From an uncultured Granulosicoccaceae bacterium (GTDB lineage: Bacteria > Pseudomonadota > Gammaproteobacteria > Granulosicoccales > Granulosicoccaceae), in the NCBI GenBank assembly GCA_937928685.1, contig CALGJU010000118.1, forward strand, positions 1-56,286: 56,286 nt of DNA, read 5' to 3'. Made by a program: the position numbers and the translations under genes. The notes under the pieces are model-generated. The model was not told the origin of the DNA. It ran no database searches and saw nothing but the letters and a program-made list of their open reading frames with translations. Every line of letters begins with the position of its first letter. Within the stretch, counting starts at the first letter, position 1. Positions 1 to 56,286 of this stretch are shown piece by piece.

Positions 1-1476
1 GTTGTCTTCATAAGCCATTAACCAGGTGGCTTGTTTGATTTCGGCTTTCGGCAGCATAGCGCCTGCCTCCATGCAAGTGTGTATGTCATCGCCGGTGCGA
101 TCCAGAAAGCCGGTGTTGATAAACACCACGCGTTCGCGCGCAGCATTAATGCAGTTTTTAAGGTTAACGGTGGTACGTCGCTCTTCGTCCATGATGCCCA
201 TCTTCAAGGCGTTCTTTTTAAGCGAGAGGGCCTTCTCTACGCGGTCAAACAGCTCAACCGCAAGCGCGACTTCGTCTGAACCATGCATCTTGGGTTTTAC
301 AATGAACACTGAGCCATGGCGTGAATTGTTAAAGTTATTGTTGTTGCCGATAAGATCGTGTTTCGCACACAGTGAGGTAACCATCGCGTCAATCAGCGTT
401 TCAGGTACAGGGGCGTCATTGTATTTGACCGCATCAATTTCGCACTGTGTGCCGACATTGCGGACCAATAGAACACTTCGACCGGGCAACGTGAGTGTGC
501 TTCCATCTGCAGCGGTATAGTTACGGTCCGGGGACAGTTTACGGTCTACCGTTTTGCCACCTTTCTCAAATGAACAGTTCAATGTGCCCTGCATGAGTCC
601 GAGCCAGTTGGCGTAGACCTGGCACTTGTCCTCCACATCAACAGATGCGACAGAATCTTCGCAATCCATTATGGTGCTAATTGCGGATTCGAGTTGTACG
701 TCTGCCAGGTTGGCTGCATCAGTTTTGCCAATCGGGTGTGTGGCGTCAAATACCATTTCAAGGTGAAGCTTGTTTTTACAAAGGAGTATTTTAGATGGCG
801 CTGTGGTATCGCCGACATAGGCTCTAAATTGTTGCTGATCTTTTAATGTGGTGGATTCAGATCCGAGTTCTATTGCAAGTGTTCCGTTGTCTATTTTGTA
901 GGACGTTACGTTGGCATGAGAGCCGCTTTTCAGCGGAAAGTGCTCGTCAAGAAAAGCTTTGGTGTAAGCCACTACTTTAGCGCCGCGCACCGGATTGTAT
1001 CCACCGGCCCGAGTTGCTCCGTCGTCTTCTGGAATAGCATCGGTGCCATACAATGCGTCGTACAGGCTTCCCCAGCGAGCATTGGCAGCGTTCAAAACAA
1101 AGCGTGCGTTATCCAGTGGTACCACTAACTGAGCGCCGGCGATGGTGGCGATTTCCGGGTCAACGTTTTCAGTACTTATTTCGAAAGCAGGCACCACCGG
1201 TTCCAGATAGTTAACCGACTGCAAATAGCTTTTGTACGTGTCGGCGTCAAAGGCCTTATTGTCTTTGTGCCACTGATCGATGCCATCTTGTATTTTATCA
1301 CGTGTCGCGAGGTGATCTTTAATGCGCGGGCTGAAATCGGCTATGATTTTTTCCAGCTCAGAGAAAAAATGTTCTGCCGTGACGTCAGTGCCCGGGCAAA
1401 TTTGATCGCTCACCATTTTGTGCAAAGGTGCTGCAATACTGAGCTTCCCGTGTTGTAGGTAATTCACCGTTGTCAT
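1..1476 (-). CDS. glcB: Malate synthase G, N-terminal 492 residues (gene runs off the left edge)
   Basis: Reading the minus strand from an ATG at 1476 gives an open frame of exactly 492 codons to base 1, with no stop. The start reads MTTVNYLQHGKLSIA. The protein shows features of the long single-chain malate synthase G family: a DNARFVLNAANARWGSLYDALYGT-type stretch near residue 100, an ISTIMDCEDSVASVD segment carrying catalytic acidic residues, and a KPKMHGSDEVA segment near residue 430. The family is about 720 residues, so roughly the last third, with the catalytic C-terminal part, lies outside the window. The enzyme condenses glyoxylate with acetyl-CoA to malate in the cytosol (glyoxylate shunt or glycolate use). 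It is divergent from ettA with about 200 bp between them. The family call is firm; I cannot see whether the 3' part is intact. Confidence 0.93.
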   Translation of the reverse strand, partial: MTTVNYLQHGKLSIAAPLHKMVSDQICPGTDVTAEHFFSELEKIIADFSPRIKDHLATRDKIQDGIDQWHKDNKAFDADTYKSYLQSVNYLEPVVPAFEISTENVDPEIATIAGAQLVVPLDNARFVLNAANARWGSLYDALYGTDAIPEDDGATRAGGYNPVRGAKVVAYTKAFLDEHFPLKSGSHANVTSYKIDNGTLAIELGSESTTLKDQQQFRAYVGDTTAPSKILLCKNKLHLEMVFDATHPIGKTDAANLADVQLESAISTIMDCEDSVASVDVEDKCQVYANWLGLMQGTLNCSFEKGGKTVDRKLSPDRNYTAADGSTLTLPGRSVLLVRNVGTQCEIDAVKYNDAPVPETLIDAMVTSLCAKHDLIGNNNNFNNSRHGSVFIVKPKMHGSDEVALAVELFDRVEKALSLKKNALKMGIMDEERRTTVNLKNCINAARERVVFINTGFLDRTGDDIHTCMEAGAMLPKAEIKQATWLMAYEDN

Positions 1477-1678
1477 TGACTGATCCTGTATTTTTGTAGA
1501 GTTAGAAGCTTTGCCATTAGGTACAGGCACCAGGCCTGATGTGCGCATTGCAATTTAAGTTAAATCACTACCAAGTAAAACCGATATCTTGTCGCAAAAA
1601 AAAACCAGCGAACTATACCCGTAGTCTCCTTTGGCGTGCTGTGTTATTTTGGTATTCATTACTCACATCTGATCTATT

Positions 1679-3340
1679 ATGGCTCAATACGTCTACACAA
1701 TGAACCGGGTGAGCAAAGTTGTGCCGCCCAAACGTGAAATATTAAAGGATATTTCTCTGTCCTTTTTCCCAGGTGCCAAAATCGGTGTGCTCGGCTTGAA
1801 TGGTGCGGGAAAATCTACGCTGCTCAAAATCATGGCGGGGCTGGATACCGAAATAGACGGGGAAGCCCGTCCGATGCCGGATATTAATGTCGGGTACCTT
1901 CCGCAGGAACCGCAATTGGACCCGAACCAAACGGTTCGTGAAGCGGTGGAGGAATCTGTCGATGAGCTCAAATCTGTGCAAGCTCGTCTCGATGAAGTTT
2001 ACGCGGCTTACGCTGAGCCCGATGCTGACTTTGATGCTTTGGCGGCAGAACAAGCCAAACTTGAAGCGATCCTGCAGGCCAGTGATGGGCACAATCTGGA
2101 GCGCCAGCTTGAAGTGGCGGCCGATGCCTTGCGGCTTCCAGCGTGGGACGCAAAAATAGGCAACCTTTCCGGTGGTGAGAAACGTCGCGTTGCGCTCTGC
2201 CAACTGTTACTTGCCGCGCCGGACATGTTGTTGTTAGACGAGCCGACCAACCACCTTGACGCTGAATCGGTCGCGTGGCTCGAACGTTTTCTGCACGACT
2301 TTGACGGCACTGTTGTCGCGATCACCCACGATAGATACTTTTTAGACAATGTTGCGGGCTGGATTCTCGAGCTGGATCGGGGCCGTGGCATTCCCTTTGA
2401 AGGCAACTATTCAGGCTGGTTGGGGGCGAAAGCTGACCGATTCGAGCAAGAGTCTAAACAAGAATCATCGCATGCCAAGGCGATGAAAGCCGAGCTTGAG
2501 TGGGTTCGCCAGGGAGCAAAAGGACGGCAATCAAAGTCCAAGGCCCGGTTGGCTCGCTTTGAAGAAATGCAGTCAAAGGAATTTCAAAAACGCAGCGAAA
2601 CCAACGAAATCTACATTCCGAAGGGGCAGCGATTAGGCGAAAAAGTGCTCGATTTTAAAAACGTCAGCAAAGCGTTTGATGATCGAGTGTTGATCGAAGA
2701 TTTAAGCTTCTCTCTGCCACAGGGCGCGATTGTGGGGGTGGTCGGAGGCAATGGTGCGGGTAAATCAACGTTATTAAGAATGATTATGGGAACCGAGCAG
2801 CCGGACAGTGGCACGATCGAGCGTGGAGAAACCGTCGAGATTGCCTGGGTTGATCAAAGCCGTGATGAACTGGATGGCGAAAAGACAGTCTGGGAGTTGA
2901 TTTCAGGTGGACATGACAACCTGGTGGTGGGTGATTACGAGATGCCTTCGCGGGCGTATCTCGGGCGTTTTAATTTCAAAGGTGGCGATCAGCAAAAGAA
3001 AGTGGGCGACTTATCAGGTGGTGAAAGAGGGCGGCTGCAGCTGGCGTGGACTCTTAAGCAAGGAGCGAACGTACTCTTACTAGATGAGCCATCTAATGAT
3101 CTTGACGTCGAAACATTACGAGCACTCGAAGAGGCATTACTAGATTTCCCCGGTTCAGCCATTGTGATCTCGCATGATCGTTGGTTTCTTGACCGCATTG
3201 CGACTCATATTCTGGCCTATGAGGGAGATTCCCACGTTGAATTTTTTGCTGGAAATTACACCGAATACCAGGAGGATTTTAAGCGCCGAACTGGCGGAGA
3301 TGATCAGCCCAAGAGGGTTCGGTACAAGAAATTAAAGTAG
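1679..3340 (+). CDS. ettA: ABC-F translational throttle ATPase EttA
   Basis: This 553-residue soluble protein has two ABC ATPase domains and no membrane segment, the ABC-F plan, and is close to E. coli EttA in length (about 555). Domain 1 has Walker A GLNGAGKS, signature LSGGEKRR and Walker B LLLDEPTNHLD. A charged linker rich in Lys/Arg/Glu (about residues 245-320) is the ribosome-contacting P-site interaction region. Domain 2 has GGNGAGKS, LSGGERGR and LLLDEPSNDLD. The start MAQYVYTMNRVSKVVPPKREILK matches the EttA subgroup rather than Uup or YheS. EttA binds the ribosomal E site and gates entry into elongation according to the ADP/ATP ratio. No clear Shine-Dalgarno precedes the ATG, but an upstream start would break the conserved N-terminus. 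It stands alone, divergent from glcB. Confidence 0.95.
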   Translation: MAQYVYTMNRVSKVVPPKREILKDISLSFFPGAKIGVLGLNGAGKSTLLKIMAGLDTEIDGEARPMPDINVGYLPQEPQLDPNQTVREAVEESVDELKSVQARLDEVYAAYAEPDADFDALAAEQAKLEAILQASDGHNLERQLEVAADALRLPAWDAKIGNLSGGEKRRVALCQLLLAAPDMLLLDEPTNHLDAESVAWLERFLHDFDGTVVAITHDRYFLDNVAGWILELDRGRGIPFEGNYSGWLGAKADRFEQESKQESSHAKAMKAELEWVRQGAKGRQSKSKARLARFEEMQSKEFQKRSETNEIYIPKGQRLGEKVLDFKNVSKAFDDRVLIEDLSFSLPQGAIVGVVGGNGAGKSTLLRMIMGTEQPDSGTIERGETVEIAWVDQSRDELDGEKTVWELISGGHDNLVVGDYEMPSRAYLGRFNFKGGDQQKKVGDLSGGERGRLQLAWTLKQGANVLLLDEPSNDLDVETLRALEEALLDFPGSAIVISHDRWFLDRIATHILAYEGDSHVEFFAGNYTEYQEDFKRRTGGDDQPKRVRYKKLK

Positions 3341-3397
3341 CTCTTAATTAAAGCAGTCCTTATCGGGTCATGCATACCTGACATCCACCTCAGCCAG

Positions 3398-3450
3398 AGG
3401 TGCTGATGCCAATAGTCAGTGCAGGTGCAATGCCGGGCTATTGGCACCTT
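3398..3450. repeat. Bulged inverted repeat downstream of ettA
   Basis: GCCAATAG at 3408-3415 pairs with CTATTGGC at 3438-3445, and the flanking AGGTGC (3398-3403) and GCACCT (3445-3450) continue the stem with a bulge. No T-run follows, so it is not a classical intrinsic terminator. It may stabilise the 3' end of the ettA transcript. The rest of 3341-3686 shows no gene that I can support. Confidence 0.4.
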
Positions 3451-3686
3451 CAACTAATCCAATAGTGCTAGATTGCACTTTCTAACGGTTGCAGCGGCTG
3501 CGCACGCGGCTCAGAGAGTGAGAATGTTACAGGAGTGTTAACCTGTAATGCCACACAATAAATAATAAAAACAATGAGTTGTGTGTGCCACTCCCTCCGA
3601 AAATAACCTTCCAGGACAGGCTTCTCATGCGAAGACTGTACGGTTTCTGCTTCAACTTCGCTGATTGACTACTATTCTTTAATTTC

Positions 3687-3839
3687 GGAAGTTTTGATTC
3701 CAGGAAGAATCAGATTAAAAAACAAAATTATCTGGAAGGTAATGCATAGCAGTGAAGCGGCTGGAATCAAGTTCCTAACACGCGAAGTTCATGTGGTTTG
3801 TTAGCTTCCTTAGATGTTTGTTTCCGTTGTTTAATCTGA
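3687..3839 (+). other. Interleaved inverted repeats upstream of the GH12 gene, possible structured leader
   Basis: Two pairs of complementary arms cross each other. Arm A is at 3687-3703 and its near-complement A' at 3761-3775. Arm B is TCAGATTAAA at 3710-3719 and its exact complement TTTAATCTGA at 3830-3839. B lies between A and A' while B' lies outside, which is the topology of a pseudoknot or of two mutually exclusive folds. A local hairpin TGATTC/GAATCA (3695-3700 with 3707-3712) and another CTAACA/TGTTAG (3775-3780 with 3799-3804) add alternatives. The region ends 170 bp before the GH12 start, so it could be a regulatory leader. I do not recognise a known riboswitch class. No coding frame fits. 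Confidence 0.35.
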
Positions 3840-4009
3840 CATGTGAGTGGGTAATTTATAATATTTTGCATTCCATCGTGCGGTTTTGAGTGTGGCGTCC
3901 GCCGCCTCGCTCTGTCGTGTTGTTGACCGCGCATTGTGTTTAACGCTGGTTTTTCCAGCCAAATTTGGATCCTGGTACTTTGGTTATTAACCGAACAACT
4001 TTAAAATCT

Positions 4010-5542
4010 ATGTCACGCAAAGTTTTTACATTACCGCTGCTGTTTGCGCTCTCAACTTTCTACTCTCCAATGACTCTGGCCGCTCCCGTGTGCAGCAGCG
4101 CGGTGAGCGATCTGGACGGTGATGGCTGGGGGTATGAGAACTCTCAGTCTTGCACAATGCCTACAGGGCACCCACCGTGCTCATCTTCTGCAACCATTGG
4201 CACCGGTGGCTGGGGGTTTGAGAACGGCAAATCCTGTATTTATACTGCTGGCAATCCTGTATGTAGCGCCTCCGCCATCAATAGTGGTAATGGTTGGGGC
4301 TGGGAGAATAATCGTAGCTGCCGGTTCGCTGCTACTCAACAAGCTACTCAACAGGCTGCATCAACTTCTGGTTCAACTTCTGGTTCTGCTGCGCCAGGGT
4401 GCAGCAGCGCCGCCATTGACAATGGTGATGGCTGGGGTTGGGAAAACAATAGAAGCTGTCGCTACACCGGCGGATCTTCTACTTCGTCGCAAGCCACGAA
4501 CACTCAAGCCTCAAATACGCAATCGTCCAACTCTGGTGGTGCAGCTCAGTGTTCCGCCAATGCAGAAGACAATGGCAACGGGTGGGGTTTTGAGTTTGGC
4601 GCATCCTGCCAATGGGGCAGTGTTCGGCCCAACCGTAACACCAATAGTGTGATTGCAGCGCCACCACCGGTAGCCGTCAGCGCGATTGGTTATACCAATG
4701 GCACACCCATCTGCCTGACTGATGCAAGCGATGGCAATGGTGATGGCTTTGGTTACGAGAATGACCGCAGCTGTCGAGTGGTCTCTGGTCGTACAGCAAC
4801 TGCTCAAAATCCATTGTTAAACACTCGTTGGTGTCAACCGTGGGCAGAAATCGCATTTGACGACTACGTATTGCAGAACAACACGTGGAACTTCAGTGAT
4901 GTTTACTCTGATCGCTGGTCACAGTGTATTGAGCTCGGTGGCAGCCGTGGTAATTACGTTGCCAAGTGGGACTACAACTGGCTGGCAAAGAACGAAGGTA
5001 ATGAATACTCGGTGAAGAGTTACCCGCAGGTCTACTACGGTCGCAAAACTAGTAATTCCCAGTCTGGCACACCTGCCAAGCTCGGTTTGCCGGTGAACGT
5101 CAATAATATGCCGAACTACAAAGTTCGCTATAAATATCGTGAAACAGGCAATGCAGAACGAAACGTGGCACTTGAGTCTTTCTTCCACACCAGCTGTGAA
5201 GCTGAAGAATGGAACAAGCACTTTGAGATGATGATCTGGGTCAACAAGCCTGTGATTAAAACCCCGGGTACCAAGGTGACTGAAGCGACTATCGACGGTA
5301 AACGGTGGGATGTGTACATTAATCCGGCGTTGACGTGGGGCTATGTGGCATTTGTTGAGCAAACTCCATCAAATGAAGGCTGGCTTGATTGGAAAGAATT
5401 TGTTGACTGGACTCGCTTCCAGGGCCCTCAGCATGGTGTGTGGTCTGTAGGCAATACCTGCATGGGCGCTATTGAGATCGGGACTGAAACATTCTGGGGT
5501 AACGGTACCTTTACTCTCGATGAGTTTCGGGTTACCCGCTAG
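4010..5542 (+). CDS. Secreted GH12 endoglucanase/xyloglucanase with six CBM10-like repeats
   Basis: Start chosen at the ATG at 4010 because it opens directly into a signal peptide (MSRKVFTLPLLFAL... ending TLA-AP near residue 25); the upstream in-frame ATG at 3965 would bury it. The product has 510 residues. Residues 26-265 contain six copies of a short motif with a Cys pair around G-[WF]-G-[WYF]-E-N/F-x-x-S-C, as in GWGWENNRSC, separated by Ser/Thr/Gln-rich linkers. This is the core of cellulose-binding family CBM10, and several copies add Asp/Asn-Gly loops. From about residue 270 a glycoside hydrolase family 12 domain follows: YVLQNNTW, QCIEL, KSYPQVYYG, the nucleophile Glu406 in EMMIW, and the acid/base Glu493 in IEIGTETFWG. 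It should cut beta-1,4-glucan or xyloglucan outside the cell. The gene stands alone before a strong terminator. Substrate is inferred. Confidence 0.88.
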   Translation: MSRKVFTLPLLFALSTFYSPMTLAAPVCSSAVSDLDGDGWGYENSQSCTMPTGHPPCSSSATIGTGGWGFENGKSCIYTAGNPVCSASAINSGNGWGWENNRSCRFAATQQATQQAASTSGSTSGSAAPGCSSAAIDNGDGWGWENNRSCRYTGGSSTSSQATNTQASNTQSSNSGGAAQCSANAEDNGNGWGFEFGASCQWGSVRPNRNTNSVIAAPPPVAVSAIGYTNGTPICLTDASDGNGDGFGYENDRSCRVVSGRTATAQNPLLNTRWCQPWAEIAFDDYVLQNNTWNFSDVYSDRWSQCIELGGSRGNYVAKWDYNWLAKNEGNEYSVKSYPQVYYGRKTSNSQSGTPAKLGLPVNVNNMPNYKVRYKYRETGNAERNVALESFFHTSCEAEEWNKHFEMMIWVNKPVIKTPGTKVTEATIDGKRWDVYINPALTWGYVAFVEQTPSNEGWLDWKEFVDWTRFQGPQHGVWSVGNTCMGAIEIGTETFWGNGTFTLDEFRVTR

Positions 5543-5563
5543 ACTTCCGGGTCTGTTGTTAAG

Positions 5564-5592
5564 AAAAGAGCCGCTTACGCGGCTCTTTTTTT
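5564..5592 (+). terminator. Rho-independent terminator of the GH12 gene
   Basis: AGAGCCGC (5567-5574), loop TTAC, GCGGCTCT (5579-5586), extended by an A-run before and a seven-T run after (5586-5592). The stem is perfect and GC-rich, and it begins 21 bp past the GH12 stop codon. The A-run on the other side makes it usable from the minus strand too, but no minus-strand gene points at it. Confidence 0.93.
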
Positions 5593-5801
5593 GCCTGCAC
5601 GGAACTGACATTTGTATCCGGCGGGCAGCTTGGGCGACTTGGGCGACTTGAGTGCTTCTGAGCGACTTGAACAGCATGACGCGCTCGATATCCCTCGCTG
5701 ACGCTGGCGGGTTTACCTTCGGCGAGAGTTTGTTTTTGAGTATGTATGATCGGAGTGGCGGGTGGAGTCTCATGTGTGGACGTGCTGGATTTGATCCACT
5801 C

Positions 5802-5922
5802 GCTTACGCGTCGGGCTTCCTGAGTAGGCTTACGCGTCGGAGTTTTCCTGAGTGGGCTTACGCGTCGGGTTTCCCCGTGTGGACTTACGCGTCGGGTTTT
5901 CCCGGGTGAGCTTATGCGTAGG
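5802..5922. repeat. Short tandem repeat, five units of about 27 bp
   Basis: The 13-mer GCTTACGCGTCGG occurs at 5802, 5828 and 5856. A one-mismatch copy starts at 5883 and a degenerate copy (GCTTATGCGTAGG) at 5910, giving spacings of 26, 28, 27 and 27 bp. The bases between the cores are also alike (CCTGAGTGG-type). Just upstream, around 5625-5670, a 10-bp unit GGGCGACTTG is repeated in degraded form. The whole non-coding stretch 5593-6041 otherwise shows nothing I can name. Open frames across the repeat on either strand look like by-products of the periodicity. Confidence 0.8.
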
Positions 5923-6041
5923 TGGCGCAGAGCTGGCAAAGTCGAATCGAATCAGCACTCGATGCGATTAACCCCACTTTCGTTTCTGCTGCGATAAACA
6001 GGTAGGTGAGTGTAAAGTGAGGCCGAATTTATTGTTAAAGC

Positions 6042-6641
6042 GTGGTATTTGGTGATGTTTCAAAGCAAGCAACTCGTGTGACGCTGTTCAGTTTCCCGCG
6101 TTCATCGAAGGCAGCCTCTGATGTGAAGTTGCTGCGGGCGTATGCTGCTGGCGACTCAGCCGCATTTGATGAGCTTTACTCCCGTCACAAGGAGGGTTTG
6201 TTCAATTTTATATCCCGGAGCCTTGCGCAGCCTGCGGCGGCGGAAGAAATTACCCAGGATGTGTGGATGGCTGTGATAGATAAGGCGGCTGAATTCGAAC
6301 CGGGTGCTGCAGCATTTCGAACCTGGCTGTATCGCATTGCGAGCAATAAAGTGGCTGATTTCTACCGCCGCAAAGTCAATCAGCGAACAGATGAGCTCGA
6401 TACCACCAATGAGCAATTCAGTGCCAATCAGCTTGACAGTGAAGATCGCGTGCTTTTCCACCAGCTGCTTGCTGCGCTGGCTGAACTGCCGGAAGAACAG
6501 AGAGTCACATTCGTGCTTCAGCAGGAAGGATTTACTTACACCGAGATTGCCCAGATCACCGGAGTGGGAAACGAGACGGTAAAAAGCAGGCTTCGATACG
6601 CCAGATCAGCGACTCAGGATCGAATGGAGTTAAAGGCATGA
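6042..6641 (+). CDS. ECF-type RNA polymerase sigma factor
   Basis: This 199-residue protein has the two-domain extracytoplasmic-function sigma plan. Region 2 spans about residues 28-110, with the core-binding and -10-melting helices around AFDELYSRHKEGLFNFI, ITQDVW and FRTWLYRIASNKVADFYRRK. Region 4 spans about 145-195, with LPEEQRVTFVLQ and the helix-turn-helix YTEIAQITGVGNETVKSRL. It would direct transcription of a stress or envelope regulon. The GTG at 6042 gives the longest frame, but there is no good ribosome site; an in-frame GTG at 6078 would lose only unconserved residues. The stop overlaps the next gene by 4 bp (ATGA), so the two are translationally coupled, the usual layout for a sigma/anti-sigma pair. 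The regulon cannot be told. Confidence 0.88.
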   Translation: MVFGDVSKQATRVTLFSFPRSSKAASDVKLLRAYAAGDSAAFDELYSRHKEGLFNFISRSLAQPAAAEEITQDVWMAVIDKAAEFEPGAAAFRTWLYRIASNKVADFYRRKVNQRTDELDTTNEQFSANQLDSEDRVLFHQLLAALAELPEEQRVTFVLQQEGFTYTEIAQITGVGNETVKSRLRYARSATQDRMELKA

Positions 6642-7696
6642 GTGAGCTTGAAAAGATATATCGGGACGCTCCGAGGCTCAGATCACCGGCTCGTCTGGAT
6701 GCTAAAATTCTTCAGTCAGCCCATGAAGCAGCACGGGTGAGCGCTGGACGCACAATTGAAGCAGACCCAATTGAAGCAGAAAAGCGGCGATCATTGTTGT
6801 CGTGGAAACCGGGCTTGGCGTTGGCATCTGTTTGCACGGTTGGCATTGGTTTGGGCGTAGCGATGCAAGCTGGTTGGCACAGCCGGGCCCCTACAATCAG
6901 CGATATCGCACAACTAGAGACGCAAGCAAGCCGGGAAGAGAAAGTGGCGCTGTCGGTTGCTGCCGACCACACTTTCCAAGGTCTTGAGGCCAGCGCTGAC
7001 GTTGTGAGCGAGAGTGAAGTTGCAGATACGGCAAACGCTTCTGATCTTTTCATTGTTCAAAAGAGCGAATCAACAGTGGCTGAAGCAAGCGAAGACGCAG
7101 TGTCGTCTATCAGTGCAGAAACAATGGCTGCCACCGCTGCATCATCCACTGAGATATTGTCTGAGGAGATTGCGCTGCAACCTTCAGCTGATGTCGTCAC
7201 TGCAGATTCGGATGCCATGGGAGAGGCTGAGGGTGACGATATTCGGGCAGAGCGTTATCGTGATCGGGAAGTTTCGACCAAGCAAGCGCCTCGCCAAATG
7301 CACAAGCAGACTGCCAGTGCGGAGAATACTGTCGCGCTTGCCGCGCCACCGATGGCGTTGGGCGAATCACGATCAGAGAAGAGCAAATCTTTCAGTGATC
7401 AGGTCGAAGTGAACCGTTGGTTGATGGCACAAAACAGCGAAAATTACACGATAAAACTCACGGTGGCAAAAACTGAGTTGGCACTGGACGCCGTCGCTGA
7501 GAAATTTAAGCGTCGAACCGAAAAAGCGGTCGGTGCTGACGCCCAATGGCTTTTGTTGCATGGTAGTTTTACGCAGCGCCACCAAGCCGAGTTGGCGCAA
7601 ACAGTTATTTTAAATGACGCAGAGCGGGACGGCAGTCTTGGCGATCTGGTGCCGAAGATAGTCCGCATTGGTGAAGTGCAACAGCTGTTGAAGTAG
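6638..7696 (+). CDS. Probable anti-sigma membrane protein with C-terminal SPOR-like domain
   Basis: The product has 352 residues: a basic cytosolic head (1-56, including LRSPARLDAKIL), one membrane helix at about 58-76 (PGLALASVCTVGIGLGVAM), a long acidic Ser/Ala/Glu/Val-rich region of low complexity, and a folded C-terminus from about residue 265. That tail (NYTIKLTVAKTE ... WLLLHGSFTQRHQAELA ... IVRIGEVQQLL) has the strand-helix spacing of DamX-type SPOR domains, which bind denuded peptidoglycan. The 4-bp overlap with the sigma factor and the topology suggest it holds the sigma factor at the membrane and senses the cell wall. The anti-sigma role is inferred from position; no zinc-binding HxxxCxxC anti-sigma motif is present. 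The SPOR match is by eye. Confidence 0.6.
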   Translation: MSELEKIYRDAPRLRSPARLDAKILQSAHEAARVSAGRTIEADPIEAEKRRSLLSWKPGLALASVCTVGIGLGVAMQAGWHSRAPTISDIAQLETQASREEKVALSVAADHTFQGLEASADVVSESEVADTANASDLFIVQKSESTVAEASEDAVSSISAETMAATAASSTEILSEEIALQPSADVVTADSDAMGEAEGDDIRAERYRDREVSTKQAPRQMHKQTASAENTVALAAPPMALGESRSEKSKSFSDQVEVNRWLMAQNSENYTIKLTVAKTELALDAVAEKFKRRTEKAVGADAQWLLLHGSFTQRHQAELAQTVILNDAERDGSLGDLVPKIVRIGEVQQLLK

Positions 7697-8266
7697 TGAA
7701 GGTGTTGCTATCGGAGAGTTGATGATTTTGATTTTATCAACATTAATATTTCTTTTAGAATGTTTCCAATTAGGGCGTCTGATCAGCTGTTGATTTGTGT
7801 TTACTACAATCCCGTCGCATTGTTTAAAGCCATTTAAACTCTACCGGATAACATAATATAACCTCAGTATGACGGGTTAAAAAATCGCTATAACAATTTT
7901 ATCGTTTAACGTAGATGCCTTAAACTAAGCGATGCGTAGCATCCTGGTATGTATCCGTGGAGTTACCCGTAGCGTTAGTCACAGTAGGCACATTCGTTAT
8001 TTAACATTACGACACTCTATATTTGTCGCTTGTAGCGAAGTCAGCTGTTCCGCGTCGCTTGTCGGACCTGCAATTGCATCCGTAACTCGAATAATCGTTC
8101 ACCTGTAACAAAAAATTACCCGTGCGCAAGTTATGGCGGTGATGTATAAAGGTAAGGTGATTGTTGCTAGGTTCAAGCTCGTGTTGTGCGACTCGCTGTA
8201 ACTGGTTAGGCAGTGAGATGGTACCCGGATCTGGCAAGCGTTCTAGTTTAGAGAGGGGCAAGTTAC
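7697..8266. other. 570-bp non-coding stretch between the anti-sigma gene and the giant gene
   Basis: No convincing frame on either strand. Two small perfect hairpins are visible: GATGC-GTA-GCATC at 7931-7943 and TCGCT-TGT-AGCGA at 8026-8038. The last 15 bases hold a good ribosome site (GAGAGGGG, 8251-8258), 8 bp before the ATG of the giant gene. The first 200 bases are AT-rich and probably hold the promoter, but I cannot place it. A 101-codon minus-strand frame at 8007-8312 overlaps the giant gene start and looks random. Confidence 0.6.
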
Positions 8267-11200
8267 ATGAAATATCTGATTGGTGAAATTGGATTCTCAC
8301 TACTCGTTGCAAGCTTGATCGGATTGTTGATCGGCTGGCTTATCAGTCAGTTTCTCAGGTCCAGGGCATTGGCCCGGAATCGTAATCACTACGAGGGGGC
8401 GTTGCAAAACCGCGATCGGGAAATCGATCGTCTTCGATCTGATTTGCGCCACGCAGGACGCGGCCGATCAAACCAGCGATTGGCCAACGACGCTAATCAA
8501 TCCCATCGTGGGCAGGCGCACGCCGAGCACGCCGGAACCCACCAGGGTATCGTTGGTGGTCAACGCACGGCTGGCAGTGCAGAGTCTGGATCTCGCACCA
8601 CCACAGTAACCGGGCCTGCCGTCAGTCGACCGGCTATCGTTCGACCAACTATCGGTTCAGGCGCGAAGCGCCCGACTTCGAGGTCTGGGTCAGCTGAGCG
8701 CAGTACAACTCACCGGCCCCCTATTGGTCAACCGGGCAAATATTCGGTAGCGGCCAAAGACATACGTGGCAATAGCGCCTCGTTGCGAGTGAAGGCGCCA
8801 CAGAGTAGCGGTGGCCAGCGAAACGCTAATGTATCCGATACCCGGGTATCCAATGATCGGGAAGACAAACTGAAACGTGCGCTGGATGATGAAGCCTATG
8901 CGAAGATTCAGGCGCTGGCGGCATTGGGCGAACGTGATCGTCAGTTGCAGTATTCCTACGCTGCACCGGTAAAAGCGCCATCCACGTCGGCGAAGGACAT
9001 AAATCAGTATCAGAAGTTGCTGGATCAGAAGAACAGCCAGGTCAATGAGCTGCAGCGAAAAGTACGCGATTTGATTGCCTCAGAGGGTGCGCGATCAAGT
9101 GCACCTGCGACGACCGGACTCACCAGCGTTCGTGAGCGGCAGTTGAAATCCAGCATTGAAGACGAAGCTTACGAAAAGGTCCGTGCATTGGCAGGGTGGG
9201 GTGAGGCAGAAAGAAAGCTCTCCCTGGTATCGCAGGCCAAGCCGCAGGTTGATCAAGAGATTGCACCACTGCGTCGCCGCACGGAGCAGCAGGAATCTAT
9301 CATCACCGATCTTCGCAAGCGTCTTGCGCTGCAACAGCAGCAGGCGGAACTCGCTCGTCAGGAATCAAATAAGCAACTTTCACTGCTGAAAACAAAGCCC
9401 AAGCCGGTTGTTGTCGACAGTGATATCGTGCCATTGCGTCGTCGTGCCGAGCAGCAGGAATCAATTATTTCTGATTTGCGCAAGCGGCTGGAAAAACAGC
9501 AACAGCAATTTGATGATGCAAGGCGTGAATACGATCGGAAGATTTCCGGTCGTGAAACCGACTTGGCCACCCTGCGAGCGGAAATAGACAACGAGCCGGA
9601 TGGTGCGAGTCAGGTCGAGATAGACAGCTATAAGAGAAAGATCTCTGAGCTTGAAAGGGCAGGCCAAAGCCGAATTAAGGAATTCAACGCTACGCTTGAG
9701 TCACGCAACAAGGAATACGACCAACTTGGGACTCGCCTCGAGGAACTGCGTACACAGGTGACCGCAAGAGATACCCAGATAAACACTCTGAAGGCAGATC
9801 TTGAGCAGCAAAGTAAGGTGAAAGCCAAGCTTGAGCTAGATGCCAACAGGTTCCGGGAGCAGGTCGGTGCGTTGGAGATTGATCTCAAAGAGCGTGATTC
9901 GAACATCACCCGGTTCAAAGGCTCCGCTGCAGACCTTGATAAAACAAGAGCAGAAATGAGCGAAATGGAAAATCGCCTGGCGCAGTTCACCCGAACCACC
10001 GAGGAGTCGTCGAAGAAATATGAAGGTGTGATTATTGAGCAGCGCGATCGCATTGAGCTGTTAGAAGGCCAGACCAGTGATTTACAAAAGCAGATCAAAG
10101 AGCGGGACGATCAAATTGTACCGTTGCGCAAAGCGGTCAAAGAAAATGAAAACAAAGTCGCCACGGTCACTGCTGATGTAGGTCGCTTTCGATCCCAGGT
10201 AACCGGCAAAGAGGCAGAGCTAAGCAAGAAAGACGCAGAGCTTGCGCAGGCTGAAAAAGCCCTGGTGGCTGCTCGAGCTGATGTCAAAAAATCAGAAGCA
10301 GAAGTGGTAACACTTAAGCAGTCGCTAAAAGAGCTTGAACAGATTAGGCAAAAGAAGTCTGAGCTCGACAAGAAAGTGGTTGATCTCAACAAGGAATTGG
10401 ATTCCGCCAGGAAGACTCATGCTGCAACGCTCAGCGAAGTGTCGGCTAAGGAGCAGAAGATTGTTTCTTTTAGCAAGCAACTGGATGACCTCAAAAAGCA
10501 TGAGGCTGAGTCCAAGCGCCTGAAGAACGAGTTGGACGGACAGGTCACAGAGGCGAATTCATTGCGTGCTCGCGTGACTGAACTTACCCCGCTTCAGGCC
10601 AAAGTGCGGGAAAGCGAAATGAAGTTTACGGCCTTGCAGACAGAGCTGAGGTCGACTGGTGAGAAAGACAAAAGACAACTCGCTGATCTGCAATCCAAAT
10701 ACGATACTGAACAAAAACAGTACACGGAAAAATTAAACAAGCGTGATGCTGAAGTTGATGAGCTGAGAAAGAAAATCAGCTCGCTCGAGAAGCTTAAGTC
10801 CGATCTTGACAACCGTGACAATGAGATCAAGTCACTAAGGTCAAAATTGCAGGGGCTCGAGAGTGAACAGCAGGCGCTGATAAAAGCTCGTGAGCAACAT
10901 GGCATTGAATTAAAGAAGTCACAGGCTGACGCTGATGGTCTGCGTCCATTTAAGAAGCAAGCTGACGATACCCGTAACGACCTTGAGAAGCTTAAGGTTG
11001 AGATGCGCCAGGCGGGTGAGAAGCACAAATCTGAACTTGACGCACAACGTAAAAAAGCATCCGAGGCAGAATCGGGCTCTCGCAATCTGGTGGCAGAACG
11101 TGACAAGCAAATACAGAAGCTGCAATCAGAGGTAAAAAACCTGGAAGCCTTACGGGGTGATGTTGCCGAGCGAGATAAAAAACTCGCTACAGTTACGGCA

Positions 11201-14200
11201 GAAATTGAGGCTAATAAAAAGAAGTCGGCTCAGCTTGAATCGGAGATTGGCAAGCTAAAGCAGGATGCACAATCAAAAGAAAACCAATATCAAGCAAGAG
11301 TCAAAGAGCTTGAGCCCTGGCAGCAACGTTTTAAAGACACGGAGCAAAAGCTAAAAGCTAAAGAGGGCGACATTGTTAAGCTCAGGGCAGATTCACAGTC
11401 TGAGCTACAACGTAAACTCAATGCGGCAGAGGAGCAACATAAACAGTTGCTGGCACAGCGTGACAAGCGGATAGCCGAGTTTGAAATTAAAATCAAGCAG
11501 CTTGATGCGCTTAAGAGAGACATTGCAGACCGGGACAACATGCTTGGCGAGTTGAACGCTGAATCATCTGCTGCTCAAAAACGCTATGAGTCTTTGCAAC
11601 AGAAAATAAAAATCACTGAGGAGCAATCCAACGCCAGAATACAAAAGCTAACTGCGGAGCTTGATGGCGAGAAAAGACAGATTCAGGGTTTTCAGTCTGA
11701 AATTGTTGGTTTTAAGAAATCAATTGACGACAGGCAGAGTCGCCTCAGTCATTCTGATGGTGAACTGAAAAAGCTGGAAGGCCGGGTCAAAGAGCTTGAG
11801 CCTTTACGCCAGAGACTCAGCAATCGTGACAATGAGTATAAGGCACTCGAAGAGCAGCACAGAACATCGAGTGCAAAGTGGTCAAGTGAACAGTCTTCTT
11901 TGCAGAATCGCATAAAGGAACTTGAGCCACTTAAGCAGAAATTATCGACGCGTGAAAATGAGCTGAGAGCACTTGAGGAGCAACACAAAAAGGCGACGTC
12001 GAAATGGACCGGTGAAACCGCTTCGCTGCAGAATCGCATTAAAGAGTTGGAGCCGTTGAAACAGAAGTTGTCTTCACGGGATAATGAATTTAAAGCGTTG
12101 GATGAGCGTTATAAGTCAGCGGTATCGAAATCCACTTCTGAGCTATCAACTTTGCAGAACCGGATCAAAGAGCTTGAGCCATTGCAGCACAAGTTGACCT
12201 CTCGAGAAGCTGAGTACAGAGCACTGCAAGAGCAACAGAAAGCCGCGACTGCCAAGGCGGCCGGTGAAGTATCTGCATTGCAGAATAGAATTAAAGAACT
12301 GGAACCGTTGCAGCAGAAGCTGTCTTCACGTGAAAGTGGCTATCGAGCGCTTGAAGAGCAGCACAAAGCGGCTGTCGCGAAATCTGCCAGTGAGTTATCT
12401 GCACTGCAAAATCGTGTGAAAGAGCTCGAGCCATTGCAGCAGAAGTTGTCTGCAAAAGAAGGTGAATACAGAGCACTGCAAGAGCAGCAAAAAGCGGCCA
12501 GTGGCAAAGCGGCCAGTGAAGTGTCTGCTTTACAGAATCGTGTCAAAGAAATTGAACCGTTAAAGCAGAGCTTGTCTTCACGTGAGAGTGAATACAGAAG
12601 GCTTGAGGAGCAGCACAAAGCAGCTGTCGCGAAGTCTGCCAGTGAGCTGTCTGCGGTGCAGAATCGAGTGAAGGAACTTGAGCCGCTGCAGCAGAAACTG
12701 GCGTCACGTGAAAGTGAGTACAAAGCGCTTGATGAACGACAAAAAGCAGCCAGTGGTAAAGCGGCCAGTGAAATATCTGCTTTGCAGAATCGAGTGAAAG
12801 AGCTTGAGCCACTGCAGCAGAAGTTGCTGTTGAAAGAAAGCGAATACAGGAAGTTGGACGAGCAGCATAAGGCTGCTATTGCGAAATCTGCCAGTGAGTT
12901 GTCTGCTCTTCAGAATCGGGTGAAGGAGCTTGAGCCGCTGCAGCAGAAGTTGTCGTCACGTGAGAGTGAATATGGAACGCTCCAGACGCAGCACCAAGCG
13001 GCTATTGCGAAGTCGGCTGCTGAGTTGTCAGCCTTGCAGGATCGGGTAGATGAACTTGAGCCGTTGCAGCAGAAACTGTCATCGCGAGAAAGCGAGAACA
13101 AAGCGCTTGAAGAGCAACACCGCGTAGCTATCTCGAAGTCAGCTGCTGAATTGGCGGCATCGCAGAGTCGAGTGAAAGAGCTGGAGCCGTTGCAACAAAA
13201 ACTCGCTTCGCGGGAAAGTGAATATAGGTCACTTGAAGAGCAACTTAAGTCCTCGAACTCAAAGTGGGGGGCGGAGACTTCAGAGTTGCGAAAGCGCATT
13301 GGCGAACTGGAGCCGTTGCAACAAAAGCTGGCAGCTCGAGAGAGTGAATACAAAGCGCTTGAAGAACAGCACAAGTCAGCGAGTTCAAAGTGGGCGACAG
13401 AGTTGTCGATGCTACAGAACAAGGTGAAGACCCTTGAGGCTGTGGAGCAGAAACTGGGCACGCGTGAAAATGAGCTTGCCGCGTTGCAGGTAGCGCAAAA
13501 GTCTTCTAACGCCAAGTGGGCCGATGACGTATCTGTCTTGCAAAAGCAGGTGCGTGAGTTGGAGCCGTTGCAACATAAACTCACCAAACGTGAGTCAGAA
13601 TTTGCGGCACTTCAGGAAGCGCAGAAGAACGCCAACGCAAAATGGTCGAGTGATGTGTCTGCCTTGCAAAAGCAAGTCGAAGAGTTAGGACCGTTACGCC
13701 AACAGCTCGCCAAGCGTGAGTCTGAATTCGTGGCACTGCAGGAAGCGCAAAAGAACGCTAACGCCAAATGGTCCGGTGACGTGTCGGCCTTGGAAAAGCA
13801 GGTTGCGGAGCTTGAACCGTTGCAGCAGAAGCTTGCTAATCGTGAGTCTGAGTTCGCGGCACTACAGGAAGCTCAGAAGAATGCTAACGCCAAATGGTCC
13901 GGTGACGTATCGGCCTTGGAAAAGCGGGTAGCGGAGCTTGAACCGTTACAGCAGAAGCTCGCTAATCGTGAGTCTGAGTTCGCGGCACTGCAGGAAGCTC
14001 AGAAGAATGTTAACGCCAAATGGTCCAGTGACGTGTCGGCTTTGGAAGAGCAGGTAGCGGAGCTCGAACCGTTACAGCAGAGGCTCGCCAAGCGCGAATC
14101 TGAGTTCGCAGCGCTGCAGGAAGCTCAGAAGAATGCTAACGCCAAATGGTCCGGTGATGTGTCCGCCTTGCAAAAACAGGTGAAAGAACTTAAGCCACTA

Positions 14201-16150
14201 CAGCAGAAGCTCGCGAATCGTGAGTCTGACTTCGCGGCGCTGCAACTGGCGCAAAAGAATACCAACGCCAAATGGTCCGGTGACGTGTCAGCCTTGCAAA
14301 AGCAGGTGAAAGAGTTGGCTCCGTTGAGACAAAAGCTTGATAGACGCGAATCAGAGCTAAAAGCCTTGCAGGAAGCCCAAAAAGTATCAAACGTCAAGTG
14401 GGCGCGTGATGTCTCTGTGTTACGCAAAGAGGTGAAGGAGCTCGATCCGCTGCGACAGAAACTTGCCAAGCGGGAGGCCGAATTCAAAGCGCTGCAGGAT
14501 GCACAGAAAGCATCCAATGCAAAGTGGGCTGGTGACGTTTCCGGATTGCAGAAGCAGGTGCGGGCCTTGAGCGCCGTGCAGCAAAAGCTTGAGAAGCGTG
14601 AAGCGGAGTATAAAACCCTTCAAGAGTCCCAGAAGGCCGCCAAGGTTTCCTGGACAAGTGATCTCTCTGCTTTGCAAAAGCAGGTGAAGGAACTCAGTCT
14701 GGTGAAGCAAAGGCTTGAAAAGCGGGAAACAGAACTCAAAGCTTTGAGTGAAGCACAAAAAGCGGAAAAGGCTCAGTGGTCTGATGAACTGTCGACGGCT
14801 AAAAGAAGCGCCAGTGAATCCGGCAGGCATCTCGAGCAACTGCGGAAAACCAGTGAGCAGTCACGGGCCAGGTTTGAAGCGACTGAAAGCAAGCGAGTCT
14901 CGGAGCTTGAAGCGCTTCGACAGCGTTTGAAGGTTGCAGAAGCACTGCGGGCTGAAGTAGTTTCAAAAGATAAAAAGCTTGGCTTGTTTGACAAGCAAGT
15001 GTCTTCACTGAAGCGAGACGTGGGTACTCAACAATCAAATGTGGTGACGCTCAGGAAACAAGTGAAAGAATCACAATCACTTGCCAGTCAGCGTGAGAAA
15101 GAACTTCAGCGGCTTCAGAAGTCTGTTAAAACGCTTGAGGCGAGTATGGCGCGTCGTCACACTGAAACCGAAAAAAGTAAGCAGTCTCTTCAGACAAGCC
15201 TGACAGATGCGAAGCGTAAGCTGGCTGAGTTATCCAAACTGCAAAAAGAAGTGGCCAGCCAGAAGGCCTCTGCGGCGGAATTACGCAAGCAGTTAAGTGA
15301 AAAAACCATTCAGGCGAAGCGTGTTGCTCAGCTTGAGAAATCACTGGCATCCGTGCAAGCCAGACACGGCAAAGATGTCTCCAGGCGGGATCTGGAAATC
15401 GAGCGCTTAAAAGCCATGATTAGTAAGCTTAAAAGCGCGCCGAAACCAAAGCCCGTTGCTAAACCGATCGCAAGACCAAAGCCTAAACCCAAGGCCAAGG
15501 TGGTTGCAAAGCCGAAGCTTACTGCAGACGGTAAAAAGACCACGCGTAAAGATGGTCAGGATGATCTCAAATTGATTTTTGGTATTGGTCCGAAGATCGA
15601 AAAGATGCTGAATCAAAAGCGCGTGACTAAGTTTGAGCATATCGCGAAGTGGAAAAAAGCTGACGTTGAGAAGTACTCAGAGATGCTTGAAGGCTTTCCG
15701 GATCGCATTGAGCGTGATGAATGGGTGCTAAGTGCCAAGCAGATTCTTGCTGGAACTTATAACTGGGCCGAGCGACGCAAAGCGCGAGAAGCTCAAAATA
15801 AGAACAAACCTGCAAAAAAGGTGGCTAAGAAAGCCAGCAAGCCGAAGAAGGCTGCAGTCACTGCGGACGGTAAGAAAACAACCCGTAAAGATGGCAAGGA
15901 TGATCTTAAACTGATCTTTGGGATTGGGCCTGCGATTGAGAAAATGCTGAACGACAAGGGGGTTAATAATTTTGAAGATATTGCCGCCTGGAATAAGGCT
16001 GATGTAGAGAAGTACGCCGCGATGCTTGACGGCTTCCCGGATCGGATTGAGCGCGAGGAGTGGGTGTTAAGTGCCAAGCAGATTATTGCCGGAACTTACA
16101 ACTGGACCGAACGCCAGAAAGCCAATCAGCAGAAAAAGGATACGGAGTAA
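8267..16150 (+). CDS. Giant membrane-anchored coiled-coil protein with two C-terminal helix-hairpin-helix-type domains
   Basis: A 2627-residue protein with a good ribosome site. Residues about 8-30 form one hydrophobic helix (LLVASLIGLLIGWLISQFL). Residues 35-200 are basic and low in complexity. Two copies of a DDEAYAKIQALAALGE-type motif follow near 205 and 290, then two copies of PLRRRxEQQESII. From about 330 to 2380 the chain is heptad-rich coiled coil, including 24 tandem 42-residue repeats (1173-2180). A Lys/Pro/Ala tail leads into two copies of an H3TH/helix-hairpin-helix domain (about 2432-2500 and 2545-2612; core LKLIFGIGPxIEKMLN and FPDRIERxEWV). This domain type is known from COG3743-like proteins described as FEN1-like. 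I infer a tether between inner membrane and nucleoid or another cytosolic partner; no enzymatic residues are evident. Actual function is unknown. Confidence 0.85.
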   Translation: MKYLIGEIGFSLLVASLIGLLIGWLISQFLRSRALARNRNHYEGALQNRDREIDRLRSDLRHAGRGRSNQRLANDANQSHRGQAHAEHAGTHQGIVGGQRTAGSAESGSRTTTVTGPAVSRPAIVRPTIGSGAKRPTSRSGSAERSTTHRPPIGQPGKYSVAAKDIRGNSASLRVKAPQSSGGQRNANVSDTRVSNDREDKLKRALDDEAYAKIQALAALGERDRQLQYSYAAPVKAPSTSAKDINQYQKLLDQKNSQVNELQRKVRDLIASEGARSSAPATTGLTSVRERQLKSSIEDEAYEKVRALAGWGEAERKLSLVSQAKPQVDQEIAPLRRRTEQQESIITDLRKRLALQQQQAELARQESNKQLSLLKTKPKPVVVDSDIVPLRRRAEQQESIISDLRKRLEKQQQQFDDARREYDRKISGRETDLATLRAEIDNEPDGASQVEIDSYKRKISELERAGQSRIKEFNATLESRNKEYDQLGTRLEELRTQVTARDTQINTLKADLEQQSKVKAKLELDANRFREQVGALEIDLKERDSNITRFKGSAADLDKTRAEMSEMENRLAQFTRTTEESSKKYEGVIIEQRDRIELLEGQTSDLQKQIKERDDQIVPLRKAVKENENKVATVTADVGRFRSQVTGKEAELSKKDAELAQAEKALVAARADVKKSEAEVVTLKQSLKELEQIRQKKSELDKKVVDLNKELDSARKTHAATLSEVSAKEQKIVSFSKQLDDLKKHEAESKRLKNELDGQVTEANSLRARVTELTPLQAKVRESEMKFTALQTELRSTGEKDKRQLADLQSKYDTEQKQYTEKLNKRDAEVDELRKKISSLEKLKSDLDNRDNEIKSLRSKLQGLESEQQALIKAREQHGIELKKSQADADGLRPFKKQADDTRNDLEKLKVEMRQAGEKHKSELDAQRKKASEAESGSRNLVAERDKQIQKLQSEVKNLEALRGDVAERDKKLATVTAEIEANKKKSAQLESEIGKLKQDAQSKENQYQARVKELEPWQQRFKDTEQKLKAKEGDIVKLRADSQSELQRKLNAAEEQHKQLLAQRDKRIAEFEIKIKQLDALKRDIADRDNMLGELNAESSAAQKRYESLQQKIKITEEQSNARIQKLTAELDGEKRQIQGFQSEIVGFKKSIDDRQSRLSHSDGELKKLEGRVKELEPLRQRLSNRDNEYKALEEQHRTSSAKWSSEQSSLQNRIKELEPLKQKLSTRENELRALEEQHKKATSKWTGETASLQNRIKELEPLKQKLSSRDNEFKALDERYKSAVSKSTSELSTLQNRIKELEPLQHKLTSREAEYRALQEQQKAATAKAAGEVSALQNRIKELEPLQQKLSSRESGYRALEEQHKAAVAKSASELSALQNRVKELEPLQQKLSAKEGEYRALQEQQKAASGKAASEVSALQNRVKEIEPLKQSLSSRESEYRRLEEQHKAAVAKSASELSAVQNRVKELEPLQQKLASRESEYKALDERQKAASGKAASEISALQNRVKELEPLQQKLLLKESEYRKLDEQHKAAIAKSASELSALQNRVKELEPLQQKLSSRESEYGTLQTQHQAAIAKSAAELSALQDRVDELEPLQQKLSSRESENKALEEQHRVAISKSAAELAASQSRVKELEPLQQKLASRESEYRSLEEQLKSSNSKWGAETSELRKRIGELEPLQQKLAARESEYKALEEQHKSASSKWATELSMLQNKVKTLEAVEQKLGTRENELAALQVAQKSSNAKWADDVSVLQKQVRELEPLQHKLTKRESEFAALQEAQKNANAKWSSDVSALQKQVEELGPLRQQLAKRESEFVALQEAQKNANAKWSGDVSALEKQVAELEPLQQKLANRESEFAALQEAQKNANAKWSGDVSALEKRVAELEPLQQKLANRESEFAALQEAQKNVNAKWSSDVSALEEQVAELEPLQQRLAKRESEFAALQEAQKNANAKWSGDVSALQKQVKELKPLQQKLANRESDFAALQLAQKNTNAKWSGDVSALQKQVKELAPLRQKLDRRESELKALQEAQKVSNVKWARDVSVLRKEVKELDPLRQKLAKREAEFKALQDAQKASNAKWAGDVSGLQKQVRALSAVQQKLEKREAEYKTLQESQKAAKVSWTSDLSALQKQVKELSLVKQRLEKRETELKALSEAQKAEKAQWSDELSTAKRSASESGRHLEQLRKTSEQSRARFEATESKRVSELEALRQRLKVAEALRAEVVSKDKKLGLFDKQVSSLKRDVGTQQSNVVTLRKQVKESQSLASQREKELQRLQKSVKTLEASMARRHTETEKSKQSLQTSLTDAKRKLAELSKLQKEVASQKASAAELRKQLSEKTIQAKRVAQLEKSLASVQARHGKDVSRRDLEIERLKAMISKLKSAPKPKPVAKPIARPKPKPKAKVVAKPKLTADGKKTTRKDGQDDLKLIFGIGPKIEKMLNQKRVTKFEHIAKWKKADVEKYSEMLEGFPDRIERDEWVLSAKQILAGTYNWAERRKAREAQNKNKPAKKVAKKASKPKKAAVTADGKKTTRKDGKDDLKLIFGIGPAIEKMLNDKGVNNFEDIAAWNKADVEKYAAMLDGFPDRIEREEWVLSAKQIIAGTYNWTERQKANQQKKDTE
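11783..14806 (+). repeat. 24 in-frame tandem repeats of 126 bp (42 residues, six heptads)
   Basis: Each unit starts with [RQ]-[VI]-x-E-L-E-P-L-x-Q-K-L and carries a mid-unit R-E-[SN]-E-[YF]. I counted 24 consecutive units without insertion or deletion (residues 1173-2180). Units 1-13 form class A (ending SALQN, with EEQHK in the middle). Units 14-24 form class B (ending SALQK or SALEK, with QEAQKNANAKW). Units 4-9 alternate between two subtypes, so they look like three 252-bp pairs. Units 15-20 are nearly identical even at the DNA level. 42 = 6 x 7, so every unit preserves the heptad register. Confidence 0.93.
15521..16150 (+). repeat. Tandem duplication of the Lys-rich linker plus H3TH domain
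   Basis: A unit beginning TADGKKTTRKDG starts at 15521 (residue 2419) and again at 15860 (residue 2532), a period of 339 bp or 113 residues. Within the folded part the copies agree at most positions (LKLIFGIGP, VEKY, FPDRIER, WVLSAKQI, AGTYNW). The linkers outside the folds are strongly basic and Lys/Ala/Pro-rich. Confidence 0.9.
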
Positions 16151-16181
16151 GTTGTTACAACTCATCAAAGAATAGATTGCT

Positions 16182-16211
16182 AAAAAAGCCTGGCACAATA
16201 TTGTGCCAGGC
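16182..16211 (-). terminator. Intrinsic terminator of the hsp20 gene
   Basis: A perfect 24-bp palindrome (16188-16211, GCCTGGCACAAT and its complement) is followed on the minus strand by six T residues (16187-16182). It lies about 75 bp past the hsp20 stop and 37 bp past the stop of the convergent giant gene. The T-run serves the minus strand; the stem may also help end the plus-strand transcript. Confidence 0.85.
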
Positions 16212-16285
16212 CGTGTGGTGCAACAGAATTGAGTTGCTCACAAGTGTGATCGCAATGCAGAATTACTGCACGCCGGTGGTCGCAG

Positions 16286-16747
16286 TTAGGCCGCGACTTC
16301 TTCTTTGTGTTCTATCGTGGGGCTTGCTGAACCGATTGTGATTTTTTTTGGTTTCATCGCTTCGGGTATCTCTTTAACAAGGTCCACCTTCAGGATTCCA
16401 TTTTCAAGTTGTGCATCTACAACACTTACATGGTCTGCCAGTTGGAACTTACGTTCAAAGGTACGCGTCGCGATTCCCTGATACAGAAAGTTACGTTCTT
16501 CTTTATCTGCGGGCTGTTTTTCTCCGCGAACAGTGAGTACACCACGCTCGGTTTGAATATCTAATTCGGAATCGGTAAAGCCTGCCACGGCAAGCGTAAT
16601 GGAGTAATGATTCTCTTCGGTTGATTCGATGTTATAAGGTGGATAACCGCTGCTATGGTTATGCTGAAGTGCTGAATCAAGCAGGTTAGCCAGCCGGTCG
16701 AATCCAACTGTGCTGCGGTATAACGGTGTGAAGTCTATAGCGTTCAT
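16286..16747 (-). CDS. Small heat-shock protein, Hsp20/IbpA family
   Basis: Start chosen at the ATG at 16747, which begins MNAIDFTPLYRSTVGFDRL, the typical start of the IbpA/IbpB group, with AGAGAGA just upstream. The longer frame to 16855 has no such support. The 153-residue product has a short N-terminal arm, an alpha-crystallin domain (about residues 38-125, PPYNIE, AVAGF, GVLTVRGEK, ENGILKVDL) and a C-terminal I-x-I anchor (ITI) that docks neighbouring subunits. It is an ATP-independent holdase that binds unfolding proteins in the cytosol. A sigma-32-like promoter lies about 80-110 bp upstream, and a strong terminator follows. Whether it is IbpA or IbpB cannot be told, as there is one copy here. 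Confidence 0.92.
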   Translation of the reverse strand: MNAIDFTPLYRSTVGFDRLANLLDSALQHNHSSGYPPYNIESTEENHYSITLAVAGFTDSELDIQTERGVLTVRGEKQPADKEERNFLYQGIATRTFERKFQLADHVSVVDAQLENGILKVDLVKEIPEAMKPKKITIGSASPTIEHKEEVAA

Positions 16748-16827
16748 ACATATTCTCTCTTTTAAGCAATATGGAAATAAGAAATGTTGCATGGACCTGC
16801 TTGGCAGCATCTCGTGCAACGCTACAG

Positions 16828-16856
16828 ATGTAGGGGCGCTGTGATTAAGTTTCAAG
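16828..16856 (-). promoter_or_regulatory. Sigma-32-type heat-shock promoter for hsp20
   Basis: On the minus strand CTTGAAA (16856-16850) is followed after 13 bp by CCCCTACAT (16836-16828). The known sigma-32 consensus is CTTGAAA, 11-16 bp, CCCCATNT. The -35 is perfect and the -10 is close. It is correctly placed and oriented for hsp20. Confidence 0.7.
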
Positions 16857-16984
16857 GGACACGGGTTTCACAAACAACATGTGATCGACTAGACAGTTAC
16901 GATTCGTCGGCCTTCAGGCGACTTCTCACTGGCACACATCATGGATGTACATATCAGTAAGAGGCTTTACTTTCTGCTCCAGAG

Positions 16985-17083
16985 AATTGTGAATATTGAA
17001 GCCGGATCAAAATCCGGTATCGGGGCCATGCCCCAGGAAAATCTCACCCCCAATCGGGCCCGCCACGGCGGGCTCTCTTTTTA
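16985..17083 (+). ncRNA. Candidate small RNA with three hairpins, the last an intrinsic terminator
   Basis: Hairpin 1 is CCGGAT-CAAA-ATCCGG (17002-17017). Hairpin 2 is GGGGC-CAT-GCCCC (17022-17034). A C-rich single strand (CTCACCCCC) follows, then GCCCGC-CACG-GCGGGC (17058-17073) with TCTCTTTTT to 17082. The terminator points rightward, but no plus-strand gene lies upstream of it: hsp20 and pncA on both sides are on the minus strand. A short independent transcript is the simplest explanation. The C-rich loop could pair with ribosome-binding sites. I could not place a promoter, so the 5' end is a guess. No known RNA family recognised. Confidence 0.45.
17058..17082 (+). terminator. Rightward intrinsic terminator between hsp20 and pncA
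   Basis: A perfect GC-rich stem GCCCGC/GCGGGC with a CACG loop (17058-17073), followed by TCTCTTTTT. The minus strand has no T-run after the stem, so it is not the pncA terminator. Confidence 0.8.
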
Positions 17084-17118
17084 TCTGTTTATTTTCCAGT
17101 CAACCTCCGCACTTGATA

Positions 17119-17865
17119 TCAGCTGGTGGTTACATCGCTGCTGTGAATCATTGCTATACCCAGATCATCAAATGAACCAGTTGCATCAGCGGCACTGTTG
17201 TTCATATCAATTGCTCTGCATGCGTCTTTAATGACAACAGTATCAAACTGCTCTTTCATTGCATCTTCCGCGGTGAATCTAACGCAGTAGTCATACGCCA
17301 GCCCGACACAGAATACCCGTTTAATATTTTGTGCCCGCAGATACCCGCCTAAGCCTGTTGATGTGGTTTTATCGTTTTCAAAAAATGCAGAATACGAGTC
17401 GATACCGGGGTGCATGCCTTTTCGAATAATTAAAGCGGCACCATTTGATTGCAACTGTTGGTGAAACTCTGCTCCGTCGCTGCCCTGAACGCAGTGATCT
17501 GGCCACAGTGTTTGTTCTCCGTAGTGCAGGGTGGTGGTTGAGAACGGTTCAGCACCATGCGTACTGGCAAATGACGCGTGCCCGGCGGGGTGCCAATCCT
17601 GGGTCAGTACAATGGTTTGAAATCGACTGGTCAGTTGATTGATTACCGGTACCACCTGATCGCCCTCGGGTACAGCGAGCGCTCCGTTGGGGCAGAAGTC
17701 GTTTTGTACATCGATGATCAGCAGGGCGTCGTGTTGGTTAGGGGTCAAAACGGGCTTCCTTAGTGAGTCAAATACGTTACAGCTACCATACCTTGAATCG
17801 CAGGCATCGTCATCTGCATCAAAGTCGAAATTAGGCCAACTTTCTGGTCTGTGAGCAGATATCAT
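17119..17865 (-). CDS. pncA: Nicotinamidase PncA
   Basis: Hydrolyses nicotinamide to nicotinate in NAD salvage. The isochorismatase-like fold shows the catalytic Asp in [16 protein letters not shown], the metal site in [20 protein letters not shown], and the nucleophile Cys in [12 protein letters not shown]. The ATG at 17865 gives 248 residues, but the first 39 are not conserved and are polar. A TTG at 17748 preceded by AAGGA at good spacing gives 209 residues, the normal family length (E. coli about 213), and may be the true start. Divergent from rnhB, 53 bp apart. Function is firm; the start is uncertain. Confidence 0.92.
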
Positions 17866-17918
17866 TTGCGTCTTCGATTCTCCCGCTCACGAACCTTCAG
17901 CAGACCACGCACAGCCTA

Positions 17919-18566
17919 ATGCGAACTCCTCAACTGTCCTTTGATCAACTATTCTTTGACAATGCCGGTACCAGCAAGCGGTATTTGGTGGCCGGTGTAG
18001 ATGAAGCAGGTCGGGGGCCGTTGGCGGGTAGTGTGGTGGCCGCTGCGGTGATTCTGGACCCGGCGCGAAAAGTGGCGGGCTTGGCGGATTCCAAAGTGCT
18101 GACCGAGGAGCGTCGTGAGGAACTTGCTGAGCTGATCAAGGCCAATGCGGTGGCATACTGTATTGCGGAAGCCTCGGTGGAAGAAATTGATCGCTTGAAT
18201 ATATTGCATGCGTCCATGCTGGCGATGTCGCGCGCAATTGAGGGACTGTCTGTGACTCCCAATCACTGCATGATCGATGGCAATCGATGTCCGATTACGC
18301 AATGCAACTGCCAGGCGATCGTCAAGGGAGATGCGCTGGTTCAGGAAATTTCTGCCGCTTCAATCCTGGCCAAGGTAGACAGAGACAGAACCATGCGTCA
18401 GCTGCACTTGAAGCATCCACAGTATGGCTTTGACAGCAATAAAGGTTATCCGACCCGTGTGCATTTGAAAGCGCTGCAGGAACATGGTGTATTGGATGTG
18501 CATCGAAAGACGTTTGGACCGGTGCGTGACATTCTTCAGCCCGCTGTGACGGATCTGCCGCTATGA
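17919..18566 (+). CDS. rnhB: Ribonuclease HII
   Basis: A 215-residue protein of the RNase HII family, which removes ribonucleotides and RNA primers from RNA-DNA hybrids. Metal-binding Asp28 and Glu29 lie in [14 protein letters not shown]; further acidic residues are in CMIDGNRCP and AKVDRDRTM. The C-terminus has [10 protein letters not shown]-like [16 protein letters not shown]. Its stop overlaps the start of dnaE by 4 bp (ATGA). rnhB-dnaE coupling is standard in gammaproteobacteria; there the pair is usually preceded by lpxA-lpxB, which are absent here. Confidence 0.96.
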
Positions 18567-21500
18567 CCCGTTTTGCACATCTGCGCGTCCACACCGAGTT
18601 TTCTCTGGTGGACAGCGTGGTGCGGATCAAACCATTGATGCAGGCCGTTAAATCCGGCGGTATGCCAACGGTGGCCCTGACTGATCAGAGCAATATGTTT
18701 GCGTTGATCAAGTTTTATCGTGCGGCGCTGGCCAGCGGCTTAAAGCCGATAATCGGCGTCGATGCCCGTGTTCTGACGGAGGCTGATCAGCCAACGCCGA
18801 TGGTGCTGCTGGCGCAGAATCTTGAAGGTTATTTGAATCTGACAGAGTTGGTATCGAGAAGTTATCAGGAGGGCCAGACCCATGAAGGAGCAATGCTCCA
18901 TGTGGAATGGTTAGAGGGCAATACCAACGGTATTATTGCGTTATCCGGTGGGCGATTCGGAGATATAGGTCAGGCGCTTTTAGCAGACAACCAGGACCTT
19001 GCCAGTGAACGTCTAAAGCGTTTTATGGGATTGTTTCCTGAGCGTTTTTATATAGAGTTACAACGCACCGGTCGACTTGATGAAGAGCGCTACAACCAGG
19101 CCGCGCTGCCGCTCGCTGCGCGCATGTCCTGCCCGGTTGTCGCGACCAACGATGTGCGATTTATTGATACTAAGGACTTTGAGGCGCATGAGATCAGAGT
19201 CTGTATTCAGCAGGGCTACGAAGTCACCAATAGCAAACGCCCGCGTAATTATAGTGAACAACAATTTCTTCGTTCTGAAGATGAAATGGTTGCACTCTTC
19301 TCGGATGTGCCACAGGCGCTTGAGAATACAGTGCAAATTGCGATCAGCTGTAACCTTGAGATTTCGCTTGGTGATCCGATGCTGCCTGATTTCCCGGTAC
19401 CGGAAGGCATGGATGAAAATGACTACTTAAGATCACTGTCTGAAGAGGGCTTAAACAAACGACTGAAGCGTCTTTATGACACAAGCGCCGATGACTTTGC
19501 GGTTACTCGTGAACCCTATGACGCGCGCTTAAAAAGAGAATTGGATGTCATTATCCAAATGGGGTTTCCAGGCTACTTTTTGATCGTTGCGGACTTTATC
19601 GAATGGAGCCGCGACAACGACGTCCCGGTCGGCCCCGGTCGTGGTTCCGGTGCCGGTTCACTGGTGGCGTATGTGCTCGGCATTACCGATCTTGATCCGC
19701 TTGCTTTTGACTTACTTTTTGAGCGATTTCTGAACCCTGAGCGCGTATCAATGCCGGATTTCGATATCGATTTCTGTATGGATAAACGCGATAAGGTTAT
19801 TCAATACGTTGGAGAAAAGTACGGCAGTGACAGAGTATCGCAGATCATCACCTACGGTACGATGGCGGCCAAAGCGGTGGTCAGAGATGTCGCCCGTGTG
19901 ATGGGGCATCCGTATGGTTTTGGTGATCGACTCTCCAAGATGGTGCCAATGGATATTGGTATCACACTGAGTAAATCTCTGGAGGTTGCAGAGGACTTTA
20001 AGCGCGCGTACGAGAATGAAGAAGATACACGCACCGTGGTTGATATGGCGTTGCAGCTGGAAGGCTTGCCACGCAACGCAGGTAAGCACGCCGGTGGTGT
20101 GGTTATCGCACCCACGCGCTTAACTGATTTTACACCGCTCTACTGTGAGGCCGATGGTAGTAGTCTGGTTACGCAGTTTGATAAAGATGATGCTGAAGCA
20201 GTAGGCTTGGTGAAGTTTGATTTTCTTGGCCTTCGCACGCTGACGATTATCGACAACGCTGTAAAAATGATAAATAAGAACAAGGCAGCAGACGAACAAC
20301 TTGATATCGACAAGCTGAGTTACACAGACAAAGATACTTATATCTTGTTGCAGGAAGCAAAAACCACTGGTGTGTTTCAGCTGGAATCAGGTGGCATGAA
20401 AAAGCTGATTGCGCGCCTTAAACCCGATTGCTTTGATGACATAGTTGCACTGGTGGCGCTGTATCGTCCGGGGCCGATGAACTCCGGTATGTTGGATGAC
20501 TTTATCAATCGTAAAAACGGATTGGAACCGGTTTCCTATCCGCACCCTGACTACCAGCATGACAGCTTAAAGCCAATACTTGAATCGACTTATGGCGTTA
20601 TTGTTTATCAGGAACAGGTCATGCAGATTGGCCAGGTGTTGGCGGGCTATACGCTCGGCGGTGCTGACGTGTTGCGTCGAGCCATGGGTAAGAAAAAACC
20701 TGAAGAGATGGCCAAGCAGCGTGGCGTTTTTGTTGAAGGCTGCAACAACAACGGTATCGATGCGCAACTTTCAAGTAACATTTTTGATCTGGTAGAGAAG
20801 TTTGCAGGCTACGGTTTTAATAAATCTCACTCGGTAGCTTATGCAGTGCTGTCATATCAGACTGCATGGCTCAAGTGTCACTATCCATCGGAGTTTTACA
20901 GTGCGGTACTGACCGCAGATATGGATGCCACGGAAAAGGTGGTCCGCACTGTAGAAGATTTGCAGATAAATGGCTGCAAGCTACTGCCGCCTGAGGTTAA
21001 TTACTCCGAAACCTCTTTTACCCCGGTCAACGATCGCACAGTGCGATACGGCCTTGCAGCAATCAAAGGGGTGGGTGAAGGGGTACTCGAAAAAATTCTT
21101 GATGAGCGTAACCAGAACGGCAAGTTCAAAAGCCTGATGGATATATGTCAGAGGGTGGCGGGTGCCAATGTCGGTCGCAGTGTTCTTGAAGGCCTGATCC
21201 GTGCCGGTGCCCTGGATACCTTAGTGCCGGTTGATAATGAAGAAACTGACCCGCCACGATGGCAGGGACGTTCAACGTTAATGCAAAATCTAACGCTGGC
21301 ATTGAGTGCTGCCAGTCAAGAATCACGAAACAAGGATGCTGGCCAGACAGATATGTTTGGTAATTTGTCAGAGGCTGAAAGTATTGAAGTGGAGCTCACC
21401 ATTGCGCCACCCTGGACAGAGCTTGAGCGGCTGGCGGCCGAGAGAAAAACCACAGGGCTCTATTTGTCCGGCCATCCCATTGAGCCGTTTTTACCGGAAC

Positions 21501-22084
21501 TGGAAAAAATTACCACTGGCCGTCTTGCCGATCAGTGCGCCCGCGTACCCAGCGGTGGCAAAGATGGCAGGGCCAGCCGTGCCACTGTCGATGCGGTGGT
21601 GGCGGGGTTAGTGATAGATTGCCGCATAAGAGCCACTAATCGCGGCAGTAAAATCATGACCGCCACATTAGATGACTGCACCGGCAAAGTGGATGTCGTG
21701 GTGATGGGTGACTTGCTTGATGCAGAGGGCCAGAAACTCAGTCAGGACACGGTCGTTGTCATCGAAGGCGGGTTAGGGATTGATCAATTCAGCGGCGGCT
21801 ATAGTATCAGGGCAAGACAGATCTACTCTATGGAGGATGCGCGTGAACGGTTTGCGCGTATGCTTCTGGTTACCTGGCGTGGTGCTGGGTCGCTGGCGGA
21901 TATCCAATCAGCATTGGCAGGGCACAGAAGTGGTGGCCGGTTACCGGTGGCGATCGACTATACCAACGATAAAGCAACTGCCAGAATCAGGCTGGGGGAA
22001 GATTGGCATATCAACCCGTCTGCTCAGCTACTTGAGTCTTTGAACCAGACTGACGGCGTCAGTGATGTTGATTTGGTGTATTGA
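18563..22084 (+). CDS. dnaE: DNA polymerase III alpha subunit
   Basis: The replicative polymerase subunit, 1173 residues (E. coli 1160). An N-terminal PHP domain starts at [15 protein letters not shown]. The polymerase core has [18 protein letters not shown], the catalytic pair Asp399/Asp401 in MPDFDIDFC and the third Asp553 in VKFDFLGL. Fingers and tandem HhH regions follow ([41 protein letters not shown]), then an OB-fold and a C-terminal tau-binding region. It is DnaE1-type. Lies in one transcription unit with rnhB and, 95 bp on, accA. Confidence 0.98.
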
Positions 22085-22178
22085 GCGAGCAATGCGCGGT
22101 GATTTGGTATACTCGACAAAAGTAGTGTTTCCGATTGAATGAACCTGAAGGATTGAGCCGTGAGGCTCAGGATAATTA

Positions 22179-23138
22179 ATGAATCCCAGTTACTTGGCGT
22201 TTGAACAACCTATCGCTGATCTTCAGGCAAAGATTGAAGAACTAAGCAGTGCCAGTGATGATGTTGATATTGATGTGGTTGAAGACATCGCGAAGCTGCA
22301 GACCAAGTGTGACAAGCTCACTGCGTCAATTTTCTCCAAGTTGGATCCCTGGCAGGTATCGCAGGTTGCCCGGCATCCTAACCGACCGTTTACGCTCGAT
22401 TATATCGACGCGATCTTCACCGAATTTGAAGAGATGCACGGCGACAGGGCCTTTGCAGATGATCCGGCGATCATCGCAGGAATCGGCCGACTGAGAGGCC
22501 AGGCGGTCGCGGTGATCGGGCACCAGAAGGGCAGAGACACCAAAGGCAATTTGCACCGCAACTTCGGCATGCCGAAGCCCGAAGGCTACCGCAAGGCGTT
22601 ACGGGTAATGAAATTTGCTGAAAAATTTCATCTGCCTCTTATTACGTTAATAGACACGCCCGGCGCCTACCCTGGTATTGGCGCGGAAGAGCGGGGTCAA
22701 AGTGAGGCGATCGCACGCAATTTAATCACTATGGCAGATTTACGAACTCCCATTATTTGCACAGTCATTGGCGAAGGCGGATCGGGAGGCGCACTTGCGA
22801 TTGGTGTGGGGGATCGACTCAACATGATGCAGTACAGCACCTATAGTGTGATATCTCCTGAGGGCTGTGCATCAATACTTTGGAAAAGTGCTGATAAAGC
22901 ACCTGAGGCCGCAGAGGCAATGGGCATAACCACTGAGCGACTAAAAAAGCTGGGCTTGATAGACCGAATTATTCAGGAGCCGTTGGGCGGTGCGCACCGC
23001 GACCATGTGGCCACTGCGGCATCCCTACAGGAAGCCCTGGTGGAAGATTTGAGCCAGCTGTCGTCAATGCTGTTTGATGACCTGATTCGCCAGCGCACCG
23101 AACGATTGCGCAGTTTCGGTGAATTCAAAGAAGCCTAG
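22179..23138 (+). CDS. accA: Acetyl-CoA carboxylase carboxyltransferase, alpha subunit
   Basis: 319 residues, the same length as E. coli AccA, starting [22 protein letters not shown]. With AccD it moves the carboxyl group from carboxy-biotin to acetyl-CoA, the first step of fatty acid synthesis. The crotonase-like core shows [23 protein letters not shown] and [15 protein letters not shown] (oxyanion Gly-Gly pairs) and [15 protein letters not shown]. The gene overlaps tilS by 20 bp, as dnaE-accA-tilS are clustered in relatives. Confidence 0.98.
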
Positions 23139-24429
23139 TATCAGTGCGTCGCTTGATGCGCAGTTCAGCGCATCAATCAACCGCTTAACCGGGCAGCTAA
23201 GTGGAAAACCCGGTCTGGTCATTGCACTCAGTGGCGGGGTTGATTCAGTGGTACTGCTATCTCTTGCAGCAGCATGGAGTCACAGCCACGCGGGCGCGGC
23301 GCGTGCCATTTATATTGATCATGGCTTGCAGTCGCAAAGCGCTGAATGGGGTCTTCAATGTGCGGCTTTGTGTGAAGCGCACAATGTTGAATTTCAAGTA
23401 ATTAACGTCGCAGTAGATCTTGACTCCGGATTAAGCCCGGAAGCCGCTGCGCGTGATGCCCGCTATGCTGCTTTCGAAGAGAATTTGAGTGATGGTGAAT
23501 ATCTTTGCACTGCCCACCATGCAGATGATCAGGCAGAAACGCTACTATTACAGCTGTGTAGAGGAGCCGGGGTGTCAGGTCTTGCTTCAATGCCTGAATG
23601 CCGGGTGTTTGGCAATGGCTATTTGCTGCGGCCGTTGTTGGCTGTGTCGCGCGATGCGATTGTGCAGTACGCGCAGCGCCTTGCGCTTGACTGGTGCGAA
23701 GATCCAAGTAATCAGGACACGCGCTATGCTCGCAATTTTATCCGCCACCGGGTCATGCCACTGATTGTTGAGCGTTGGCCACAGGCCGCGAAGCAGCTGT
23801 CGCGTAGCGCCGCTCATTGTGCGGACGCTGCAAGCCTGGGCAATGATCTTGCGGCAATTGATGTGGCAGGTGATGTGGCAAGTAATGAAAGTCACGCACG
23901 GTTATCGCTACCTCAGATCAATGCTTTATCGCCTGTGAGGCGGCGCAATGCTCTGCGCTACTGGATTAAATCACATGGTTTTCTAGCACCTTCGCAGGTG
24001 CAACTGGATCAGATAGTCAAAGATATTGTAGAGGCAGGTACTGATAGTCACGGACGAGTCGGCTTTGGGTCGGCGGCCATAGCCCGCTATCGGGATGAAA
24101 TATTTATCGGCCCACGTGAGTCGTTTGAACCGCTAGCGGATTTTGAATATTGTTGGCCTGACACTACTTATCCCATATTTTTGCCGGAACTCGGCTGGCA
24201 ACTGGTGGCCTGCGAGCATCCCCGCCTTGCCTCACACCTGGGGGATAGCGTGATGGTGAGGAATCGCCGTGGCGGTGAGCGTTGGAAGGCGCCCGGGGCA
24301 CAACACAGTGTGGCGGTAAAATCTCTTCTGCAACAGCGCGGTATTCCGCCATGGCAGCGTGGTCGCCTGGCATTCGTGTATAAAGATGAAAAGTTGATTG
24401 ATATTTGTGGCGTCGGGTTTCGCCTATAG
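23119..24429 (+). CDS. tilS: tRNA(Ile)-lysidine synthase
   Basis: A 436-residue PP-loop ATPase that attaches lysine to C34 of the tRNA-Ile with anticodon CAU, so that it reads AUA. The PP-loop SGGVDS is at residues 38-43. The N-terminal domain also has [19 protein letters not shown] and a [14 protein letters not shown] segment. The C-terminal domain ends with RRGGERWK and [19 protein letters not shown], the known TilS C-terminal signature. The start is a GTG at 23119 inside accA; the next candidates would cut into the domain only slightly, so the exact start is open. An essential gene in most bacteria. Confidence 0.95.
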
Positions 24430-24649
24430 AGCATGTTTTGCAAGTATTTTATTGTAGCCATCTGGTAATGAGAAAAATAAAGGTGGTGGGTGGTGGGTAC
24501 GGGTCCATTAAGCGGCTAATAATCCACTGAAATAACTGAGCTGATTCATTGATGTAACACTAAAGTAGTAATGATGATCATTGTCCGATTTGGGTGCTTC
24601 TGGTAACCTGCAACCCCATCTTGTACTACCTCTTCCACACCAATTCTAG

Positions 24650-28464
<3,815 letters not shown>

Positions 28465-28515
28465 GGCAGCGATTCAGGTAATGGTCTTGCCCAGTTGGTT
28501 ATCGGGAGCGCATAG

Positions 28516-28869
28516 TTGAAATTACTGATTACAGTATTGGCGGTGATGTTTATTGCCTTGCAGGTTCGCCTATGGGTTGGTGATGGAGGCGTGCGTGAAG
28601 TCCGCCAGTACCAATCAGAGATTAAAGTACTGAGCTCAAAGCTTGAAGATCAACAAGATATCAACAGCGCGCTGCGCGCTGAAGTGAAAGATCTTGAAGA
28701 CGGCCACGGCGAGATAGAAGCGCGTGCACGCTCAGAGTTAGGCATGATTGGAAAAGGCGAAACCTTCTACCAGTTTGTCGGGGAAAAGGTTGACGTCGGT
28801 CCAGGTCTTGAAAACGACAACCTGGCTCGAGTGGCAAACAAAGAAAAGCGAGACCTGCAGGTACAATGA
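28516..28869 (+). CDS. ftsB: Cell division protein FtsB
   Basis: 117 residues from a TTG start at 28516 with GGGAG a few bases upstream. One N-terminal membrane helix (LLITVLAVMFIALQVRLWV) is followed by a periplasmic coiled coil (residues about 25-65) and the conserved ARSELGMIGKGETFYQFV, which in E. coli FtsB contacts FtsQ. FtsB with FtsL and FtsQ activates septal wall synthesis. The tail after residue 90 is a little longer than in E. coli (103 residues). Its stop overlaps ispD by 4 bp. The position eno-ftsB-ispD supports the call. Confidence 0.94.
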   Translation: MKLLITVLAVMFIALQVRLWVGDGGVREVRQYQSEIKVLSSKLEDQQDINSALRAEVKDLEDGHGEIEARARSELGMIGKGETFYQFVGEKVDVGPGLENDNLARVANKEKRDLQVQ

Positions 28870-29657
28870 GTGCGTCCCGCGTCGCGGATGAAGTTACCGG
28901 CAAGGTAACTAAGGTAGAAAATAGTCAAGAGTTGTATGCTGTGATTCCCGCGGCAGGCAGCGGCCGTCGCATGAACAACGCAACCCCTAAGCAGCATATT
29001 GAACTGGGGGGCGGCTCTGTACTAAGAAAGACGATCAATCGATTGTTGCTCGTAGAGTCAATAAAAAAAATTGTGGTGGTGTTAGATGCAATTAACATCG
29101 ACAACCAAGATGTGTTGTTGTATTCCGATGATAGCTCTGTAGATCAGGCGCAATTACTTCGATCAAAAATAGTCACGTGTATTGGTGGTGCCAATCGAGC
29201 TGAGTCGGTAAAAAACGGTCTTACCCGTCTTCGCGAGATTGCTCCGACGGGCGGCAGCGTGTTGGTACATGATGCTGCGAGGCCTTGTGTAAGGGTAAGT
29301 GATATTCATAAGCTTATCAGAGAGGTTGGTAGCGACTCCAACGGCGGACTGCTTGCGATGCCGGTCAGCGATACCATCAAGCTTGCGGGCAGAGACGGTC
29401 GTATACAACAAACCCTTAATCGTGAGTCTCTATGGCGTGCCGCGACACCACAGCTGTTTGACGTTGATAAACTACTAAGCGTTGTGAATACAGCACTGGT
29501 CGATGGTGTTGCTATCACTGATGAAGCCTCAGCTATGGAGCATGCAGGTTACAAGCCTATGCTGATTGAATGTCAATCTGACAATATTAAAATAACAACG
29601 GCCACTGACCTGGTTCTGGCGAAGCATTACCTTGCCGCACAAGGTCGGGAAAGTTAG
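28866..29657 (+). CDS. ispD: 2-C-methyl-D-erythritol 4-phosphate cytidylyltransferase
   Basis: 263 residues. Third step of the MEP isoprenoid pathway: CTP plus methylerythritol phosphate. The nucleotide-binding loop [12 protein letters not shown] is at about 25-37; further motifs are [18 protein letters not shown] and [10 protein letters not shown]. About 22 residues precede the usual start, so translation may begin later, but no better start codon with a ribosome site is visible and the ATG overlaps the ftsB stop. ispF follows after 25 bp. Confidence 0.95.
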
Positions 29658-29682
29658 CCAACACAATTATCGGGAAGTAACA

Positions 29683-30150
29683 ATGCGTATAGGACATGGT
29701 TATGACGTACATGCTTTCTGTGATGGAGAGTTTGTGCGGTTATGCGGAGTTGATGTTCCGCATAACAAAGGCTTTAAAGCTCACAGCGATGGCGATGTAG
29801 CAACCCATGCGTTATGCGATGCGCTACTTGGTGCCTGTGCGCTTGGTGATATTGGCCGCCACTTTCCGGATACGGATGACGCCTTCAAAGGTATAGACAG
29901 TCGTATATTACTGCGTCGGGTTGTGGAGCTGATAGCTGAGCGCGGTATGGTGTGCAACAACGTAGATGTCACAATCGTAGCAGAGCGACCCAAGCTGGCT
30001 AATTTTATAGAAGAAATGTGTGTGACGCTGGCTGAAGATCTCGGTATCTCAAAAGAGCAGGTTAACGTCAAAGCGACTACCAGTGAAAAGCTGGGCTTTA
30101 CCGGTAGGGAGGAGGGGATTGCCGCTCACGCTGTGGTCACGGTTGTATAG
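29683..30150 (+). CDS. ispF: 2-C-methyl-D-erythritol 2,4-cyclodiphosphate synthase
   Basis: 155 residues from the ATG at 29683 (CGGGAAG upstream); the ORF extends 17 codons further up without support. Zinc ligands Asp8 and His10 in [12 protein letters not shown] and the third His in [17 protein letters not shown]. The C-terminal [25 protein letters not shown] is the CDP-binding signature. It acts two steps after IspD in the MEP pathway. Last gene of the housekeeping block; truD, which follows in E. coli, is not here. Confidence 0.97.
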
Positions 30151-30267
30151 CAGCAGAAGTTGTCACTTCGCAGGTCATTTCCTGCTGAATAGTTACCTGA
30201 GGTTTCCGCCTGATGCTGATGCACCCTGATGCTAATGCACAGAGTAGTAGCAGGAATACCTACGCGA

Positions 30268-30303
30268 ACAAAAAATAAAAAAAAGGCGGGGTAAAACCCC
30301 GCC
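30268..30303 (-). terminator. Intrinsic terminator of the DUF937 gene
   Basis: GGCGGGG (30285-30291), loop TAAAA, CCCCGCC (30297-30303). On the minus strand the stem is followed by eight T, an A and more T (30284-30268). It lies 24 bp past the DUF937 stop, and may also receive the convergent ispF transcript. Confidence 0.92.
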
Positions 30304-30327
30304 TTCGGTGCTACTTAAAGCCGGGGC

Positions 30328-32331
30328 TTACATGAAGCCTTTCAGCTTCTCCAGCGCAGGTGCCAATACGTCTCCGACACCGGGAATTGCATTTGCTTTA
30401 TCGAGCATCGGCGTCAGGTTACCAACCATGCCGCTCAGTGGGCCACGGGCAGCTTCAGGTACCTTGTCCATGATGCCAGTGAGACCATCAAGTGCAGGCA
30501 GCGCTGCTTTCGCAGAATCTACGTCAGTGATGCTTCCCAATGCATTGCTAGCACCAGAGAAGGCACCACCGAGCTCTTCACTCATGCCTTCAGGAAGTCC
30601 TGGCATTGCAGGCATTTCCATAGAAGGCATGGCAGTTACACTTGATGCTGCATCTGTCGTTGCGTCTACTGCGCCAGCTGCTGCGTCTTTCGTTGCGTCA
30701 ACTGCGCCAGCTGCTGCATCTTTCGTTGCGTCCACTGCACCAGCCGCAGCGTCTTTAGTAGCATCAACCGCACCGGCGGCAGCATCTTTAGTGGCATCGA
30801 CTGCATCGCCCGCAACACCTGTTGCAGATTCAGTGACATCACCAACGGTGCCTGAAACATCGACGTCTTTGGTGCCCATTTGCTTAAAGCCAAACCAAGC
30901 TGCCGCGGCAATTAACAATGGAATTAACCACTTCCAGAAACCACCGCCACTTTTACGCGGCGCTTCGATACTGCCTCGAGCTGAGTCCACTCTTGTGTTT
31001 GCATCACGGGTAGCGCTATGCGCGGTGTCTTTCACCGAGCGTGTCGCGTTGCCTGCAGCGCGTTTGGTGCTATCAACAGCGTCACCGACTTTGTTTCCTG
31101 CTGCATCTACGCCTCTGTCTACTGCACGGCCAGCGGAACCTGCTGCATTGCGTGCTGTGTCTGTTGCGCGATCCGCCACATTGCCTACTGAGCCTGCCGC
31201 GTTACGGGCAGTGTCTGCGGCGCCTGAAGCGGCTGATTGAGTCGCGCTCGATACGCCACTTACCGCGCTGCTTGCTGCCCCGGTGACGGTGCGTCCTGCG
31301 TTGCCCGCTGCGTTTGCAGCTGTTCCGGCAGCGCCACGTGCAGCATCTGCCGCACCCGAAGCTGCGGAGCGAGTAGCATCAACAGCACCACTGGCAGCAC
31401 CTGATACTGTGCGTCCGGCAGCACTTGCTGCGTTACCGGCTGCATCGGCAGCACTGCCTGCAGCCTGACTGACGCCTCGACCTGCGGCGCCAGCCACATT
31501 TCTGCCCGCGTCAACCGCGCCACTTGCGGCATTGGAAACGCCCTGAGCTGCACTGCTGGCAGCACCAGCAGCAGATCCTGCTACGTTGCCTGCTGCTTGT
31601 GTGGCACTGCTTGCTGCACCACGTGCAGCATCAGCTGCGCCTGAGGCCACATTGCCGGCACCGCGAGTGACTGAGCCTGCGGCTGCAGCAACACCAGCAC
31701 CTGCTGCGGCAACGCCTGCAGCGGCACCGGCCGCTACGTTGCTGCCCGAGTAACCGCCACCCGTGGGTGCGCCCATTGATACATCACTTTCACCAAAACC
31801 TGCGATTTCAAGTTGCTTCAGCATTCCGGCTGGCATGGAAGCCGAGATATTGCTGCCCTGGCTCTTTAGCATGCTTGCCAATCCACTGGCATTTAGACCG
31901 TCTGCACCGGATTTTCGCTTTAGCTGACCCATTACCATCGGCGTAAGCATGCCCAGTAATGACCCGGCTGATCCTTTACCAAGACCGGTGTGGCCGGATA
32001 ATCCGGAAATCATGCTGGTAACACCTTTGTTGCCAAGCATTGAGCCGAGCCCACGTGTACCGGATTCGATTAATTCTGACGATTGATTACTGCCAATCAT
32101 TGCGCCGATGTTATCGACGATGTTGTCGTCTTGCCGGTTAACCAGATTGAATAATGCATCAGCGCCATTGGCGTTCTGGGCAGACTCGCCAATTCCTGCC
32201 AGTAAGGTCGGCACAGCGCTGTCTATTGCGCTTCGTGCTTTGTCCGGGCTTTCGCCTAGCAAGCCTCCAATCTGGCCGATCAGCTGATCACTGATCTGAC
32301 CTTTAACCATATCCATGATATTAAATGACAT
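30328..32331 (-). CDS. DUF937 protein with Ala-rich LEA-like repeats and one membrane helix
   Basis: Start at the ATG at 32331 (MSFNIMDMVKGQ, with AGGGG upstream); the longer frame to 32532 has no support. Of 667 residues, 1-180 form a DUF937 domain (LIGQIGGLLGESP, LAGIGES, GLGSMLGNKG, SAGSLLGMLTPMVMGQLKRK), known from YidB-like proteins of unknown role. Residues about 195-455 are Ala/Gly/Ser/Asp-rich with a loose 11-residue period (AADAARGAAS, AAGNAASAAGR). A helix KWLIPLLIAAAAWFGF follows near 465-482. After it come five tight copies of the 11-mer AVDATKDAAAG. 11-residue repeats of this kind are known from LEA-3 desiccation proteins. It has its own terminator. Function unknown; envelope or stress protection is an inference. 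Confidence 0.7.
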   Translation of the reverse strand: MSFNIMDMVKGQISDQLIGQIGGLLGESPDKARSAIDSAVPTLLAGIGESAQNANGADALFNLVNRQDDNIVDNIGAMIGSNQSSELIESGTRGLGSMLGNKGVTSMISGLSGHTGLGKGSAGSLLGMLTPMVMGQLKRKSGADGLNASGLASMLKSQGSNISASMPAGMLKQLEIAGFGESDVSMGAPTGGGYSGSNVAAGAAAGVAAAGAGVAAAAGSVTRGAGNVASGAADAARGAASSATQAAGNVAGSAAGAASSAAQGVSNAASGAVDAGRNVAGAAGRGVSQAAGSAADAAGNAASAAGRTVSGAASGAVDATRSAASGAADAARGAAGTAANAAGNAGRTVTGAASSAVSGVSSATQSAASGAADTARNAAGSVGNVADRATDTARNAAGSAGRAVDRGVDAAGNKVGDAVDSTKRAAGNATRSVKDTAHSATRDANTRVDSARGSIEAPRKSGGGFWKWLIPLLIAAAAWFGFKQMGTKDVDVSGTVGDVTESATGVAGDAVDATKDAAAGAVDATKDAAAGAVDATKDAAAGAVDATKDAAAGAVDATTDAASSVTAMPSMEMPAMPGLPEGMSEELGGAFSGASNALGSITDVDSAKAALPALDGLTGIMDKVPEAARGPLSGMVGNLTPMLDKANAIPGVGDVLAPALEKLKGFM
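30640..30804 (-). repeat. Five 33-bp in-frame repeats encoding AVDATKDAAAG
   Basis: Reading the minus strand from 30804, four near-identical units and a fifth diverged one (AVDATTDAASS) follow without gaps to 30640. Synonymous changes between units show the array is not perfectly recent. Confidence 0.9.
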
Positions 32332-32685
32332 ATATAAACCCCTGAGTGGTTGTGCGGTGTACCGATTACTTTGTCTGTTGCTACGGCGTAGTTTGAAGTA
32401 CAAACGTGTTCCGCGGTGCAATGACATTGCTAAATTTGTAGACGGAGCGGCGTGTAGCCGGGGATGCCAGCTCGCTATACCGCCGGTGGCTCTTGCGTAA
32501 TGCCGATCATGATCAGACTGGCAGTTGAGCAAGCGCTTAAAGCGATTTCAACTCCGATGATGCTCGGAATTGTAGCATTGTTTAGCGCTTATTAGCCTGC
32601 GCGGTGATGTTAAAAACTAATACTTTGGATTTATGATAAGCCGCTGAAATACGTAACAATTATGTTACTGATACGGGGTGGGGTG
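32332..32685. other. Non-coding gap between the EAL gene and the DUF937 gene
   Basis: No supported gene. Near the EAL stop an inverted repeat GATACGG/CCGTATC encloses 14 bases (about 32669-32696), and beside it lies GTAAC-AATTAT-GTTAC. Neither is followed by a T-run. The DUF937 promoter should be here, but I see no clear boxes. Confidence 0.5.
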
Positions 32686-34578
32686 CTATGCCGTATCGCC
32701 ACGGAGCACTAGCTTCTGTTCGAATTCCGACGCCGATAATGCCTTGGCAAACAAATAGCCCTGGCCGAATTGGCAGCCCAGAGTCTGCAGGGAGTCCGCT
32801 TGCTCGTGGGTATCGATGCCTTCTGCAATCACTTTCAGGCCGATCGCGGTGGCGATATCGATAGCGGCTTTAACGATCGCCATATCGCGTTCGTCTTTCA
32901 GCATCTCCTGAACGAAAGACTGGTCAATTTTGACGGAGGTGGCAGGGATCTGTTTTAAATACTGCAATGATGAATAACCTGTCCCGAAGTCGTCAAGCGA
33001 TATATTAAATCCAAGATTTCTAAGTTGGGCTAGTTGATGTCTGCCCGTTTCCAGGTGTTTGATCGCCACCGTTTCAGTTAATTCTAAAGAGACGCATTGT
33101 GGGGCCAAATCCAGTTCTGCGGCAATGGTAGCGATTTGCTGTGAAAAGTTTTCTGTCTCGAGTTGTCTGGCTGAGACGTTCACAGACATCACCAGATCAT
33201 CGATATCGTACTGGGCCTGCCATGTTTTAATTTGTCGCATGCTGGTCTGTAGCACCCACAGTCCCACTTCGTTGATATCTCCAAACATTTCAAGAATAGG
33301 TACCAGTTCTGTCGCGGCGACTTCTTCTGGTTGTGATCCTTTCCAACGCAACAGGCATTCGCAACTTGCGATCTTGCGAGTGTTTAAATTTACGATGGGT
33401 TGAAATGCAAGATCGAATATATTGTCGGGCGGCGCGTTTTTAATAGTGTTGATGATTTGTCTTTGTCTTGATAGCGCTTGCTGTTGTTTATCTGATAGCA
33501 GGAATACTGATCCTCTTCTGTTCTGTTTAGCCTGCAGCAACGCCTGGTCACTGAGTTTAAACAGCTCGGCAATTTCTATCGCATTCGATTGTTGAACTGT
33601 TGCACCGACAGTGCAGGTGACATTGAGCGTGTTTTGCTTGTAGTGCAGTGGCTGTTCAATTGCCCGCTGGATGCGGTCAATTATTTGCTCGGCATTTTTT
33701 GGTGCCGTTAAATCGCACAGTACAATTGCAAAGCGGTCAGAATCAATTCTACCAAGTTGATCTTCATCTCTTAATTCGTAACTGATTCTGGCGGCTACTT
33801 CCTTGAGTACAGCATCCCCTGCAAAGTAACCGAAGACATCATTAATCTGCTGGAAGTGATCAAGGTCAACTATGGCCAGCGCTATGAATTCTCCGTTGTT
33901 TTTTTCAACTTCCTCGTAGTCTGATAAAAACTGGGTGATGGCTTTTCTGTTAGCGGTGTCGGTCAGTTGATCGCTGTAAGTGAGGCTGTCCAACTGATCG
34001 TTTTTAAACTGCAGTTCATCGCTGGCGCGCCTGGAATCTTTGCGCATCGGGCGGTAGATGAATAAATGGTACAGGATCAACCACAACAGCAGCGCAGGCA
34101 ATATACCCAGTGCTGCTAACTTAAGACGTTTTAACGTCTGATGGTTGGCTGTATCCAGCTCATCAATCACGGCGCTTAAACCAAGTAGCAGCATGTTATC
34201 CACCGCCGCTTGCTCCGGAGGGCTTGTGGCGTTGCTTGATCTGCCACCGATCGCCTCCATTCTCATGTGCAGATGACAGGGAGCTTCAAAATACAATTCA
34301 TGCAGGCCTGGCCAGAGCGCTTTGTCGGTGTAGGTTTTGAAGCGTTTTTGGGTGGCCTGCCAATGCAGTTTCAGCAGGGCTGCTGCGTTTTCTTCGTTGT
34401 CTTTTTCAAACAATATCATTGCCGTTAGATACTGTTGATGTGCATTCGTCAGGCGTGCCTGGTGCAGCTGATCTGTGTGCCACAACAATCGCAAAAGTGC
34501 CGCGCTGGCTAACAGTATTACTATCAGCGTGAGCAGCATAGATCGGTGAGTGATTAGTGATCTGAAGGGCAAGGGCAT
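32686..34578 (-). CDS. Membrane EAL phosphodiesterase with a degenerate GGDEF domain
   Basis: 630 residues from the ATG at 34578 (MPLPFRSLITHRSMLLTL); the longer frame to 34734 runs into the neighbouring gene. Two membrane helices (about 13-33 and 150-175) enclose a periplasmic sensor of about 110 residues. The GGDEF domain keeps its fold (DQLTDTANRKA, VDLDHFQQIND) but the active site reads IDSDRF in place of GGDEF, so it cannot be a normal cyclase. The EAL domain has ECLLRW, VNVSARQL, LELTET, DDFGTGYSSL, VKIDQSFV, IAEGIDT and GQGYLFAKAL, so the metal and catalytic residues look intact. It should degrade cyclic di-GMP, perhaps with GTP sensing by the dead GGDEF. No ribosome site is obvious. 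Its target is unknown. Confidence 0.88.
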   Translation of the reverse strand: MPLPFRSLITHRSMLLTLIVILLASAALLRLLWHTDQLHQARLTNAHQQYLTAMILFEKDNEENAAALLKLHWQATQKRFKTYTDKALWPGLHELYFEAPCHLHMRMEAIGGRSSNATSPPEQAAVDNMLLLGLSAVIDELDTANHQTLKRLKLAALGILPALLLWLILYHLFIYRPMRKDSRRASDELQFKNDQLDSLTYSDQLTDTANRKAITQFLSDYEEVEKNNGEFIALAIVDLDHFQQINDVFGYFAGDAVLKEVAARISYELRDEDQLGRIDSDRFAIVLCDLTAPKNAEQIIDRIQRAIEQPLHYKQNTLNVTCTVGATVQQSNAIEIAELFKLSDQALLQAKQNRRGSVFLLSDKQQQALSRQRQIINTIKNAPPDNIFDLAFQPIVNLNTRKIASCECLLRWKGSQPEEVAATELVPILEMFGDINEVGLWVLQTSMRQIKTWQAQYDIDDLVMSVNVSARQLETENFSQQIATIAAELDLAPQCVSLELTETVAIKHLETGRHQLAQLRNLGFNISLDDFGTGYSSLQYLKQIPATSVKIDQSFVQEMLKDERDMAIVKAAIDIATAIGLKVIAEGIDTHEQADSLQTLGCQFGQGYLFAKALSASEFEQKLVLRGDTA

Positions 34579-34690
34579 GAAGGAAACAGGGTGGCGTGCT
34601 GCGAATCCACTACACGTGCCAGTTCTATACCATTTGTCGCTCGAAGTACACTCTCCCGCCGCTACCCGGGTTTGAAAGGCGGTATTTTCT

Positions 34691-35203
34691 TTATGTGTTA
34701 AGTCCTTGACGCCAGCGTGCGGTTTTTTCTTCAAGCGACAGTGAGGCCATTGCCGGGCTCGAGGAGGGCAGGCTGATGAGTACCAGTGAGTCCCGATGTT
34801 GAAGGTCAGGTAAAGCTAATTTGCGAAACCACTTTTCGGAAGCCTTGCCATTGAATGCAATGAGTCTGATGGTGGGGTGTTGTGCTAACAATCCGTTGAA
34901 GTCATTGCAGATAGCAGATTTTGTGGCAATGCTTGAGTCGAGACTTCCGGGCCTGTCGCAGTGTTTCAATGTATCCCAAACGGCAATTCCTTGCGTCTGT
35001 AGCAGGGCAAGACGCTCGTCATACGTATCGATAGTGCCACCATAGATGGCTTGTAAAATTTTCCAAAACCCGTTGCGAGGGTGTGCGTAATACTGGTTCG
35101 CTTGTAAGGAAGCCACACCCGGCATTGATCCTAAAATCAAAAGTTCGGCGTTATCTGGCAATATCGGTGCGAACGATTCCAGAGTGTTATGAGTCTTGCT
35201 CAC
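34691..35203 (-). CDS. DNA-deoxyinosine glycosylase-like (UDG superfamily, HDG type)
   Basis: 170 residues. The N-terminal active-site motif LLILGSMPGVASLQANQYYAHPRNGFW is typical of the hypoxanthine-DNA glycosylase group (UDG family 6). AFNGKASEKWF and the late ISLPSSSPA motif give the second loop, where other families have HPS or HPSP. Such enzymes remove deaminated adenine, or in relatives uracil opposite G, in base-excision repair. It lies between the MoxR operon and the EAL gene, both on the same strand. Substrate preference between hypoxanthine and uracil is inferred only. Confidence 0.82.
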   Translation of the reverse strand: MSKTHNTLESFAPILPDNAELLILGSMPGVASLQANQYYAHPRNGFWKILQAIYGGTIDTYDERLALLQTQGIAVWDTLKHCDRPGSLDSSIATKSAICNDFNGLLAQHPTIRLIAFNGKASEKWFRKLALPDLQHRDSLVLISLPSSSPAMASLSLEEKTARWRQGLNT

Positions 35204-35240
35204 TTTTCAGGTGTCGGTGTTGTTGATTGACGCTGCAGGT

Positions 35241-38200
35241 TTATGAGCCTGCAGGTTCACTCAATCGTCTGAAGTAGTCAGCCGCTTGTTGATCAAAACC
35301 TGTTGGGTCGCGCACCGCTTGTTTGGAGCGGGTGGTTTCGGCAGTTTTGCGATCATTGTAAATTTGCAGTTCCAGTTGCTCAAGCTGCTTCAACAGTAAG
35401 CGGACGTTGGCCTCGATACGTCTGTTGTTCTCATCACCGTTGCCGGTTTGAAGTTCTCTCGCAAGGTCGTTCAGACCCTGGCGGGACTGATCGGAAAGCG
35501 CTTCGATATCATCACCCGCCAGCTGTTGAAGTTGTGTGATCGACTCTTCAATCAGCTGCTGCTGCCCCTCACTAACGGGAAGCTCGCGATCGCCAGAGGC
35601 AGAATTGTTCGAGCCGAAAGCGAGTGTACTTCCAGACTGACCGGGCCCTTGTGGTGTTCCCTGGTCTGAAGAGTTACCTGTCTGGCCTTGACCTTGACCT
35701 TGTTCCTGGCTTTGCCCTGATTGCCCGGAACCTGATTGTGACTCGCCTTCGCCTTCGCCCTGCTGACCCTCGTCACCTGAACCGCGCTCCAATCTCTGTA
35801 GCTCGGCCATTTCAGTACCGTTCTGACCACTTTGAGCTAAGGCCTCGGAAAGTGCTTGTCTAAGTTGTTGTATTGCGCGTGTGGCGTCTTCCGCACTTGC
35901 GTCTGATTCGTCGCCGGTGCCGGTTTCAGCGGCTGCCAGTGAGGAAGACTCAAATAGATCGGTTTGTAAATTCCGCAGCGCTTCACTGATGCGCTCTTCA
36001 CGCAAGGCCGCCTGCGGGGCCATGCCTTCTTCAATCATATCGCCCGATATTCCCATCAGCTCCGATGTCTGATTTCGATCGAGCTCAGTCAGTGCCTGTT
36101 CGAGCCGTTCTGTCGTCAATGGTGCTTGTTCAGAGAAGCGCTTCGACGCCTCATCGATTTGTTGTTTGATGGATTCCAGGTCACGTTGCATTTGACGCTT
36201 CTGCTCGGCGAGTCTCTGTTCCTGTTGAGAATCCAGACCGCTTTCGTAACGATTTTCTTTACGCGCTTCCATCGCACGCTTCATTGCCTCGCGTAGTTGC
36301 TCAGAGGTCTGTTGTTGCTGTTGACTTAAATCGCGAACGGATGCAGCCGCATCGGTTATTTGCTGCTGCAACTCCTGTTGTCTGGCGTCAGCGGTTTGCT
36401 CGAGCGACTGGCGTAGCTTTTCACTGGCACTCTGCATTGCCTGGCGTCGTTCTTCGGCTGTCATGTTGGAGGCATTTTCTTCGCTGTTTCTGAGCTCCTC
36501 TATGGCCTCTTGCAAATTTTGCATTGCCTGTTGCGATGCGCCGCCTGAGCTTCCTGCACTGCTACTTTGACTGCCGTCTGCCTGTTGTGATTGCTCGCCT
36601 TCCTGACCTTCCTGACCTTGCTGCCCGCTTTGCTGTTGTCCTTGTTGTTGATCTGAAGATTGGCTTTGCTCGCGCTGCAGCTGCTCCAGCTCGCGCTGCA
36701 GTTCTTCAAGCTCACGTCGTAGTTTTTCCTGTTGCCAGCGCTCGGCTTCTGATAACTCTTCTTTTTTGGCAGCAGCTTCCGCCAGTTGTTGTTGTCGTTT
36801 AGCAAGGTCTTTTAGCTTGTCAAAGGCGTCTTCAGATGCCTGTTGTTGCGGGCTACCTTCCGCTACGGCATCGGGTGATTCGTATTGATTTTTGGCCAGA
36901 TCCATTTCAAGCTCATACATCTCTGCCATATCACGACTGGCGCTGCCGCCACCGCCGCCACTGCTTTGGTTGCGATTAATAGTGATGTCATTAAAAATAG
37001 ATTCTGCACGCTTTAAGTATTGCAGCGCGCGTTGCTGGTGTTTTATCGCTTCTTCAAAACTTTGCAGCGCCAGTGATTCTGCTGAAGGTCGCATAGACTC
37101 TGCGGCTTCTTCCATGAACTCTACAAAGCGTGCGATGTCAGGATCGTTGTTTAATAGTTGCCGTGCCTCAGCGCGCTCGGCAAGTTTGACTGCTTGATCG
37201 GCTAGCGTGCCTTGCAGATCAGACAATAACGTGGCGGTGTCACTTGGATCAATCAAGGTGGTTTCGTTATTTTTAGCATCCCGAATCAGGTTGAAAGTCG
37301 ATACCAGAATTTCTTTCTGACGTTGTGATATCTCTTGCTCCTGTTGCTGTGAACCGCCTCCGCCGCCACCGCCTGACTGTTGTGATTGGGTAAATCTACG
37401 CTCAAACGGTCGTATATCAATGAATAACATATCAGTGGATACCACTTGCTCGCGATCTTTGGCTTCAGCGTAGTAGCTGATCAGATCGCCTGCGAGTAGT
37501 GGTCCGCCTTTTTCGTTGTAAAAATCTTCGAGCATAAAAAGGTGCTCGAATTTATTTTCCTCGTTTAACGGAATTTGCTGCCACTCAGCGCCATTAACAG
37601 AGAAGTTGAGTGTGACGGACTCAACTGAGAAGTCATCATCTGCAGCAACGCCAACAACCACTTCTTCGATAGGGGTTGCACTCCAGTCTCCACCCGGTTG
37701 GTTGAAGGTGACGGTGGGTTTTGCATCTTCGATCAGGGTGATATTGTATTTTCTGGACAGTGGAATTTGATCATCCTGATGCAGGTCCATTAACTGATAT
37801 TCGCCTTCTTCAGTAACATCAATACTTGCCATATAGCTATTGTCAGCAATGCTTTCAGCGTCTACTTCAGTGCCGTCATGAAGCACCACTGCTTTCTGTA
37901 GCGCTTTGTCGGTATTGAAAGTGATTTCTACGCGGGATCCTGCCACTACGGTGATGTCTGTGGCATCTTCTACGGTTACCGGCTCAAGGCCAGTCCAGTC
38001 AGGATAAAAATACTCGTGACTGGTTGATATTATTTTTGCAGGTATCACCACGTCAACTGAGGCGTGCGGACTTTCAGTGAAGGCCGCACTGACATAGTAG
38101 TCAACCGGATCACTGACGCCATACAGGGTGAATGAGAACGAACCGTCCGACTGTTGGTTCATGTCAACGGTTTCCCAGCTGCCGTCAGCATCGCTGGTTT

Positions 38201-38891
38201 TGCTCTTTACATGTAGCTCTGCCAGACCTGATTCGAATCCATCAAGGGTGGCGGTGATAAACAAGCTGTCACCGATTCTGATTTTTGTATCACCTGGAGC
38301 CAATGCGATTGAACGTTCCGGCAGAATGTCGCTAACAAACCAACCCATCCAGAGTTGTTTGATACTGGCGCGCCAGTCGAGCGGCATAGAGGTAAATAAC
38401 CAACCGGCAAGCGCGAACATACCGATACTGGCGATAAGTGGTCCCATCACTTCCGAAGTGGGAAGAAGTGATGTCACCGGCCGCTTTGCAGCGGTCTTCG
38501 CGGCGTCTCTGGCCAGCAAGCCGACGAACGGCGAGCGCACATCACGACGCTTCATATCCAGGTAGGTGTCTACCCGACCGTTGAATTCGGGCACAGCCTT
38601 TTCAAGTTCTGCCCCACCGGCAGATTGCTTGAACTGTTTGTAGGGTTTCCACAGGAGCGCTATCAATATCACGACAGGCAGTACGACCAACAGGATGCGG
38701 GCAGGGTAGTAAAGCCAGTTAGAGTCAGCCAGGGTGTTTTTGAGTACCGCTGTCGCAAGTGATAGCGTCAGTACCGAAAATATAACCGCTGCGACAGCGG
38801 TCACAATGATACGTAGTTTGTATCGCCGCCTGAACTGGCTCAGATAGCTATCAAAGTGCTGGTTCGGTTTTTTACTGTGACGAGTATTCAT
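35241..38891 (-). CDS. Large DUF4175-type membrane protein, last gene of the MoxR operon
   Basis: 1216 residues. Two N-terminal membrane helices (about 29-50 and 60-80), a cytosolic loop, and a third helix near 150-168 are followed by a periplasmic part with beta-rich Ig-like stretches (residues about 185-480). A very Gln/Glu/Arg-rich coiled coil follows (about 510-1010), with low-complexity Q/G/S runs near 750-800 and 1040-1100. The architecture matches DUF4175 (TIGR02302-like) proteins, known neighbours of MoxR and BatA genes. It ends 38 bp before the glycosylase gene; a hairpin CTGCAGG/CCTGCAG straddles its stop codon. The protein could be the large envelope scaffold of the complex; this is an inference. 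Confidence 0.75.
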   Translation of the reverse strand: MNTRHSKKPNQHFDSYLSQFRRRYKLRIIVTAVAAVIFSVLTLSLATAVLKNTLADSNWLYYPARILLVVLPVVILIALLWKPYKQFKQSAGGAELEKAVPEFNGRVDTYLDMKRRDVRSPFVGLLARDAAKTAAKRPVTSLLPTSEVMGPLIASIGMFALAGWLFTSMPLDWRASIKQLWMGWFVSDILPERSIALAPGDTKIRIGDSLFITATLDGFESGLAELHVKSKTSDADGSWETVDMNQQSDGSFSFTLYGVSDPVDYYVSAAFTESPHASVDVVIPAKIISTSHEYFYPDWTGLEPVTVEDATDITVVAGSRVEITFNTDKALQKAVVLHDGTEVDAESIADNSYMASIDVTEEGEYQLMDLHQDDQIPLSRKYNITLIEDAKPTVTFNQPGGDWSATPIEEVVVGVAADDDFSVESVTLNFSVNGAEWQQIPLNEENKFEHLFMLEDFYNEKGGPLLAGDLISYYAEAKDREQVVSTDMLFIDIRPFERRFTQSQQSGGGGGGGSQQQEQEISQRQKEILVSTFNLIRDAKNNETTLIDPSDTATLLSDLQGTLADQAVKLAERAEARQLLNNDPDIARFVEFMEEAAESMRPSAESLALQSFEEAIKHQQRALQYLKRAESIFNDITINRNQSSGGGGGSASRDMAEMYELEMDLAKNQYESPDAVAEGSPQQQASEDAFDKLKDLAKRQQQLAEAAAKKEELSEAERWQQEKLRRELEELQRELEQLQREQSQSSDQQQGQQQSGQQGQEGQEGEQSQQADGSQSSSAGSSGGASQQAMQNLQEAIEELRNSEENASNMTAEERRQAMQSASEKLRQSLEQTADARQQELQQQITDAAASVRDLSQQQQQTSEQLREAMKRAMEARKENRYESGLDSQQEQRLAEQKRQMQRDLESIKQQIDEASKRFSEQAPLTTERLEQALTELDRNQTSELMGISGDMIEEGMAPQAALREERISEALRNLQTDLFESSSLAAAETGTGDESDASAEDATRAIQQLRQALSEALAQSGQNGTEMAELQRLERGSGDEGQQGEGEGESQSGSGQSGQSQEQGQGQGQTGNSSDQGTPQGPGQSGSTLAFGSNNSASGDRELPVSEGQQQLIEESITQLQQLAGDDIEALSDQSRQGLNDLARELQTGNGDENNRRIEANVRLLLKQLEQLELQIYNDRKTAETTRSKQAVRDPTGFDQQAADYFRRLSEPAGS

Positions 38892-38894
38892 TGT

Positions 38895-40877
38895 TTAAGC
38901 CTCGCGCCTGATCCACAAGTGCCTGTGGCTGTATAGCGATTCTAGCAAAGCCACCACCAGCAGCAACGGCAGAAGCCACAACCAGAAGCTTTTCTGGCTC
39001 TTGTCTGATGGTTGATTCAATGTTGTAGTGTTCGATGATGCGTTGCCCGTTTGCTGCCAATCATTGAGCGTGCTGTCATCAATGGTTGTAATATCGGATT
39101 CGCGTGCATCACTGTTTACCGCAATGGATTGAATGCCCGCTGAATTGCGTAGCTGATAGATGCCGGGTGTGTCGAGTCTGACTGAAGTACGGTCAGATAG
39201 CTGTGAGAGATCACGCATCGGTTCACCACCGGGATCTAACAACTGAGCCCCGGAAGAGACGCTGATGGCATCCCCGGTTGAGCGATAACTTGTGGCTGCG
39301 ATGTCACCACCGAGGTAGTCAATAGATTTGATGACAAAGGCCACGAAGACTGAATCGGTTGGTAAGTCGGTCCAGCGAGTATCAAGCGCAGTGGCCAATA
39401 ACAACATTTTGCCCGCGCCAATTCGTTTTTCAATAAGGAGAGGAGAACCATCAGACAATTCTATTATGGATCGATCGGTGATCTTCGGCTCTAGTGTGTG
39501 GTGTTGTATTATGGAAATAGATCTCCAGTTGCTCTCCAGGCCGCTGGTGGATTGATGCGACTGATCAATTGCTCCGACGCCATTGCCCTTTGTGCTTTGG
39601 CTGCTCGACTGCCTGCTTGATTGCCTGCTTTGACTTTGAGAGGTCACTCCCAATAGGGATCGAGCTGCGGCGCTGTGTGGCGTGCTGCCTACTGCCACCA
39701 GCACGTTGCCACCTTCTTCAACGTAGTCACGCAGCCTACCGGCAGCGCGATCCGACAGGGCAGATGCGTCAGGCACTATTATCAGGTTGCCGGCATCGCT
39801 TTTTGTGAATCTGTCTGCTTCTAAGATTCTGGTTTTAAAGCGAACGTCTGATTCTATAGCGGCTTTTACATACGTGCCCGAAACAGACGGCTCGTTGTTA
39901 GACACTATAATGGTGAGCTCGGTTTTGTCTTTGTTTGGCAATGGTAACCGCCATGAATCATCTTCTGCGAGCGAATCCTGGGGGCTTATTTTTAAAGTAA
40001 GCTGGGTAGTGGCCTCTGAGATATCCAGGTTTTCAAATCGATGAACAATATTGGAATTTGCCGTAAGACTGAGCTCTTTGCTGGCTAACGCTACATTATC
40101 AGACAGTACCTGCAGGGTTCGGGAAGTGTTGCTACCGTAGTTATTAACGATGGCGACAACGTTCGCCGTATCGTCGCGTGACGCTTCCAGTTTGCCTGTA
40201 ACAGAAGTGTTGCTGTCACCAGTACTTGCACTTGAATAGACATTTAATTTCTGCACTCTGTCGACCGCAAGTGATGTAAAGCGGTCGGGTAGCGCGGATG
40301 CTTGAGCATCAGTAATAATGTGCAGGTGATTGTTGCTATCAGCAGGGTTTGCCGTCGCACTTGCTACCGCACTGGCAATACGACCATAATCCAGTCTGGT
40401 GTTCTGTGGTGTAAGAGACCCGAGCTGTGCTCTTGCAGACTCTATTGTAGTGTCACTCTGTGACTGAACAAATCGATCAGACGCAGAGATCACGATGGCT
40501 TGATCAGCGCTTGATGCCTGATCGAGAATATCATTGGCGATTTCCAAGCTCTTGGCCCATCGTCCACTGAGGTTTTGAGATAATGAAGTATCGATCAGTA
40601 ATATATGTCTGACATTTGATGTGCCAGCAGCCCTTAAGCGTTCAAGGACTGGTTGTGCAAACAGCAGCGATAACAGCGCCACGAACAACACTCTTAGTGC
40701 CAAAAGCCACCAGTACCTGGTGTGTCTCTTCTTGCTGGAGGTGCTTATGGTTTCTTCAAGAAAGCGCGTTGATCCAAAATCAGCCTGTGGTGGGTTGCTG
40801 GCACTCAAACGGTGCAGCCACCAGGGAAGCAGGGCGGCGAGCAGGCCAAATAAAAACAGCGGTGCCAGTAGACTCAC
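38895..40877 (-). CDS. BatA-like membrane protein with von Willebrand A domain
   Basis: 660 residues. The N-terminus (LLAPLFLFGLLAALLPWWLHRL, then DFGSTRFLEET and a second helix RYWWLLALRVLFVALLSLLF) is the BatA/aerotolerance N-terminal signature. The vWA domain has an intact metal site Asp96-x-Ser-x-Ser100 (LLIDTSLSQ). The middle part is beta-rich, followed by a GATase-like segment (LRDYVEEGGNVLVAVG) and a Gln/Ser-rich insert. The C-terminus has a last membrane helix (FWLWLLPLLLVVALLESLYS). It would sit in the inner membrane with the vWA domain outside or in the cytosol, as a client or adaptor of MoxR. 3 bp separate it from DUF4175. Confidence 0.85.
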   Translation of the reverse strand: MSLLAPLFLFGLLAALLPWWLHRLSASNPPQADFGSTRFLEETISTSSKKRHTRYWWLLALRVLFVALLSLLFAQPVLERLRAAGTSNVRHILLIDTSLSQNLSGRWAKSLEIANDILDQASSADQAIVISASDRFVQSQSDTTIESARAQLGSLTPQNTRLDYGRIASAVASATANPADSNNHLHIITDAQASALPDRFTSLAVDRVQKLNVYSSASTGDSNTSVTGKLEASRDDTANVVAIVNNYGSNTSRTLQVLSDNVALASKELSLTANSNIVHRFENLDISEATTQLTLKISPQDSLAEDDSWRLPLPNKDKTELTIIVSNNEPSVSGTYVKAAIESDVRFKTRILEADRFTKSDAGNLIIVPDASALSDRAAGRLRDYVEEGGNVLVAVGSTPHSAAARSLLGVTSQSQSRQSSRQSSSQSTKGNGVGAIDQSHQSTSGLESNWRSISIIQHHTLEPKITDRSIIELSDGSPLLIEKRIGAGKMLLLATALDTRWTDLPTDSVFVAFVIKSIDYLGGDIAATSYRSTGDAISVSSGAQLLDPGGEPMRDLSQLSDRTSVRLDTPGIYQLRNSAGIQSIAVNSDARESDITTIDDSTLNDWQQTGNASSNTTTLNQPSDKSQKSFWLWLLPLLLVVALLESLYSHRHLWIRREA

Positions 40878-40926
40878 AGCGAGACCCTTTGTTTATGTAA
40901 GCGCTTATATAAGCAACCAATCATTG

Positions 40927-41868
40927 CTAACGCCTTTGTTGTCGTAAGATCAGGTACTGGTGCAGTACTTCGTTCAACGCTTCATCAGTTTGACAGCTGG
41001 TGTAGTGAAAGCCATTGCGTAGCGATAAATCACTGAGTGTTTGAATATGATCGGCAATTCTTTGCGGGTATTCAGATCGCAAAAATTCGGATGATACGCT
41101 GACTTGGTCTCCCGTCTCGATATCACGCAGCAGACTTGCCGAGTTAAATTCTTTGACATGCTCAGCCGGATTGCGTTCACTCGGGTCAAGAAGATGAAAC
41201 AGTGCAACCTCGTGGCCGTGCTGGACCAGCGGTTGTAGTTGGTCTGACAATTCTTGCGGGTCACAATAAAAATCAGATACCAGCACCAGCATGCCGCGTT
41301 TTCTGAATGTTCCTGCCAACTGCTGCAGCTGGCTTTTGAACTCTGTGTTCCTGTCGGCTTGTGTTTTTTCCAGCAGTGCCAGCGAGCGGAATAAGGTATC
41401 AGGGTGTGCAGACGGTGGGATTCGATCTCTTATGCTTTCATCAAACAGCGTCAAACCGATAGCATCGTGTTGCTTGCGCGCCAGATAGGCGAGTGATGCG
41501 CAGATAAATTTACCGTATAGCAGTTTACTGATGTCGTTGGTGGCGTAAGCCATAGAGCCGCTGACATCGAGAACCAAATTTATAGTGGTGTTGGTTTCGC
41601 CGATAAAGCGCTTGGTGTAGGTGCGATCGGTTCGGGCATAGACGTTCCAGTCAATGAAGCGTGGATCATCGCCATCGTTATAGGCCCGGTACTCTGAGAA
41701 TTCCTGACTGAAACCGAAATGTGGTGATCGATGCAGACCGGTGAAATACCCTTCGACCACAGACTTTGCGACAAGCTCAAGTGAAGACAGACGCGCTAAA
41801 ACATCGGGTTTTAACAGGTGCAGTGCGCGCGACTGGTGGTTTTTGGAAGCGTTGGAATTCATTGTCAA
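40927..41868 (-). CDS. DUF58 protein (vWA-like adaptor of MoxR)
   Basis: 313 residues. The DUF58 signature EYRAYNDGDDPRFIDWN is at about residues 59-75, followed by the vWA-type metal site Asp101-x-Ser-x-Ser105 in LVLDVSGSMAYA. No membrane helix, so cytosolic. DUF58 genes next to moxR are a known pairing; the family is thought to act with MoxR in assembling metal or envelope complexes. 6 bp from moxR. A second ATG six bases in (MNSN) is an alternative start. Confidence 0.93.
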   Translation of the reverse strand: MTMNSNASKNHQSRALHLLKPDVLARLSSLELVAKSVVEGYFTGLHRSPHFGFSQEFSEYRAYNDGDDPRFIDWNVYARTDRTYTKRFIGETNTTINLVLDVSGSMAYATNDISKLLYGKFICASLAYLARKQHDAIGLTLFDESIRDRIPPSAHPDTLFRSLALLEKTQADRNTEFKSQLQQLAGTFRKRGMLVLVSDFYCDPQELSDQLQPLVQHGHEVALFHLLDPSERNPAEHVKEFNSASLLRDIETGDQVSVSSEFLRSEYPQRIADHIQTLSDLSLRNGFHYTSCQTDEALNEVLHQYLILRQQRR

Positions 41869-41874
41869 CTGGAC

Positions 41875-42891
41875 CTACGTCAGTGACCTGACAGTGTCGC
41901 TGATGATGTCTTCCATGGTGACGCCGTCCGACTCAGCAAAGTAATTTAACAACACTCTGTGTCTGAGTACCGGTGCCGCCAGTGCGTTGATGTCTTCATG
42001 AGTTACATGGTAGCGACCATCCATTAATGCCCGTGCTTTGGCAGATAATGTCAGAAACAAAGTGGCTCTGACACTTGCACCAAATTTTACATAGCGCTTA
42101 ACGAGTTCCGGCGCACCGTTGTAGACCGGTCGGGTGGCGCGAACAAGGTTAACCGCATGCTTTGCGACAGACTCAGAAACAGGAACTTGTCTGACGAGTT
42201 GTTGAAAGTGAAGTATCTGCCCGGCATTGGTACAGGGTGTTGGTTGCGGCGTGCCACGGTCGCCGGTGAATCTTGCAACCACCTCCAGTTCATCATCTGC
42301 ATCAAGGTAGTCAAGCAATATGTTAAACAGGAAGCGATCAAGTTGTGCTTCCGGCAGTGGATAAGTGCCCTCAAGCTCCAATGGATTTTGCGCTGCCAAT
42401 ACGAAGAATGGTTTAGGCAATTGATGCAGCGTGCCGCGAACCGTCGCAGAGCCTTCCTGCATCGCCTCCAGCAGTGCTGCCTGAGTTTTAGGCGGTGTTC
42501 GATTAATTTCATCTGCCAGTAATACATTGGTGAAAATAGGGCCAGGCACAAATGACCAGTTTCTCTGGCCGCTGCCGTCTTCACTGATGATATCGGTACC
42601 GGTTATGTCTGTTGGCATCAGATCGGGTGTGAACTGGATTCGATTGTGTTGCAGGCCCAGTGCTTCAGAGAGCGTACGTACAAGTAAAGTTTTGGCCGTA
42701 CCCGGCATGCCGGTGATCAGACAATGTCCGCCTACCAATAGTGTGATGAGCAGGTGCTCAACCACGTCACTTTGGCCTACGACCACTTGCCCGACCTGAT
42801 GACGGATATTGTCTACAACGTAGCGGAAGTCCTCTACGTCTCTTGCAGTCGATTCGGCAGCCGCCTCGGTCTGTGAAGGGTGGTCGGTCAT
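41875..42891 (-). CDS. MoxR-family AAA+ ATPase
   Basis: 338 residues. Walker A GMPGTAKT (61-68), Walker B LLADEINR (124-131), sensor 1 AAQNP (166-170), the family-specific GTYPLPEAQLDRF near 175-187, and the C-terminal lid with VRATR and KFGASVRA. MoxR proteins are hexameric unfoldase-type chaperones acting with vWA proteins. Here it precedes DUF58 and two vWA membrane proteins in the same operon. Its ATG overlaps the stop of the TPR/peptidase gene by 4 bp. Confidence 0.95.
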   Translation of the reverse strand: MTDHPSQTEAAAESTARDVEDFRYVVDNIRHQVGQVVVGQSDVVEHLLITLLVGGHCLITGMPGTAKTLLVRTLSEALGLQHNRIQFTPDLMPTDITGTDIISEDGSGQRNWSFVPGPIFTNVLLADEINRTPPKTQAALLEAMQEGSATVRGTLHQLPKPFFVLAAQNPLELEGTYPLPEAQLDRFLFNILLDYLDADDELEVVARFTGDRGTPQPTPCTNAGQILHFQQLVRQVPVSESVAKHAVNLVRATRPVYNGAPELVKRYVKFGASVRATLFLTLSAKARALMDGRYHVTHEDINALAAPVLRHRVLLNYFAESDGVTMEDIISDTVRSLT

Positions 42892-45203
42892 GAAGAGTCT
42901 CCAGTTAGTTCCACGAGTAAGTCTTGTGCTTCCCGAAAGAAGGGCGCGAGTTCCAGCGCTTGCAGCACATTTCTCTTTGCACGTTTTTTATCGTTAAGGT
43001 TTTTGTAAGCGTAGGCGAGATTGAGGTATACATCTGATTTGTCGTGCGGGTTCAGACCAAGCAGTGACTGAAACTCTCTTATAGCTGCCTGGTTGTCCCC
43101 TCTGTTCAGATAGTCTTTACCCAATCGCTCGTGAAGGTCAATGTTGTTCGGGCTGACCCAGTTTATTGATTCGAGTACTTCTGTGGCGCGATCGGTACGT
43201 CCCTGGTCACGCAAACGATGCGCAAGCTGATGCAGCATGTCAGGTTGGTAGCCGCCGTAGTCAAACCAGGTTTCAAGTACGTCAACCGCACGGTCGACGT
43301 CACCATTAGACTCATAAGCTTCATGCAGTGCGAGATAAGTGGTGCCATTGCCAACATATTCCGGATAAATTTCATTGGCCTGATTTGCCAGTGCTACCAC
43401 AGTGGCCCATTGGTCTGATTGCACTGCGGTGTGCATACTGCTTAGTAGTTCGCGCCAGTTGTCGAATTCGCTGATAACTTTGCCGAAATTCAACTCTATG
43501 TATTGTTTGAGATTTCGATCCAGTTCAGCGGTGCTGATACCGAGTACTGTTCGGACCGCTTCGGTGGTGTCTTTGCGCTGGTCAAATTCAACCAGCATCT
43601 CAGTGAGTTTGTTGTGACCCCAGAACTCGCTAATCATTTCGCAGATCAAACCGGCCTGCATATAACTGACGGTGACTTGATTAGGGTAGGTGGGTCTTAC
43701 AAAGCCACTATCCAGATCTTTAACTGGCAGGAGTTTATTTTCTGCAATAGCCTGTAATACATCAACGGGTATGTGTCTGCCGCGAAGCGGGCCGGTTGTC
43801 CACTCTTCATACACAGATACCCCTTCAGTAAACCATCGAGGCATTCGGTGATCGGACTTTTCAATCGTGAACACGTGGGCCAGTTCGTGCCACAACGTGC
43901 TGCCCCAATGGAACTCTCCGGGAGCTCGACCGGATGGGCTGTCCATGGCGAGAAGATAACCGAAGGTGACGCCTAACAAGCCGACGCCGGGAGTACTTAC
44001 GGTTCTGACGGCAAAATCATCATGATTCGGGAATAGCTCAACAATCAATGGCTCTGCAAGTGCGAAGTCGTAACGCTCAGAGAAGGTTTTTACGGCTTTT
44101 AGCGTGAGTTCCTCAACATAAGGTGACAGATACTTTGCTTCATCACGATGCAGACGCATGACGACGGGCACAGTTTTGTCATCACTGTCTCCGGGCAGGC
44201 GAAATATGGCCGTAGTGTCAAGATCTTTAAATTCATCAAGTGTGTCAAGCAGCTTTAGTGTATTGACAGTGGCGGTGTCATACGGGTCACCGCGATAGGC
44301 GATTTCAAGATGCTTTTTAGCACCGGCTATATCGTTCAGGCGAAGCAGATTGATACCCAGCTGTGAATGTGCGCTCCAATGACTTGGCTGTACTTCTACC
44401 GCCTTGCGCAGTACTGCCACCGCTTCTCGATAACGATAGTTAATCAGGTGATAGTGCGCCGAGACGAAAAATACATCGCCGTAAGCCGGGCTGATTTGCA
44501 AGGCTTTCTTCGTCCATTCACTGTCTTCAACATCGCGCAGCATATCAGCGGATGCTTTTAGTGCGTAGATGTCCAGTGGTGAAATGTCTTGAGCCTCAGC
44601 ACTGCTAAGCGCACGGTCTAACAGTTGATCTGCCTGATCAAGATTGCGGGTTTCAAGTTCAAGCCTGGCCAGCATCAACAGTGTTTCGACATCATCCGGA
44701 TGTTCAATTGATATCTCTGCGAGAAGCTTGCGTGCTTCTGCTCCGGGCTGCGACAGCAGGGCTGCAGCTAAGCCGGTTTTTGCGTGCAGCAAGTCCGGAT
44801 CAAGTTGCAGGGCTTCCTGAAAAAGTGGCGCTGCCTGACTCGGCTGGTGCGTGCTTAAAAATAATCGCCCCCATCGTGCACGAAGGTGCGGGTTGCGCGG
44901 TTGAGCCTGTACAGCCAGTCTGAAAAGTTCGTTGGCTTTGTTGGTATCACCCAATGCCCAGGTAGCTTCTGCGGCTATCGCTAAGGAATCACTAGTTTTT
45001 AGCGGCGTGTAGCAACTGATCGCTTGATCAATGTTGCCGCGATCGTAGACACGATCGCACTCAAGCAATTGATCGTGCCGATTGGGGTCATACTCTTCCG
45101 CTAAAGTACTTAAGGGTACAGAGAGCAGTACGGATGCTGCTGCCAGGCGTGCGAGCTTCAAAGCGACATTTCTGGTGGTTGAATCGAGTTGCATTGAGGT
45201 CAT
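42888..45203 (-). CDS. Exported TPR protein with peptidase-MA-like metallopeptidase domain
   Basis: 771 residues. A signal peptide (KLARLAAASVLLSVPLSTLAEE) is followed by TPR repeats (about 60-330), a gluzincin domain with HELAH at 439-443 and the third zinc ligand candidate Glu460 in WFTEGVSVYEEW, and more TPR repeats (about 600-765). HExxH plus a downstream EG is the plan of the peptidase-MA family. The site appears intact, so it should be a periplasmic zinc peptidase held in a TPR scaffold. It overlaps moxR by 4 bp and follows the caspase-like gene by 9 bp. The substrate is unknown. Confidence 0.85.
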   Translation of the reverse strand: MTSMQLDSTTRNVALKLARLAAASVLLSVPLSTLAEEYDPNRHDQLLECDRVYDRGNIDQAISCYTPLKTSDSLAIAAEATWALGDTNKANELFRLAVQAQPRNPHLRARWGRLFLSTHQPSQAAPLFQEALQLDPDLLHAKTGLAAALLSQPGAEARKLLAEISIEHPDDVETLLMLARLELETRNLDQADQLLDRALSSAEAQDISPLDIYALKASADMLRDVEDSEWTKKALQISPAYGDVFFVSAHYHLINYRYREAVAVLRKAVEVQPSHWSAHSQLGINLLRLNDIAGAKKHLEIAYRGDPYDTATVNTLKLLDTLDEFKDLDTTAIFRLPGDSDDKTVPVVMRLHRDEAKYLSPYVEELTLKAVKTFSERYDFALAEPLIVELFPNHDDFAVRTVSTPGVGLLGVTFGYLLAMDSPSGRAPGEFHWGSTLWHELAHVFTIEKSDHRMPRWFTEGVSVYEEWTTGPLRGRHIPVDVLQAIAENKLLPVKDLDSGFVRPTYPNQVTVSYMQAGLICEMISEFWGHNKLTEMLVEFDQRKDTTEAVRTVLGISTAELDRNLKQYIELNFGKVISEFDNWRELLSSMHTAVQSDQWATVVALANQANEIYPEYVGNGTTYLALHEAYESNGDVDRAVDVLETWFDYGGYQPDMLHQLAHRLRDQGRTDRATEVLESINWVSPNNIDLHERLGKDYLNRGDNQAAIREFQSLLGLNPHDKSDVYLNLAYAYKNLNDKKRAKRNVLQALELAPFFREAQDLLVELTGDSS

Positions 45204-45212
45204 TTCCCGCTT

Positions 45213-46127
45213 CTATTTTGACGAATCGTCAATCTGGCGTTGAATGTCTGAAAGTTTCAGCATGAGATCCTGCAGCGTGTCGAAGTATTCGTCCTCATCA
45301 ATGTCTTCTTTGCGTGAACGGAGAATGTTTATCTGGTTGGCCAGGGTTTCGCGCGTGCTGATGAGTTCCTGTGGTATTTGATCCCGGCTGCTGAGTAAAT
45401 TGCCATAACGTGCGATTTCAAACCCTTCGGCGGCTTCGCCTGTTAGTCTGGCATGTTCTGGCGCAAGCAACTTTTCCGTTTCATAGTGGCTCTCAACAGC
45501 ACGGTGGGCGTATTCGAACATTTCTGCGGCGCTGATGCTTTCGTTTTTATCGGTATCCGCGGTGGCACCATCCAGTGCTTCCACCATAAATTCCGGGAAC
45601 AGTACGGCAGTCTTCTCACGGCCATTTTTTGTGGCGGTGATCAATATTCGCTGGCCGGTGGTTTGACTACCGGTATCGATAATATCTAACAGTGCGCCAC
45701 TGGCACTGGTTGAGGCAACGACCAATTGTTGTTTTGACTGAACTTTATTAAGAAGCTCAGCTAACTCTTCACCGGTGATGTCCGGGCCCGGAATATTAAA
45801 CTTATACGCTCTGCCGTCAAAAGATCCGTGGCCGATAAAAAAAGCGCTGAATTTATCAATGTCGGTGCGGGTCGCTATGGCGTCAAACAGGGCAATGAGA
45901 ATTTCTTTCTTTGAGGCATCGCCGCGTAGCAACATGACGTCAGTCGGGGTGAGTGCGATGTTGCGAGTAGTATCAGCAATGGTGGTTGCGTACTCGTTAA
46001 ATTTTTCTGAGTATTCTTCGCTGCCGCCGAGGCCACTGATGACTACGGTAACGTTGGCGGCCTTTACCGTCGTGTGTGTTGCTACACACAGCGTGCAGGC
46101 GGTCGCTAATTTTTGAAAAGTGTTCAT
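45213..46127 (-). CDS. Exported caspase-like (clan CD) protein lacking the catalytic cysteine
   Basis: 304 residues from the ATG at 46127, whose ATGA overlaps the upstream stop; it opens a signal peptide (MNTFQKLATACTLCVATHTTVKA). The fold follows the caspase/C13 pattern: beta strand VTVVISGLGG, the His-Gly dyad in FFIGHGSFDG (His100), a strand-loop LVVASTSASGALL where active members have Cys in an xxCxSG context, and ILITATKNGREKTAVLFPEFMVEAL. Here the loop has Thr/Ser and no Cys. A DTDKNESISAAEMF loop like an EF hand follows, also common in C13-like proteins, then a C-terminal coiled coil. A dead enzyme acting as a scaffold or binding protein is inferred. Family assignment is by eye. Confidence 0.65.
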   Translation of the reverse strand: MNTFQKLATACTLCVATHTTVKAANVTVVISGLGGSEEYSEKFNEYATTIADTTRNIALTPTDVMLLRGDASKKEILIALFDAIATRTDIDKFSAFFIGHGSFDGRAYKFNIPGPDITGEELAELLNKVQSKQQLVVASTSASGALLDIIDTGSQTTGQRILITATKNGREKTAVLFPEFMVEALDGATADTDKNESISAAEMFEYAHRAVESHYETEKLLAPEHARLTGEAAEGFEIARYGNLLSSRDQIPQELISTRETLANQINILRSRKEDIDEDEYFDTLQDLMLKLSDIQRQIDDSSK

Positions 46128-48391
46128 AGGCGACCCCAGCGCAAGCGCAGAAACCATTCCAGCAGCTTTAAGGCAATCAGTAGCAGGAAAAAAAGTGGTG
46201 CATTCCACAGAGGCAGGGTTTGTTCACGAACGATGCCAGAGCGTGCTGTGCGCAGTGTTTCAGCGATAGTTTGTGCGTCCTCAACCGAGTGGTACTTTCC
46301 CTGGGTGGTGCTGGCTATGCGTTTCAGAAGGTCATCATTCTGTGCTAAACCATAAAATTCTGCAGTGCCGTCTTCGCGATGCACCCAGCTTGTGGTTGAC
46401 GATATAAGTTTCTCATCCGAGTCCTGAGCTTCGATATCAATTTGCCAACTGCCAGTTTGTGGTGCTTCAGCGTTGACGCTATAGATGCCTGGCTCTTCTG
46501 CACTGGCGGTGAGAACAACCGTGCTTTTAGTGCCTTCAGGAGAGGTCAGGTTGGCAGTTACCACGCCATTGGATAATGGATTAAAGCTTTTGTCGAATAA
46601 CGTGGCAGACAGTTTTACGGTTGAATCGTCCAGGTAAATTTGTCGGTCGCTTGAGACTTGCATCTGTTGTGGTGCAGTGGCTGCAACTGCGTGTAATAGC
46701 TGGCGCCAGAAGGTTTCATGGTGCTGGTCTTCGGACGGAAGCTGCATCTGCCAACGCCATGTACCACTGGTTGCCAGTAGATACGAGTTGCCTTTGCCGT
46801 AACGCTGATGGGTCAGTAACGGGTATTTGCGATTATTGATTGTTGCGGTTAGTAAGACATTAGCACCGGGTTTGGATTCACCGGTGCGTTGAAAATCTGC
46901 AAGCTCCGGTAATATTGACCACTGCGATTCGTTATCAACAGGGTTAGTGATGAATCGGGTGATAGGTGAGTAGTTGCCAGCGCCGGTTAAGCTAGCTTTG
47001 GCGTGTACTCTGTTAAATGTAGGTTGACCCGAGGTCAGCAGCGAAACCGGAAGCGTTTTGGCCACCGGACTGTTTTGCCAGCCGCCATCTGATAAGGCCT
47101 TGTCTCCGGCGAGCATCAGAAGCGTGCCGCCCCGCTCAGACACGTAGTCATGAAGCAGTTGTTGCTGATTAGAATTCATAGAGACTGATTCAACGTTGCC
47201 AATGATCACAGCATCATATAAGTACAGTTCATCTTTGCTTTCCGGAAAGCCACTGGCGTGTTGTTCCGCTGATTCAATACCCTGGCGGTAAAATTTATTC
47301 GGCGTGGTTCGAAGAATGGTTACCAGTGAAATTCCCGGTGCGTTGTGCATTGCGCGGCGAATAAACTTGTATTCCCACCGCGGTTCGCCTTCAAAGTACA
47401 GCACCTTGCGTTTCTGCTCCGCGACTTGCAGTAAGCGGCTGCGACTGTTGTTCTGCGGAGAGATGTCTGAGGCGCTGGCCTCAGCTTCAAATCGTAATGC
47501 CTGCATGCCTGTTTCTTCAGCACTGATGTCAACATCTATGGTGGTGAGGCCGGCTGTTTTTGGCAGGTTTTTCTCTTCAATGGCAATGAGGTCATCGCCT
47601 GAGTAGACTTTTACCCTTAGGGTTTCCTGAGTCCCGTGTTGAACTGTCACGCGCGCTGTTTGCACCGAACCCGGCATCGCGGTTGACGGTAAGTCTACGG
47701 ACACCACTTCTGTGTCGTTTGGCAAATTTGTCTGGCCAATACCGATGGTATGAACCGGCACGTTGTAATTGGAAAGCTTATCCCAGAACTCTGTTGTTAT
47801 CGCCTGTGAGTTGTCACTGCCATCGCTTGCGAGCACTACTGCGGTGAGAGGGTTGACCCGCGCCTGATCGAGCACGTCTATTAGGGCTGCGCTGATATTG
47901 CTACGCTGCTCAAAAGTGTTTTCAGCAGATGTGGGGAGACTGTCGACCCAATTCAATTGATTGCCAAACGTGGCAGTTTTTACAGTGAAGTGTTTTTTAA
48001 GCGTTGGAATAATTGAGCTGGATAGTTCATCGGCAGCGGTTGCATACCGGCTTGCTCCCTGCGATTCAACTAGCATACTGGCTGAGGAATCGAGTAACAC
48101 CACCACGGAGTTTTCACCTGCGCTGATGCTGTTAATCTTCAGTGACGGTTGCCACAAGAGTACCAATAATAGAGTGGCAACCAGTGCTTGTAGTGTCCAC
48201 AAGATCCAGAGCTTGTTGGCAGACAAGTCTTGCTTACGACGCCACAGGCTCAGGCCCAATAGAAGAGCTACCAGCAATGCCAGTGCAACAAGCAGCAACG
48301 GGCTTAGCGTTGATGCAAAGCTGAGTTGTCCCGCATCAAAGTCCGCCTTCGGGTGATTTAGCAGCCAGTCAAACATAATTTCTAGTGACAC
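46124..48391 (-). CDS. Membrane protein with vWA domain and GATase-like domain
   Basis: 755 residues. Two N-terminal helices (about 30-50 and 62-80), a vWA domain with metal site Asp101-x-Ser-x-Ser105 (VVVLLDSSASM) and VVLASDGSDN, beta-sandwich segments, a class-I glutamine amidotransferase-like fold (FEGEPRWEYKFIRRAM, LYDAVIIGNVE, LHDYVSERGGTLLMLAG), another beta domain, and a last helix near 728-745 (NAPLFFLLLIALKLLEWFL). The same architecture is known in membrane proteins beside MoxR/DUF4159. No GATase nucleophile Cys is visible, so this part probably binds rather than catalyses. Overlaps the caspase-like gene by 4 bp. Confidence 0.82.
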   Translation of the reverse strand: MSLEIMFDWLLNHPKADFDAGQLSFASTLSPLLLVALALLVALLLGLSLWRRKQDLSANKLWILWTLQALVATLLLVLLWQPSLKINSISAGENSVVVLLDSSASMLVESQGASRYATAADELSSSIIPTLKKHFTVKTATFGNQLNWVDSLPTSAENTFEQRSNISAALIDVLDQARVNPLTAVVLASDGSDNSQAITTEFWDKLSNYNVPVHTIGIGQTNLPNDTEVVSVDLPSTAMPGSVQTARVTVQHGTQETLRVKVYSGDDLIAIEEKNLPKTAGLTTIDVDISAEETGMQALRFEAEASASDISPQNNSRSRLLQVAEQKRKVLYFEGEPRWEYKFIRRAMHNAPGISLVTILRTTPNKFYRQGIESAEQHASGFPESKDELYLYDAVIIGNVESVSMNSNQQQLLHDYVSERGGTLLMLAGDKALSDGGWQNSPVAKTLPVSLLTSGQPTFNRVHAKASLTGAGNYSPITRFITNPVDNESQWSILPELADFQRTGESKPGANVLLTATINNRKYPLLTHQRYGKGNSYLLATSGTWRWQMQLPSEDQHHETFWRQLLHAVAATAPQQMQVSSDRQIYLDDSTVKLSATLFDKSFNPLSNGVVTANLTSPEGTKSTVVLTASAEEPGIYSVNAEAPQTGSWQIDIEAQDSDEKLISSTTSWVHREDGTAEFYGLAQNDDLLKRIASTTQGKYHSVEDAQTIAETLRTARSGIVREQTLPLWNAPLFFLLLIALKLLEWFLRLRWGRL

Positions 48392-48504
48392 TTTTCATTG
48401 CGTAGAGGCACATTGTTCACGTTACTTGAGTCGTAGCGGAACGTCACTGGGCTTTGTGCGTTCGACGGCTGGAATAAATTGAAGTGGTAAAATGGGAACA
48501 CCCT

Positions 48505-48540
48505 TAGTTGAGCCAATAGTTGAGCCAATTGTTGAGCCAA
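48505..48540. repeat. Three 12-bp tandem repeats just after the DUF4159 gene
   Basis: TAGTTGAGCCAA at 48505 and 48517, then TTGTTGAGCCAA at 48529, ending at the DUF4159 stop codon. It occupies the 149-bp gap before the vWA gene; nothing else is seen there. Confidence 0.85.
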
Positions 48541-49317
48541 TTAGTGAGTCATTGCATAAATTACGTAGTTGATCGCAAACCGGTAGGCCATGGCAGAGTA
48601 GGGCTCTGGATATTCCGGCCAATCGGCGTGCTCCCATGCGTCACCTAAATCCATATTAAAGTTGATTGCTACCATGATGCGTCCATCGTCATCCAGTATA
48701 GCGCGCCAATGCGGAATATTTCCGCCTCGTTCCCAAGTTCTTCCTGAACGTAATGGCCGCAGACCGGGAATCTGTTTTCTTTCAGGCAAATCGTAGAGTA
48801 CGTGAAATATTGTGTTGTCATCTTTGAGTTCTATGATGTCTCTGTCAGGAAAAACTTTCTTCATGGTGTAGGCGAACTGAGCCCACTCAAATGGTCCATG
48901 AAAATCATCTACCATTAAAAACCCGCCGCGCAGACAGTATTCCCGTAATCGTTGGGCCTCGTCATCATTTAACGATAGTGAACCTACCTCGACCGCATAC
49001 ATCCAGGGGAAATCGAAAATAGAATCATCGGAGAGCTTGACTAGAACACCTTCGCTGCGGTTATTTACCCTTGTTAATCTGTTAATACCTTCTAGCAAGT
49101 GAGTTTCTGCTTCCGGCCAGTCTACGCGCCAGCGTGGCCCCCAGCCGTTATCGTCATTGCCGCGATAAACCAATCGCGCGAAAGCAAATTCGTTCTGGTT
49201 TACGAATCTGCTGGTGATAGCGCTATGGGTGTCAGGCGACGTGATTGATTCTGCAGGGCAAGTCTGTGCAATTATGCAGCCGGAAAAAGCAGCAATAGCC
49301 AGCGTCTGTCTGAGCAT
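48541..49317 (-). CDS. Exported DUF4159 protein, first gene of the MoxR operon
   Basis: 258 residues with a signal peptide (MLRQTLAIAAFSGCIIAQTCPA). DUF4159 features: FAFARLVYRGNDD, WRVDWPEAETHLLEGINRLT, YCLRGGFLMVDDFHG, IFHVLYDL and a C-terminal RFAINYVIYAMTH. DUF4159 has a GATase-like fold and is known beside MoxR/vWA genes; its function is unknown. GGGAG lies 11 bases before the ATG. It is the promoter-proximal gene; the divergent nagZ starts 243 bp away, so both promoters should be in 49318-49560. Confidence 0.85.
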   Translation of the reverse strand: MLRQTLAIAAFSGCIIAQTCPAESITSPDTHSAITSRFVNQNEFAFARLVYRGNDDNGWGPRWRVDWPEAETHLLEGINRLTRVNNRSEGVLVKLSDDSIFDFPWMYAVEVGSLSLNDDEAQRLREYCLRGGFLMVDDFHGPFEWAQFAYTMKKVFPDRDIIELKDDNTIFHVLYDLPERKQIPGLRPLRSGRTWERGGNIPHWRAILDDDGRIMVAINFNMDLGDAWEHADWPEYPEPYSAMAYRFAINYVIYAMTH

Positions 49318-49560
49318 GGGTCAGTGCTCCCGGGGTTTGATCTCAATCGGTGTCTATTGCCTGATCAGGGCTGTTCTGCAGTAAATGTTCGCGGTATAAA
49401 AGGCGGCAATTCAGTATAACGGACCGATTAACGGTTCAGACCCGAATTGTGATGAAAAGTTGCTGGTTTCCAAGCCGAAACGCAGGTAGGAGATCGGTTC
49501 ATGGCACTATGCCGCCAATAGAATGGCACCCACCAAAAACTAACCGCTGGATACCCACCG

Positions 49561-50583
49561 ATGGCACACCCACTACCGATAGGACCGTTAATGGTAGATA
49601 TCGAAGGCCAGACGCTTAGCAGCGAAGATCGGGAAATTGTTTCACATCCATTGGTTGGAGGGATAATCCTTTTCAGTCGCAATTATCAAGACCGAAGCCA
49701 GCTTAAATCACTTGTTGCGCAGCTGCGTGAGTGCCGCAACGGAGATCTTTTGATCGCGGTGGACCATGAAGGCGGACGCGTGCAGCGGTTTAAAAAGGAA
49801 TTTACCGCAATTCCTGCCATGCAAAAGTTTGGTCAACTGTACAGCCTGGATCGTGACGCAGCTTTAAAGGCGATTCGTGACACCGCGGTGCTGATGGTGA
49901 GTGAATTGGCTGAATGCGATATTGATTTCACTTTCGCGCCAGTGGTGGATATTGATCATGGTTTGTCCGGGGTTATTGGTGATCGTGCATTGCATAATAC
50001 GGCCGCTGGTGTGGTCGATTTAGCGCTGGCGTTTATTGAAGGATTTGACTCTATCGGGTGTGCCAGTGTTCTGAAGCATTTTCCAGGTCATGGCAGTGTT
50101 GTGGAGGATACGCATCTTAACTTTGCTCACGACACCCGCGGTCATGATGTGATTACATCAACTGATCAATTGCCGTTTGAGAAACTGTGTGGTGCGGCGA
50201 CGGCGATAATGTCCTCACATGTGGTCTACGACGCCATAGATAATCTGCCCGCAAGTTTAAGTCAGGCGTGGTTAACTGGTGTTCTACGAAATACCTTAGG
50301 CTTTAGCGGGGCGATCATCAGCGATGATCTTTCAATGGCTGCGGTAGCCGAGTTGGGATCAGCCAGTGACACCACCCGAATGGCGCTTGCTGCTGGCACT
50401 GATGTGGTGTTGATCTGCAATGATCGTTATGCCGTCGAGAATACGCTTGATGAAGTGGGGGTTCTACCGGTTGAGCATGGCGGTGTGCAACGACGGTTGT
50501 CACTTGCGCGCAAGGTGAGAAGCAATATGCCAAATGCTGATCAGCTTGCGGCGACTCGTCTGCTTATTGATTCAATGGTGTAG
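49561..50583 (+). CDS. nagZ: Beta-N-acetylhexosaminidase NagZ
   Basis: 340 residues, GH3 family. Start PIGPLMVDIEGQTLSSEDREIVSHPLVGG and VDHEGGRVQRF, SVLKHFPGHGSV (acid/base His loop) and the nucleophile Asp in IISDDLSMAAVAE are the NagZ signature. It removes GlcNAc from GlcNAc-anhydroMurNAc peptides in the cytosol during peptidoglycan recycling. The next gene is a purine nucleoside phosphorylase, the same neighbour as in Pseudomonas aeruginosa. Confidence 0.96.
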   Translation: MAHPLPIGPLMVDIEGQTLSSEDREIVSHPLVGGIILFSRNYQDRSQLKSLVAQLRECRNGDLLIAVDHEGGRVQRFKKEFTAIPAMQKFGQLYSLDRDAALKAIRDTAVLMVSELAECDIDFTFAPVVDIDHGLSGVIGDRALHNTAAGVVDLALAFIEGFDSIGCASVLKHFPGHGSVVEDTHLNFAHDTRGHDVITSTDQLPFEKLCGAATAIMSSHVVYDAIDNLPASLSQAWLTGVLRNTLGFSGAIISDDLSMAAVAELGSASDTTRMALAAGTDVVLICNDRYAVENTLDEVGVLPVEHGGVQRRLSLARKVRSNMPNADQLAATRLLIDSMV

Positions 50584-50665
50584 ATGTTTCACTGAATGTT
50601 GTGATTCGACATCGGTTTAAGCCGTGTACAATAAGACTGATTAGAATCAACAAGGCTGGCGTTTG

Positions 50666-51409
50666 ATGTCAAAAATAGCAATTATCGGTGGTACCGGCGT
50701 GAGTAACATGCCGGGTATGACGCTAAACCACAGGGAGATGGTGAAAACAATCTATGGTGCGCCATCAAGCCCGCTGATAAATGGTGAGATCGATGGCTGT
50801 GAAGTTGTTTTTCTTGCTAGACACGGTGGCCGTCACACGATCCCGCCGCATATGGTGAACTATCGTGCGAATATTAAAGCGCTTAGCGAAGTCGGTGTAA
50901 CTCATGTTATTGGTCTGGCGGCAGTCGGTGGAATTGCTGATGACTGTCTTGATCAGTGTGTTGTGATACCGGATCAAATAATCGACTACACGTATGGGCG
51001 TTCGCATACCTTTCATGGCGCAAAGCATGACAAATTCGAGCACATAGACTTTACGGAGCCTTACTCATCTCACATCAGAGAGCGGCTTATCGGCTCGGCG
51101 CAAAGTTTGAATTTACCGCTTGTTGATCATGGGGTATACGGTGCTACCCAGGGGCCACGGCTGGAAACTGCCGCAGAAATTAAACGCATGGAAAATGATG
51201 GCTGCACGCTCGTCGGAATGACCGGTATGCCGGAAGCTTCACTGGCGCGAGAGCTGGGCCTTGAGTATGCGTGCTGTGCAATGGTAGTGAACCGCGCCCC
51301 CGGAAAAGCAACCACCGGTATTAGCTTTAGTGAAATTGAAAAAAACCTTAAAGGTGGGGTAAGTCATGTGCAAAAGCTGATCGCTGAAGTGCTTAGTAAA
51401 GGGTTATAG
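50666..51409 (+). CDS. S-methyl-5'-thioinosine/thioadenosine phosphorylase
   Basis: 247 residues from the ATG at 50666; the TTG one codon before is less likely. PNP/MTAP family motifs: IIGGTGVSNMPG (phosphate loop), FLARHGGRHTIPPHMVNYRANI, GATQGPRLETAAEI, and VGMTGMPEASLARELGLEYACCAMVVN. The C-terminal part around MTGMPEA and the nagZ neighbourhood suggest the methylthioinosine phosphorylase (MTIP) known from Pseudomonas, which takes part in methionine salvage through deaminated MTA. Whether inosine or adenosine is preferred cannot be read with certainty. Confidence 0.85.
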   Translation: MSKIAIIGGTGVSNMPGMTLNHREMVKTIYGAPSSPLINGEIDGCEVVFLARHGGRHTIPPHMVNYRANIKALSEVGVTHVIGLAAVGGIADDCLDQCVVIPDQIIDYTYGRSHTFHGAKHDKFEHIDFTEPYSSHIRERLIGSAQSLNLPLVDHGVYGATQGPRLETAAEIKRMENDGCTLVGMTGMPEASLARELGLEYACCAMVVNRAPGKATTGISFSEIEKNLKGGVSHVQKLIAEVLSKGL

Positions 51410-51425
51410 CCGGTAAGCATGAGGG

Positions 51426-52370
51426 TTAGTAGCCTCTTGCGCGATCGGCCGCATCCGGGATTACGCCGCTGGTAATGTAGCGGTCTATATTTCCGGCAGC
51501 GATTGCCGCCGCGGTTGCAATCGTAGTGGGTGCTGATATATGTGGCAGGACAGTTATTTTTTCATGTGTCCAGAAAGTGTGCTCAACTGGCAATGGCTCT
51601 TGAACAAAAACATCGAGCACGGCATGGTTGATATGATCATTGTCTAGCGCCGCAAGCAGATCGTTTTCAACGATTACACGGCCGCGAGCAAAATTTATTA
51701 CTGACGACCCCTTTGGTAAATTTTGAAATAGTGCAGCGTCAAATAGATTTTCAGTTTGCGGTGTGAGAGGTAATAGAATTACCGCGATGTCTGTCAACGG
51801 CAGTATCTGGCGTAACCCGCAATCACCATGGAATGTCTCGACGTGATTGATAGTTTTATCACTTCTGCTCCAGCCGCGTACTGTGAATCCGTTTTCTTGC
51901 AGCCGTATCACTGCTTTTGTGCCAAGCTTGCCAAGGCCAAAAACACTAATGTTGCAATCTTGTGGCAGCTCCAGCGGCAGCGGGCGCCATTGGGCTTTAC
52001 TCTGTTGGCGGCGATACTGTGGCATATCGCGATGGAGATAGAGGCTCCATGCAAGCACTGCCTCGGCCATTGAATCTGCTAACTGTGGATCAGTGAGTCT
52101 TACAACGTTGATATCGGGGTTAATGTCGGAGGCAAAGATCGTTTCAACACCAGCCCAAAGGCTTTGAATCCACTTAAGATTCGGCAGTAGTTTTAGTTTG
52201 GCTGGATCAGGGTTGGCGACTACTGCAATGTCTGCCGCCAGCCTGTCAGCTTGAGACAATTGATCAATTGGTGCTAGCGTGCACAGTTGACTGTGCTTAT
52301 TGATCGCTTCGATCCACTCTTGCTGCTCGTGGTTTTCAACTTGACCGGTGAAAGGGATAACGGCAGGCAT
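51426..52370 (-). CDS. D-2-hydroxyacid dehydrogenase, GhrA-like (glyoxylate/hydroxypyruvate reductase)
   Basis: 314 residues. NAD(P)-binding Rossmann motif GLGKLGTKA at about residues 145-153; GWSRSD after the next strand suggests NADPH. Catalytic Arg in INFARGRVI, Glu in VFVQEPLP and His in LPHISAPT. The DSMAEAVLAW segment and overall length fit the GhrA group. It would reduce glyoxylate or hydroxypyruvate. It ends 17 bp from the convergent phosphorylase. A TATAAT and a palindrome lie just upstream. Confidence 0.88.
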   Translation of the reverse strand: MPAVIPFTGQVENHEQQEWIEAINKHSQLCTLAPIDQLSQADRLAADIAVVANPDPAKLKLLPNLKWIQSLWAGVETIFASDINPDINVVRLTDPQLADSMAEAVLAWSLYLHRDMPQYRRQQSKAQWRPLPLELPQDCNISVFGLGKLGTKAVIRLQENGFTVRGWSRSDKTINHVETFHGDCGLRQILPLTDIAVILLPLTPQTENLFDAALFQNLPKGSSVINFARGRVIVENDLLAALDNDHINHAVLDVFVQEPLPVEHTFWTHEKITVLPHISAPTTIATAAAIAAGNIDRYITSGVIPDAADRARGY

Positions 52371-52385
52371 GTTAATTCGCTATTT

Positions 52386-52408
52386 GACACTGACAGTGTC
52401 CAATTATA
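52386..52408 (-). promoter_or_regulatory. -10 box and palindromic site upstream of the GhrA-like gene
   Basis: On the minus strand a perfect TATAAT (52408-52403) is followed within three bases by GACACT-GAC-AGTGTC (52400-52386), and the ATG is 16 bp further at 52370. No good -35 is at the right distance. The palindrome would overlap the transcription start, so it could be an operator. Confidence 0.45.
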
Positions 52409-52456
52409 GGTGAATTGCCATGGAGATTGCAGGTTCCAAGGTGAGACAGGTGGTGA

Positions 52457-54199
52457 TTAAAAACTAAAACGTTTGGAGAAACTGACGTAAGCACTGTAGT
52501 CATTGCTGGCTTCGGTCAGGCCGGCCACCACACCGGCGGACATGAAGGTCGCCGTACCTATGACCGATGAAACCCCAATATTTAGCGAGCTGTCTATGGC
52601 CTTACTGCCTCGAATAGTTGCACCATTGAGGGATGCTGAATCAATGACCGTATGGTTAAACGAAAATATAAGCGATGTATAGGGGCTGGCTGCCAACAAG
52701 GTGCTGGCAGAGAGCCTGGTGATAGCGCCTGCCTTGAAGCTGTCTTTTTCGATTGGAAAAGAGCGGCTGATACCATAGGTAAATACTAACGGGTCCTGCC
52801 TTTTGGTAGCGCGTAATCCAAGTTCTAAAGATTCAAGGTTGTCGCCAAGCTGTATTCCGTTATCGCTGTTACCCCAGTCCGAATCGTAAGTGACTTGGGC
52901 AATAATGTCTGGCCGCCTGCCTTGCTCCTGCGCCAGAGTTTTTGCAAGTGAGATGGTCATATCTCCAGCGCCGGTGGCGTTAGCAGAAACACCGTCAATT
53001 TCGGTGTTAGAGACTAATACATTTGATTCGCTGCTGGTTTTTTGCAATGGCAATTGAAATCGTATTTGCGCGTCACCTGGCAGGCCAAAGGCTACTCCCA
53101 GGTTTGCCCCATAGATTGTGCGAATGTTTTCTATTTCACCCACGTTGTTTGTTGATTCCCCCTCGTTGGTGATTTCAACCAGCTCAGCGCGCTTTGTTAA
53201 ATCATATGCCAGAGAAAAATCCAGGCTGGTCTCCACTTGCCGCGATTCAAGTAGCAGGGCGTTAATGCTTACCAGCGAGCGTTCAAGTGCGCGAGTAGCT
53301 GCATCTTCATCTACTTCGAACAGACCTGGTGCGGGGCGGGGTTTTGGTGGTTCTTGTGCTGGTGGTTTGTCTGTTTCTTTGGGTGTGTTCAGGGTTGGTT
53401 TTTGAATTTCTGGTGCTTGTGTTGGGGGTTCTGCTTTTTCTATCCGGGGACTTTGAGTTCCGGGTACTGCCGGGGGGGCGACAGGTTTGTTGGTGGTTGC
53501 TTCGTTTTCAGGTGAAGGTGTCCGGGGTTTAGATGCTTCGCTCTGCTCTGATGCGTTGGTTCGCTGAGGTTGCGTAGCCACAGGTTTGTCTGCAGTTGCT
53601 TCAGTATCACTTGAAGGTTTCTCAGGCTCGGTTGTTTCAGTCTGCTCTGATGCACTTGATCGCAGAGGTGGGGTTACCACGGGCCGGGGTGTGGCAACCG
53701 GTTTGGCTGTGAAGAAGACTTCGGTTGCGGTCTCTGTTATCTCTTTGTCTGCTATCTCCTTGTCTGGTTCAGGAGAGTCCTGCTCTTCACCGGCGATGGT
53801 TTCATCGAAGCAAATTGTCAGTCCACAGTAGTCCGGGTTGTTCTCAGATGAGAATTGCGCTGCGGTTGTTACCATGGAATTTGCCACCAGGTAGGTGGGT
53901 ACGCGTATGACATCACCAATTTCAAGGAGTGGAGAAGCCAGGTTGTTGTATTGGCGAAGCGCCTCTGTCTTTCGAAGCGTGGGTTCTACACCCAGGTTAA
54001 GTAGAACAGAAGAAAGACTACCATTGGGTATAATTGAAACCGAGATGTACTTCGGTTTTTCGGGCGTGTTGCCGGAGACGGAGGGCCTGCCAGGTATCAT
54101 TTGATCAGGCTGAGCAATCAGTGGTTGTTGTGGCGTTGCCGAATTACCCACAACAGGTGACAACAACAGTACTGCAAATACAAAGCTACGGTTTGTCAT
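52457..54199 (-). CDS. Outer-membrane beta-barrel protein with Pro/Thr/Glu-rich linker, FapF-like
   Basis: 580 residues from the ATG at 54199 (MTNRSFVFAVLLLSP, AAGGAAGG upstream). A signal peptide (1-22) is followed by a small N-terminal domain (about 45-105; LLNLGVEPTL and LLEIGDVIRVP, loosely LysM-like), a low-complexity Pro/Thr/Glu/Ser-rich region with imperfect repeats (about 130-300; KPVATQP, EPPTQAPEI), a short helix (ATRALERSLVSINALLL) and a barrel of alternating strands ending in Phe (SFSKRFSF), as outer-membrane barrels do. The barrel motif (LESRQVETSLDFSLAYD ... NVGEIENIRTI) resembles the amyloid pore FapF and phenol-MetA-type barrels. It lies 53 bp after the C39 peptidase, which supports a role as its export partner. 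Confidence 0.7.
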   Translation of the reverse strand: MTNRSFVFAVLLLSPVVGNSATPQQPLIAQPDQMIPGRPSVSGNTPEKPKYISVSIIPNGSLSSVLLNLGVEPTLRKTEALRQYNNLASPLLEIGDVIRVPTYLVANSMVTTAAQFSSENNPDYCGLTICFDETIAGEEQDSPEPDKEIADKEITETATEVFFTAKPVATPRPVVTPPLRSSASEQTETTEPEKPSSDTEATADKPVATQPQRTNASEQSEASKPRTPSPENEATTNKPVAPPAVPGTQSPRIEKAEPPTQAPEIQKPTLNTPKETDKPPAQEPPKPRPAPGLFEVDEDAATRALERSLVSINALLLESRQVETSLDFSLAYDLTKRAELVEITNEGESTNNVGEIENIRTIYGANLGVAFGLPGDAQIRFQLPLQKTSSESNVLVSNTEIDGVSANATGAGDMTISLAKTLAQEQGRRPDIIAQVTYDSDWGNSDNGIQLGDNLESLELGLRATKRQDPLVFTYGISRSFPIEKDSFKAGAITRLSASTLLAASPYTSLIFSFNHTVIDSASLNGATIRGSKAIDSSLNIGVSSVIGTATFMSAGVVAGLTEASNDYSAYVSFSKRFSF

Positions 54200-54252
54200 A
54201 ACGGCCTTCCTTGACTGTGTTGACAGCATCTTGCTGTCTGACTCCTACTTCC

Positions 54253-54885
54253 TTATCTAAGCATAACAAAGTCGAGAGCGCTGGGAAGTAGTTTGTTTAA
54301 TCCGGGGTCAGTGTCGTCTGAACGGACTACGAATCCTATCTTCCCGAGATCTCCAAAATCGATCCATGCTTTTGCGAATTCTGACTTACTTAAAATTCTA
54401 TTGCCCCATGCGGGATCTGCCACCAATACTCTATTGCCTGCGAGCGCACGAAAGATAACGAAATGGTTGTAATCCTGCAGTCGCACTGGAATTATCACCG
54501 GAGCTTGTTCTATTAGGTTATCGAGCTCCAGTCGTCCAAACCCTTCGCCCTTTAATCCAAGTCTCTCAACGTGACGTTTGAGATCCAGCAGCGAAAAACC
54601 CTGCTTGTATTTTAAAAGATCTGGATTTTCAATATATTCTTTGCGTTGTATCAGTGCTGTGGCAACTTCCTTTTCCGTTGTGTCTATTCCATGTTGATAT
54701 CGCAGGATTGTTGTAAGTGCTGCGGCACCACAACTTAAATCCCACTCCTGTAGTACCACATTTTTTTTTCTCATTTCCAATAGCGAGACAACACTGCGGG
54801 TAGAGCCGAAGCCGATTAATGGAGTTGCAGATAGAAGTGTGGCTATCAGCGCTGGTATGAAAATTCTTCTTAGTGCATTGTCCAT
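54253..54885 (-). CDS. Exported C39-type cysteine peptidase, FapD-like
   Basis: 210 residues with a signal peptide (RRIFIPALIATLLSATPLIG) and AAGGAA before the ATG. The peptidase core has the oxyanion Gln46 and nucleophile Cys52 in LQEWDLSCGAAAL, His141 in DYNHFVIF and Asp157 in VLVADPAWGN, the full C39 triad. Bacteriocin-type C39 domains are fused to ABC transporters in the cytoplasm; this one stands alone and is exported, as FapD of the Fap amyloid system. GFSLLDLKRHVERLGL is also FapD-like. Neighbours are the barrel protein and two exported proteins with double-glycine-like motifs, its probable substrates. Confidence 0.85.
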   Translation of the reverse strand: MDNALRRIFIPALIATLLSATPLIGFGSTRSVVSLLEMRKKNVVLQEWDLSCGAAALTTILRYQHGIDTTEKEVATALIQRKEYIENPDLLKYKQGFSLLDLKRHVERLGLKGEGFGRLELDNLIEQAPVIIPVRLQDYNHFVIFRALAGNRVLVADPAWGNRILSKSEFAKAWIDFGDLGKIGFVVRSDDTDPGLNKLLPSALDFVMLR

Positions 54886-54973
54886 TTACGCATTCCTTGC
54901 AAAGTTAGTTTCCTGATTGCCTGATAACAATACAAGAAGTCTTGGGAGGTGTGACAAAAACTGGACGACGAAT

Positions 54974-55570
54974 TTATCTTCTGTTGCGATGGTTATTACG
55001 TCGAATAGATCTTGTAACAACCCGAACGTTTAATGTATTTGTCTCTGTTGTTGGTCCGTTCTGAGCTTGTCTTCTATTTGATCTTGAACGGTGACGAGTT
55101 CGAACGGTAACGCGGCCATGTCGATTGATCCGTACGCGAATAACAGTGGTGCCTGTCTCTGAATTATGTATCCGTTGTACCAGCCTCAATGACTGAAGCT
55201 GTTCATCTGTCACCAGTTGATAGCCTGTTTCTGTAAGAACCATTTCACCAATCGCCTCAGCGGTGGCTGTGCCTGTACTGACCGTTCTTGTGCGACCCCG
55301 TCGGTTGCGTCGGGGTTTGGACGACTGAATATTAACATCTGTCACTGTTATTGTGACAGCACCCGTGCCTGAAGCAGCGGCGTTACTTGTCAGTGTTAAC
55401 TCAACGAATCCTGCGCTGACTCCATCCAGCTGTGAATCGTCTAGCTGAATTGGCGCGCTATGGGCGGCAAGCGAAAGGGCTAGTGAAAAAAATACAGTCG
55501 CAATGCAATGGGTAAAATTTTGAAAACTCCAGGCTGCTGCGAGCTTACCAGGTACATATAAGTCGATCAC
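54974..55570 (-). CDS. Exported Arg-rich protein with a double-glycine-like motif after the signal peptide
   Basis: Start set at a GTG at 55570, because AAAAGGA lies 9 bases upstream and the signal peptide (FTHCIATVFFSLALSLAAHSA) follows; the longer frame to 55690 has an unlikely N-terminus. The product has 198 residues. After the signal-peptidase site comes PIQLDDSQLDGVSAG, with Leu at -12 and -7, Val at -4 and Ala-Gly at -2/-1 relative to the end of Gly54. The rest is Thr/Val-rich beta-like sequence with basic clusters (RRNRRGRTRT, RTRHRSRSNRR, RRNNHRNRR). No known domain recognised. It lies 88 bp before the C39 peptidase on the same strand and shares its motif with the gene at 56147. I infer a matured exported product; its role is unknown. 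Confidence 0.68.
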   Translation of the reverse strand: MIDLYVPGKLAAAWSFQNFTHCIATVFFSLALSLAAHSAPIQLDDSQLDGVSAGFVELTLTSNAAASGTGAVTITVTDVNIQSSKPRRNRRGRTRTVSTGTATAEAIGEMVLTETGYQLVTDEQLQSLRLVQRIHNSETGTTVIRVRINRHGRVTVRTRHRSRSNRRQAQNGPTTETNTLNVRVVTRSIRRNNHRNRR

Positions 55571-56146
55571 TGATCTAATTCCTTTTATCAACACGGTACA
55601 GATGTGAGCCAGTCCCTTGGCTTGGTTTTGGTAAATACAAGTACAACGGAAGTTAGTATTTTTGATATTGAGCCGGAAGTCCAGAAGCAAGTTAAATATT
55701 TATCTGAAATAGGCAAGAGGACTAGTACATTCCGGTTGCTCCTGTACCCGAATGGGGTAATTGCATTGGCTGGATAATGTTGTTATGAGGACTCGCATTA
55801 ACGCTTACAAAGTGATAGCAGTAGGGTGTTTTTTAGACTAAATCTAGAGTTTTTATTTTTTTAATTTTACATCCTATGTCATTGCAGTAGTCATATTATT
55901 AGAGGTATTGCAGATTTAATTCTAGTGGATAACAACAGCACATCTTTGTTGTAAGCGATATCGGTGTGAACGTTTTTGTCTGACATGTATTGAAGGTCTG
56001 CAATTTTAAGTGATCATTCCCCGGTAGCTTTGGATATAGACTTATTATCTATTGTATGTGTTTGTCATCGTGCTTAATAATTAGGCCGCGTTTGAAGCAA
56101 TGGACGTGCAAACAAACAATAATTAGTTTACTTAGGGAGATTTAAA
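55571..56146. promoter_or_regulatory. Divergent AT-rich regulatory region between the two exported-protein genes
   Basis: 576 bp without a supported gene. A small inverted repeat TACCC-GAATG-GGGTA lies at about 55745-55759. The stretch 55840-55930 is very AT-rich. Both flanking genes read outward and have good ribosome sites (AAAAGGA at about 55577-55586 on the minus strand, AGGGAG at 56134-56139 on the plus strand), so both promoters should lie here. I cannot place the boxes. Confidence 0.5.
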
Positions 56147-56286
56147 ATGAGACTTCTAGTTTTGGTATCTATGTTAGCGCTTGGAAGTTCGGCAGCAAGT
56201 GCCGAACCTTCTAATTCTGTTGAGCCATTGGTATTGACCGATGCACAGCTGGATAATGTTGATGCGGGCCGTCGAAATCGAAATCG
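56147..56286 (+). CDS. N-terminus of an exported protein with a double-glycine-like motif (runs off the right edge)
   Basis: 46 codons are visible from the ATG, preceded by AGGGAG at 8 bases. A short signal peptide (MRLLVLVSMLALGSSAASA) is followed by EPSNSVEP and then LVLTDAQLDNVDAG, with Leu -12, Leu -7, Val -4 and Ala-Gly at -2/-1, the same pattern as in the gene ending at 54974. The next residues are RRNRNR, again like its partner. It is divergent from that gene. The remainder lies outside the window; I do not recognise a family. Confidence 0.72.
   Translation, partial: MRLLVLVSMLALGSSAASAEPSNSVEPLVLTDAQLDNVDAGRRNRN

Follow-up and report, generated by a model that had tools for sequence, protein, structure and literature searches.

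The genes at the right end of the window, which is the whole stretch of 56,286 nucleotides analysed here, probably belong to a multi-cargo, Sec-dependent two-step export pathway of the FapD/FapF type for small precursors, a reading to which we give a probability of roughly 0.8. The protein families, the register of a shared leader, the linkage and the co-occurrence that form the basis of this reading were taken from sequence, while the cleavage of the precursors, their export through the barrel and a matrix role of the products are what we infer.

The locus and its precursors

The window is an entire contig (G000:C118) of a 4.2-Mb MAG that is 77% complete and has uncultured Granulosicoccaceae as its nearest relatives; in the plasmid collection there was no relative closer than ~41% identity. 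The preliminary description had listed four adjacent genes at the right end, for an outer-membrane barrel, a C39 peptidase and two Arg/Asn-rich exported proteins, and all of them were found at the positions it gave. The reverse strand carries the FapF-type outer-membrane barrel (52,457-54,199; 580 aa from the ATG at 54,199, with an in-frame ATG also at 54,229), the stand-alone exported C39 peptidase (54,253-54,885; 210 aa), recognised by its Pfam C39 match, predicted model and catalytic set, and precursor 1 (54,974-55,570). The longest open reading frame of precursor 1 opens at TTG, and the GTG at 55,570, after AAAGGA, is the better start, from which the protein has 198 aa and consists of a signal peptide, the leader LDDSQLDGVSAG and an Arg/Asn-rich mature part. 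This double-glycine-type leader (55,409-55,444, reverse strand), with a predicted cut after Ala-Gly, was matched by our leader profile A4 at 55,400-55,507 (E 1.3e-8), and proteins similar to precursor 1 are present in all six Granulosicoccaceae-type loci examined. Precursor 2 starts on the forward strand at the ATG at 56,147, and its N-terminal part (56,147-56,286), cut by the window end, includes the double-glycine-type leader LTDAQLDNVDAG (56,234-56,269, forward strand; profile A4, E 7.4e-10), with the cut predicted after Ala-Gly, just before RRNRNRNRNRGRNRNR.

The window and contig C68 end in the same 141 bases, a typical assembly overlap, and the link to C68 depends on this overlap in an incomplete MAG (77%). 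Contig C68 completes precursor 2 (126 aa; L003:9761-10141, reverse strand) and adds two motif-bearing exported proteins, namely a third precursor (L003:8924-9376, forward strand) and a fourth (L003:8394-8690, reverse strand), so that the locus comprises the barrel, the peptidase and four precursors; two C68 precursors carry the motifs LNDSTLDVITGAG and LTETEMDVVSAG. The extension to the right that had been suggested beforehand corrects the number of substrates from two to four.

When aligned at their ends, the motifs LDDSQLDGVSAG, LTDAQLDNVDAG and LTETEMDVVSAG of this locus conform to L[TS]xx[QE][ML]DxV[TS]AG, located 3-5 residues after a Sec-type signal peptide, with Leu at position -12, Gln/Glu at -8, Leu/Met at -7, Val/Ile at -4 and Ala-Gly at -2/-1. 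By sequence, this motif corresponds exactly in register to the canonical double-glycine leader that C39 peptidases cut in bacteriocin precursors, and it fits the experimentally mapped C39 recognition sequence at each position (PMC6363468). In the LahT study, the C39 domain accommodates Leu-12, Leu-7 and Val-4 in a hydrophobic groove, and a leader of 13 residues is enough for cutting (PMC6363468). In contrast to bacteriocin precursors, the present precursors start with a Sec-type signal peptide.

The C39 peptidase and the FapF-type barrel

The peptidase matches Pfam Peptidase_C39 (E 6e-17) as well as the NCBIfam models of FilB (1.5e-27) and FapD (4.9e-26), both well below the family cut-offs, and it falls short of the FapD equivalog with 91 bits against a cut-off of 330. 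It has both the fold and the Gln/Cys/His/Asp set of C39 double-glycine peptidases. The predicted model (pLDDT 92) has as its top PDB match 6mpz, the LahT C39 protease with bound leader peptide, and Gln46, Cys52, His141 and Asp157, the full set already ascribed to this exported enzyme in the preliminary description, do not vary among 56 relatives. A tree that also included FapD, FilB and other C39 enzymes places the peptidases of this system in a single clade, separate from both FapD and the FilB-type enzymes, with a support of 100/99 from a bootstrap that had not fully settled.

The barrel protein consists of a signal sequence, a small N-terminal domain, a long disordered linker rich in Pro, Thr, Glu and Ala, and a beta-barrel. 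On the reverse strand, these parts correspond to a LysM-like domain (residues 51-101; 53,897-54,049), assigned by Pfam LysM and its predicted fold, the Pro/Thr/Glu-rich linker (residues 109-276; 53,372-53,875), in which pLDDT is below 50 almost throughout, and, from the model and the conserved sequence, a plug-like helix (residues 298-311) followed by 12-13 predicted barrel strands (52,460-53,308). A PDB search with the single window barrel sequence gave no match, and a family profile was thus needed to reach FapF: the profile A2 of 27 relatives matches the FapF structures 5o65/5o67/5o68 with E 2e-25, and NCBIfam FapF matches 23 of the 27 family members (best 7.5e-17). One entry of alignment A2, the L075 'barrel', is a wrong-frame open reading frame and was left out of A5. 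The model of the window barrel superimposes on FapF 5o67_B with Z 29.9 and an rmsd of 1.8 over 253 residues, covering FapF residues 88-406 including the helix region, and the family conserves the sequence ...FEVDExAAxRALERTLV..GALLLP.... The outer-membrane-type barrel with a Pro/Thr/Glu-rich linker that had been described from the letters alone is recovered by profile and model, its linker being predicted as disordered.

The N-terminal domain is predicted as strand-helix-helix-strand (pLDDT about 76-89), and its Pfam LysM match in the window barrel has E 0.0087, below the cut-off, the best in relatives being E 3.6e-6. The R-h-x-x-h-E motif described for the trimeric coiled coil of FapF (PMC6173795) is found, for example as RVQQLE, in most barrel relatives outside Granulosicoccaceae, whereas it is absent from the window barrel and its nearest relatives, which have the LysM-like domain instead. 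If this domain binds peptidoglycan, it would be another way of holding the periplasmic part of the barrel.

Profile comparison with the Fap proteins, which the preliminary description had proposed, therefore groups the barrel together with FapF, and the peptidase together with FapD and FilB, and not in unrelated families. Its view of the locus as Fap-related but distinct agrees with these homologies, with the separate C39 clade and with the lack of Fap subunit families among the precursors detailed below.

Distribution of the leader and diversity of the cargo

The distribution of the leader was surveyed in 80 loci selected by peptidase similarity in a named genome collection, of which the 71 with a readable C39 open reading frame were used; these span Alpha-, Beta- and Gammaproteobacteria, and many of the carriers are environmental bacteria. 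The search pattern combined the LahT rule with the motifs of the window and of its first relatives, signal peptides were called by a hydrophobicity rule, and the chance level was set by 30 column-permuted versions of the motif pattern. Within 5 kb of the C39 gene, 166 open reading frames with signal and leader were found in the 71 loci, compared with a mean of 3.6 and a maximum of 10 for the permuted patterns, and beyond 5 kb there were 9, compared with 2.8. The motif that the preliminary description had seen in both substrates is therefore enriched near C39 genes far above permuted motifs, and its absence from homologous loci, named there as the refuting case, is the opposite of what was seen, as a strict pattern finds motif-bearing proteins in 58 of the 71 loci, and visual inspection adds variant motifs in at least two others. 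Two or more leader open reading frames are present in 49 loci, and two loci with a C39 of this clade (L106 and L118) had no adjoining leader protein. The consensus over the 166 leaders reads L (164/166), T/S, x, x, Q/E, M/L, D (160), x, V/I, T/S, A (157), G (166). From the last AxA to Leu-12 there are 3-5 residues in 104 of 153 precursors, and little beyond the leader should thus remain after signal peptidase. A FapF-type barrel gene is present in 67 of the 71 loci, and the four exceptions are all at contig ends. A LuxR-type regulator lies beside the locus in 4 of the 71 loci by pattern, which is too rare for an associated gene.

The leader profile A4 was also run on whole genomes, and as some of the tested genomes had contributed to the profile, the absences are the stronger half of this presence/absence test. 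Within the genus, the six genomes with this C39 have leaders (E<1e-3) and the eight without it have none (Fisher 3e-4); the matches sit on the C39 contig and, in the genome of the window, on C118 and the linked C68. Within the class (369 genomes), the four genomes with the C39 are exactly the four with leader matches at E<1e-5 (Fisher 1.3e-9), located beside the C39 or on its linked contig in all four carriers, and the leader was found in none of the 365 genomes without this C39. Together with the permuted motifs, this presence/absence pattern rules out chance or composition as the source of the motif.

The cargo behind the leader is diverse. The mature parts of 160 precursors fell into 83 clusters not joined by BLAST, so that it is the leader and not the cargo that defines the system. 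The mature proteins are mostly 50-120 aa long; Thr, Ser, Asn, Tyr, Ala and Gly are enriched in them, Arg, Glu, Leu and Met are depleted, and charged residues are scarce overall (Arg 0.39x and Glu 0.48x relative to background). Precursors gave weak, scattered matches in Pfam and NCBIfam, neither of which assigned them to a known family, and the FapA/B/C/E families had no match among 66 precursors, nor did FapB, FapC or FapE among the four of the window locus. The cluster that includes the relatives of precursor 1 ends in Arg/Lys/Asn-rich low complexity and occurs in Granulosicoccaceae-type loci. The Arg/Asn-rich composition by which the substrates had been characterised thus holds for the precursors of the window, but it is a local feature, not shared beyond Granulosicoccaceae precursors, and cannot serve as the common denominator.

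Proposed pathway, alternative readings and related systems

In the pathway that we propose, the precursors would cross the inner membrane via Sec, and signal peptidase would leave a stub of ~15-17 residues ending in L[TS]xx[QE][ML]DxV[TS]AG, which the periplasmic C39 would bind as in bacteriocin transporters, with Leu-12, Leu/Met-7 and Val-4 in the groove. Based on C39 biochemistry and on Fap, the enzyme would cut after Ala-Gly, and the freed, unfolded, low-complexity chain rich in Thr, Ser, Ala, Gly and Asn would then, by analogy with Fap, pass through the adjacent FapF-type barrel to the surface, with the mature proteins assembling outside the cell. The tie between barrel and precursors is suggested by adjacency and homology. 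In the Fap system, secretion depends on a FapD that is located in the periplasm and catalytically active (PMC5557850). The weakest step concerns the function of the mature proteins, which we tentatively suggest to be extracellular matrix or adhesive proteins, given their composition and the precedent of Synechococcus, in which the EbfG proteins carry GG leaders and are required for biofilm (PMC4997328).

The same three parts, namely a C39, a FapF homologue and GG-leader peptides, are found in the gonococcal nap island (PMC11798529), and double-glycine leaders are typical of bacteriocins, so that the mature proteins might instead be toxic or signalling peptides of a microcin- or autolysin-like system. 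We consider this unlikely, as the gene neighbourhoods inspected contained no recognisable immunity-like gene and the Thr/Ser/Asn-rich, charge-poor composition is closer to that of matrix proteins; since the window's own precursors are cationic, the idea keeps some room for this genome. Less probable still is a divergent Fap amyloid operon, in which FapD and FapF would accompany fast-evolving FapB/C/E and the precursors would be Fap fibre subunits. The homology of barrel and peptidase to FapF and FapD would fit such an operon, as would a betaproteobacterial cargo cluster (QINxSPVTxVQxN...SGN) that resembles curlin/Fap repeats and a single, weak Pfam curlin-repeat match (E 0.004) in one precursor, but the Fap families were missed by all 66 precursors, the C39 clade stands apart from FapD by both tree and score, most mature parts are without Q/N repeats, and the leader occurs on several precursors per locus. 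The loss of linker peptides noted for FapF, which may come from cleavage by FapD according to the authors (PMC5557850), might also suggest that the C39 mainly acts on the barrel linker to open or close the pore, leaving the leader of the small proteins as a docking or targeting signal only. This seems very improbable to us, given that the barrel linkers are without a conserved C39 motif and that the small-protein leaders keep every C39-contacted residue up to the cut site.

Compared with known systems, the export pathway favoured here shares with Fap of Pseudomonas (FapD, FapF, FapE) a stand-alone exported C39 beside a plugged 12-strand barrel, and in related loci the signal peptide of FapE homologues is directly followed by a degenerate form of the leader, for example LTSPEMATIRGK-Y. 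Unlike Fap, it has several unrelated leader-bearing cargoes per locus and no FapA/B/C/E matches, its leader ends in Ala-Gly, its C39 is a separate clade, and the barrel family of the window has a LysM-like domain in place of the coiled coil. In 2017, the target and recognition sequence of FapD were left open with FapE as the favoured substrate, the authors describing the Fap proteins as lacking canonical C39 sequences and the periplasmic C39 class as uncharacterised (PMC5557850). The nap island of Neisseria gonorrhoeae (NapP, NapF, NapA-C), which we compared by its published description only, likewise combines a C39, a FapF homologue and GG-motif precursors, and its authors proposed in 2025 that the precursors are cut in the periplasm and leave through NapF (PMC11798529). 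The Nap products are short, cationic and associated with autolysis in a single genus (PMC11798529), whereas the present proteins belong to many families, are mostly Ser/Thr/Ala/Gly-rich with 50-120 aa, and carry both a clear Sec signal and an Ala-Gly leader. The Fil system of Acinetobacter (FilA, FilB, FilC) has an exported C39 in FilB, a barrel family match in FilC and, in FilA, a similarly shaped motif, MDDAALSAATGQ, that follows the signal peptide, but FilA is a large conserved protein and FilB-type C39s belong to another clade. Peptidase-containing ABC transporters (LahT, PCAT1, ComA, and EbfG/PteB of Synechococcus) share the C39 fold, the catalytic set and the leader register, and EbfG shows that GG-leader cargo can serve biofilm formation; in these transporters the C39 lies in the cytosol as a fusion with the ABC protein, with no Sec step and no FapF barrel.

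In light of FapD/FapF and of the nap precedent of 2025, the scheme itself is not new. As far as the literature we searched shows, the new elements are a distinct, widespread C39 clade, an explicit Ala-Gly leader that follows a Sec signal, the large number of unrelated cargoes in each system, and a LysM-type barrel. More broadly, the evidence leaves us evenly divided on whether Sec signal and Ala-Gly leader together serve as a portable two-part tag for a general route across the outer membrane, made up of Sec, a periplasmic C39 and a FapF-type barrel, that exports many unrelated cargoes in Proteobacteria. Fap, Fil and Nap would then be specialised branches of this route, and FapD-type enzymes everywhere would read the leader. 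FapE homologues (NCBIfam E 1e-12 to 1e-20) and FilA have the same-shape motif at the start of the mature protein, and with the leader scoring matrix the C39 neighbour came out top in several but not all of the distant Fap/Fil-type loci (L037, L038, L040, L041, L045, L050), with low scores for most, which makes the leader in FapE and FilA a lead and not proof. More than 160 natural leaders with an explicit consensus are now available beside a periplasmic-type C39; this consensus predicts a cut site in FapE and FilA, and the leader suggests a simple tag for the export of other proteins. The leaders come in part from named strains of Methylobacter, Nitrosospira, Nitrosomonas, Herbaspirillum and Noviherbaspirillum, with Methylobacter marinus and Nitrosospira briensis among the cultured carriers, and they allow direct tests of the recognition rule, of the sequence of steps and of the cargo range of FapF-type barrels.

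Contig junction at the window end

The window contig (C118) and C68, the contig carrying locus L003, have exactly 141 terminal bases in common, an overlap that lies within the second Arg/Asn-rich exported precursor (from 56147, + strand), and C68 is thus the rightward continuation of the window. Within the window, a large ORF at 8267-16150 (+) encodes 2627 aa, for which Pfam returned weak coiled-coil matches only.

Leader and leader-like motifs beside C39 peptidases

In the products of genes adjoining the C39 peptidase at Fap- and Fil-type loci (L037, L038 and L129, FapE-like; L132, FilA; L039, L040, L044 and L045), the part that follows the signal peptide begins with a motif resembling a double-glycine leader in shape, for example LDDDTLDTLRGGF, LTSPEMATIRGK and MDDAALSAATGQ. 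This motif may mark the site at which FapD and FilB cut. A different C39/barrel locus, L041, is present in G034, a genome of the same family as that of the window, and its three small exported proteins all have leaders ending in Gly-Gly (LSNAELDGIQGG, MSNAELDTVQGG and MSNTELAEVKGG). A single genome, G093, has seven C39 copies, among them those of L049 and L050; at each of three loci that were read, the neighbours of the C39 are an ORF resembling a barrel and a small exported protein (SDEEFAQVEG, LSDREMTQTTG), and these loci form a separate clade. At L106 and L118, a C39 of the window's own clade adjoins a 750-aa protein and an ORF of about 370 aa, with no leader protein in its surroundings; these peptidases are possibly a repurposed branch.

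Cysteine motif and neighbouring regulators

One precursor cluster (14 members from 13 loci, including L054:8706-9158, L057:6199-6693 and L060:9483-9911) carries a recurrent mid-protein ACC[GN], which points to a conserved disulphide bond, a metal site or a modification. Next to several loci lie regulators of the LuxR type whose N-terminal domain is divergent (L032:4278-5018, L034:11827-12546, L036:5564-6331, L091:7465-8181 and L102:2041-2787); they are reminiscent of CsgD-type biofilm regulators.
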